A DNA stretch of 38,938 bases from assembly GCA_026702755.1 (NCBI GenBank), contig JAPPBX010000045.1, positions 1 through 38,938 of the forward strand, given 5' to 3'. This document shows, piece after piece, positions 1-38,938 of the stretch. This DNA comes from Candidatus Poribacteria bacterium. Its GTDB lineage: Bacteria > Poribacteria > WGA-4E > WGA-3G. Made by a program: the position numbers and the translations under genes. Numbering within the stretch: position 1 is the first letter of the stretch; each line of letters opens with the position of its first letter. Below the pieces are notes generated by a model. The model was not told the DNA's origin and made no database searches. It saw only the letters and a program-made list of their open reading frames with translations.

Positions 1-1437
1 ATGTTTGATAAAATAGTTCCCCGTAGTGAAGACTACGCAAAATGGTATACACAGGTTATCCGTCAAGCAGAAATGGCAGATTACGCACCCGTACGCGGCT
101 GTATGGTCGTACGTCCTTACGGTTACGCACTTTGGGAGAACGTCAAAGAGCAACTGGATATCCGTTTCAAGGAAACAGGACACCAAAATGCCGCATTTCC
201 CCTCTTCATTCCAATGAGTTTCATTGAGAAGGAGGCGGAACACGTTGAAGGCTTCAAACACGAGTTCGCCATTGTCACGCATGGCGGCGGAAAAAAGTTG
301 GAAGAGCCACTCGTGGTACGTCCGACATCTGAAACCATCATCGGCTACATGTATAGTCAATGGATCCAGTCTTACCGCGATCTGCCTGTGCTTATCAATC
401 AGTGGGCGAATGTTGTCCGATGGGAATTACGTACCCGTCTTTTCTTAAGGACGATGGAATTCTTCTGGCAAGAGGGGCATACCGCACACGCTACACATGA
501 AGAAGCGAAAGAAGAAACGCTCCGCATCCTCAATATCTACACCGATTTTGCTGTCAACGAAGCCGCTATACCCGTTATCCCCGGTCGCAAGAGCGAAAGC
601 GAAAAGTTTCCGGGTGCCTTGACATCCTATACTATTGAGGCGATGATGGGTGATAAACGCGCCCTTCAAGCTGGCACATCACACGACTTAGGACAAAACT
701 TCGCCAAAGCCTTCGATATTCAATACCTCGATGCCAACCAGAAACAGCAGCACTGCTGGACAACGAGTTGGGGGGTAAGTACCCGAATGATTGGAGCGAT
801 TATCATGGCACACGGGGACGACCAAGGATTAGTCCTACCCCCGAGACTCGCGCCCACGCAACTCGTCATCGTCCCAATTGTTCCGAAAAACAGAGATGAT
901 GCTAAGCAAACAGTCATGCAAGCCGTTGACGCAATCTGTGAGACCTTAGGTAGTGTCCGCTACCACGTTGATGACAGACACGACTACTCACCCGGATGGC
1001 GATTCAACGAATGGGAACTCAAAGGCGTGCCGCTGCGTATAGAAATAGGTCCTCGAGACTTGGAGAAACAGCAAATTGTCCTCGCACGACGCGATATACC
1101 GGGTAAGGAAGGCAAAACGTTCGTGCCGATTGATAACGCCGTCGAGACAGTGAAGCAGATGCTCGACACCATTCAAGCGGATATGCTCAAACGGGCGACG
1201 GACTTCCGAGATGCAAACACCTTTGAACCCCACACTTACGACGCATTCAAAGAAGTCATTGAAAATGGATTCGCTCGCGCACGCTGGTGTGGTGACACAG
1301 CATGTGAGGATCAGATCAGCGAGGAGACACAAGCAACTATCCGATGCATCCCGATGGAACAACCCGATGGTGGTGGTGAATGTATCGTCTGCGGTAAATC
1401 TGCAGAAGACATCGCAGTCTTTGCTCGTGCATACTAA
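1..1437 (+). CDS. proS: Prolyl-tRNA synthetase, short archaeal/eukaryote-like (type 3) form
   Basis: Cytoplasmic enzyme that charges tRNA-Pro with proline using ATP. The 478-residue product has class II synthetase motifs in order: motif 1 around residues 32-70 (GCMVVRPYGYALWENVK...), motif 2 around 107-162 (RPTSETIIGYMYSQW, then RTMEFFWQEGHTAH) and motif 3 around 260-283 (GVSTRMIGAIIMAHGDDQG). An anticodon-binding domain follows, then a C-terminal cysteine-containing zinc-type domain ending in Tyr. That length and tail, with no editing insertion between motifs 2 and 3, are known features of the ThrRS-like type 3 ProRS rather than the longer bacterial form. The ATG lies at the first base of the window, so upstream signals are unseen. 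The downstream 361-base gap is repeat-filled. Confidence 0.95.
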   Translation: MFDKIVPRSEDYAKWYTQVIRQAEMADYAPVRGCMVVRPYGYALWENVKEQLDIRFKETGHQNAAFPLFIPMSFIEKEAEHVEGFKHEFAIVTHGGGKKLEEPLVVRPTSETIIGYMYSQWIQSYRDLPVLINQWANVVRWELRTRLFLRTMEFFWQEGHTAHATHEEAKEETLRILNIYTDFAVNEAAIPVIPGRKSESEKFPGALTSYTIEAMMGDKRALQAGTSHDLGQNFAKAFDIQYLDANQKQQHCWTTSWGVSTRMIGAIIMAHGDDQGLVLPPRLAPTQLVIVPIVPKNRDDAKQTVMQAVDAICETLGSVRYHVDDRHDYSPGWRFNEWELKGVPLRIEIGPRDLEKQQIVLARRDIPGKEGKTFVPIDNAVETVKQMLDTIQADMLKRATDFRDANTFEPHTYDAFKEVIENGFARARWCGDTACEDQISEETQATIRCIPMEQPDGGGECIVCGKSAEDIAVFARAY

Positions 1438-1459
1438 ATTGGTCATCAGTTATCGGGAC

Positions 1460-1685
1460 GTAGGTTGGGTTGAGCGGTAAAACTACAGGCACATTTTCGC
1501 TATACACAGCGTTCCGTTCTTCAATGAACCCTTCGGGGAGATAGGTGCGGCGAAACCCAACATCCCAAACCGTGTCGGTATCATAATGCGTTGGATTTCA
1601 CTCGGTTTTTGGTGATTTCAGGTTTCTCTGCTGAAAACTGTACCGTATGCGATCTTTTAGTAGGTTCCCGTTCAACCCAACCTAC
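1460..1685. repeat. 226-bp element bounded by an 18-bp inverted repeat
   Basis: Left arm gtaggttgggttgagcgg (1460-1477) matches the reverse complement of the right arm at 1668-1685 at 17 of 18 positions. The interior has no convincing coding frame but contains a further cggcgaaacccaac stretch, a word that accompanies this kind of repeat in several bacterial phyla. It looks like a small non-autonomous (MITE- or REP-like) element between proS and sucD. No target-site duplication was obvious. With the ATAACTG-type repeat that follows, it fills the whole 1438-1798 gap. Confidence 0.6.
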
Positions 1686-1732
1686 AGGACTACAAGGCAT
1701 TAACTGACGGCTGAAAGGATTACGCAGTAATC

Positions 1733-1790
1733 CGTACTGATAACTGAAAACTATGAAAACTGATAACCGATAACTGATAACCGACAACCA
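1733..1790. repeat. ATAACTGATAACCG-type dispersed repeat upstream of sucD
   Basis: Degenerate tandem copies of ctgataactgaaaac and gataaccgataactg run up to eight bases before the sucD start. The same word family appears near 6786-6860, 24671-24787, 26041-26123, 27825-27920 and 38415-38570. No clear Shine-Dalgarno for sucD is left between the repeat and its ATG. Confidence 0.7.
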
Positions 1791-1798
1791 TAAAAAAT

Positions 1799-2704
1799 AT
1801 GAGTATACTTGTTAACAAAAATACAAAAGTAATCGTTCAAGGCATCACAGGTCGTTCTGGACGTTTTCATACGGAGCAATGCGCAGCTTACGGCACGCAG
1901 ATCGTTGCGGGCGCGGTTCCCGGCAGAGGCGGGTCTGATGTAAACGGCATCCCCGTATATGACACTGTGGCAGACGGAGTTGCAGCAACAGGCGCAAACA
2001 CCTCGCTGATTTTCGTTCCTGCACGCTTCAATGCAGCCGATTCCGTGATGGAAGCCGCGGCAGCTGGGGTGTCGCTTATCGTCTGTATATCCGAACATGT
2101 CCCGGTCCTTGATATGGTTAAGGCGAAAGCGTACCTGAAGACAGGCAATTTTGACAATCCGTTTATCATCCCGAACGGTCCTCCGAGGCTCATCGGTCCG
2201 AACTGCCCCGGTATCATCACACCCGGCGAATGCAAAATTGGCGTAATGCCTGAGTTTGCTTACACCCCTGGCAACGTTGGCATCGTCTCCCGAAGTGGAA
2301 CGCTAACCTATGAAGCCGCCTACCAACTGAAACGACTCGGTATCGGACAGTCTACCTGTGTCGGTATCGGTGGTGATCCAGTGATCGGAACAAACTTCGT
2401 TGATGTTCTGAAACTTTTTGAGGCGGACGATGACACGCACGCCGTCGTTTTAATCGGTGAAATCGGCGGAACGGCTGAGGAAACAGCAGCACAGTTCGTG
2501 AAGGACGAAATGACGAAGCCAGTTGTCGGATTTATCGCTGGACAGACTGCTCCACCGGGCAAACGGATGGGACACGCAGGGGCGATCATCTCTGGTGGAC
2601 AAGGTACCGCTGCAGACAAAATTCAGGCACTCAAAAATGCTGGAATTGCCGTCGCAGATAGCCTCGCCACCATCGGCGAAACCGTAGCAAAGGTCTTGGC
2701 TTAA
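1799..2704 (+). CDS. sucD: Succinate--CoA ligase (ADP-forming), alpha subunit
   Basis: TCA-cycle enzyme subunit that carries the phosphohistidine intermediate and binds CoA; it works as a heterodimer with SucC. The 301-residue product starts with a Rossmann-type CoA-binding domain ([17 protein letters not shown]), continues with [19 protein letters not shown] near residue 140 and [10 protein letters not shown], and has the active-site histidine in [11 protein letters not shown] (His259). Length is typical for the family. No sucC lies next to it: the upstream neighbour is proS across a repeat-filled gap, so the beta subunit must be encoded elsewhere. panB follows 19 bases after the stop and may be co-transcribed. 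Confidence 0.96.
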
Positions 2705-2723
2705 GGCTGAGGCAAGGTAAAAA

Positions 2724-3551
2724 ATGAAGAAAGATATTGCTTATCTTCACACCAAAAAACAGCAGCAGCAACCGATCACTGTGCTAACCTGCTACGATTA
2801 TCCAACCGCTTGCCTACAGGACGAGGCAGGGATCGATATCGTTTTCGTCGGGGATAGCGTCGGCACCAATATCCTCGGTTATAAAAACGAGACAGAAGTG
2901 ACGATGGCAGATATGCGTCACCATCTCAAAGCGGTGCGCCGCGGTGTGACAGATGCCTACCTCCTCGTTGATATGCCTTACGCCGCCGATCGCGATGTGA
3001 AGCAAGCCGTTGCCAACGCGAAACTCTTCTTATCTGATGGGGCAGACGGTGTTAAATTGGAAGGCGGTATAGAAAAGGTTCCGATTGTTACCGCACTCGC
3101 CGAACAAGGTATGGAAATCTGCGCACACATCGGCCACAATCCGCAAATTCACGGCACCAAAGCAGCGACGCACGGAAAAACCTTTGCTAAAGCGAAACAA
3201 CTCATTGAAGCAGCAAGAGCACTCACGGAGGCAGGTGCGAAACTCATTGTCCTTGAGAAAATCACTGAGGAAGTGAGCCAAATCATAACCGAGAACGTTG
3301 ATATTCCCACCATCGGCATCGGGGCAGGGCGATATTGCGACGGACAAGTACTCGTCATCAACGATATATTAGGCATAGGTCCGCCCTTCAAACACGCCAA
3401 ACGCTACCAAGATTACAATCAGCTAACTTTTGAAGCAATCAGGCAATATCGCGAAGAGGTAGCAAACGGCACATTTCCCACAGATGCGAATACCTCACAT
3501 ATCCCCCCAGACAAACTTGAGCGAGTCCAGAAGTGGTTAAAGAACATCTGA
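2724..3551 (+). CDS. panB: 3-methyl-2-oxobutanoate hydroxymethyltransferase (ketopantoate synthesis)
   Basis: First committed step of pantothenate/CoA synthesis: it transfers a hydroxymethyl group from methylene-tetrahydrofolate to 2-oxoisovalerate. The 275-residue protein shows the family's TIM-barrel signatures: VLTCYDYPTACLQDEAGID near residues 19-38, metal-binding GDSVG, DMPY and KLEGG, AHIGHNPQ, and GIGAG followed by CDGQVLVINDILG. The conserved catalytic glutamate of this family appears as the E of LEKITEE. An AGGCAAGG stretch precedes the ATG. It is separated by 19 bases from sucD, so co-transcription of a CoA-using enzyme and a CoA-precursor enzyme is plausible. Confidence 0.96.
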   Translation: MKKDIAYLHTKKQQQQPITVLTCYDYPTACLQDEAGIDIVFVGDSVGTNILGYKNETEVTMADMRHHLKAVRRGVTDAYLLVDMPYAADRDVKQAVANAKLFLSDGADGVKLEGGIEKVPIVTALAEQGMEICAHIGHNPQIHGTKAATHGKTFAKAKQLIEAARALTEAGAKLIVLEKITEEVSQIITENVDIPTIGIGAGRYCDGQVLVINDILGIGPPFKHAKRYQDYNQLTFEAIRQYREEVANGTFPTDANTSHIPPDKLERVQKWLKNI

Positions 3552-3602
3552 ACGATCCGAGACATTACTTGAAGAGCAATGCACTCACAGAAAACAAGAT
3601 CA

Positions 3603-3616
3603 TGTCCTTAAGGACA
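3603..3616. repeat. 14-bp perfect palindrome TGTCCTTAAGGACA
   Basis: A perfect 14-bp palindrome in the 133-base gap between the convergent panB and the minus-strand gene ending at 3685. It has no loop and no T-run, so it is not a normal terminator. It could be a protein-binding site or chance. Confidence 0.3.
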
Positions 3617-3684
3617 TATTGATAACATCGAGTATAGCAATCACTCATGGCGAAGAGAATATCTTTGATGAACGGCTTTTTACT

Positions 3685-4464
3685 TTACTGAGACTTTTCT
3701 AACTTTTCTACCCAATCCTGCATGTTGCGCAACTGCGTACGAAGTTCGCTTGATCTACGCTTAGATTCAGCACGTGCTTCATTTTCTTGCCTTTCGGCTT
3801 CCTTTACTTGTGCCAACATTTCTGCAGCATCTTCGGAGTAAACTGCAAGGTTTTCCAAGGCTGCATTGCGTCGTAATTTTGCCTCTTTGAATGCTTCTAC
3901 TGCAGACTTAATCTGATCAGTATCCATGCGTTCAAAGGAAACAAGCACCTTTCCGAGTTCTTCTATTGCTGTTTGGTAATCTGAAGCTGCAAGTGCTTCT
4001 TTGGCCTCATGGGTTGCGGACACAGCCGGGTCAGTATCCTTAAAAGGAAATACCTTCTTGAGCCTTTCTTGTGCCGCTTGGTATTCTGATTCTGCTGTAA
4101 CGTACTTTTCAAATGCTTCGGCAGCTGCCGCATCTTCATCTGAAATTGCTTCTTGCAATATGAGGGCTACAGAATCCGTGTCTTCGCTATGGACCTGGCT
4201 GTCGTCAATTTTTTCAGACATTGCAGCACTATCTATATCTTCTGATTCTGCTATACCTTCAACCGATTCGCGAGGTTCTTGTATAGCGTCAGAAGGTGTT
4301 GGTTTTACCGACAAATCTGCAGGTTGTAGGGGGACACTTTTATACACCCGCTTCGGTTCAGCTTCCAGTATTTTCTGAGTAGGACGATGATGCCCAAAAT
4401 ACCAAACAGCAGTCGCACCTATTAAGGAAAGAGCAACGTAAATTGGCATAAGATACTTTCTCAT
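3685..4464 (-). CDS. Membrane-anchored alpha-helical protein of unknown function
   Basis: Not recognised as a named family. The 259-residue product has a short positive start (MRKY), one hydrophobic helix at about residues 5-23 (LMPIYVALSLIGATAVWYF) and then a long exported part. Residues 30-105 are acidic and Pro/Ser-rich with low complexity. Residues 105-259 are rich in Ala, Glu and Lys with heptad-like spacing and probably form helices or coiled coil, ending in a charged region around residue 225. The part around 150-190 (AKEALAASDYQTAIEELGKV) resembles a TPR-like helical hairpin. It is transcribed alone from a good promoter at 4511-4539 and is convergent with panB. A scaffold or envelope role is only a guess. 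Confidence 0.75.
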   Translation of the reverse strand: MRKYLMPIYVALSLIGATAVWYFGHHRPTQKILEAEPKRVYKSVPLQPADLSVKPTPSDAIQEPRESVEGIAESEDIDSAAMSEKIDDSQVHSEDTDSVALILQEAISDEDAAAAEAFEKYVTAESEYQAAQERLKKVFPFKDTDPAVSATHEAKEALAASDYQTAIEELGKVLVSFERMDTDQIKSAVEAFKEAKLRRNAALENLAVYSEDAAEMLAQVKEAERQENEARAESKRRSSELRTQLRNMQDWVEKLEKSQ

Positions 4465-4510
4465 TTTCAGACCCCTTATCTGTTGAAGGACAGGTTTCTA
4501 CCGTTACAAT

Positions 4511-4539
4511 AGTTTATCAGAATTTTCCAACCTTTTCAA
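4511..4539 (-). promoter_or_regulatory. Sigma70-type promoter for the gene at 3685-4464
   Basis: On the minus strand TTGAAA (4534-4539) and TAAACT (4511-4516) are separated by exactly 17 bases, about 45 bases upstream of the start codon at 4464. This is a visual match to the sigma70 consensus. Confidence 0.55.
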
Positions 4540-4609
4540 CATTACTTCAGATAACGTTTGGTCCTGTGGATAAACTTGCAGGAATGCAGCAATTGCTAAA
4601 ATCGGGATA

Positions 4610-5248
4610 CTAAACTACCTGTTCGTAGGTGAGGTAACAATACTCAACTACGTCAATGACACGTGCGCCTTCTAATCGGAGAGGCTCCTTGAAAAATGGT
4701 GCGTCCAATACCCATGTGTGGTATTCGCCTTGTTCGCCGCACGCGTCAATTGGTAGCTGCTTCAGTTCTGAAATGAGTTTAGCATCTAAATACCTACCAG
4801 CAATAGTCGGTTGAAAGTGTTTTTTGTAAGCGAGGGAGCAGACGACCTTAAATTTGTCGGAGATAAGGGTATCCAATATCGCGTGCCGATCCAATTCCCA
4901 TAATGGTTTATGTACCTCCGCCAAACCTGCAGCAACTCCCTCTATCCAATTCGGCATCCCGTCCACCGTAGAAATATCTCCCGTAATTAGCACCTCAATC
5001 CCGCTATCTTTAAGCGTCTCGATCTGTTGCCGGTAGCTCGGTTTATAGGGTTCAGAAATCGGTAAGAATTCAAGAGGAATCCCGATCTTTCGCGCCTGTA
5101 TTTCCATGAGTTCCGTTGGATGCGCGTAGAATTGTCGATTGTCTGCTGGAACGAAACAGACAAGTCTCCTTATATCGTAAAGATTTAAGGAGACTTGAAG
5201 TGCGAGGGCAGAATCTTTTCCACCTGTCCACAGGACGGCTGCTTTCAT
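4610..5248 (-). CDS. Dph6-like ATP-pyrophosphatase (PP-loop), second of two tandem paralogues
   Basis: Adenosine-nucleotide alpha-hydrolase fold protein of the Dph6/MJ0570 group. The N-terminus has the PP-loop LWTGGKDSAL, which binds ATP for adenylation-type chemistry. Further family motifs are LITGDISTVDG and GEQGEYHTWVLDAPFF near residues 170-190. In archaea and eukaryotes Dph6 amidates diphthine on EF-2, but bacteria lack diphthamide, so the substrate here is unknown. I start at Met5 of a slightly longer frame (alternative ATG at 5260) because the family normally begins a few residues before the PP-loop. The longer start would overlap the preceding paralogue's stop by 8 bases. It is the last gene of the trp-linked cluster. 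Confidence 0.85.
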   Translation of the reverse strand: MKAAVLWTGGKDSALALQVSLNLYDIRRLVCFVPADNRQFYAHPTELMEIQARKIGIPLEFLPISEPYKPSYRQQIETLKDSGIEVLITGDISTVDGMPNWIEGVAAGLAEVHKPLWELDRHAILDTLISDKFKVVCSLAYKKHFQPTIAGRYLDAKLISELKQLPIDACGEQGEYHTWVLDAPFFKEPLRLEGARVIDVVEYCYLTYEQVV

Positions 5249-5252
5249 CAAT

Positions 5253-6020
5253 TTACCCATCCAGCGGCACTACATCCGCATAGACATAAGTCGGTGAAAT
5301 GTTGCTGCTTGTGTGAATTTTGTCATCTTTATCCTTTGCGGAAACAATATCCCTCTGAACGACTTCTCCCGGTTTCGCCGCAACAGGTGAACTGAACATC
5401 GGTCCATCAACGACGCACGTATGGAATTCTCCGTTTTCGCCGAGCGGATCCACACCATCCGGTAAATCTGCGAGAAGCGCAGCATCAAACCATCGTCCTG
5501 CAAAATCAGCGGGGACTTTGGTAGGATTGAGGGCAGTGATAATAGCCCGCAAGCCAGAATCAATCATCTTTTCGGCGAGCAGCGTTGTGTCCTCTCCCCA
5601 TACCGGAAAAATCGGTGTAAAACCGGTCCCCTTGAGTTTATCCTCCCGATACTCACGAATATCTTCCAAGAAGAGATCACCGAATGCGAAATGCGACGCG
5701 CCCAGACCTTCAGGCAACGCTTCCACCTCAGCGAGGAATTTTCGCATCGCTTCTTCATAAATTGCGTTGGAACACGGATAGGGGATCGGTATCTCGTACA
5801 ACGGCACGCCGAGTTTCTCCGCCTGCTGTTTCAGCACCCATGCTGGTGTCGAGTGGATAGAAACACGATCAAACGTCTTTGTGACAGTCGTAAAAATACC
5901 GCGTACATCGTAGCGTTCCGGCTGTTGACGGAGCGTGTGAAGTGCCCACGCAGAATCTTTGCCCGAAGACCAAGAAACCAAAACCGGTATGGGTGTCGCC
6001 TCATTCGTTTGTTTTGTCAT
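5253..6020 (-). CDS. Dph6-like ATP-pyrophosphatase (PP-loop), first of two tandem paralogues
   Basis: A 255-residue homologue of the next gene, with PP-loop VSWSSGKDSAWALHTL at about residues 16-31, a central SHFAFGDLFLEDIREYRE motif, and GENGEFHTCVVDGPMF near residue 200. These are signatures of the Dph6/diphthine-ammonia ligase-like ATPase family. It lies 20 bases downstream of trpG and directly abuts its paralogue, so the two are probably translated together and may form a heterodimer. Because bacteria have no diphthamide, the acceptor of the activated group is unknown. Position in a his/trp transcription unit could mean a metabolite-repair or nitrogen-transfer job, but that is inference. 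Confidence 0.87.
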   Translation of the reverse strand: MTKQTNEATPIPVLVSWSSGKDSAWALHTLRQQPERYDVRGIFTTVTKTFDRVSIHSTPAWVLKQQAEKLGVPLYEIPIPYPCSNAIYEEAMRKFLAEVEALPEGLGASHFAFGDLFLEDIREYREDKLKGTGFTPIFPVWGEDTTLLAEKMIDSGLRAIITALNPTKVPADFAGRWFDAALLADLPDGVDPLGENGEFHTCVVDGPMFSSPVAAKPGEVVQRDIVSAKDKDDKIHTSSNISPTYVYADVVPLDG

Positions 6021-6040
6021 TGTTAAACCTTTCTGTTAAT

Positions 6041-6604
6041 CTATAGTGCCAAAAAGTTTGCCAACAGACTCTTTCCAGCAGCCGTCAAAATTGATTCCGG
6101 ATGAAATTGCACACCCCAGATAGGCAAATCCTTATGTCGAAGCCCCATGATTTCATCCTGATCTGTCCAAGCCGTGATCTCAAGGCAGTCCGGCAGTGTC
6201 TCTTTTTTGACGATAAGCGAATGGTAACGTGTCGCTTCAAATGGATTATCCAGTCCCTCAAAAAGTTCGAGACCATTATGTTCTATCATTGAGGTTTTAC
6301 CGTGCATCAACCGATCAGCCCTAACAACTTCGCCTCCGAACACGTCTCCGATGCACTGATGTCCGAGACAAACGCCCAAAATCGGGACTTTTCCGGCGAA
6401 GTGTTGTATGGTATCGTTGGATATGCCTGCTTCTTTCGGTGTGCAAGGCCCGGGTGAAATGACAATCCGTTCCGGTTCCAGAGTGTCTAACGCCTCTAAT
6501 CCAATCTTCCGACTCCGATGAACTTCCAGTTCAGCACCGAGTTCACCCAAATACTGAACCAAGTTATAGGTAAAGGAGTCGTAGTTATCAATCATTAAAA
6601 CCAT
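6041..6604 (-). CDS. trpG: Anthranilate/aminodeoxychorismate synthase glutaminase subunit
   Basis: Class I glutamine amidotransferase that supplies ammonia to TrpE for anthranilate, and in many bacteria also to PabB for p-aminobenzoate. The 187-residue protein has [20 protein letters not shown] at the start, the oxyanion strand [11 protein letters not shown], the nucleophile Cys79 in GVCLGHQ, and His168/Glu170 in VQFHPES, so the triad is intact. Length is standard. The start is supported by CGGAGA about eight bases upstream. It is separated from trpE by 240 bases holding a broken RidA-like fragment and part of a dispersed repeat. The first Dph6-like gene follows after 20 bases. Confidence 0.94.
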
Positions 6605-6643
6605 TTTTCTGTCTCCGAGTTAACAGGTGCTTTTCTAAAGCAG

Positions 6644-6785
6644 TTAGTCTTCAATTTCGACAATCATTTCAATTATAATTGGAGTCCCAAGCGGTAGTTG
6701 TACCATGCCGACTGCGGAACAGGCATGTCTGCTTCTCCTTTTGGAAACTGATCGTCAAACAACCTTGGATGTCCTCATCAAATCG
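6644..6785 (-). pseudogene. 3' remnant of a RidA/YjgF-family gene, frameshifted
   Basis: Reading the minus strand, one frame gives LFDDQFPKGEADMPV. After a one-base shift near 6708-6724 the next frame gives SAVGMVQLPLGTPIIIEMIV ending EIED and TAA at 6644-6646. Together they match the C-terminal pattern of RidA-family enamine/imine deaminases (a FP-G---P-R-AV-----LP-G--IEIE type ending). In-frame stops precede the first segment and no start is present, so only about the last 45 codons of the gene remain. The assignment is by eye. Confidence 0.5.
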
Positions 6786-6844
6786 CCACAGTAATAGTTA
6801 TCAGTTGTCAATTGCAAGTGATGTGTGGTTATGTAACGTTGATG
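6786..6844. repeat. ATAACTG-type dispersed repeat between trpE and trpG
   Basis: Contains tagttatcagttgtcaattg on the left and ttaactgaaaaccgctaactg running into the end of trpE on the right, an inverted arrangement of the words used by the other intergenic repeats. It sits next to the broken RidA-like remnant, so insertion of the element and gene decay may be connected. Confidence 0.55.
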
Positions 6845-8353
6845 TTAACTGAAAACCGCTAACTGTTCCTCAGCCAATGCGATAGCACTGAGCATCGCGC
6901 GCGCTTTACTGACGGTTTCGTAATACTCAGTTTCGGGTACTGAATCTGCGACGATACCACCGCCTGCTTGCACATAAGCGGTGCCATCTTTGATAACCGC
7001 GGTTCGGATCGTAATCGCTGTGTCTGAACTGCCAGAGAAACTGAAATAACCGACAGCCCCACCGTACGTGCCGCGCCGTGTAGATTCAAGTTCATCGATA
7101 ATTTCCATTGCCCGTACCTTCGGCGCGCCGGAGAGCGTGCCAGCGGGAAGGCATGACCGGAGGACATCAAAAGCCGTAAAATTTTCGCGCAACTGTCCAA
7201 TAACGTGCGAAACGATGTGCATCACATGTGAGAAACGTTCAACTATCATGAGCTCGGTGACTTCAACAGTGTGATATTCACAGACCCGACCAAGGTCGTT
7301 CCGTCCTAAATCCACAAGCATAACGTGCTCCGCGCGTTCCTTTGGATCGGCAAGGAGTATCCGTTCCAACTCTTTGTCTTCTTCTGGGGTTGTGCCACGC
7401 GGGCGTGTGCCCGCAATTGGAACGGTTTGGACAAGCCCATCTTCCACTCTTACCATCATTTCCGGTGATGCCCCCACAATATCAAAATCATCAAACTTCA
7501 GATAATACATATAGGGGGACGGATTGATCACTCGCAACGCCCGATACACATCAAATGAATCTACAGATACTGGACAACTGAACCGCTGCGAAAGGACGAC
7601 TTGGATAATGTCGCCTGCGGCTATGTATTCCTTAGCATGTCTGACCGCGGCTTCGTAATCGGATTTCGTGAGATTCGATTGGGGTTCGGATATGATTTTA
7701 TCATACCGCTCCTGATGTTCACCACTATCCGTGCGTAAATGCATTTCGGAAGCAGCTGCGAGCTTCTCGACTAATGCCTCAATTTTCGCGAGCGCATCCG
7801 CATAAGCCCCATCTACATCTCCATCAATATGTGCGTTCGCCACAACCTTAATCTGATGGTTCACATGATCAAATATCAAAATCGTCTCGGCAATCATGAA
7901 AAAGCAATCCGGAAGCTGCAGTTCATCTTCGGTACTATCTGGCAATTCCTCCACGAAGCGCACCATGTCATAACTCATATAACCCACCGCGCCCCCGTGG
8001 AATTTCGGTAACTCTTCAGTGTCAACAGGTCGGTAATCCTGCATCAATTCCTCAAGGACGCGCAAAGGATCCTCATATTCCTGAACTACCGTTTCGCCTT
8101 TTTCCAAATACTCAATGGTAACTTGATGCCCTTTACTATAGAAAAGCACCGAGGGTTGACTCCCTAAAAAAGAGTAGCGCGCAACGTTTTCACCACCTTC
8201 TACACTCTCCAACAAGAACGCATAATTGTCTGGCATCAATTTATAGAACGCAGATACCGGTGTCTCCATATCCGCCAAAATCGATCGGTATACTGGTATT
8301 GTGTTTCCTGATTTCGCTGCCTCGCGAAAATCTTCCAACGTCGGATAATACAT
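6845..8353 (-). CDS. trpE: Anthranilate synthase component I
   Basis: Chorismate-using subunit that makes anthranilate, the first step of tryptophan synthesis, with TrpG. I choose the ATG at 8353 (502 residues, MYYPTLEDFREAAK...) because AAAGGAG lies six bases upstream and family members start near this sequence; the open frame itself reaches back to 8410. The allosteric LLES motif (residues 47-50) that binds feedback tryptophan is present. The chorismate-binding domain shows VVLSQRFSCPV, GASPEMMVRV, PIAGTRPRG, LVDLGRNDLGRV, HIVSHVIGQL, LPAGTLSGAPKVRAM and QAGGGIVADSVPE. It probably shares the leader attenuator of hisI upstream, because only 140 bases and no terminator separate the two. Confidence 0.96.
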   Translation of the reverse strand: MYYPTLEDFREAAKSGNTIPVYRSILADMETPVSAFYKLMPDNYAFLLESVEGGENVARYSFLGSQPSVLFYSKGHQVTIEYLEKGETVVQEYEDPLRVLEELMQDYRPVDTEELPKFHGGAVGYMSYDMVRFVEELPDSTEDELQLPDCFFMIAETILIFDHVNHQIKVVANAHIDGDVDGAYADALAKIEALVEKLAAASEMHLRTDSGEHQERYDKIISEPQSNLTKSDYEAAVRHAKEYIAAGDIIQVVLSQRFSCPVSVDSFDVYRALRVINPSPYMYYLKFDDFDIVGASPEMMVRVEDGLVQTVPIAGTRPRGTTPEEDKELERILLADPKERAEHVMLVDLGRNDLGRVCEYHTVEVTELMIVERFSHVMHIVSHVIGQLRENFTAFDVLRSCLPAGTLSGAPKVRAMEIIDELESTRRGTYGGAVGYFSFSGSSDTAITIRTAVIKDGTAYVQAGGGIVADSVPETEYYETVSKARAMLSAIALAEEQLAVFS

Positions 8354-8359
8354 CAGTAA

Positions 8360-8366
8360 CTCCTTT
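8360..8366 (-). promoter_or_regulatory. Shine-Dalgarno that decides the trpE start
   Basis: AAAGGAG on the minus strand, six bases before the ATG at 8353. The alternative upstream ATG at 8410 has no comparable site. Confidence 0.75.
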
Positions 8367-8493
8367 TTCAAACCTTTAGCATCAAAGTGCTCAACTTTAT
8401 CGTACTGCATACGGCAGCACTATTTTTTATCTTTACAAAACTAAGCGATTTTCGAGTGGATACCAAGGTCCGAAAACTGAGAAATATCAAAGA

Positions 8494-8874
8494 CTAATAG
8501 ACGGCATCTGCCTCGAAAACCTTTTCACCTACGATACGCGTTGACTCTCCGTCGGGGGAGACTTCCCGAAAGAAGCAGGAACGATAGCCGACATGACACG
8601 CTGCTACCTTCTGCTCAACCTTTATCAGCAGGGCATCGCCGTCGCAATCGACAGCAACAGATTTAACTGTCTGTGTATGCCCCGAAGTCTCCCCCTTTAT
8701 CCACAACTTTTGGCGGGAACGGCTCCAGAAGCAAACGCGCCCCGTAGTCAGCGTCTCTTTTATCGCTTCCGCGTTCATATAACCGACCATCAGGATTTCG
8801 TTATTCGTGCGATCTTGAATGACCGCGGCGACCAAGCCATCGCGGTCATATTTGAGTTCCGACAAAATTTTCAT
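8494..8874 (-). CDS. hisI: Phosphoribosyl-AMP cyclohydrolase
   Basis: Third step of histidine synthesis: it opens the adenine ring of phosphoribosyl-AMP. The 126-residue stand-alone domain (not fused to HisE) has the Mg/Zn signature DCDGD at residues 76-80 and the cysteines Cys93 and Cys100 in CHVGYRSC, which with Cys77 form the family zinc site. RVCFWSRSRQKLWIKGETSG is the substrate-binding stretch. The start at 8874 is set by GAGGAGA six bases upstream; the frame reaches to 8898 but that part overlaps the terminator T-run. It is the first gene after a His/Trp-rich leader peptide and terminator, and is followed by trpE. Confidence 0.95.
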   Translation of the reverse strand: MKILSELKYDRDGLVAAVIQDRTNNEILMVGYMNAEAIKETLTTGRVCFWSRSRQKLWIKGETSGHTQTVKSVAVDCDGDALLIKVEQKVAACHVGYRSCFFREVSPDGESTRIVGEKVFEADAVY

Positions 8875-8880
8875 CTGGTT

Positions 8881-8887
8881 TCTCCTC
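8881..8887 (-). promoter_or_regulatory. hisI Shine-Dalgarno, directly after the leader terminator
   Basis: GAGGAGA on the minus strand, six bases before the ATG at 8874. It begins only a few bases after the T-run of the terminator at 8891-8933. Any transcript that terminates there lacks this site. Confidence 0.75.
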
Positions 8888-8890
8888 TTT

Positions 8891-8933
8891 AAAAACAAAA
8901 AACCTTATGCCGCTCGGATTCGTGTGCATAAGG
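8891..8933 (-). terminator. Leader intrinsic terminator (attenuator) of the his/trp cluster
   Basis: On the minus strand CCTTATGC (8933-8926) pairs perfectly with GCATAAGG (8910-8903) around a 15-base loop. TTTTTTGTTTTT follows. This is a textbook Rho-independent terminator, yet it lies between the leader peptide and hisI rather than after a gene, as expected for a transcription attenuator. Confidence 0.85.
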
Positions 8934-9010
8934 CTTCAACTGGACTTAGAAATGAAAAAGACGATTTTCAATATGTATTTCAGTTATCCATTTAGGCGCA
9001 CACTCCTCCG
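8915..9010 (-). promoter_or_regulatory. Candidate antiterminator pairing in the his/trp leader
   Basis: In the minus-strand RNA, CGGA (9010-9007) and GUGUGC (9003-8998) can pair with UCCG (8918-8915) and GCACAC (8927-8922). That gives 10 base pairs with a symmetric 3x3 internal loop. The downstream partner covers the terminator loop and the last two bases of its 5' arm, so the two folds exclude each other. The upstream partner lies in leader codons 26-30, just past the His/Trp run. A ribosome stalled on that run would leave it free. One reaching the stop codon would mask it. Confidence 0.6.
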
Positions 9011-9085
9011 CAAGCAATTGGAATGCCACCAATGCCAATGGTTAGACATGCTATGCAAGTTGGAGTGTGAACGTAAAAGTGTCAT
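8984..9085 (-). CDS. His/Trp leader peptide of the hisI-trpE-trpG cluster
   Basis: A 33-codon ORF from ATG at 9085 to TAA at 8984-8986, between the promoter at 9151-9179 and the attenuator terminator. Residues 16-21 read His-Trp-His-Trp-Trp-His, with two further histidines at 7 and 11. Three Trp and three His codons in six positions are extreme for the rarest amino acid, and match the amino acids made by the genes that follow. The initiation site is weak (GAGAG close to the ATG), and a second ATG at codon 13 is possible. A small stem AUUGG/CCAAU (9033-9029 with 9021-9017) sits over the control codons. The peptide probably has no function beyond ribosome stalling. I found it by reading; no homology search was possible. 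Confidence 0.75.
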   Translation of the reverse strand: MTLLRSHSNLHSMSNHWHWWHSNCLRRSVRLNG

Positions 9086-9150
9086 TTCTCTCGCTTTTCA
9101 ACAACGGTTGATAACTGCCAAATTTTTGGATTCACCCACGCCTAATATTA

Positions 9151-9179
9151 ATAATACCACATTTACTTTGCATTGTCAA
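9151..9179 (-). promoter_or_regulatory. Promoter of the his/trp leader and operon
   Basis: Minus strand TTGACA (9174-9179), 17 bases, TATTAT (9151-9156). It lies about 65 bases upstream of the leader-peptide ATG and about 275 bases upstream of hisI, leaving room for the leader. The spacer resembles that of the promoter at 9738-9766. Confidence 0.8.
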
Positions 9180-9203
9180 GTTTTTAACTATTTGATTTTC
9201 CAC

Positions 9204-9521
9204 TCACAGCGTAGAGACCTTAGATAAGCTGACTACCTTCTTAGGAGTCCCTTCACGAACTAATGCTCCCAGATCAATTGATACGGTTTCCCATAGCCCA
9301 CCAGCATAATCAGGGTTGTTTGTATGAAATGTAATATCTTTAGGATTAGGAATCGGTTCGCTATCAAGTAACAAACCTTCAAGGTAACACTCAACCGCTT
9401 CCGCAGCTTGCATCAAGGCTTCCTCAACGGTATTTCCGGCACTGAAACACCCAGGCAAATCGGGAACAGTAACCCCGTAACAACTCTCCGGATCTTTGTG
9501 GATAACAATAGGATAGCGCAT
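9204..9521 (-). CDS. HicB-like (UPF0150-type) small protein without a HicA partner
   Basis: A 105-residue protein with the HicB antitoxin fold signature: MRYPIVIHKDPESCYGVTVP followed by DLPGCFSAGNTVEEALMQAA and EAVECYLE (residues 1-60). In type II HicAB modules the HicB protein neutralises the HicA mRNA interferase through this RNase H-like domain and often autoregulates through a C-terminal DNA-binding domain. Here the tail after residue 75 is short and I see no ribbon-helix-helix. The start at 9521 is supported by AGAGGTG upstream; the frame continues to 9626 but lacks a better site. No hicA could be read in the flanking 300 bases, so this is an orphan. It has its own promoter at 9738-9766. 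Confidence 0.8.
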   Translation of the reverse strand: MRYPIVIHKDPESCYGVTVPDLPGCFSAGNTVEEALMQAAEAVECYLEGLLLDSEPIPNPKDITFHTNNPDYAGGLWETVSIDLGALVREGTPKKVVSLSKVSTL

Positions 9522-9737
9522 AAAACACCTCTTATTCTCATAAATTTGCCTACAAGCCGCTGTTGTAATCCTGATAATCCATGAATCACAGTTCAAACGT
9601 TTCACACCCAACAGGACCACACTCAATTGTTAATCTTTCCACAAATTGTGTGACAAAGTGTGACAAAAACTATGTAGCTTCTGAGACATACACGCGATGC
9701 ATTTCAGACGATTTTATTTATGAAGTTAATGTTATTA
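9522..9737 (-). promoter_or_regulatory. Long untranslated leader of the HicB-like gene with a tandem 10-bp repeat
   Basis: About 210 bases separate the promoter at 9738-9766 from the start codon. The plus strand has two adjacent copies of GTGTGACAAA (9648-9657 and 9658-9667), with a partial third ACAAATTGTG-type copy beside them. This could be an operator or a relic of a lost hicA region. No convincing ORF or terminator was found. Confidence 0.35.
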
Positions 9738-9766
9738 ATGATACCGCATCCAATTTGCGTTGTCAA
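9738..9766 (-). promoter_or_regulatory. Promoter of the HicB-like gene
   Basis: Minus strand TTGACA (9761-9766), 17 bases, TATCAT (9738-9743). By eye, 28 of 34 bases from the -35 box onward match the his/trp promoter at 9151-9179, including spacer bases that are not normally conserved. Confidence 0.7.
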
Positions 9767-9805
9767 ATCTTTTGTTAATGTTTCTCGGACACTTCAGAAA
9801 AAAAT

Positions 9806-9834
9806 TTGCCAAAAATATCGTAATATGATATAAT
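9806..9834 (+). promoter_or_regulatory. Promoter of the cobalamin-riboswitch operon
   Basis: TTGCCA (9806-9811), 17 bases, and a perfect TATAAT (9829-9834). The riboswitch aptamer begins about 25 bases downstream, as expected for a leader starting near 9841. It is divergent from the HicB-like promoter 40 bases away. Confidence 0.8.
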
Positions 9835-9859
9835 ATATGCATCACAATTAAATAAACGA

Positions 9860-10029
9860 ACGATTCAGGTGCCGGAGAGAACCGGAGAATAGGGAAGTGC
9901 GGTGAGAATCCGCCACGGCCCCGCCACTGTGAACGATCACAAATATCCGCTGAAAAAACCACTGTCAATTTACTGATGGGAAGGTTCAGCGGACGCAAGA
10001 TCGGAAGTCAGGAGACCTGCCTGGATCGT
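9860..10029 (+). ncRNA. Cobalamin (AdoCbl-type) riboswitch aptamer
   Basis: Contains the conserved core in order: GGTGCC at 9869, GGGAAGTGCGGTGAGAATCC near 9893-9912, CGGCCCCGCCACTGTGA near 9916-9932 (with the GCCACTG loop), GATGGGAAGG near 9975-9984, and the B12 box AAGTCAGGAGACCTGCC at 10005-10021. P1 is closed by ACGAT (9860-9864) with ATCGT (10025-10029). The known role is to bind a corrinoid and lower expression of downstream uptake or synthesis genes. The downstream terminator at 10163-10195 suggests control by premature termination. Confidence 0.95.
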
Positions 10030-10074
10030 GTTTCACGCATCTGCTTTCGCGGGAAAGCGGTGGAACAGAGCACA

Positions 10075-10138
10075 GTATCCTGTCAGATCAAAAATATAAA
10101 TACCGATATACGGTATGGAATTCTTTTACACAGGATAC
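10075..10138 (+). promoter_or_regulatory. Nested hairpin between riboswitch and terminator
   Basis: GTATCCTGT (10075-10083) is perfectly complementary to ACAGGATAC (10130-10138). Inside it ATACCG (10100-10105) pairs with CGGTAT (10111-10116). This may be part of the riboswitch expression platform. I did not find a simple antiterminator overlapping the terminator arm. Confidence 0.45.
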
Positions 10139-10162
10139 ACCTTATACAGAGTGTCGCTTCCT

Positions 10163-10195
10163 CCCCTGACTTTCCGATGAAAGCAGGGGTTTTTT
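10163..10195 (+). terminator. Riboswitch-controlled intrinsic terminator
   Basis: CCCCTG-a-CTTTC, a four-base loop, GAAAG-CAGGGG, then TTTTTT. It is a strong hairpin ending 21 bases before the first start codon of the operon and just upstream of its GGAGG ribosome site. Its place after a cobalamin aptamer identifies it as the off-state terminator. Confidence 0.85.
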
Positions 10196-10216
10196 GTTTC
10201 ATTACGGAGGTTTTTA

Positions 10217-11572
10217 ATGAACAAAGTTGTAGCGATGCCGCTTGCAAGCGCGGCTAAAAAAATCGATCGGCGGCACTTCTCGTGCTATTCACTCCTACTT
10301 CTCTGTGCTTTTCTTTTTACGCTCCTCGTGAGTCCTGCTTTTGGACAGACAGAAGCTCAAGACATAGCGGTTGTCATAAACGCCCTGACACATCCCGACT
10401 TGCGCATTGTCGCTTCTCTCTCTCTCATCGATCTGGATGAGCCAAGTGAGAGGCGGGCTGTTGACAATGAGATACTCCACATCGGCTTTGATCCGATATT
10501 GCGGCGGCGGGCGATTGGGCTCTCTATTCACGGGCATCTCGCCTATATCACGAGTTTCAACTTACCCATCACTGGCGAAACAAGTTCCGGCGACAACATC
10601 TATATTATTAACTTGGAAGATCGAGAGTTTGTTGGCGAAATTCCGATCGAGGCGGGCACAACCCCCCAGCAGATCGCTTTGGTCAATGATCAAAAGTTAT
10701 ACGTTACCTGTGCCGCAACGCATGAGGTCCATGTCGTTGACATCGACAATCGCAATGTGATAAAGGTCCTCACGGGTTCCTTCAACAAACCGACGGGTAT
10801 CACGCTTCTCAACGGCAAAGCCTACGTCACGAACCCCGCCTGGGAGTGGGATCCGGTTGCACGGAAAACCACCTACTACGATAGCAGTGTCACAGTGATT
10901 GATACGGAGACAGACATCATTCTGAAGTCAATCCCAGTGCCTACAAACGCAGGCGGAATCCTCAACGATGGTGAATCCACGGTCATTGTCAAAACAACGG
11001 GAAATTACAATGACATCCTGGGACATCTCGTTCTGATTGACGCGAATACCGATGAAGTTATGGAAACGGTTAAACTCGGGTTCACACCTGGATCCGTCGC
11101 TCTTAATTCACAAAAACAGTTGTTTATGCAAGGCAGTTGGCAGAACCCTGGCTTGCTCATCTACGATATCGTAGCACGAGACTGGATTCGCGATGAAGAT
11201 GATACGATTGCTAACTTCAGTAACGATGCGGATGCCTCTATCGGTGGTGGTTTGACCTTTGCACCAGACGGGAATCTTTATATCACGCAACCGGATTGGG
11301 GAGGCGGTGGACAGGATTACGTTCGCGTCATGGACGTGGCAGATGCATCTCTCCTGAGATCCTACCGCGTTGGACCCGGTGCTAATAATTTGGGGTTCGC
11401 AACGATTACACCGCGACGCGAAGATCTCAATAATGACGGGTTCGTCAACATGAAAGATATGATAATCGCAGGTCGTTTTATCGGGGATGAGGGTGCCGGA
11501 ATACTTGCGGATGTCAATGGAGACGAAGTTGTTAATATCCTTGATCTGGTGCTGATAGGTCAAGGACTGTAA
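10217..11572 (+). CDS. Secreted YncE-like beta-propeller with C-terminal dockerin, under cobalamin riboswitch control
   Basis: A 451-residue exported protein. A signal peptide with an extended n-region covers about residues 1-43 (hydrophobic YSLLLLCAFLFTLLVSPAFG, cleavage before QTEAQ). Residues 85-395 form repeated blades of the YncE/NHL type (for example VYVIDTE-like units: KLYVTCAATHEVHVVDIDN and SVTVIDTETDIILKSI). The last 50 residues are a type I dockerin-like pair of calcium loops, DLNNDGFVNMKD and DVNGDEVVNILD. GGAGG precedes the ATG. Because it directly follows a B12 riboswitch, corrinoid binding at the cell surface is a reasonable inference. Bacteroides BtuG is a known beta-propeller that captures B12, but no direct homology is claimed. 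The dockerin suggests docking to a surface partner. Confidence 0.85.
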   Translation: MNKVVAMPLASAAKKIDRRHFSCYSLLLLCAFLFTLLVSPAFGQTEAQDIAVVINALTHPDLRIVASLSLIDLDEPSERRAVDNEILHIGFDPILRRRAIGLSIHGHLAYITSFNLPITGETSSGDNIYIINLEDREFVGEIPIEAGTTPQQIALVNDQKLYVTCAATHEVHVVDIDNRNVIKVLTGSFNKPTGITLLNGKAYVTNPAWEWDPVARKTTYYDSSVTVIDTETDIILKSIPVPTNAGGILNDGESTVIVKTTGNYNDILGHLVLIDANTDEVMETVKLGFTPGSVALNSQKQLFMQGSWQNPGLLIYDIVARDWIRDEDDTIANFSNDADASIGGGLTFAPDGNLYITQPDWGGGGQDYVRVMDVADASLLRSYRVGPGANNLGFATITPRREDLNNDGFVNMKDMIIAGRFIGDEGAGILADVNGDEVVNILDLVLIGQGL

Positions 11573-11598
11573 CTTAACATTCATAGGCGAGTTTTCTA

Positions 11599-11709
11599 AT
11601 GGTCATCGGTCGTCGGTTATCGGTTATCGGAAGGATGGTCATCAGCAATCAGCAATCAGCAATCAGCGGACACGCTGAAGGTTTCCGACTGCTGACGGCT
11701 GATGGCTAT
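11599..11709. repeat. Dispersed repeat forming the start of the riboswitch-operon lipoprotein gene
   Basis: Consists of cggttatcggttatcgg, then three copies of the heptamer cagcaat (cagcaatcagcaatcagc), and a ctgctgacggctgatggct tail, the same words as the other ATAACTG/CAGCAATCAG repeats. It is open in the frame of the downstream gene and carries that frame's only in-frame ATGs ahead of the lipobox. Confidence 0.6.
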
Positions 11710-13635
11710 AAAATAGAGAAGATTTTGTGGGGCTTGCCGCTGCTCGTTTTTCTGCTCAGTTGCGCCTCAACTCCTAAAGAAGAACCGCTCTCATGGAAGG
11801 TGACGTTCTTTTCATTAGGGGCAAAGGTGCAATTTGATGCAGCGGCACCGGTCCAGTATCTGAATGCCTTTAATTTGGATGGTGTAACCGTTGCGCAACT
11901 CAACTTCCCGGTATCACCTCGTCAAACGGAATCCCTCTATTTTGAATGGCAGGCAGGCGAAACCTATAAATTTGAGGCGACCTTGTCTACAGGGGATATC
12001 AGCGTTCAAACGATAACTGCACCGCGGACATACACACAAGGCAATTTAGAGATTGCCATTCCCTACGGTGCTGCGACGCAGTCGGATTCGGGAGATACAC
12101 TGGAAAATGATCAGAAGGCACTCGTTCTAAGTGGAAGCGAGATGGCAGCCACGGTTCTTGTTACAAACGGGAACATGCCAACAACCTTTGAACTGGAACT
12201 TTGTTTGCCATCAACGCTAACCGTCGTTCGCTTACCAGCAGGTTGGAAAAGTGAAACAATTGACACCTTAACCTGCCTCTCCACTACCGACGGATTTCGC
12301 ATCGCATCGGAGGTGTGGTACCGAGAATTAGTTTTGAGAACCTCCGAGACAAATCGTTCGGATGGGCAAGCGATTTCGGGGACTGTCCATTTCACAACTG
12401 ACGCAGGACAAACATGGGAACAGCAAGCAACAATGAAATTACGAGTCGCAACCGTTTCAGAAATCGCGGAAAACCTCTCAATAGGATCTATCGATATGCC
12501 GACAGATGCGACAGGCACAGTGGATCGGAAGCAGCGAAAAGATACTGTCTACTACGCACGCCCGCTGTTCAGTTGGCTCCGAACGTCGCAAACCAATGCC
12601 TTTGAGCCGACAACCTATCAGACAGTCCGACTCCGCAACCAAGGCGAAGAAACGATTCATGTGGTCGTGTCATCAACCAATATAGATACGAAAAGTGGTG
12701 AAATCATTCCCTTTCTCGCGCCCCCAGAAACAGCAAACGGAGGTACCAATCGGAGCGTAGCGTTTGCGAGCTTGCTGGGTGACACGGTTACAGAGATTCC
12801 GTTGCCCATATATTTTCATCCGGTGTATTTACGACAGGGAAACCAGCCAGAACAGGCGATTCCCGGGGAATATGTGCGCGACATCGCAGTGAAGGTCTGG
12901 GGAAGCGACGCGACAATTCTTCGTGAACAACGTTCACTGCACCTAATCGTTCCAAATCAACAAGCACTGCTCATCAGTCTATTGGCGATCATCAGTAGCA
13001 GCATCGGTTTCGCCCTTGTCCTACGGCTTCATAAACAAATTTTCGCTGGTTTCACAACAAAACAGCTGATTGTAATTGCGCTGTTTAGCACAACAGTTTT
13101 TGTAGCAGTGATGGTTCCGTCAACGCTGTTTCTCAACTTAATCCGTGCCGTTCTCGGTCCAATCTCGGTACTTCTAACCGGTTTAATCAACGAAACGCTC
13201 TACTATGCTTTACTGACGGCACTACTTATCTACATTAACGGAGACCCGGAGAATGCAGAAGTTACAAATCGGAAACTCGTTAAAGGTAGCGGTGTAATCT
13301 TACTTGTCTCTGCAGTACGTTTACTTCTCGGTGGTGTCACGTTTGGGCTTTTTACACCGATGGCGATCGTCTATACTGGCACAAGCGTTCTTCTATTGGA
13401 AACAGGATTTCTGTGCGTGCGAGGGCGTAGTCTGCTGGCATGGGCAGTCGTATTAGGCCTTTGCGACGCGCTCTCTGTTTATGTCGATTTTCAACTCTCT
13501 ATACTGTTCTATCGACTTTTTTATGCCGATTGGTATATCATTCTCCGAATCTTAATAGAAGGGTTCGTCTATACGTTTATCGGTGTGCTTCTCGGTGGGC
13601 GATTAGGTAGAGGTTTATGGCGCGTGGCAGACTAA
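11599..13635 (+). CDS. Lipoprotein with extracytoplasmic domain fused to an ECF S-component-like membrane domain
   Basis: Open frame of 678 residues, 26 bases after the propeller gene. Residues 1-37 are encoded by dispersed-repeat sequence (ISNQQSAIS...). A lipoprotein signal follows, LLVFLLSC with the lipobox cysteine at Cys55, so true translation may start near codon 43 (TTG) or inside the repeat. Residues 60-450 look like beta-sandwich extracytoplasmic domains. From about 453 to the end there are six or seven hydrophobic helices, starting QALLISLLAIISSS. TKQLIVIALFSTTVFVAV and the final FIGVLLGGRLGRGL resemble the first and last helices of ECF transporter S components. I infer a substrate-binding membrane protein, plausibly for a corrinoid given the riboswitch. 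No ECF ATPase or T subunit is nearby. Confidence 0.65.
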   Translation: MVIGRRLSVIGRMVISNQQSAISGHAEGFRLLTADGYKIEKILWGLPLLVFLLSCASTPKEEPLSWKVTFFSLGAKVQFDAAAPVQYLNAFNLDGVTVAQLNFPVSPRQTESLYFEWQAGETYKFEATLSTGDISVQTITAPRTYTQGNLEIAIPYGAATQSDSGDTLENDQKALVLSGSEMAATVLVTNGNMPTTFELELCLPSTLTVVRLPAGWKSETIDTLTCLSTTDGFRIASEVWYRELVLRTSETNRSDGQAISGTVHFTTDAGQTWEQQATMKLRVATVSEIAENLSIGSIDMPTDATGTVDRKQRKDTVYYARPLFSWLRTSQTNAFEPTTYQTVRLRNQGEETIHVVVSSTNIDTKSGEIIPFLAPPETANGGTNRSVAFASLLGDTVTEIPLPIYFHPVYLRQGNQPEQAIPGEYVRDIAVKVWGSDATILREQRSLHLIVPNQQALLISLLAIISSSIGFALVLRLHKQIFAGFTTKQLIVIALFSTTVFVAVMVPSTLFLNLIRAVLGPISVLLTGLINETLYYALLTALLIYINGDPENAEVTNRKLVKGSGVILLVSAVRLLLGGVTFGLFTPMAIVYTGTSVLLLETGFLCVRGRSLLAWAVVLGLCDALSVYVDFQLSILFYRLFYADWYIILRILIEGFVYTFIGVLLGGRLGRGLWRVAD

Positions 13636-13716
13636 GCCATCATATTTGTGAAATCCAGAAATACGCGATTTAGACAACACGGAAAAACTACAATACAAAC
13701 ATAAGGAAACATTACA

Positions 13717-15411
13717 ATGAAACGAATTCAGTTTTTGACGCTATTCTGTCTGCTCATCGTCTTACCTATCGGCATTGCGACGGCTGACCTAAATGTCACT
13801 TGGGTCAGGACAGGCGCAGTCCTTGAAACCGAAGGTAAACAGAACGTTGACCTTAAAATCAACGTCGCAACCGTATCTAACGGCACAACCCATGCATTAG
13901 CAGAAACACCAACCGTCCAACAATTTGATGCGAACCGAGTTCTTCTTCAATTCGCATGGCAACCGAACCAAAGTTATCAGTTCCGTTTAAATGACAGCGT
14001 AACAACAGCGATTTCGCCGCTGAAGCCAGAACCTTATCTCATCCGTACCGTCGAATTAGACGGCCTCTTATCGCTGATGGAAAACCTGCGCCAACCTGCG
14101 AAACCGACTGCCCTTGCCTTAGGACATGGTAGTAGACCTAATACAGAGAAGTTAGCAATCGCGACAGATAGCGGACATCTCGCGGTTTTGAAACCCCTCA
14201 CGGGTGAGACGCTTTGGAAAACCCGTATTTCGGAAGGTTATGTGAGACGGATGGCATTCAGTGCCGATAACACACGACTCTATATTGGCGAACAAGCAGC
14301 AGATGGGTTTATCTACTGTTACGACTTAACAACCGACAAATCAACGCTCCGCTGGAAATATCGTACCGCCGATGACATCGAAACCTCCACGCCAAGCAAT
14401 CCTGATAGCGTCTACGCATGGGTAAGTTACCCTGGTCCAGCGTGCATGCGAACCCTAACGAACGGAGACCTTTTGGTAGCGAGTGTACACTCTTGGACAG
14501 AGAATGATACACCACTTAAGAAGTCCCAACTCTATCGATTTGACGGTGAAACGGGAGAAGTCACTTGGAAATGGCCCCGCGAACATGCTGGACCAAAGGT
14601 GATACGCTGGTTCGACGTAAGTGCCGATAGCAAAACACTTGCCCTCGTGATGGATAGCGGGCATAACTTACAAGGCAACGCCGCGAATGAAAGCGGCAAC
14701 GGAAAACTCACTGTCCTCAATGCAGAGGATGGAACGGAAAAATGGCACGTGGATATTGAACCGCTGCGCGAGTATTTCGCGCAGGTCACGTTTTGGAGAG
14801 GTGTCAGTCTATCCCCCGATGGCAAATTCATCAACGTCACAACTGACGATGGGCGCGCCTTCATTTTCGATGTAAACAGATCGGAACCGATATGGCAGGA
14901 AAATTTGGCGACACCATTGGAGGTAAGCGGTATTCCTATTGTAGCCACTTCCGGCACGATTGACGCGACGGATGCAGCAGCACTCTTTGTTACTGGCGAT
15001 ACCTACATCCCCTATCATCTCCGAAAAGGCGCGCAAAAACCTTCGGCGGGACATCCCAACGGGATGACGTTGTTTGCCTATTCGTGGAACGGTGAGAAAA
15101 GTTGGCAGTGGAAACTTGAGAATATGCCGCAAGGTTTACGCATTGATGCTATAGACCGTTATGCCGTGTTATCTGTCTCCAAGCGGACACAGGATCCGAA
15201 TGAGAGTCTCCACGGTGTGTCGGTGTTTGATTTGAAAGCGGAGGGCAGCGGTTTAGCGAAATACCTATATACCTACCGCACAGAAGGACAACTCCCGTAC
15301 GATACACTCGCAGTCAGCGCGAATGGTACTTTAATCGCTATCGTTGAGGTGCCAATAGCAATGCCAGATGAAACCGTCCAGGGTAAGAATCGAGTACATG
15401 TGCTGTATTGA
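13717..15411 (+). CDS. Secreted PQQ/WD-like beta-propeller protein
   Basis: A 564-residue exported protein with a signal peptide MKRIQFLTLFCLLIVLPIG and cleavage near residue 23 (ATA-DLN). Residues 24-110 form a small beta domain whose FAWQPNQSYQFRL resembles FEWQAGETYKFEATL in the preceding lipoprotein. From about residue 125 to 564 there are propeller blades of the PQQ/quinoprotein type (LAVLKPLTGETLWKTRI, YRFDGETGEVTWKW, LTVLNAEDGTEKWHVDI, and SLSPDGKFINVTTDDGRAFI). AAGGAAAC precedes the ATG. It lies 81 bases after the lipoprotein gene with no terminator between them, so it is probably the third gene of the riboswitch operon. It might hand a ligand to the lipoprotein, but no ligand site could be identified. 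Confidence 0.8.
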   Translation: MKRIQFLTLFCLLIVLPIGIATADLNVTWVRTGAVLETEGKQNVDLKINVATVSNGTTHALAETPTVQQFDANRVLLQFAWQPNQSYQFRLNDSVTTAISPLKPEPYLIRTVELDGLLSLMENLRQPAKPTALALGHGSRPNTEKLAIATDSGHLAVLKPLTGETLWKTRISEGYVRRMAFSADNTRLYIGEQAADGFIYCYDLTTDKSTLRWKYRTADDIETSTPSNPDSVYAWVSYPGPACMRTLTNGDLLVASVHSWTENDTPLKKSQLYRFDGETGEVTWKWPREHAGPKVIRWFDVSADSKTLALVMDSGHNLQGNAANESGNGKLTVLNAEDGTEKWHVDIEPLREYFAQVTFWRGVSLSPDGKFINVTTDDGRAFIFDVNRSEPIWQENLATPLEVSGIPIVATSGTIDATDAAALFVTGDTYIPYHLRKGAQKPSAGHPNGMTLFAYSWNGEKSWQWKLENMPQGLRIDAIDRYAVLSVSKRTQDPNESLHGVSVFDLKAEGSGLAKYLYTYRTEGQLPYDTLAVSANGTLIAIVEVPIAMPDETVQGKNRVHVLY

Positions 15412-15435
15412 TTTTTGGTTGCCTGAACATGAATC

Positions 15436-15464
15436 TTGACAAATGCGGATAACCAATGTACACT
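15436..15464 (+). promoter_or_regulatory. Promoter-like site with no plus-strand gene downstream
   Basis: A perfect TTGACA (15436-15441), 17 bases, and TACACT (15459-15464). No plus-strand gene starts before 18653. It may drive a small RNA that includes the hairpin at 15562-15587, or be a relic or chance match. Confidence 0.3.
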
Positions 15465-15561
15465 TATTATTTACCACTTCCCCAAACCCTTGCAGGCGAG
15501 GTTTGGAGCCTCGTTTCGGTAGTCCATTGTGCCATGAAAACTCGCTGATATCAAAACTTAA

Positions 15562-15587
15562 GGGGAACAACAACCCTGTTGTTCCCC
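15562..15587 (-). terminator. Perfect 11-bp hairpin, possible terminator of the minus-strand RHH unit
   Basis: GGGGAACAACA (15562-15572), a four-base loop, and TGTTGTTCCCC (15577-15587). On the minus strand it is followed by TTAAGTTTTG, a weak T-rich tail, and lies 45 bases past the stop of the 65-residue ORF. The stem is very strong; the tail is imperfect. Confidence 0.5.
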
Positions 15588-15632
15588 AATTGCAACTCTA
15601 AAGCAGACACAAAAGTGCCAAGGACAGTGACT

Positions 15633-15830
15633 TTACTTCGCGACTGCATTTTGAGCAACCGCATTTTGGGTCGCTACAATCACACCCTGCAATGCCTGAA
15701 AATAACTCATCTCAGCCATTTTAATTGCGTGCGTATCCCCATTTTCGCGGGCACGTCTGAGTGCTTCCCAACTCAATGCCAGCATCTGGTTTGTTCTCTC
15801 TAAAATTCGCCAATCCGTATTTGAAATCAT
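15633..15830 (-). CDS. Small alpha-helical protein following the RHH gene
   Basis: A 65-residue product, not recognised. It is rich in Ala, Glu and Gln and is probably all helix (NQMLALSWEALRRARENGDT..., ending in a duplicated QNAVA). GGGGGA lies about five bases before the ATG. It starts 18 bases after the stop of the ribbon-helix-helix gene, so the two are probably one transcript. A DNA-binding antitoxin-like first gene with a small second gene recalls toxin-antitoxin or partition cassettes, but nothing in this sequence proves a toxin. Confidence 0.55.
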   Translation of the reverse strand: MISNTDWRILERTNQMLALSWEALRRARENGDTHAIKMAEMSYFQALQGVIVATQNAVAQNAVAK

Positions 15831-15848
15831 GGTATCCCCCGAAATCTA

Positions 15849-16088
15849 TTACGCTATCGGCGGCTTATTGTTCCGCTCAAACAGCGCGTTCAACGCCTCA
15901 CTCAACAGATTTTGAATGCTCGTGTCTTTCTCAAGTGCGAGCATTTTCAACTGTCGATGCACATCCTTGTCAAAATGTCCGGAAATCATCTTTTTTCCCT
16001 GACGGGACGGCGGCACCGTCGGAGTCGGTTTAGGTGCTGTTCCAACGGTAACTTCACCCTCACCTGACAGAATCGCTACTGTTTTCAT
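15849..16088 (-). CDS. Ribbon-helix-helix DNA-binding protein
   Basis: A 79-residue product starting at MKTVAILSG, with GGAGG ten bases upstream of the ATG at 16088. The first 30 residues are a flexible Pro/Thr-rich arm. Residues 33-74 form a ribbon-helix-helix unit: strand KMISGHFDKDVHRQLKML followed by helices ALEKDTSIQNLLSEALNALF. Such proteins act as dimeric repressors of their own operons, as antitoxins or as ParG-like partition factors. The open frame continues to 16145, but that part (MYTCMYTC...) is only a translation of the palindromic operator array. Three CATG-ended palindromes directly upstream support autoregulation. Confidence 0.75.
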   Translation of the reverse strand: MKTVAILSGEGEVTVGTAPKPTPTVPPSRQGKKMISGHFDKDVHRQLKMLALEKDTSIQNLLSEALNALFERNNKPPIA

Positions 16089-16106
16089 ATAATGTATGCC
16101 TCCACA

Positions 16107-16146
16107 CATGTGCACATGCAAACATGTATACATGCATGTATACATG
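16107..16146. promoter_or_regulatory. Array of three 12-bp palindromic operators before the RHH gene
   Basis: CATGTGCACATG (16107-16118), CATGTATACATG (16123-16134) and CATGTATACATG (16135-16146), each a perfect palindrome. Their centres are 16 and 12 bases apart. The array lies 19-58 bases upstream of the RHH start codon, where an autorepressor would bind cooperatively. Confidence 0.65.
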
Positions 16147-16169
16147 TATGAAAATATATTACGTTAGTT

Positions 16170-16376
16170 TTACAAATCGGTTTCAGGTGAATGAAAATTT
16201 AATTTTCCGGATTCATTGCCAAAGGCAAGGTCGGCAGTGAGATAGAATTTTCGGAGGGACCCGCGCTGATAAAAGATACGAGGGGTCAGAGTGAGTTCTA
16301 TATTATGTGTCAACGGAATATCGTACTCCACAATGGTACCGCCTTCCTTCCCTCTCAACAACGAGTAGCAGAACAT
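16170..16376 (-). CDS. Uncertain 68-codon ORF, possibly a gene fragment
   Basis: Lies 25 bases after the HD-domain gene on the same strand, with only a weak AGGA nine bases before the ATG. The sequence alternates polar and hydrophobic residues (VEYDIPLTHNIELTLTPRIF, then YLTADLAFG), like beta strands from an outer-membrane or surface protein. No family was recognised. It could be a decayed 3' end of a larger gene or a non-coding frame. Confidence 0.3.
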   Translation of the reverse strand: MFCYSLLRGKEGGTIVEYDIPLTHNIELTLTPRIFYQRGSLRKFYLTADLAFGNESGKLNFHSPETDL

Positions 16377-16401
16377 CAGTAATCCTGCACATTATCTTCT
16401 T

Positions 16402-17919
16402 TCACGAAGAACGTAAAATGTCTTGAATTTTACGCTCCTTTTTTTCTGATACTTGATATGGGGCATAGACTTGAACGATTTCTAAAGGAGAGGCACCATC
16501 ATAGTACCTCGCGAGAAACAGTTCACCCGCGTATTCACCCAGTGCCTCTAATCTATCTTGTTTCTTGTTATTTTCGTCAAAAATCATAACTGCTTCCGAA
16601 CTCTGAGTTTTGGATTGGCTGTCATAATTCAAATTCCGAACCGCGGGTTTATTTACAATAATATAATCAGCATCGGCGTTGGGACCTATGCACTCGGCAA
16701 TCTTTTTCTCACATCGGCGTTTTCGATCCGAATCCGCTACCATTTCCTGCAGGCAGTCACGGATTGCCATATCTTCATATTTGAACCTGAGTCCAGTAAT
16801 TGTATTGAAGAGCTCACGATTGTAAAGTCGATTGAAAATTTTATTTGCTTTCCGTTGTTTGCAATTTCTTAAAAGGTCAATTACCTTTTCGTCATGATAA
16901 TTGAGATAGTTTTGAACGAAATCTTTACGCTTTTTCTCATAGTCTTGATCGGTATCCTTTTTGTTTCTTCTGGGGTATTTATAAAGTTTGGCGATTTGCT
17001 TATTACCCTCTTCAATTGCAAGGGTAATCCCACGAATAATCATCTCATCGGAAATGAGACTGACTTCGTGCGAATACACTTGCTGTTTCATATGATACCG
17101 CGCGAGCATGAATTGCTCGAGAGCATAAAGCCCTTCGCTATTAAGGGCAAGTTGTGTTTCTGGACGAGCAAGCTGTGTTTTTGGTCGGTCAACAACCAAG
17201 CAGGATTCAATTAGTTTCTCCAGATCGTACTCTCCATATTTGACACCGGCGAAATAGGAATCACGCAGAAGGTAGTCCATCTTGTCGGCATCCAACTCAC
17301 TCGAAATGACATCACGTCTCCAGTCCCGCGTCGGTTTCCCCTGGATCATATCAATCAAGAACTTACGCTCTTTATCGTCCAGAATGTCTTTGATTTGCGA
17401 ATCGTTACGAATAATATCTATAGTTATTTTCTCATGAACCCTTCCGCGGGCTATCCCCATGTTAGTTTGAGCAGGTGAAAACTTTTCCAAAAGATTCTCA
17501 GAAAGATGACTAAACGGACCGTGTCCAATATCATGAAGCAACGCTGCGAAACGAACATTAGCAATATCCTCATCGCTAATTCCATCGGGGCTCAACTCTT
17601 GGAGGCTGGTGCAAATTCGACCAGCGATGTGCATCACACCAATCGAATGGTCAAAGCGCGTATGTAGAGCACTCGGATAAACCAAAAACACCATTGCCAA
17701 TTGCCGAATCCGACGAAGCCGCTGAAAAACTTTAGTGTCAATCAACTGCTGTTCTCTTTCTGAAAAATCAATAAGTCCATGGATTGGGTCTCGTATTCTT
17801 CTATAAGTTTGCTTTTTCATATTAAGGTTATACCGTTTTATGTTAAGTAATTCAAGTTGGTTTTCGCTATTTTCGATTTCCTTGACTTTCTTCGTTTGAG
17901 AGGGATTCACAAAATTCAT
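16402..17919 (-). CDS. HD-domain phosphohydrolase (SAMHD1/YwfO-like dNTPase family)
   Basis: A 505-residue cytoplasmic protein. It shows the family opening RRIRDPIHGLIDFSEREQQL, then RLRRIRQL, the metal ligands HTRFDHSIGV (first His) and FAALLHDIGHGPFSHLSE (the HD pair), and SSELDADKMDYLLRDS, which supplies the last Asp. These enzymes hydrolyse (d)NTPs; the exact substrate is unknown. The frame begins at 17919, but a start at Met34 (17820) is equally possible since neither has a strong ribosome site. The C-terminal 200 residues are charged and helical. Neighbours are a truncated PLD-like fragment and small accessory genes, so a defence context is possible but unproven. Confidence 0.85.
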   Translation of the reverse strand: MNFVNPSQTKKVKEIENSENQLELLNIKRYNLNMKKQTYRRIRDPIHGLIDFSEREQQLIDTKVFQRLRRIRQLAMVFLVYPSALHTRFDHSIGVMHIAGRICTSLQELSPDGISDEDIANVRFAALLHDIGHGPFSHLSENLLEKFSPAQTNMGIARGRVHEKITIDIIRNDSQIKDILDDKERKFLIDMIQGKPTRDWRRDVISSELDADKMDYLLRDSYFAGVKYGEYDLEKLIESCLVVDRPKTQLARPETQLALNSEGLYALEQFMLARYHMKQQVYSHEVSLISDEMIIRGITLAIEEGNKQIAKLYKYPRRNKKDTDQDYEKKRKDFVQNYLNYHDEKVIDLLRNCKQRKANKIFNRLYNRELFNTITGLRFKYEDMAIRDCLQEMVADSDRKRRCEKKIAECIGPNADADYIIVNKPAVRNLNYDSQSKTQSSEAVMIFDENNKKQDRLEALGEYAGELFLARYYDGASPLEIVQVYAPYQVSEKKERKIQDILRSS

Positions 17920-17957
17920 TCAAGAATGAAGAGGTTTACCAAAGAGAATTTTGCGAA

Positions 17958-18449
17958 TCATTCGCAAAAAATATTCTTGTGCAGATCTTCATAGACTTTC
18001 ATACCAGGTTGAATGCATGGACCGAGTACATCCATCATGAAGCTTTCTTTCGTATTTCTCAAGTTAGCTGATTTTAAAATTTTTTGGGCAGTACCATGGA
18101 TAGGTTGAACGATAGATTTCAGGTTATCACATGATTTTAATTTATTAGCACAAGCCTTGGCAATCTCACTTTGGGAAAGTTCCCTCCGCAATCCTAAACC
18201 TTCCTCAGTAAGACGAAACGCTTTGCTTTCTGTTTTTGAGGGATCCATCCCTCCGACGACATCTGGTTCACCGAAGAGAAAACGGAGGTTATCAATGCCA
18301 GTCAGTGAATCCCTAAGTGCATTAAAGGCATTAATTGTAAAATAGGCGGAAACGAAGGAAAGGGACGCACCGTCTTGGATTTTATCCTTCAGAAAATTGG
18401 CGACGGTGCCGTACAGATTGTTATCTCTGATGCGGGAGGTTTTTGACAT
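17958..18449 (-). pseudogene. Truncated N-terminal fragment of a PLD-like domain/helicase protein
   Basis: A 163-residue product. The first ~115 residues (RIRDNNLYGTVANFLKD..., LSFVSAYFTINAFNALRDSL, LRFLFGEPDVVGG) resemble the start of large phospholipase D-like plus SNF2/DEAD helicase proteins, in which this part precedes the HKD motif. Here the sequence diverges after SCDNLKSIVQ, the HKD motif is missing, and the frame ends at 163 residues instead of about a thousand. I read it as the stump of a defence- or repair-type helicase truncated by rearrangement. A good promoter at 18560-18588 is still present, so a short protein may be made. Confidence 0.5.
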
Positions 18450-18559
18450 TGTGTTCTCTTTCCGAAGTTCCTATAAATATAGTATCATTTGAGAGTCGCG
18501 ACCGGGGTCCTCACTCGTTACTGGGAAGGGGAAGGTTGCTCCTATAGCGATCACTTTTT

Positions 18560-18588
18560 ATCATACCAATCCCATTCAAAATTAGCAA
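18560..18588 (-). promoter_or_regulatory. Promoter of the PLD-like fragment
   Basis: Minus strand TTGCTA (18583-18588), 17 bases, TATGAT (18560-18565). It shares the GGTATnAT -10 context with the promoters at 9151 and 9738, and lies about 110 bases from the start codon at 18449. Confidence 0.5.
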
Positions 18589-18610
18589 GCATAAAAAAGC
18601 AATATATGAT
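18582..18610 (+). promoter_or_regulatory. Candidate promoter of the CotH-ankyrin gene
   Basis: TTAGCA (18582-18587), 17 bases, TATGAT (18605-18610), about 43 bases before the ATG. It overlaps the divergent promoter on the other strand. Confidence 0.4.
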
Positions 18611-18652
18611 AAACTAAATTGTAAACTAAAATTCAAACAATCGGAGAAAAAA

Positions 18653-20887
18653 ATGACAAAATGGATACTATGTATAGCAACACTTCTCTGTTTGGGGACT
18701 GCTATTCATAGCAGTAGCGCAAAAGAACTCACATTAGACGATATTTTCCCAACCGACCGGGTGATAGACGTGCAGATCACGGTCTCGCAGCGGGATTGGG
18801 ACACAATTCGGTATCAGTCACGGGATTTTGTGAGCGCACTGAACGAGAAACGGCAGTTCGGTCCGTTGGATCATCCGTATACCTATGTCGAAGCAAGCCT
18901 AAGTATTGATGGCGTGGTTTTCCCAAAGGTAGGACTTCGTAAAAAAGGATTCATCGGTTCGCAAAGCCATACCCGTCCTTCCCTCAAAATTAGATTAAAT
19001 CACATTGACAAAGAGGGCGGAATTGAAGGACTGACGAACCTGACACTGAATAACAACAAACAGGATACAAGCCAAGTGAGTCAATTTATGGGGTATGCGT
19101 TGTTTAACGCGATCGGTTCCCCCGCGCCGCGGTGCGCGTATGCGAAGGTAACGGTCAACGGCAAAAGTTTGGGGATATATTCTCATGTGGAAACCGTCCG
19201 TAAACCACTCTTGAAACGTGCCTTCGGAAATGACAATGGTCCCCTCTATGAAGGCACTGTCGTTGATTTTAACGAGGAGTGGGAAAACAGCTTTGAACAC
19301 AAACGCGGCAACGATACGCTCGGCAGAGAAAAGATCATCGCTTTAATCAATGTCCTCGCAGATGACAAGGTAACGGAAGAAGCCATCGGTGAACTCGTGG
19401 ATTTAGATAGTTTCTATCCGTTTTGGGCAACAGAAAGTCTGCTCGGTTTCTGGGACGGTTATTCTGGAAATAATAACAACTACTTCATTTATCTGAATCC
19501 GGAAACCGACAAGTTCCAATTTTCACCGTGGGGAGCGGATGCGCTGTTTACAAATTTCAGTATGGACTTTCGGAGAAATGCACGCGCACCGACTTCGGTC
19601 AAAACACAAGGCTTGATTGCATATAGGCTTTATCAACTTGAGACAGGGCGCGAACGGTATGCAAAAACGATGAAGAAACTCCTTGAAATCCACTGGAATG
19701 AGGAAGAACTACTTGCTGAACTGGACAGGGTCGCTGCAATGATTCAGCCTTATCTGCTACCGGAACAACGCGAATTCCAAGAAGAAGAATGGGGCGGGAG
19801 AGGCGAAAAACAGACCTTTGAGAACCAGCTCGCGGACGTTCGTGATTTCATCCGTACCCGTAAAAACGACATCCTGCAGGAAATTGGCGATGGCATGCCT
19901 GTCTGGCGTAGAAAACCGCGTCCGCCGTTCGTTATGGGACCGGATGGATTTGACATGAAAAACTTCATTCAATTGCCCGAAGAAGGTCTGTGGCATGCCG
20001 CGCGCACCGGTGATCTCGCATCGATGAAACGCTACATCATAGAAGGTGCCGATGTCAATGAACCAGATGAGAGTTTGAACATATCGCCTTTGGCATGGAG
20101 TGCGTCTCATGGACAAACCGAAGCGACTCGTCTGCTTATCGAAAATGGTGCTGATGTTAATCTAAAAGACGATAACGGCAGCACACCCTTGCACGGTGCC
20201 GTAGTTTTCGGTAGAGCAGGTGTCGCGAAACTTCTTGTTGAGAACGGTGCAAATCTGCAGGTACGCAATAACGATGGCGGGACACCAGCGGATGCTTTGC
20301 ATCTTGATTGGAGAACTACTACTTTTATTGGCGGTTTGATGGGTGTAGAAGTAGAGGAAAATATCGCTGTCATGCAAAGCGGTAGGAACGAAATTGCGAA
20401 ACTCTTTGGAGTCAAAGAATTTGACAGCAAAGACATACCCTCCGCGCAGGATCTATCGGGAGCAGTATTTATTGGAGATCTCGCAGCGGTTAAACACGCG
20501 CTAACAGAGGGTGCAAACGCTAATGCGCAGGACCCACAATCCGGAAGCACAATGCTGTCTATTGCTGCACTGATGGGGCATACGGAAATTGTAGCACTGC
20601 TCCTTGAACACGGCGCGGATGTCAATGCGAAAAGCCGTGACGGTGGCACGGCACTGCATGCAGCGGCTTTCCTCGGACGTGTTGAAACGGTGAAACTTCT
20701 GCTTGAAAAAGGCGCAGATACGACACTTCGAAATAATATGGGTGGCATAGCGGTAGATGGCGCAAAGTTGGACTGGGCATTTGCCAAAGGCATAATCGCT
20801 ATGCTGCAACTTGAAGTAGACGAGGCAGAGGTGAAAGCAGGTAGAGCTGAAGTTATAAAACTGCTCTCTCGCCACAGTAGAGAATAG
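18653..20887 (+). CDS. Secreted CotH kinase-like protein with C-terminal ankyrin repeats
   Basis: 744 residues. A signal peptide covers residues 1-23 (ILCIATLLCLGTAIHSSSA). Residues 30-410 are CotH-like, an atypical protein-kinase fold first known from spore coats: RKKGFIGSQSHTRPSLKIRL, LTLNNNKQDTSQVSQFMGY, GIYSHVETVRKPLLKRAFG, LLGFWDGYSGNNNNYFIYLN and FQFSPWGADALF. In typical CotH proteins the last motif reads WDLDxxF; here the first acidic residue is Gly, so metal binding may be altered. Residues 445-560 and 598-690 carry ankyrin repeats (TPLHGAVVFGRAGVAKLLVE, TALHAAAFLGRVETVKLLLE). The two blocks are separated and each is followed by a similar WRTTTFIGG/WAFAKGIIA segment. Binding to surface or host proteins is a possible role. 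Confidence 0.88.
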   Translation: MTKWILCIATLLCLGTAIHSSSAKELTLDDIFPTDRVIDVQITVSQRDWDTIRYQSRDFVSALNEKRQFGPLDHPYTYVEASLSIDGVVFPKVGLRKKGFIGSQSHTRPSLKIRLNHIDKEGGIEGLTNLTLNNNKQDTSQVSQFMGYALFNAIGSPAPRCAYAKVTVNGKSLGIYSHVETVRKPLLKRAFGNDNGPLYEGTVVDFNEEWENSFEHKRGNDTLGREKIIALINVLADDKVTEEAIGELVDLDSFYPFWATESLLGFWDGYSGNNNNYFIYLNPETDKFQFSPWGADALFTNFSMDFRRNARAPTSVKTQGLIAYRLYQLETGRERYAKTMKKLLEIHWNEEELLAELDRVAAMIQPYLLPEQREFQEEEWGGRGEKQTFENQLADVRDFIRTRKNDILQEIGDGMPVWRRKPRPPFVMGPDGFDMKNFIQLPEEGLWHAARTGDLASMKRYIIEGADVNEPDESLNISPLAWSASHGQTEATRLLIENGADVNLKDDNGSTPLHGAVVFGRAGVAKLLVENGANLQVRNNDGGTPADALHLDWRTTTFIGGLMGVEVEENIAVMQSGRNEIAKLFGVKEFDSKDIPSAQDLSGAVFIGDLAAVKHALTEGANANAQDPQSGSTMLSIAALMGHTEIVALLLEHGADVNAKSRDGGTALHAAAFLGRVETVKLLLEKGADTTLRNNMGGIAVDGAKLDWAFAKGIIAMLQLEVDEAEVKAGRAEVIKLLSRHSRE

Positions 20888-20909
20888 ACACCAGACGGAG
20901 GTGGAACGG

Positions 20910-21476
20910 ATGCATAATTCGCAGACTAACCCTGAATCTATTCAGGAGATACCAGTGCCTCGTGCAATGACACTGGAGGAATTCCTTGAAAATGACTTTG
21001 AAGGTTATGAGTATATAAAAGGAGAATTAGTCCCTATGGCAGCAGCTGCAATTGTACATGGCGAAATAGGATCTAACATCCATTTTCTTTTAGCAGCATA
21101 CGTTCGTGAAAATAAATTAGGGCGTTTATATATTGCAGAAACGACGTTTCAATTGGACGATAGGGTAGTAAAACCTGATATTGCGTTTGTCTCGACAGAG
21201 CGGTTGTCAGATGATAAATTAAAAGGATTCTCCGTGGCTCCTGACCTCGCTATTGAGATAGTTTCCCCGACAGATAAGCACTATGATGTCACCGAAAAGG
21301 CGTTAGCCTATCTGAAATCCAGAACACGTCTCGTCTGGGTTATCGAACCGGTTGCTAAGACAGTAATGGTCTATCGCTCTGAAACAGATTTCGCGCTGCT
21401 GACGTGTGAAGACACACTGACAGGTGAGGATGTGGTCGAAGGATTTACGTGTCCGGTTGCGCAATTGTTTGAATAA
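20910..21476 (+). CDS. Uma2 family (DUF820) restriction-endonuclease-fold protein
   Basis: A 188-residue protein of the widespread Uma2 family, which has a PD-(D/E)XK-type fold. Family signatures are MTLEEFLENDFEGYEYIKGE near residue 22, ETTFQLDDRVVKPDIAFV with the acidic KPD motif, and LAIEIVSPTDKHYDVTEKAL. I start at ATG 20910 because GGAGG lies eight bases upstream; the frame could begin at GTG 20901. It follows the CotH-ankyrin gene by 22 bases. No partner is evident. Such genes are often multicopy and mobile, and their function is not established. Confidence 0.88.
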   Translation: MHNSQTNPESIQEIPVPRAMTLEEFLENDFEGYEYIKGELVPMAAAAIVHGEIGSNIHFLLAAYVRENKLGRLYIAETTFQLDDRVVKPDIAFVSTERLSDDKLKGFSVAPDLAIEIVSPTDKHYDVTEKALAYLKSRTRLVWVIEPVAKTVMVYRSETDFALLTCEDTLTGEDVVEGFTCPVAQLFE

Positions 21477-21544
21477 ATTTCTGGATTAACACAAGAAAAC
21501 TGATGATATCCATACCCTTTGCACTTGGTCACAACCAAAAAAGT

Positions 21545-21573
21545 TTGATTCTTTTTCTGCTATGTGCTAAAAT
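21545..21573 (+). promoter_or_regulatory. Promoter of the small-peptide/two-gene cassette
   Basis: TTGATT (21545-21550), 17 bases, TAAAAT (21568-21573). It is followed by AGAGG and the GTG of a 33-residue ORF at 21604. Confidence 0.55.
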
Positions 21574-21603
21574 ATTCTTCACTTCAGTTTACGAGAGGTC
21601 TCG

Positions 21604-21705
21604 GTGTCCACATTTTTATTACTTTTCTCGGCGATTCTATTCTTCTTAAGTTTACGTGAGATTTATGGACAAGCGGGCGAGTTTGGTCCGGCAACATTTG
21701 ATTAA
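21604..21705 (+). CDS. Candidate 33-residue hydrophobic peptide
   Basis: GTG start with AGAGG about six bases upstream, just after a good promoter. The product has one strongly hydrophobic stretch (STFLLLFSAILFFLSL) and a polar tail GQAGEFGPATFD. It could be a small membrane peptide, or the orphaned signal-peptide end of a lost secreted protein. The next gene starts 16 bases later, so it may also be a leader for the cassette. Confidence 0.4.
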   Translation: MSTFLLLFSAILFFLSLREIYGQAGEFGPATFD

Positions 21706-21721
21706 CTGAGGCTCTTAACGC

Positions 21722-22135
21722 ATGCGCTTAAAAAAATTCAAAACAGAACTAAAAGATTTCCCTCAATACTTGCAGAAACAGGAAATTTTAGATCGATTTA
21801 CTGTCCTAACGCAACGCGAAGACAACTGGGATGGGTACGACTCAAAAAAGCCAACGCAGTCAACCTTAGATCATGCCATGGACATTATGGAAGAATTTTT
21901 CGATTCTATTACTTCTAAAGGATATTTATGGCTTAGACCGTTCATTTCCAGTGATGAGGATGGTAACGTAACTGTAGAATGGTCTGAAGAAAAACGCAGA
22001 TTACATATTCAAATTGGGGAAAATGAAGCCGAGTATATCCAAGTCTGGGGAATAAATATTGATACGGAGATGCACGTAGATTTTCTAAGCCGTGACGATT
22101 ATCTAACGCTTTGGGAATGGTTACTTGATGAATAA
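21722..22135 (+). CDS. Unknown acidic protein, first of an overlapping gene pair
   Basis: A 137-residue cytoplasmic protein of no named family I can give. Residues 30-60 read REDNWDGYDSKKPTQSTLDH, a motif I associate with small uncharacterised proteins. The middle is acidic and beta-rich (SSDEDGNVTVEWSEEKRRLH, IQIGENEAEY), and the end is DDYLTLWEWLLDE. There is no signal peptide. GAGG lies about 11 bases before the ATG. Its stop overlaps the start of the next gene in ATGAATAA, which implies translational coupling and a joint function. A toxin-antitoxin-like or defence role is possible, but only the arrangement supports it. Confidence 0.7.
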   Translation: MRLKKFKTELKDFPQYLQKQEILDRFTVLTQREDNWDGYDSKKPTQSTLDHAMDIMEEFFDSITSKGYLWLRPFISSDEDGNVTVEWSEEKRRLHIQIGENEAEYIQVWGINIDTEMHVDFLSRDDYLTLWEWLLDE

Positions 22136-22592
22136 AAATGACTTTATACGGGACGATGAGGTACTCTATCGAAGTGTCCGAGGAAAATATGGGGAGGAGT
22201 ATTCTTACGATAATATAGGAAAACTCAAAATTAGTAGTGAAGCCTTTCGCGATAGAGAAAGAAAACCATCCGTAGATAGAGCGGAGTTAAAAGAATCTAA
22301 TCCCTCTTTGTCTAAACGAAATGACACAGATGGCATCATTAGCCTTATTACTGCTGATGTCCGCGCAATAGGAACAGTCAAGACAAAAATCCAGAATACA
22401 GATACTACTGTTCACGCCGTAGATGTTATCTATGATCCTATCCCTGAAAATCCTGCCCATTCACAAATTGTTGTAAATCCTGAGTTCTTTGGTTCAAAGG
22501 GTAAGCAGAGAAATGTATTCAAATTACTGCAGCTTGCCCTTGCTGAACTTGCCGAAAAAAACGGATGGACTTTGGAACCAAGTGTACAGTAG
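22128..22592 (+). CDS. Unknown protein, second of an overlapping gene pair
   Basis: A 154-residue product starting at ATG 22128 inside the end of the previous gene (the frame also has TTG at 22125). Recognisable pattern: DEVLYRSVRG near the start, then ISSEAFRDRERKPSVDRAEL at about residues 32-51, then DTDGIISLITADVRAIGTV, HAVDVIYDPIPENPAHSQIV and a basic, helical C-terminus (KQRNVFKLLQLALAELAEKN). SEAFRDR...PSVDRAEL followed by NPAH recurs, from memory, in small uncharacterised bacterial proteins. I cannot assign an activity. Coupling to its partner and the shared promoter at 21545 suggest a two-component module. Confidence 0.7.
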   Translation: MNKNDFIRDDEVLYRSVRGKYGEEYSYDNIGKLKISSEAFRDRERKPSVDRAELKESNPSLSKRNDTDGIISLITADVRAIGTVKTKIQNTDTTVHAVDVIYDPIPENPAHSQIVVNPEFFGSKGKQRNVFKLLQLALAELAEKNGWTLEPSVQ

Positions 22593-22707
22593 ATTCATAC
22601 TTGCAAATATGAAAGTTATATCTACTAAGACCTGCCTGAGGTGATAATCACATACCTGTTATAGCACAAACTTGGATCTTGTTATACTGTAGAAAATGGA
22701 GTACTAA

Positions 22708-24672
22708 ATGGCAAAACAGATTAACTACGCTGATATCTTAGAAACCGGTGATAACGGCATCTATGATATCCAAACACACGCTGCTGGTCCCGAGGGCAGT
22801 TTGCCGCTTACAGCAGAAATGCTCCTCACTCGACCAAGCGGAGATGTATTTGGCTTGACCCACAACGCTGCCATGGGTTGGGCACCGACGGAGCTGCGAC
22901 GAGAAGAATTTCTGATCCTCAGCACACAAGGCGGGATCCGCGCGCCAGATGGGAGCCCAATCGCACTTGGGTATCACACTGGGCATTGGGAAGTCGGACT
23001 CCTGATGCAGGCAGTCGCATACGAACTGAAAGAACTCGCGGCGATTCCCTTCGCAGGCTACTGTTCTGACCCGTGTGATGGACGGACACAAGGCACCGTC
23101 GGTATGATGGACAGCCTTGCCTACCGCAACGATGCGGCGCAGGTTTTCCGCCGACTCATCCGTTCCCTACCGACGCGGAAAGGCGTTGTCGGTGTTGCCA
23201 CCTGTGATAAAGGTTTACCGGCAATGATGATGGCACTCGCCTCAATGCGGGAATTACCGGCTGTCCTCGTTCCGGGTGGCGTGACATTACCTCCTACCAC
23301 AGGTGAAGATGCTGGCAAAATCCAGACGATCGGGGCACGTTTCGCACACGGTGAGATTAGCCTGCAAGATGCAGCGGATATGGGATGCCGTGCCTGTGCA
23401 ACCCCCGGCGGTGGTTGTCAATTCTTGGGAACCGCAGCGACTTCACAGGTTGTCGGTGAAGCGTTGGGAATGAGTCTGACACATACGGCGTTGGCACCGT
23501 CCGGACAGAATATCTGGTCGGATATGGGCTTGCGTTCGGCGCGCGCCGTTGTGAATCTGGCTGCAAAAGGGTTGACGATGAACGATATTGTCATGCCAGA
23601 GGCGATTCGGAACGCTATGGTCGTGCACGCAGCATTTGGCGGTTCAACGAATCTCCTATTGCACATTCCTGCCATTGCACATGCCGCTGGACTCGACCGT
23701 CCGACAATAGACGACTGGACAGAAGTCAATCAGAACGTCCCGCGTCTCGTCGATGTCCTACCGAATGGACCGGTTGGTCACCCAACTGTGAGAGTCTTCC
23801 TTGCGGGTGGTGTCCCCGAGGTAATGCTCCATCTACGTGAATTGGGATGTCTCAATGAAGACGTGCTAACAGCGACAGGTGAAACCCTCGGTAGTAACCT
23901 TGATTGGTGGGCAACTTCTGAACGGCGCGAACGCGTCCGAGAAATATTAGAAGAACACGATAACATTGCCCCTGATGAAGTGATTTTGAATCCGGATGCC
24001 GCACAGGCTGCAGGACTGACAAGCACTGTCACGTTCCCACGCGGCAACCTCGCTCCGGAAGGATCCGTCATTAAAAGCACTGCCATTGATCCAAGCGTCG
24101 TTGATGCCGATGGTGTTTATCGGATGACGGGACCTGCGCGTGTCTTCGTTCGAGAATCCGAGGCAATCCAGACCCTCAAAGGACAAACCGAGGACAACAT
24201 CCAACCCGGTGATATTATCGTGCTGTGTTGTCGCGGTCCACAAGGCACAGGCATGGAGGAGGTCTACCAGTTGACTGCAGCACTCAAACACCTCTCGTTT
24301 GGTAAAAATATCGCCCTGATTACCGATGCACGGTTCTCTGGCGTATCAACGGGAGCCTGTATTGGACACGTCGGACCGGAAGCACTTGCTAATGGGCCCA
24401 TCGGGAAGGTGCTGGATGGTGATATAATTCAGATTGAGATTGATACTCGGCGACTGGAAGGGAGTATCGACCTTGTCGGACACGGTAGTGAACACTTCAG
24501 TGCTGAAGAAGGTGAACGCGTGTTAGCAGAACGACAACCGCGTCCAGATCTTTCACCGGACGAAGCTTTGCCGGATGATACACGGCTCTGGGCAGCGTTG
24601 CAATCCGTCGGCGGCGGCACATGGGGTGGCTGTGTCTACGATGTAGACGCAATTCTCAATGCCCTGAAATAG
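22708..24672 (+). CDS. YjhG/YagF-type sugar-acid (D-xylonate) dehydratase, IlvD/EDD superfamily
   Basis: An iron-sulphur dehydratase of 654 residues, nearly the length of E. coli YjhG and YagF and longer than IlvD. Cluster-ligand motifs are visible: [20 protein letters not shown] near residue 117, [20 protein letters not shown] near 168 and [20 protein letters not shown] near 229. The C-terminal swivel domain has [15 protein letters not shown] and [19 protein letters not shown]. It removes water from sugar acids such as D-xylonate to 2-keto-3-deoxy acids; the true substrate here is not known. GGAG lies six bases before the ATG. No sugar-acid aldolase or regulator is adjacent, so the pathway context is missing. 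Confidence 0.9.
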
Positions 24673-24787
24673 TTTTCAGTGAAGAGTCAACTTGTGGCAG
24701 TCCCGTTTGCTGTATCTGCCACAGAAACCCTCTTTAACCGACGACTGACAACTGATAACCATTCTTACTGACAACTGATAACTACTA
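24671..24787. repeat. Dispersed repeat with GTGGCAG hairpin and ATAACTG tail
   Basis: TGTGGCAG (24693-24700) pairs with CTGCCACA (24716-24723). CCCTCTTTAACCGACGACTG and several gacaactgataac copies follow. The same order (hairpin, cctctttaac, ATAACTG words) recurs at 27825-27920 and, degenerate, at 38470-38570. Confidence 0.7.
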
Positions 24788-25195
24788 ATGAAATATTGGG
24801 CACCACCGCTTCTGTACATGGCTCTCATTTTCGGTATCTCGTCCATGAAGCAACCACCACTTCCGATGCCGGAATTTGAGTGGCTGACGATTGACAAACT
24901 CTACCATTTTGTCGAATATGCCATACTCGGCGGATTGCTAACACGAGCGTTTGTGAAGGCAAGTCCCTCAATAATACCATCACGGTTCGCATGGCATACG
25001 GCGGCGGTGCTCTCAATTCTCTACGGTGCAAGCGATGAATGGCATCAGACCTTCGTCCCCGGTAGATTCGCTACCGTCGCAGATTGGGTGGCAGATGTGT
25101 TGGGATCAATTGCTGGGGTGCTGGTGGTCTATCTCTATTATAGAAGCAATAGGCTGTCAGCCGTCAGCGATCAGCAAAGACAGAAACGTTCATGA
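24788..25195 (+). CDS. VanZ-like membrane protein
   Basis: A 135-residue inner-membrane protein with the VanZ-like pattern: WAPPLLYMALIFGISS (helix 1), DKLYHFVEYAILGGLLTRAF, a third helix around AAVLSILYGASDEWHQTFVP with GRFATVADWVADVLGSIAGV following, and a final helix VLVVYLYY. VanZ of Enterococcus raises teicoplanin resistance, but most homologues have no known activity. The last ~15 residues (NRLSAVSDQQRQKRS) are encoded by one arm of an 18-bp inverted repeat of the dispersed-repeat type, so the natural C-terminus was probably replaced by repeat insertion. Confidence 0.88.
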   Translation: MKYWAPPLLYMALIFGISSMKQPPLPMPEFEWLTIDKLYHFVEYAILGGLLTRAFVKASPSIIPSRFAWHTAAVLSILYGASDEWHQTFVPGRFATVADWVADVLGSIAGVLVVYLYYRSNRLSAVSDQQRQKRS

Positions 25196-25222
25196 AACGC
25201 TTGCGTCTTTGCTGATCGCTGA
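25164..25222. repeat. Perfect 18-bp inverted repeat over the VanZ stop codon
   Basis: tcagcgatcagcaaagac (25164-25181) and gtctttgctgatcgctga (25205-25222) are exact reverse complements around a 23-base loop. The VanZ stop (25193-25195) is in the loop. It belongs to the same word family as the other repeats and would form a strong RNA hairpin between vanZ and the MBL gene. Confidence 0.75.
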
Positions 25223-25252
25223 TAGCCAATAGCGAATAAAAAAGGAACTAAT

Positions 25253-26044
25253 ATGCATCCACTTGTTGACTTGAAGGTGCCAGATGGATCTGTTGCTGTT
25301 CACTGGTTTGAACAGAGCAGTTTTGCGTTGAAGGATCCCGCTGGTACCATCGTCCAAATCGACCCCTATTTTCCGCGCGAACGTCCCGCGGACCGTTTTA
25401 TTCATACCGAGCCACCGCTTGATGAATCGGCACTTCCAACCGATTTCGTTCTCTTAACACACGCACACGGTGATCACACCTGTCCGGAATCCATCCGCCG
25501 CATCTGGGAGACTTCCACAGCAACGCGGTTTGTTGGACCCGAAGAGAGCACCCGCCAAATCTCATCAGAAACGGATGTCGCGGCAGCGAACATCTTAGAA
25601 ATTCGTGCTGGAGAATCAGCGGCACTCAACGGGCTTACCGTACACGCGGTCTATGCGAAACCCCCCGAAGGCGATGCCGCTGCTGACATAGCACCACCTG
25701 ATGTCACGCACTTGGGATACGTCATCGTCAGTAATGGCGTAACCCTCTATTTCAGCGGTGATCCGATTAACAACTTCGCTGAGCATGACGAACTAATTTC
25801 AGCCGTCGCAGCACATAAACCGGATCTCGGTTTTCTGACAAATCATCCCACCGAGGGTGAGTTTCCGTTCTACGATGGCTGCGTGAAAATGGCAACGCGA
25901 ATTGGACTACAGCACGCAGTACCAGTGCATCGCGCCTGTTTCGTCACCCGCGATTACGATCCGAACGAGTGGGCAGATCAGTTTCCAGCAGGCGGTCCCG
26001 AACCGCTTATCATTGAAAGAAATTCGCATATTATTTATCAATAG
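25253..26044 (+). CDS. MBL-fold metal-dependent hydrolase (UlaG-like)
   Basis: A 263-residue metallo-beta-lactamase-fold protein. The N-terminus VHWFEQSSFALKDPAGTIVQ with IDPYF follows the UlaG-like pattern. The metal site THAHGDHTCPESI gives the HxHxDH motif near residue 75, with later ligands in YFSGDPINNF (Asp) and FLTNHPTEGEF and VPVHRACFV (His). This group includes L-ascorbate-6-phosphate lactonase and many uncharacterised hydrolases; the substrate here is unknown. AAGGAAC precedes the ATG. It stands between two repeat-filled gaps, so operon membership is unclear. Confidence 0.87.
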   Translation: MHPLVDLKVPDGSVAVHWFEQSSFALKDPAGTIVQIDPYFPRERPADRFIHTEPPLDESALPTDFVLLTHAHGDHTCPESIRRIWETSTATRFVGPEESTRQISSETDVAAANILEIRAGESAALNGLTVHAVYAKPPEGDAAADIAPPDVTHLGYVIVSNGVTLYFSGDPINNFAEHDELISAVAAHKPDLGFLTNHPTEGEFPFYDGCVKMATRIGLQHAVPVHRACFVTRDYDPNEWADQFPAGGPEPLIIERNSHIIYQ

Positions 26045-26049
26045 TTATT

Positions 26050-26120
26050 AGTCGTCAGTTGTCAGTCGTCAGTTACAAGAGCCCTCTTAACTGATAACTG
26101 ATAACCGAAAACTGACGACT
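26050..26120. repeat. 71-bp MITE-like repeat with 11-bp terminal inverted repeats
   Basis: agtcgtcagtt (26050-26060) and aactgacgact (26110-26120) are exact reverse complements and enclose gtcagtcgtcagtt, ccctcttaac and two ataactg/ataaccg words. It is the clearest bounded copy of the dispersed family in the window. Confidence 0.7.
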
Positions 26121-26143
26121 CTAAAAGAGGTACAGATACAGAT

Positions 26144-26671
26144 ATGTCGCTTCAAGAACAAAAAACGCCCCTCGTCGGTATTGTGATGGGGAGCGATTCT
26201 GATTTGGAAAAAATGGTAGAAGCCGCAAAGGTTTTAGAAGAATTCGAGGTTCCATTCGAGATAACGATCTCCTCCGCGCACCGCTCGCCGGAACGGACAA
26301 TGGCGTGGACGGAAAAGATTAAAGCAGAAGGTGGAAAGGTCATCATTGCCGGTGCCGGACGTGCAGCACATCTCGCTGGTGTGATCGCAGCACATACAAC
26401 ACTGCCAGTCATCGGTGTACCGGTTGACGGCGGACCGCTCAACGGCGTGGACGCGCTCTATGCGACAGTCCAAATGCCTCCCGGTATTCCTGTCGGAACA
26501 ATGGCAATCGGTTCGGGCGGTGCAAGGAACGCAGGACTATTCGCTGTCCAAATTCTGGCACTTCAATTCCCCGAATTGGACGCAAAACTGCTGGCGTATA
26601 AAGAAAAATTGAGTGATGGTGTTGCGGAGAAAGCGGCGCGTCTGCAAGAAGTCGGCTACGAAAATTATTAG
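26144..26671 (+). CDS. purE: N5-carboxyaminoimidazole ribonucleotide mutase
   Basis: Purine-synthesis enzyme that converts N5-CAIR to CAIR in the cytoplasm. The 175-residue protein has GIVMGSDSDLEKMVEAAKVL, ISSAHRSPERT, GAGRAAHLAGVIAAHTTLPV, GVPVDGGPLNGVDAL, MPPGIPVGTMAIG and GARNAGLFAVQIL, all standard for class I PurE, including the catalytic His in SAHRSP and the AAHL loop. Length is typical. purK, which normally supplies N5-CAIR, is not adjacent. The RraA-like gene starts 12 bases after the stop, so the two are probably co-transcribed. Confidence 0.96.
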   Translation: MSLQEQKTPLVGIVMGSDSDLEKMVEAAKVLEEFEVPFEITISSAHRSPERTMAWTEKIKAEGGKVIIAGAGRAAHLAGVIAAHTTLPVIGVPVDGGPLNGVDALYATVQMPPGIPVGTMAIGSGGARNAGLFAVQILALQFPELDAKLLAYKEKLSDGVAEKAARLQEVGYENY

Positions 26672-26683
26672 AGACGATAAACT

Positions 26684-27358
26684 ATGGAAACTTTTGAGTG
26701 GCACAACGATACAGAACTGTTTGATATGATGGAAGATCAGTTATATACCGCTGTGATTTCGGACGCGCTTGATGCAGTCGGGTACCGCGAACAGGCACTA
26801 CGACATACCATCCGTCCCCTTCACCCAGAGACAGTAGTCATAGGTCGCGCGATGCCGGTGCAGTGTGTGGATGTCTACGAGATTCCAGACGAACCGTATC
26901 AGCAGGAGATTGCAGCAGTGGATAGCCTCAAACAAAACGATGTATTCGTCTGTTCTACGAACCAGAGTACCCGTAACTGTATTTGGGGAGAACTTCTCTC
27001 AACGGCTGCGCGTGCGCGCGGTGCGCGTGGTGCTATCATTGATGGGTTTATCCGAGATGCCCGCCAAATCTTGGCGATGGGGTTTCCCGTGTTCACAACT
27101 GGGCTGTCACCAGTTGACTCCAGTGGACGCGGTGATGTGGTCGCGTATAACATTCCGATTGAATGTGGTGGTGTCACGGTTAATCCTGGCGACATCGTGT
27201 TCGGCGATGCGGATGGTATCGTTGTCATCCCACAAGCGGTGGAAACAGAGGTGATTGCAGCTGCAGTGGAAAAGGTCAGCGGTGAAAACCGGACTCGCGA
27301 TGCCCTCCGCAACGGAGCAACATTACGAGAAGTCTACGACAAATATGGAATATTGTGA
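26684..27358 (+). CDS. RraA/HMG-CHA aldolase-like family protein
   Basis: A 224-residue protein of the RraA-like family, which includes the RNase E inhibitor RraA and divalent-metal 4-hydroxy-4-methyl-2-oxoglutarate-type aldolases. Visible signatures are LYTAVISDALDAVGYREQAL at the start, GELLSTAARARGARGAIIDG with FIRDARQI (the RD pair after the glycine-rich strand, used for metal and substrate binding in the aldolases), GVTVNPGDIVFGDADGIVVI, and a C-terminal helix. An intact RD motif favours a carbonyl-lyase role over a pure RNase E regulator, but the substrate is not known. It follows purE after 12 bases. Confidence 0.87.
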   Translation: METFEWHNDTELFDMMEDQLYTAVISDALDAVGYREQALRHTIRPLHPETVVIGRAMPVQCVDVYEIPDEPYQQEIAAVDSLKQNDVFVCSTNQSTRNCIWGELLSTAARARGARGAIIDGFIRDARQILAMGFPVFTTGLSPVDSSGRGDVVAYNIPIECGGVTVNPGDIVFGDADGIVVIPQAVETEVIAAAVEKVSGENRTRDALRNGATLREVYDKYGIL

Positions 27359-27497
27359 GGAATCATCACTGGCGAACTTTTGGTAACGCATGTAAGTCCA
27401 ATTATCGGACAGGACTGCCCTCTTATTTTTTTAACTACACGGAGAGGAATGTTCTGCGTAAAACCCACCTGAACGAACCGCAAGGAAAATTAAAAAA

Positions 27498-27827
27498 ATG
27501 ATTTATGAATTACGGACATATCAGGTCGTGCCGGGGAAAATGAAAAACCTGAATGACCGATTCGCCAATATCACCGTTCCGCTGTTTGAAAAGCACGGTA
27601 TGAAAGTTATCGGGTTTTGGGAAACCGCCATCGGTGAGGCAACAACGACAGAACTTATCTATATGCTCGCGTTTGAAGATCTGGGGCACTATCAGCGTGC
27701 CTGGGACGCGTTCATTGCTGATCCTGAATGGCAAGAAGCAAAACGCCTGACGGAAGTCGGCGGTCCACTCGTGAACGTGGCGAGTTCAAAGATTATTGAG
27801 CCAACCGATTATTCACCATTGCAATAA
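27498..27827 (+). CDS. NIPSNAP family protein
   Basis: A 109-residue ferredoxin-like alpha/beta-barrel-fold protein. It opens with MIYELRTYQVVPGKMKNLND, typical of NIPSNAP, continues with HGMKVIGFWETAIGEATTTE and LIYMLAFEDLGHYQRAWDAF, and ends in a short helix and strand. Family members are small dimeric proteins; most bacterial ones lack a proven activity. The start is preceded by AAGGAAAA. A 139-base gap without recognised signals separates it from the RraA-like gene, so it may be in the same transcript. Confidence 0.9.
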   Translation: MIYELRTYQVVPGKMKNLNDRFANITVPLFEKHGMKVIGFWETAIGEATTTELIYMLAFEDLGHYQRAWDAFIADPEWQEAKRLTEVGGPLVNVASSKIIEPTDYSPLQ

Positions 27828-27919
27828 TAGTTATCAGTTCTCGGTTCTTGGTTCTCGGTTAATCTCTTGTGGCGGTTGCTTTTCGGGTTACCGCCACAGT
27901 TCACCTCTTTAACTGATAA
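27828..27919. repeat. Dispersed repeat with TGTGGCGGT hairpin
   Basis: TGTGGCGGT (27868-27876) pairs with ACCGCCACA (27890-27898). tagttatcagttctcggttc lies on the left and cacctctttaactgataac on the right. Compared with the copy at 24671-24787 the stem differs in sequence but keeps pairing, which suggests the hairpin itself is conserved. It lies between convergent genes, but no T-run makes it a normal terminator. Confidence 0.7.
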
Positions 27920-30900
27920 CTATCTCAAAATGGCAAGTTTCCCGATCTGTTCGATCCGGCGTTCATCTGCCGTAAGGGCAATGACGCGGTACAGATACAC
28001 GCCGTTAGCACACCGCACCCCTATTTCATCTCTCCCATCCCAATAAGTTTCGTTGACACCCCGATTTGCGCTGGCATCGTCAAGCGTACGGAGGAGCCTA
28101 CCGTTGACACTGTAAATTTTGATTGTGACGGTATCTGGTGCTTGTGCGAGATGATAGGTGAAAAAGGTCTTTCCATTGTGTGTGGGATTCGGGACGTTGA
28201 AAACCTCGCTGAGTGTAATCTCCTCATTTAAGATGAAAGTGGTAACAAGTTCCGCCGCATTTTCGCTGGTATCCGCAGCGGTGATATGGAGTTGATACTC
28301 TCCATTCGCGAGATCCGGGGCATAAGTGATAGCGGCGTTTGCGGGGGCAGCTGGATCAAAAGTTTCAGCGTAATCGCTTGCGTGTAGGGGCGAGGTCACC
28401 TCGCCCCTACGACCGAAATTGAGACGAAAAGCAGTTTCATCAAGCTCACTATCGTCAGTAAGGGTAATCTTGAAGCGGGGCTGCTCTGTAAGTTCCATTC
28501 CATCTATCAGGGGTTCATCAAGCGGTTCTCGTGTTGAACCCGTACCGAGAGCAGTGATCCGAATGTCAATAGTAGGCGGTGTGAGATCAGGGGCTTCAGT
28601 GACAAAAAACCTATAGGTAACGATCTTTTCGTCACCACCAATAGCGTTTCCATTGAAATCCTGTGCTGTAATGTTGAAGGTATACTCACCGGGAAACAGA
28701 ACCGGTTGGTAATCAATTGGCACAGTTTGAATACCACCCTGTGTGCGGAGTTCGTAGTCGGTGAGCAGCTCAAAAGGTCCACCGTCCTTTCGTCTGGCAA
28801 TTGTGAGGAATTCTATATCAATACCATTTGTATCTTGTAGCACAATAGAGATCTTCGGACGCGGTGGAATCACACTACCGGTTTGTGGTTCGAGACCATC
28901 CACCCATATACTGAAGGTAGGCGGTTCGGTATCGGTATTCCGCATTAAAGCGAACCGTGTGAGTTCACTAACGTCCGCTGTAATAGTCCCGACTTGTGCA
29001 CTACTAAATTTCACCTTATCGCCAAACTCAAAGTTTTCAGAACTTCCGGTGACAAGAATATCCAATCCCAAATGATTCACGAAAAGCCTCTCATTTACCT
29101 TGCCTCGGATTTTGACACCGTTAGGGTAATGGACCGGTTCGCTGGAAGCATCGCGGATTTCATAGCGCTCGACACCGGTAAAAAAGATAAACCAATCGCC
29201 TACTTCAAATTCTCCTGCGGGGCCAGGGCGCACATTCACCGTAGCGTTACCGTTGCCGCGATTCGCATTCCATGTACCTGTCAGGATGACATCGCCTTCC
29301 CTGTTATAGTCGGTTTCAAAAACGAGAACATCGGCAAATTCAAAGGTGTAATTGACACCCAGAGGTGTGCTCTCTTGCCTCGGAATCCGTAACTCCAAAC
29401 CAAACCCTGCTTCCCTGAACGGGTTGTCCAGTTGCCCAGATTTATCAAGTTTTTGGAAGAACGCTTCGCCTTTGCGCTTGAGAAATACTTCGTATTCAAA
29501 AGCATCTAAAAATAGGAGTGCCCAAGTGCCAGCGGGCGTAAGATTTGGGTTGACGCTGATAGCGGGAGCCTCCAATTTCTGCTGGCTTGCATTCTCCACC
29601 TGTGTTGGGGTGACGTAGTTCTCAAGCAGAAAGTCGCCTTCAGGGGTGTAGCTAATCTGTGATGTCAAACGCCGCCACACTGAGAAATCTGCTTGCCATG
29701 CATAGATTGCCAACTGATCCGCAAGTTCTGCCAATGCGGTCTTAAATGCAGGATTATCATCCTGAAGTAAGGTCTCTTCGCGCACGGTGTCCTCCAAAGC
29801 ACTCACATCAAAGCGAAGTTTGACTTCGGCGGGTTTTTTTAGTTCTGTTTCCCCCGTGCGAAAGGCAGGCTCGTAATACTGAGCGACCTCAGTTCCCTGA
29901 CGAATGAGTCCACGTCGAAGCGCAGCGACGCGCGGAATCGGTGCGAATTGGAGATCCGGTTGAGACGGATCAGTAGGTGCCTGTGAAGAAACAGAGAGTG
30001 GAATACCTGTCTTACTCTGCGGTTCAGCGTCAAGCACGCCTGCAGGGAAATCGATGTCAAACACCCTATCCAAACTAAACGCTGTCAATTCCTCCTGTGG
30101 TTTATAGTTAAACTCATTAACAATAAAGGAGATGTGTTGCTTGTTATCAAACTGACGCGCTTCTTGAACGTTTCCACGGATTTCGTCGTCAATCTCAGGA
30201 TCATCTGGGTCCGCGAGGACGTAAATCTTATGGACACCTGTTGTGAGAGGTTTGTCGAGGTCTAAGATTGCAGTTGTGCGCTGCAACACGTGCGTGCCGT
30301 CTGTCCAGTCGGTGGACTTGACGGTTACGCGCCCTATGATGTCGGCACCTTCATCAATTACGCCATCTCCTTCAGCATCGGGATTTCCTTCGGCAAAAAC
30401 CACCTCAATATCTGCAAGAACGGCGCGACCACCGGTGTTGATAATTTCCGCGACAAGTTGGTAGCCATTTTTTTCCTTATCAAACGTATATTGGATAGGT
30501 GCTCTGTCCGCTTCATCCGTGCCGATCGCAATGTTAGGACCTTCCGGCACTCTGACGATGTTACGATCCGTTTTTGATGGAATAGCGATTTGATGCCCCG
30601 TGCTATCAGTGATGCGGAGCCGATAGCGGACCTGTCGTCCACCGTGTGGAAGAGGAATAGGTCTTTCAAGCTCATACCATTGCCCACCCAAGGGCACATC
30701 GCCAAGAGGCTCACGTGCAGGGACCATCTGTATTACATCGTCTTCAAAGTTAGCGGTGTCATCCCACAAGATACTTATGCTCCGTATGCCTCCCGGTCCT
30801 CTGTCATCAACAACGAGCACACTGATATTGAGCGTATCCGTGACTTTAATATCAAGCGTTTCTCGGATGTCGTGTACGACGGGCGTATCGACCCAAAATC

Positions 30901-33900
30901 GGGCACCTCCAACAGCGGCGCGGGTATCGTCATAAGCGAAGATCCGCGTGACACCGCCACCGGGTCGTGCTCTGTTTGGAACATCAATGCGAATAGTGCC
31001 GTATTCTCCCTGCCAGATCCTACCACGTGTGCGCGATATGAGGTCATTGTTAAGATCGTCGTCAAAATTATTTGCGAAGACCGCGAAAGCAGAGAGGGAT
31101 TCCGTACTAAAATCGGATGCCCGTGTGAAGGTTCCAGTTCCTGCACCGCCGATCCCTGAATCTTCAATGGTCCCGACCTCATTCGCCTTGATGACAATTT
31201 CATGTCCATCATTGAGGGCGATGCGCTCCAATTCGACTTTTATATCAAGTTCAGGGCGCGCAAGGCGAGACGCTGGATCACCGAAGAGCGTATATTGCTC
31301 CGTGCCGGGGATCCACTGCTGATTTCGGATGCGGGTCATAAAACTAATTTTAGCGTCGGCAACGATATGTCCCACCGTTGGTGGAAGTTCACCGCCACCG
31401 TCAATAACAAGTTTTGGTTCACGACCAACCCCGAAAAAGGATTCAAAAAGGTCTTTGTCGAACTCGGCATTTGCTGTTCCATAAGTTAGCCGTGTCGCCG
31501 AGAGTGTTGCAATCGCACCGTATTTTCCCAACAGAAATTGCTCGCTGAGGCAGAAGTTTCCAACCTCTTGAGGTTTATCAAATTGTCCATTAAGACAGGT
31601 TGTTGTGATAACAAATGGGAGGTGTCGGTTCCGTAAAGTGGTGACATCTTCACTCCGAAAAATAGACTCATCCGCCCACGTCTGTATCCCGCCGTGTCCA
31701 GTATACTCAATAGCAAGTGCACCTCTACTAAAAGCCGAACGAATTAGGGCACGGGTGCGTTCGGGACTTTTAAGCCTTCGGAGATAGATTTGGCGGGTAT
31801 CATACCCGACCGGTATAATATCTTGTATTAATTCATTGCGTGATGCTTCAAAGACCCCATCGCCTGGGTTGTCCGTGTTATCATCTGCGACTTGGATCAA
31901 AGTGCCTTGCCAAAGCCCTGTTTGAAGATTCTTCTCGTAGTTGATGATCTTTTCAACCATCGTCGCCAGGGCTTCCGGGGTTTGAACAGAAAGCCTCCCA
32001 ATCAGCATATCAGGGAGTGGGTCCTCACCACTAACGTTGACGAATCGGTGGTCCATGGCAGTTTCACCACATTCGGGTGCCCATCCGTGGTATGTCGGCA
32101 CGAAGATCGGATAAAGATTATAGGTCTTCCTATCTTCTCGGTAGAGTTTGACGATGGCATTCTTGTAATCGTAGTGTGCATCTCCGACGAGCAGAACATA
32201 AGTCGGGGCAGGCTGTTGCCAACTGGTATAGGCATATCGGAGGAATTTCTGGATCGCAAGGGGGTTAAAGACGCCATCGCTGAATTCATCATAGATATCG
32301 TCAATATCAACGACCATAGTTGTCAAACCTTGTGAACGCCGAAATTCAACGAGCGGTTGGATACCGTCGGCAAAGGTTGGGTGCGTAATAACAACATAGT
32401 CGGCTTGGTTAGAAGGGTTACGCAACCGCGTTGGCGGTGTTGGAACAAGGGCATTGATGCTCCGGTAAGCCGAACGGCTAATGACGAAATAACGTGTATG
32501 CTGCCCGACTGTATCCTCAAAAAGAACGTTATGACCAGCACCGACACGCGAAACCTCACCACCAGTGAGTTTACTCGCAATGCCGTTCTCATTAAGTTGA
32601 TATACGTCGATTGTGTCATTGTAGATGTTTTCGACGCGATATTGGACTTTGCCCCGTTTGCGAGGTTCGGTATTGGTATTGAATTCAAGGCGATTACCAT
32701 CTGCCCGAAAGTTTCGCCAATAATCAAACTCATACCAGTCGAGATAGAAGTCGTAGAATCCCGGAGGGGTGCGGTTGGCATCCAATGCTTCAATACGTAT
32801 AAGGTTCACTGGGTCATTATGGATACGCGCCTGTGGAATACTGCGGACTGCAGTCGGTGAACCTTGACGTTTCCATTCCACGCTCCTACCGAGTCGATTG
32901 TTGTTGAAACTGATGCGCGCTCTGTGAAGTGCAGTTCCTCTACGGGAAGCCCCTTGAAACTTGATACGCAAGGTGGCGTTCAAAGTGGCGTTACGGTCAA
33001 TTTGAAGTCGTGGTACTGCCTCAGGCAGTTCTATGTTGTTGAAATCCTTAGTGTTTCCACCGCGGAAGGCAACCCAGAAATAGTGGTCGGCAAGTTCGGA
33101 CTTAATATCGTTGCCAGCTAAGACATCATGAAGTCTATTCTCTTCAAATCGGATACGTGTTAAAAAGGCACTTGGTGCTACCAAGTTTGGGGACAGCGGC
33201 GTTGCATCCCGTTCTTCAACACGAGATGTTTCAAGGTTTCCAGCACTTGGCTCTCCTCGCAAAGCGAAACGGAGCCAATAAACGTTTGTGTCGGTAAATT
33301 TGTTATCAGACAACGCACGTCCGTAAAAGACGATCTGCTCGCCCCTGTCGAATATATCGTTTCCGTTCTCATCAAAGACATAGATACCCTGTTTTTGTCC
33401 GCCGCTTTCCAATCGAAGGGTATCAAGATTGATGTCCTCCGGTTCAATACCAGCGGATGCTTTGATGTTATTATAATTAATGCGATAGAGATCCGTTCTG
33501 GTAACGGGAATTTTGAAACGATACGTCTTCGTTGTCAATGTAGGTGCTTTAGGAGCACCACCGCCGCGGGAACTGCCGTAGGGTGCCAATCGCTGGCTGC
33601 GCCACGGTTTTGCTTGCTCGTAGTTTCGCAACGTTCCCTGAAACATTTTCTCAAAGGCGGGAGAGGTTCTTGGGAAGGTGGAGGGTGCAGCAGAAACGGT
33701 TCTACCAATAGGAGTGTCATTGCCCGTTCCTGAGAACGGAGGGAAATTGATACGGAACGTCACAGACGCGTAGATTCTCAACTGCTTTGTTGCTGGATTG
33801 TATTGAACCGGGTTGATTTGTAGACTCGCGATACGCTGTTCGCGCACAAAGCCGACCGGAATAACCTCTACAAGTTGTGTAGGATAAAACCCCTGCGAAG

Positions 33901-34393
33901 TCCGAGGGTTCATCGTTAGAGTAGGGTAAATCGGATCGTCGGGCGTGACACGGATATTTTCAACGTTTCTTATCTCCGGACGCGCCTGAATAACGGTAAC
34001 AACGGGTGTTCCAGCAACAGGGATTCCGATGCGTTGTGCGTAGATAGGGAGACGCGGTCTGCCTACGTCAAGTGTCCAATCTGCACCCGCAAAATGAATT
34101 TCGGAAATGGCTTTCGGCTTTCGGCTATCAGTTAAGAGACTGTTGGTCTCTATCTCGGTCTTCTCTTGGTTTTCGATTGCCGATTGCCCATTGCTATCTT
34201 GCTGACTGCCGACGGCTGATGGCTGACTGCTATTTACCTGAAGTTCGGGAAGTGTAAAGCGTGCCGTCAGAGTGTCGGTTGTGGTTGCCAGAATCTTGAG
34301 AGGCGAGCCGGAATATGTTTGTGCTATGGAGACCGATGTTGAGGCGGTATAGGATATGAGAAATATAAATAAAAAAGTTTGAATCTTTTTCAT
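27920..34393 (-). CDS. Giant secreted gingipain-like C25 protease with FlgD-like C-terminal domain (PorU-like)
   Basis: 2157 residues with signal peptide 1-24 (KKIQTFLFIFLISYTAS...). Residues 100-280 resemble the C25 propeptide region (RLPIYAQRIGIPV, YNPATKQLRIYASVTFRINF). The peptidase domain spans about 660-1040: ADYVVITHPTFADGIQPLVE, YVLLVGDAHYDYKN, DMLIGRLSVQTPEAL, catalytic His900 in EYTGHGG and Cys933 in TTTCLNGQFD, the same 33-residue spacing as His211/Cys244 of gingipain RgpB. Many beta-sandwich domains follow. The last ~95 residues (FNVPNPTHNGKTFFTYHL to the end) are a FlgD/type-IX-like tail. It may act as a surface sortase or processing protease, as PorU does in type IX secretion. 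Residues about 52-95 and 1995-2004 come from inserted repeats. Confidence 0.85.
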   Translation of the reverse strand: MKKIQTFLFIFLISYTASTSVSIAQTYSGSPLKILATTTDTLTARFTLPELQVNSSQPSAVGSQQDSNGQSAIENQEKTEIETNSLLTDSRKPKAISEIHFAGADWTLDVGRPRLPIYAQRIGIPVAGTPVVTVIQARPEIRNVENIRVTPDDPIYPTLTMNPRTSQGFYPTQLVEVIPVGFVREQRIASLQINPVQYNPATKQLRIYASVTFRINFPPFSGTGNDTPIGRTVSAAPSTFPRTSPAFEKMFQGTLRNYEQAKPWRSQRLAPYGSSRGGGAPKAPTLTTKTYRFKIPVTRTDLYRINYNNIKASAGIEPEDINLDTLRLESGGQKQGIYVFDENGNDIFDRGEQIVFYGRALSDNKFTDTNVYWLRFALRGEPSAGNLETSRVEERDATPLSPNLVAPSAFLTRIRFEENRLHDVLAGNDIKSELADHYFWVAFRGGNTKDFNNIELPEAVPRLQIDRNATLNATLRIKFQGASRRGTALHRARISFNNNRLGRSVEWKRQGSPTAVRSIPQARIHNDPVNLIRIEALDANRTPPGFYDFYLDWYEFDYWRNFRADGNRLEFNTNTEPRKRGKVQYRVENIYNDTIDVYQLNENGIASKLTGGEVSRVGAGHNVLFEDTVGQHTRYFVISRSAYRSINALVPTPPTRLRNPSNQADYVVITHPTFADGIQPLVEFRRSQGLTTMVVDIDDIYDEFSDGVFNPLAIQKFLRYAYTSWQQPAPTYVLLVGDAHYDYKNAIVKLYREDRKTYNLYPIFVPTYHGWAPECGETAMDHRFVNVSGEDPLPDMLIGRLSVQTPEALATMVEKIINYEKNLQTGLWQGTLIQVADDNTDNPGDGVFEASRNELIQDIIPVGYDTRQIYLRRLKSPERTRALIRSAFSRGALAIEYTGHGGIQTWADESIFRSEDVTTLRNRHLPFVITTTCLNGQFDKPQEVGNFCLSEQFLLGKYGAIATLSATRLTYGTANAEFDKDLFESFFGVGREPKLVIDGGGELPPTVGHIVADAKISFMTRIRNQQWIPGTEQYTLFGDPASRLARPELDIKVELERIALNDGHEIVIKANEVGTIEDSGIGGAGTGTFTRASDFSTESLSAFAVFANNFDDDLNNDLISRTRGRIWQGEYGTIRIDVPNRARPGGGVTRIFAYDDTRAAVGGARFWVDTPVVHDIRETLDIKVTDTLNISVLVVDDRGPGGIRSISILWDDTANFEDDVIQMVPAREPLGDVPLGGQWYELERPIPLPHGGRQVRYRLRITDSTGHQIAIPSKTDRNIVRVPEGPNIAIGTDEADRAPIQYTFDKEKNGYQLVAEIINTGGRAVLADIEVVFAEGNPDAEGDGVIDEGADIIGRVTVKSTDWTDGTHVLQRTTAILDLDKPLTTGVHKIYVLADPDDPEIDDEIRGNVQEARQFDNKQHISFIVNEFNYKPQEELTAFSLDRVFDIDFPAGVLDAEPQSKTGIPLSVSSQAPTDPSQPDLQFAPIPRVAALRRGLIRQGTEVAQYYEPAFRTGETELKKPAEVKLRFDVSALEDTVREETLLQDDNPAFKTALAELADQLAIYAWQADFSVWRRLTSQISYTPEGDFLLENYVTPTQVENASQQKLEAPAISVNPNLTPAGTWALLFLDAFEYEVFLKRKGEAFFQKLDKSGQLDNPFREAGFGLELRIPRQESTPLGVNYTFEFADVLVFETDYNREGDVILTGTWNANRGNGNATVNVRPGPAGEFEVGDWFIFFTGVERYEIRDASSEPVHYPNGVKIRGKVNERLFVNHLGLDILVTGSSENFEFGDKVKFSSAQVGTITADVSELTRFALMRNTDTEPPTFSIWVDGLEPQTGSVIPPRPKISIVLQDTNGIDIEFLTIARRKDGGPFELLTDYELRTQGGIQTVPIDYQPVLFPGEYTFNITAQDFNGNAIGGDEKIVTYRFFVTEAPDLTPPTIDIRITALGTGSTREPLDEPLIDGMELTEQPRFKITLTDDSELDETAFRLNFGRRGEVTSPLHASDYAETFDPAAPANAAITYAPDLANGEYQLHITAADTSENAAELVTTFILNEEITLSEVFNVPNPTHNGKTFFTYHLAQAPDTVTIKIYSVNGRLLRTLDDASANRGVNETYWDGRDEIGVRCANGVYLYRVIALTADERRIEQIGKLAILR
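28384..28410. repeat. Perfect 13-bp inverted repeat inside the C25 protease gene
   Basis: GTAGGGGCGAGGT (28384-28396), a single central c, ACCTCGCCCCTAC (28398-28410). The same gcgaggt core appears degenerate near 15495. It is translated in frame as part of GRRGEVTSPLH in the protease. Confidence 0.75.
34110..34240. repeat. Dispersed repeat inserted in frame in the C25 protease gene
   Basis: Contains ggctatcagttaagagac, gattgccgattgcccattgc and ctgccgacggctgatggctg, the words of the intergenic repeats. In the protease it encodes a low-complexity segment (SSQPSAVGSQQDSNGQSAI and more) that breaks two otherwise normal segments, LPELQV and ISEIHFAGADWTLDVG. Confidence 0.65.
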
Positions 34394-34465
34394 GGTGTTA
34401 TAGTTTAGTTTTCAAGGCAAATGTTCTATAGTGTTCTATTAAGTGTATCTACAGAGGAGTTTAAT

Positions 34466-35587
34466 TTATAATTTTACGAGTTGTGAAGCGCAGTTGAGTG
34501 CTGCTACCAAACTATTTTCACTCGCGATCCCCTTGCCAGCTATATCAAACGCAGTACCGTGATCCACACTCGTACGGACTATCGGTAAACCCAAGGTGAC
34601 ATTCACAAGATCCCCAAATCCGAGAAGTTTTATCGGGATATTGCCTTGATCATGGTACATAGCGATAACAGCGTCCCACTCACCTTGGCTCGCTTTGACG
34701 AAAAGGGCATCAGCCGGTAGCGGTCCATCTATCGTACCGGGGTGCGCGTGTGCCTTGACTTGTTCGATGGCTGGACGGATAAAATGCTCTTCCTCTTTCC
34801 CGAACATCCCTTCTTCACCTGCGTGTGGGTTCAGACCAGCAACGACAAGTCGCGGTTCCGGGATACCGCAGCGCACCAGCACCTCCTGAGTGACACGAAT
34901 AACCTCCACGATTCTTTGGACGGAAAGGTATTTCGGCACATCAGTCAATGCGATGTGGCTTGTCACGAAAGAGACTGCAAAAGCAACCTTGTTGTTGGCA
35001 TCGTTAGTCTGTTGGGACATCAATGCCTCAGGTGTGCAGAGCATCATCACCTCGTGTGGTGTGTTAGTGAAGGCAGCAAGCATTTCTGTGTGTCCCGGAT
35101 AGGGTATGCCTGCGCGGTGTATAGCGGCTTTGCATATTGGGGCGGTTGTGATCGCGTCGATCTCGCTTTGCATCGCAAGGTGCGTCCCGGTTTCAATCGC
35201 TTTGACAGCAGCGGCACCCGCGCGGGCATCTATAGTACCGACGGAGATGTCCTGAGGTGTTATTGAGGAGACATCAAGCACATCAATTGTACCGTACTTT
35301 GCGTTCGCTTGGAGCGGTGTTCCTATGATATTAAGTTTTAACTGTGGAGTCCGGGAGGGTGTTGTGAAGCGTGAGCATGCATCCTGAAAAATGGCAGGGC
35401 TGCCAATGACAATTGGTTGACACAGTAAATATACGTCTTTGCGCGCCAGTGCCTTAACAATGATTTCGGGACCGATGCCAGCCGCGTCCCCCATCGTTAT
35501 CCCAATTTTTGGTTTGTTCGCGGTGCGCGGCGTACTTGTTCGGTGCCCAACGGCTTCGGATTGGATCTGGACCTCTGTGCGAATCAT
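34466..35587 (-). CDS. pdxA: 4-hydroxythreonine-4-phosphate dehydrogenase
   Basis: NAD-dependent enzyme of pyridoxal-phosphate synthesis (DXP-dependent route), working with PdxJ. The 373-residue product starts at ATG 35587 (AGGAGAG 11 bases upstream; the frame reaches to TTG 35611). After a 25-residue low-complexity lead, KPKIGITMGDAAGIGPEIIV opens the domain. The three metal-binding histidines are in PYPGHTEMLAA, VTSHIAL and LNPHAGEEG, and MYHDQGNIPIKLLGF and HGTAFDIAGKG complete the active site. The related PdxA2 (threonate phosphate) subgroup looks similar, so the pathway call is good but not certain. It is downstream of lon and rqcP on the same strand. Confidence 0.92.
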   Translation of the reverse strand: MIRTEVQIQSEAVGHRTSTPRTANKPKIGITMGDAAGIGPEIIVKALARKDVYLLCQPIVIGSPAIFQDACSRFTTPSRTPQLKLNIIGTPLQANAKYGTIDVLDVSSITPQDISVGTIDARAGAAAVKAIETGTHLAMQSEIDAITTAPICKAAIHRAGIPYPGHTEMLAAFTNTPHEVMMLCTPEALMSQQTNDANNKVAFAVSFVTSHIALTDVPKYLSVQRIVEVIRVTQEVLVRCGIPEPRLVVAGLNPHAGEEGMFGKEEEHFIRPAIEQVKAHAHPGTIDGPLPADALFVKASQGEWDAVIAMYHDQGNIPIKLLGFGDLVNVTLGLPIVRTSVDHGTAFDIAGKGIASENSLVAALNCASQLVKL

Positions 35588-35642
35588 TGCAGTTTTTTCT
35601 CTCCTAATCAAGGCTCGTGGTGCCTCGATCAGGAGATGGAGG

Positions 35643-35933
35643 CTACGGATTTAATTGACGATAGAGTGTTGCGGCGCGCGAGCGCGAGACATTTCCAGTG
35701 GGTAGTTCAAGAATCTCGTATTCAGATTCAGGAACCTCCGCGATATCCGCCGGATGCACCTCCGCTGCAGAGGGCGGGGGCCCTGGTAAGCGAATAACAT
35801 CTCCAACAACAAGCATCTTTCCGGCTTTCGCAATGTGTCCGTTGACACTGACCGCACCTTTGCTACAGAGGGTATTGGCTATTGTCCGCCGTTTTACAAG
35901 ACGGCTAACTTGCAGGAATTTGTCTAACCGCAT
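35643..35933 (-). CDS. rqcP: S4-domain RNA-binding protein (RqcP/Hsp15 family)
   Basis: A 96-residue protein with an N-terminal S4 RNA-binding domain: MRLDKFLQVSRLVKRRTIAN followed by LCSKGAVSVNGHIAKAGKML and VVGDVIRL. This size and sequence fit RqcP (YabO) of Bacillus, which binds stalled 50S-peptidyl-tRNA complexes and supports alanine tailing in ribosome quality control, or the related Hsp15. A 35-residue acidic and Pro-rich extension follows the domain. It lies nine bases after the lon stop, a context that fits protein quality control. Confidence 0.88.
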   Translation of the reverse strand: MRLDKFLQVSRLVKRRTIANTLCSKGAVSVNGHIAKAGKMLVVGDVIRLPGPPPSAAEVHPADIAEVPESEYEILELPTGNVSRSRAATLYRQLNP

Positions 35934-35942
35934 TTTTTCGAC

Positions 35943-38390
35943 TTACACTGGTGGCTGGGTAGCGACCGGTACTTCTACCGGAGTTTCGGCTTCCACGATC
36001 GGATCCGTCAGTGCTTGTTCCAGAACTTGGGTCATATCGTTGACTTTGTGGAAACGTATAGCGTCCCGAATCTCGGTCGGTATATCAGCCTCATCTTTCT
36101 CATTGTCCTCAGGGATAATAATGTTGAAGATGCCGTTGCGATAGGCAGCAAGTGCTTTCTCCTTCAAGCCACCGATCGGTAGCACCCTACCACGGAGCGT
36201 AATCTCTCCCGTCATGGCAACATCTTTGCGGACGGACGTTCCAGTTAGTGCAGAGAGAATCGCCGTCGCGACGGTAATTCCAGCAGAGGGACCATCTTTC
36301 GGCACAGCACCTTCCGGAATATGGATATGGATATCCTGCTGTTCAAACCAATTGTCGGAGAGTCCGAAGGACTCAGCGCGAGAGCGGATATAGGCAACGG
36401 CAGTTTGGACAGACTCACGCATCACTTCTTGAAGTTGTCCTGTCATATTGAGTTTGCCTTCTCCCTGCATCATCGTCGCTTCAACGGAAACAATATCGCC
36501 ACCAATTTGGGTCCATACCATCCCTGTAGCGACACCGACTTCATCGCGTTCCTCGGCTTTGGTGCGCGTCCATTTAGCAGGTCCAAGATAGTCACTCAAA
36601 TTCTCCGGCGTTACTTCGATATTCAGATCCGGGGTCTCGTCAGTAACGATTTGTCTGGCAACCTTACGCATGACAGTAGTGATCGTGCGTTCGAGATTCC
36701 GGACACCAGCCTCACGCGTGTACTTATGAATCATCTCAAAGATGGCTTTGTCTGTGAAGGTGATATTCTCACCTGAAAGTCCATGGCGTTCAAGTTGTTT
36801 CGGAATGAGTCCATTCGGTGTAAACGTAGCGATGTTATGCTTCTCAAAATCGGTATAACCCGGCAACTCAATAATTTCCATCCGGTCCTGAAGCGCGGGC
36901 GGAATGGTAACGCGAGTGTTAGCAGTTGTTATGAACATCACATCGGAAAGGTCAAATGCGATATCCATGTAATGGTCACGGAAAGTGGAGTTCTGCTCCG
37001 GATCCAGTACCTCAAGGAGGGCAGATGCAGGATCGCCTCGAAAATCTGAGCTGAGTTTATCAATTTCATCAAGCAGGAACAGTGGATTTTTCGACTTTAC
37101 ATCGCGAAGTCCCTGAATAATGCGTCCAGGGATTGCCCCAATATAGGTACGCCTGTGTCCTCGGATTTCTGCTTCATCTCGGACACCACCGAGGGACATT
37201 CTGACGAACTTTCTACCTGTCGCCCGGGCAACCGATTTACCCAGCGAGGTTTTTCCGACCCCCGGGGGACCAACGAGGCAGATAATAGGTCCCTTGAGGT
37301 GTTTGACAAGTTGTAGAACAGCGAGGTATTCCAACACGTTTTCTTTCGGTTTCTCCAATCCGTAATGGTCTTCGTCAAGTATTCGTTGGGCTTCGGGAAG
37401 TTGGAGTTGATGTTCGGTGCTCTCTTTCCACGGCAGCGCGAGTATCCAATCCACATAAGTGCGGATAACACCGGACTCAGCGGACTGCGGGGGTATCTGT
37501 GCGAGTCGGTCGAGTTCCTTAAGTGCCTTTTCCTCGGCTTCCTCGGACATTCCGGCGTTTTTCACCTGTTCTCGGAGTTCATCAACCTCGGCAATATCAT
37601 CTCTACCAAGTTCTTTCTGGATAACCTTCATCTGCTCCTGAAGGTAGAATTCGCGATGTGTCTTCTGAACAGATTCGCGGACCTGATTGTGAATATCATC
37701 GCGGAGTTCATTCCGTTCCAATGCCTCGCTCAGAAACTGAATGACGAGTTGCAACCGTTTAATCGGGTTAAGCTCTTCAATGACGGCTTGGCGTTCCGAT
37801 GCTGTGAGGTTGAGAAACCCGGCGATCGTATCCGCGAGATGTCCAGGTTCTTCTTGCTCCTTAATAGCACGTTTCACCTCTTCCAATGTTAAAACATGCG
37901 GTTGTGAACTTTGCGTTTGCTCCTTCTGCCGTGTTTTTGCGTAGTCATTGAAAAGTTTTTTCGTATCTTTCATCAGAGACTCGGCAGCACTCGCTAAACC
38001 TATCTCCTCATAAACGACTTGGACATCTGCTTTCAAAAAGTCATTAGTCTTTATATAGCCGAGAACAATTGCACGATGTTCTGCAGCGATGGCGATACGG
38101 ATTGTGCCGTCGCCGGGCTCATAAGATTCAATGATATTTGCGACGGAACCAATGGTGCGGAGGTGTTCCGAGGTTGCTTCTGCTCCTTCTTCCAACGCTA
38201 TTTTTTGGTGGAGCAGGAGTATCCGCTTGTTTGACCGAAGTGCAGCATGCGTTGCCTGAACTCCCGTTCTACGGGCGACAATTAAAAGAGATCTCGTCCT
38301 CGGAAAAGGAGAATACCTATCGAAATCCGGGGGCAAATCAATAACCGGCAAACTTATCGTTTCGTATTCTTGTGTTGCTGTCGGATTCAT
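35943..38390 (-). CDS. lon: ATP-dependent protease La
   Basis: An 815-residue AAA+ serine protease that degrades misfolded and regulatory proteins in the cytoplasm. It has an N-terminal substrate-recognition LAN domain (ISLPVIDLPPDFDRYSPFPR), a coiled-coil region near 230-290, Walker A GPPGVGKTSLGKS with Lys380, Walker B LFLLDEIDKL, and a C-terminal protease domain with the catalytic dyad Ser702 (KDGPSAGI) and Lys745 (GGLKEKALAA), 43 residues apart as in E. coli Lon. The C-terminal tail is short and Pro/Val-rich. A repeat-filled gap separates it from clpX upstream; rqcP and pdxA follow on the same strand. Confidence 0.97.
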   Translation of the reverse strand: MNPTATQEYETISLPVIDLPPDFDRYSPFPRTRSLLIVARRTGVQATHAALRSNKRILLLHQKIALEEGAEATSEHLRTIGSVANIIESYEPGDGTIRIAIAAEHRAIVLGYIKTNDFLKADVQVVYEEIGLASAAESLMKDTKKLFNDYAKTRQKEQTQSSQPHVLTLEEVKRAIKEQEEPGHLADTIAGFLNLTASERQAVIEELNPIKRLQLVIQFLSEALERNELRDDIHNQVRESVQKTHREFYLQEQMKVIQKELGRDDIAEVDELREQVKNAGMSEEAEEKALKELDRLAQIPPQSAESGVIRTYVDWILALPWKESTEHQLQLPEAQRILDEDHYGLEKPKENVLEYLAVLQLVKHLKGPIICLVGPPGVGKTSLGKSVARATGRKFVRMSLGGVRDEAEIRGHRRTYIGAIPGRIIQGLRDVKSKNPLFLLDEIDKLSSDFRGDPASALLEVLDPEQNSTFRDHYMDIAFDLSDVMFITTANTRVTIPPALQDRMEIIELPGYTDFEKHNIATFTPNGLIPKQLERHGLSGENITFTDKAIFEMIHKYTREAGVRNLERTITTVMRKVARQIVTDETPDLNIEVTPENLSDYLGPAKWTRTKAEERDEVGVATGMVWTQIGGDIVSVEATMMQGEGKLNMTGQLQEVMRESVQTAVAYIRSRAESFGLSDNWFEQQDIHIHIPEGAVPKDGPSAGITVATAILSALTGTSVRKDVAMTGEITLRGRVLPIGGLKEKALAAYRNGIFNIIIPEDNEKDEADIPTEIRDAIRFHKVNDMTQVLEQALTDPIVEAETPVEVPVATQPPV

Positions 38391-38414
38391 AATTCTTATC
38401 CTTTATGGTTGGCA

Positions 38415-38570
38415 GAAGAATAGTTGTTAGTTTTCAGTTTTCAGTTTGCCTCGCAGTAGAGTTAAACGCCTGTGGTTAAACGCCTGTTGCCTCGCAGTGA
38501 GAGTTACTTTTATTGTTACTGCCACAAGACACCTCTTAACTGATAACTGGTAACTGATAACTGATAACCA
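38415..38570. repeat. Dispersed repeat cluster between clpX and lon
   Basis: Begins tagttgttagttttcag, includes a local duplication of gcctcgcagt and ttaaacgcctgt, a degenerate version of the gttactgccaca hairpin, then cacctcttaactgataac and further ataactg copies up to the clpX end. The whole 180-base gap is repeat sequence, so the lon promoter must lie inside it or transcription reads through from clpX. Confidence 0.65.
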
Positions 38571-38938
38571 TTACGCAGTTTTAAGTGCTTCGGATTTTCT
38601 ATAAGTCAGTTGCGGTGGCTCACTCTTACGCACGGAATCTTCAGTAACATGGCACGCTTCAACATCGTTAAGCGAAGGGAGGCGATAGAGCGTATCGAGC
38701 ATAATCTTTTCAAAAACCGCCCTTAACCCACGCGCACCGGTTTCGCGTTCAATCACCTCATCCGCGATAGCGGTTAATGCTTCATCAGTTGTGTGGAATT
38801 GTACACCTTCATAAGCCAAAAGATGCCGATATTGTTTCACCAGAGCGTTCTTAGGTTCAGTGAGGATCCGAACGAGTGCCTGCGCATCCAATTCATGAAG
38901 CGTTGTGACAACTGGGAGTCGTCCAATTAACTCCGGTA
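38571..38938 (-). CDS. clpX: ClpX, C-terminal part (runs off the window)
   Basis: The minus-strand frame is open to the window edge and encodes the last ~120 residues of the ClpX unfoldase, which feeds substrates to ClpP. From the edge it reads [20 protein letters not shown], then [20 protein letters not shown], and the sensor-2 region [20 protein letters not shown] with TLYRLPS, all diagnostic for ClpX. The N-terminal zinc domain and Walker motifs lie outside the window. There is no start codon inside. It is upstream of lon on the same strand, a common pairing. Confidence 0.92.

Follow-up and report, generated by a model that had tools for sequence, protein, structure and literature searches.

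Does the short reading frame ahead of hisI in this genome encode a leader peptide whose translation reports on two unrelated amino acids? The window, as we call the whole stretch of 38,938 nts of Candidatus Poribacteria DNA that was analysed, carries on its minus strand a promoter, a 33-codon ORF with the run His-Trp-His-Trp-Trp-His, a terminator, and then hisI, trpE and trpG, all of them as listed in a first-pass annotation. That annotation proposed that a mixed His/Trp leader controls the operon by attenuation, a proposal supported by codon retention, by covariation, and by Trp-only leaders where hisI is missing. Judging from sequence comparison, the element very probably attenuates transcription through a translating ribosome and responds to both His and Trp.

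The leader element and its operon

The features of the element and of the operon are the following.

9151..9179, minus strand: sigma-70-type promoter, TTGACA-17-TATTAT, with TG ahead of the -10 (extended -10)
8984..9085, minus strand: leader ORF of 33 codons (ATG at 9085, stop at 8984), MTLLRSHSNLHSMSNHWHWWHSNCLRRSVRLNG
9062..9069, minus strand: segment 1, CACACUCC, codons 6-8 including His7; its partner is segment 2
9023..9040, minus strand: control codons His16 Trp17 His18 Trp19 Trp20 His21, with codon 21 variable
8998..9006, minus strand: segment 2, GGAGUGUGC, codons 27-30, at the end of the ORF
8916..8927, minus strand: segment 3, GCACAC-GAA-UCC, terminator 5' arm and loop, the antiterminator partner of segment 2
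8896..8936, minus strand: intrinsic terminator hairpin and T-run, dG -16.2 kcal/mol
8494..8874, minus strand: hisI, phosphoribosyl-AMP cyclohydrolase (NCBIfam NF000768, 173.6 bits, cut-off 126)
6845..8353, open from 8410, minus strand: trpE, anthranilate synthase component I (NCBIfam TIGR00564, 599.7 bits, cut-off 517.7)
6041..6604, minus strand: trpG, anthranilate/aminodeoxychorismate synthase amidotransferase, TrpG/PabA-type (NCBIfam TIGR00566, 276 bits, cut-off 121)

The operon combines one his gene with two trp genes, and not one gene from each pathway as had been noted before. A gap of 240 nt separates trpE from trpG. TrpE probably starts at 8353 and not at 8410, because the similarity of its relatives ends before residue 15-20. 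The terminator is followed, after a few bases, by the ribosome site and the hisI ATG at 8874. Whichever of its six frames is read, the window has five or more His or Trp codons within six consecutive codons in one place only, the leader; in a random 310-nt region with the same dinucleotide make-up such a stretch has P ~0.0009. A simple terminator scan of 4500-9250 reports no terminator; it misses that of the leader because the loop exceeds the length that the scan allows. Rfam searches of 8850-9250, whether cut at the gathering score or relaxed to E 10, return nothing meaningful: neither the His, Trp, Thr and Leu leader families nor the T-box riboswitch model has a match there, and on these searches we reject a T-box, a riboswitch or a known leader family as the identity of the element.

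Mixed His/Trp leaders across Poribacteria

We surveyed about 85 genomes of sponge-associated Poribacteria. The DNA pattern for HWHWW, CAYTGGCAYTGGTGG, occurs in 53 of 85 Poribacteria genomes, with few exceptions as a single copy ahead of hisI, and a control pattern read backward is almost absent from them. Extra matches in G020, G073, G081, G083 and G030 lie within unrelated coding genes, and we reject them as leaders and attribute them to chance. A reading of the upstream sequence gives 70 leaders ahead of hisI, not counting two more that are divided by contig ends (G002, G027); hisI is followed by trpE in every case where the contig extends that far. Of these 70 leaders, 69 have two or more His codons and 69 two or more Trp codons, the exceptions being the leader of G042 with one His and that of G038 with one Trp. 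His makes up 12.8% and Trp 9.8% of their codons.

Within the genus (33 leaders), the leader start codon is always retained and the same promoter precedes the leader. The first-pass annotation had suggested looking for a conserved HWHWWH; the first five residues (16-20) are indeed conserved, together with His7 and His11, but codon 21 encodes His in fewer than half of the leaders (15 of 33). The most constant codons are Trp19 and Trp20 (33/33). For codons 15-21, dN/dS is 0.24 in frame versus 1.07 and 0.81 in the shifted frames. The core, CATTGGCATTGGTGG, is near-invariant in the genus even at silent sites, and therefore RNA constraints act too.

Comparison beyond the genus, which had been suggested as a check, shows mixed His/Trp codons persisting through large sequence change. 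The families differ strongly in sequence, but they retain interleaved His and Trp codons, the terminator, and a helix between the ORF end and the terminator 5' arm. The control run takes forms such as HHWHWWWH, HHHWCWWH, GHWHWGW and RWWWHWRGH, and between families almost only His and Trp are retained, as in MQTLNRQPQFQIASHHWHWWWHRVEGSSVPLLR (f4) and MNKQPTQFVSIRGHHHWCWWHEGLSRFMPA (f8). Family f5 has the leaders MPARIHTHGILWRHWHWRSELECAAR and MNRLAPWAHRLGRWWWHWRGHRTGGVC, and the f6 leader, MTTLDLTFDHICWWPWWSGVGACPVG, has a single His. Downstream of the hisI leaders there is a hairpin terminator with a T-run. Relatives that keep the operon and other sequence while lacking the ORF, the pattern named beforehand as evidence against a leader, are not seen; at the four leaderless hisI-trpE loci (G030, G039, G050, G051) the whole element is missing.

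Outside the phylum, a simple scan of 500 nt upstream finds no mixed leader ahead of hisI-trpE in Verrucomicrobia, Omnitrophota or Actinobacteria, although such a scan would miss a leader whose promoter lies at a greater distance. With no leader detectable at these loci, gene adjacency alone does not require one. In the Poribacteria loci examined, no His-rich leader precedes hisD and no Trp-rich leader precedes trpB.

Some individual loci depart from the general pattern. In G081 and G083, an in-frame insert of about 14 codons (QCEAKTNSARVGRI) splits the control run of leaders L074 and L075 into HW and WWH and preserves the reading frame and the downstream Trp-Trp. At the start of contig C149 of G071, an f4-type leader (HHWHWWWH; L071) stands with a hisI only 79% like that of the genus and with a genus-type trpE downstream, a mosaic that could come from mis-assembly, contamination or transfer. 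In the same genome as the window, two loci on contig C91 (L033 at 4395-4439, L032 at 6092-6171) flank an unrelated PQQ-type repeat protein gene. They closely match the promoter (87%) and the leader terminator (83%) of hisI, with no leader ORF between them, and are perhaps the remnants of a duplicated leader split by that gene.

Leaders of trpE without hisI

Four genomes in which trpE is not behind hisI provide a natural control: G025 and G028, of the same order, and G040 and G041, of other families of the phylum. Three of the four have a recognisable but divergent HisI elsewhere, and none was found in the fourth. Directly ahead of trpE all four have an element of the same type that contains Trp codons and none or one His (His counts 0, 0, 0 and 1) and, judged by eye, a terminator hairpin with a T-run after it. 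The G028 leader reads MQTRWPRSKVISCVKRWWYTSWGRSVPV, and the others contain SRWRHIDR (G025), FWRWWWR (G040) and NWCWWWR (G041). His drops to 0.8% of the codons in these leaders, and Trp stands at 11%. At least two His codons are thus present in 69/70 hisI leaders versus 0/4 trpE-only leaders; counted by lineage, with lineages that are not fully independent, the figures are 10/11 versus 0/3 (Fisher p = 0.011).

In the TrpE tree, the four genomes fall into two separate groups, each with neighbours whose leaders or loci are of the hisI-trpE type. G025 and G028 are placed beside G030 (99/95), and G040 and G041, with moderate support (85/81), beside G049, whose leader has four His. On this tree, the association of His with hisI therefore arose or was lost at least two times. 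As the leaders are His-poor where hisI is absent, we read the sequences as saying that leader His codons go with hisI. This natural control, a group of only four genomes, seems to us the strongest evidence for dual sensing.

Alternative helices and covariation

Segment 2 can pair with either segment 1 or segment 3. A pairing of leader codons 26-30 with the terminator by 10 basepairs had been proposed for the window; the complementarity is present, but it has 9 pairs and a 3-nt bulge and involves codons 27-30 (9006-8998 with 8927-8916). The three-way arrangement recurs in families f4, f6, f8 and f10 despite their different sequences, and the pairing of segments 1 and 2 likewise recurs with unrelated sequences. 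In an alignment of the 2:3 helix (8 pairs, 14 leaders), 95% of the cells are paired and 5 of the 8 pairs change on both sides, so that the antiterminator is kept by compensatory change of the kind that the first-pass annotation had asked to see. Controls in which the partner is slid by 1-3 columns reach at most 63% paired, with zero two-sided changes. The two-sided changes include C-G to U-A in G040 and G041, U-A to C-G in G042, and G-U to C-G between f1 and f4. The 14 representatives were hand-picked to cover lineages, omitting three leaders with a shifted or bulged helix (G038, G044 and G048). Since the register chosen also favours pairing, the compensatory changes weigh more than the 95% figure. 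Swapping segment 3 between families separates the duplex energies of whole segments weakly, because generic pairing swamps the helix, and we used the per-pair count in place of those energies.

The locus thus shows what is expected of an attenuator: an ORF with clustered codons that match the operon at 70 hisI loci, and Trp-only where hisI is absent; an intrinsic terminator between that ORF and the first gene; and, in the 14 hand-chosen leaders, an antiterminator and a terminator that exclude each other and are maintained by compensatory changes.

In f4 leaders such as L026 and L029, segment 1 spans the Shine-Dalgarno region and the start of the leader ORF (AAAGGYAC with GUGUGCCUUU). In this position, the f4 1:2 helix might restrict translation of the leader as well.

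Alternative explanations

The Trp codons could do all of the sensing, with the His codons present for RNA structure or by chance (CAU beside UGG). The constancy of Trp19 and Trp20 in the genus would suit a Trp-only attenuator, as would the trpE-only relatives, which by their anatomy work with Trp alone, and the single His of the G042 leader. We consider it unlikely nonetheless, given the contrast in His share between the 70 hisI leaders (12.8%) and the four without hisI (0.8%), which lie on two separate branches. Moreover, the position and number of His codons shift between families and yet His stays (HH, HHH, H.H), and both CAU and CAC are in use. It is still harder to credit that the RNA itself is the sensor, as a T-box, a riboswitch or a protein-bound element, and the ORF incidental. 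Strongly conserved core nucleotides within the genus and the presence of alternative helices agree with this, but Rfam has no matching family even when the search is relaxed to E 10, the dN/dS pattern is frame-specific, and it is the His and Trp codons, not the RNA sequence, that are kept between families.

The peptide might instead act in trans, by metal binding through HWHWWH for example or in a role like that of peTrpL, and not only via its translation. Leader peptides with trans roles exist, peTrpL among them (PMC7298713). Here such a role is the least credible of these explanations: residues past the run are freely replaced, even by a frameshift (G015, G080) or an early stop (G009, G012), and the His residues vanish where hisI is absent.

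Folding and proposed mechanism

If the element is an attenuator that senses both His and Trp through translation, transcription from the 9179-9151 promoter would yield a leader RNA with the 33-codon ORF. With charged tRNA-His and tRNA-Trp plentiful, the ribosome would reach the stop codon and cover segment 2, as it does in the folding model, and the terminator hairpin would end transcription. With either tRNA short, the ribosome would stall in the His/Trp run (codons 16-20) and, for His shortage, also at codons 7 and 11. Segment 2 would then pair with segment 3 before the terminator 3' arm is made, and RNA polymerase would read through into hisI-trpE-trpG. Without translation, segment 1 would pair with segment 2 and the terminator would form. 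We infer the stalling, the efficiency of termination and the sufficiency of either shortage alone.

Equilibrium folding of the complete leader always favours the terminator, and therefore the switch must be kinetic, with 2:3 forming before the 3' arm is transcribed. Folding the RNA downstream of a stalled ribosome, with no pairing across the ribosome allowed, gives a 2:3 probability of 0.86-1.0 at every His and Trp codon in seven leaders (G000, G029, G024, G026, G049, G042, G046). In G044, also folded, the outcome varies by codon. If pairing around the ribosome is allowed, by contrast, a stall at codons 18-20 of the window keeps 1:2 with probability 0.92-1.0, and a stall at His7, His11, His16, Trp17 or His21 does not keep it. 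The weakest step of the model is the way in which a ribosome that has moved beyond segment 1 would keep the 1:2 hairpin from forming; stalling at codons 18-20 would work if pairing across the ribosome is hindered. From this modelling, His may have more positions at which to act than Trp has; with His7 and His11 in or beside segment 1, it may also be read with more weight. That the leader works as an OR gate, in which shortage of His or of Trp alone releases hisI-trpE-trpG, and is re-tuned as genes join or leave the operon, with His codons disappearing together with hisI, we hold to be an evenly balanced proposition.

Relation to known attenuators

One leader reading His and Trp, two unrelated amino acids, appears to be undescribed. 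We found no description in the literature searched, outside which most subscription papers lie; a mixed His/Trp leader had also been unfamiliar to the author of the first-pass annotation. Multivalent leaders as such are known, among them the ilvBN leader and the thr leader with Thr and Ile codons. Ribosome-mediated attenuation is established for trp, his, leu, thr, ilv and pheA operons (PMC1183508). The E. coli ilvGMEDA leader, a 32-residue peptide with 15 branched-chain residues, is likewise a single leader peptide with codons for several amino acids that attenuates one operon (PMC6123439). The best-known leaders of this kind, ilvGMEDA included, read products of one connected pathway, whereas the present one appears to read products of separate pathways, with genes of both in the operon.

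With the trp leader of E. coli, Corynebacterium and Streptomyces (PMC1262725) the element shares a short ORF, clustered UGG codons, three alternating segments and a terminator. It differs in that His codons are interleaved, hisI comes first, and segment 1 precedes the control codons and does not overlap them. The trpE-only elements of G025, G028, G040 and G041 resemble the trp leader, which has its terminator ahead of trpE. As in the his leader of E. coli and Salmonella, His codons precede a his gene under terminator control (PMC1183508), but there is no seven-His run, hisI is the sole his gene controlled, and Trp codons are mixed in. The E. coli trp and his attenuators have this same alternation of 1:2 plus 3:4 without a stalled ribosome and 2:3 with one.

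According to Naville and Gautheret (2010), no phylum but Proteobacteria and Actinobacteria had a demonstrated leader-peptide system until they described one from Firmicutes (PMC2965389), and the Poribacteria leader may therefore extend the range of phyla. The phylum in which this mixed leader is conserved has no cultured model organism. The missing His codons where hisI is absent amount to a natural experiment, which indicates that regulatory codons track operon content.

Neighbouring features

Just upstream of the promoter, an ORF at 9204-9626 (minus strand) looks by eye like a HicB-type antitoxin and has no NCBIfam match. Further along, at 9850-10038 on the plus strand, a Cobalamin riboswitch (RF00174, 114.7 bits) precedes a predicted secreted beta-propeller-like protein (10217-11572).
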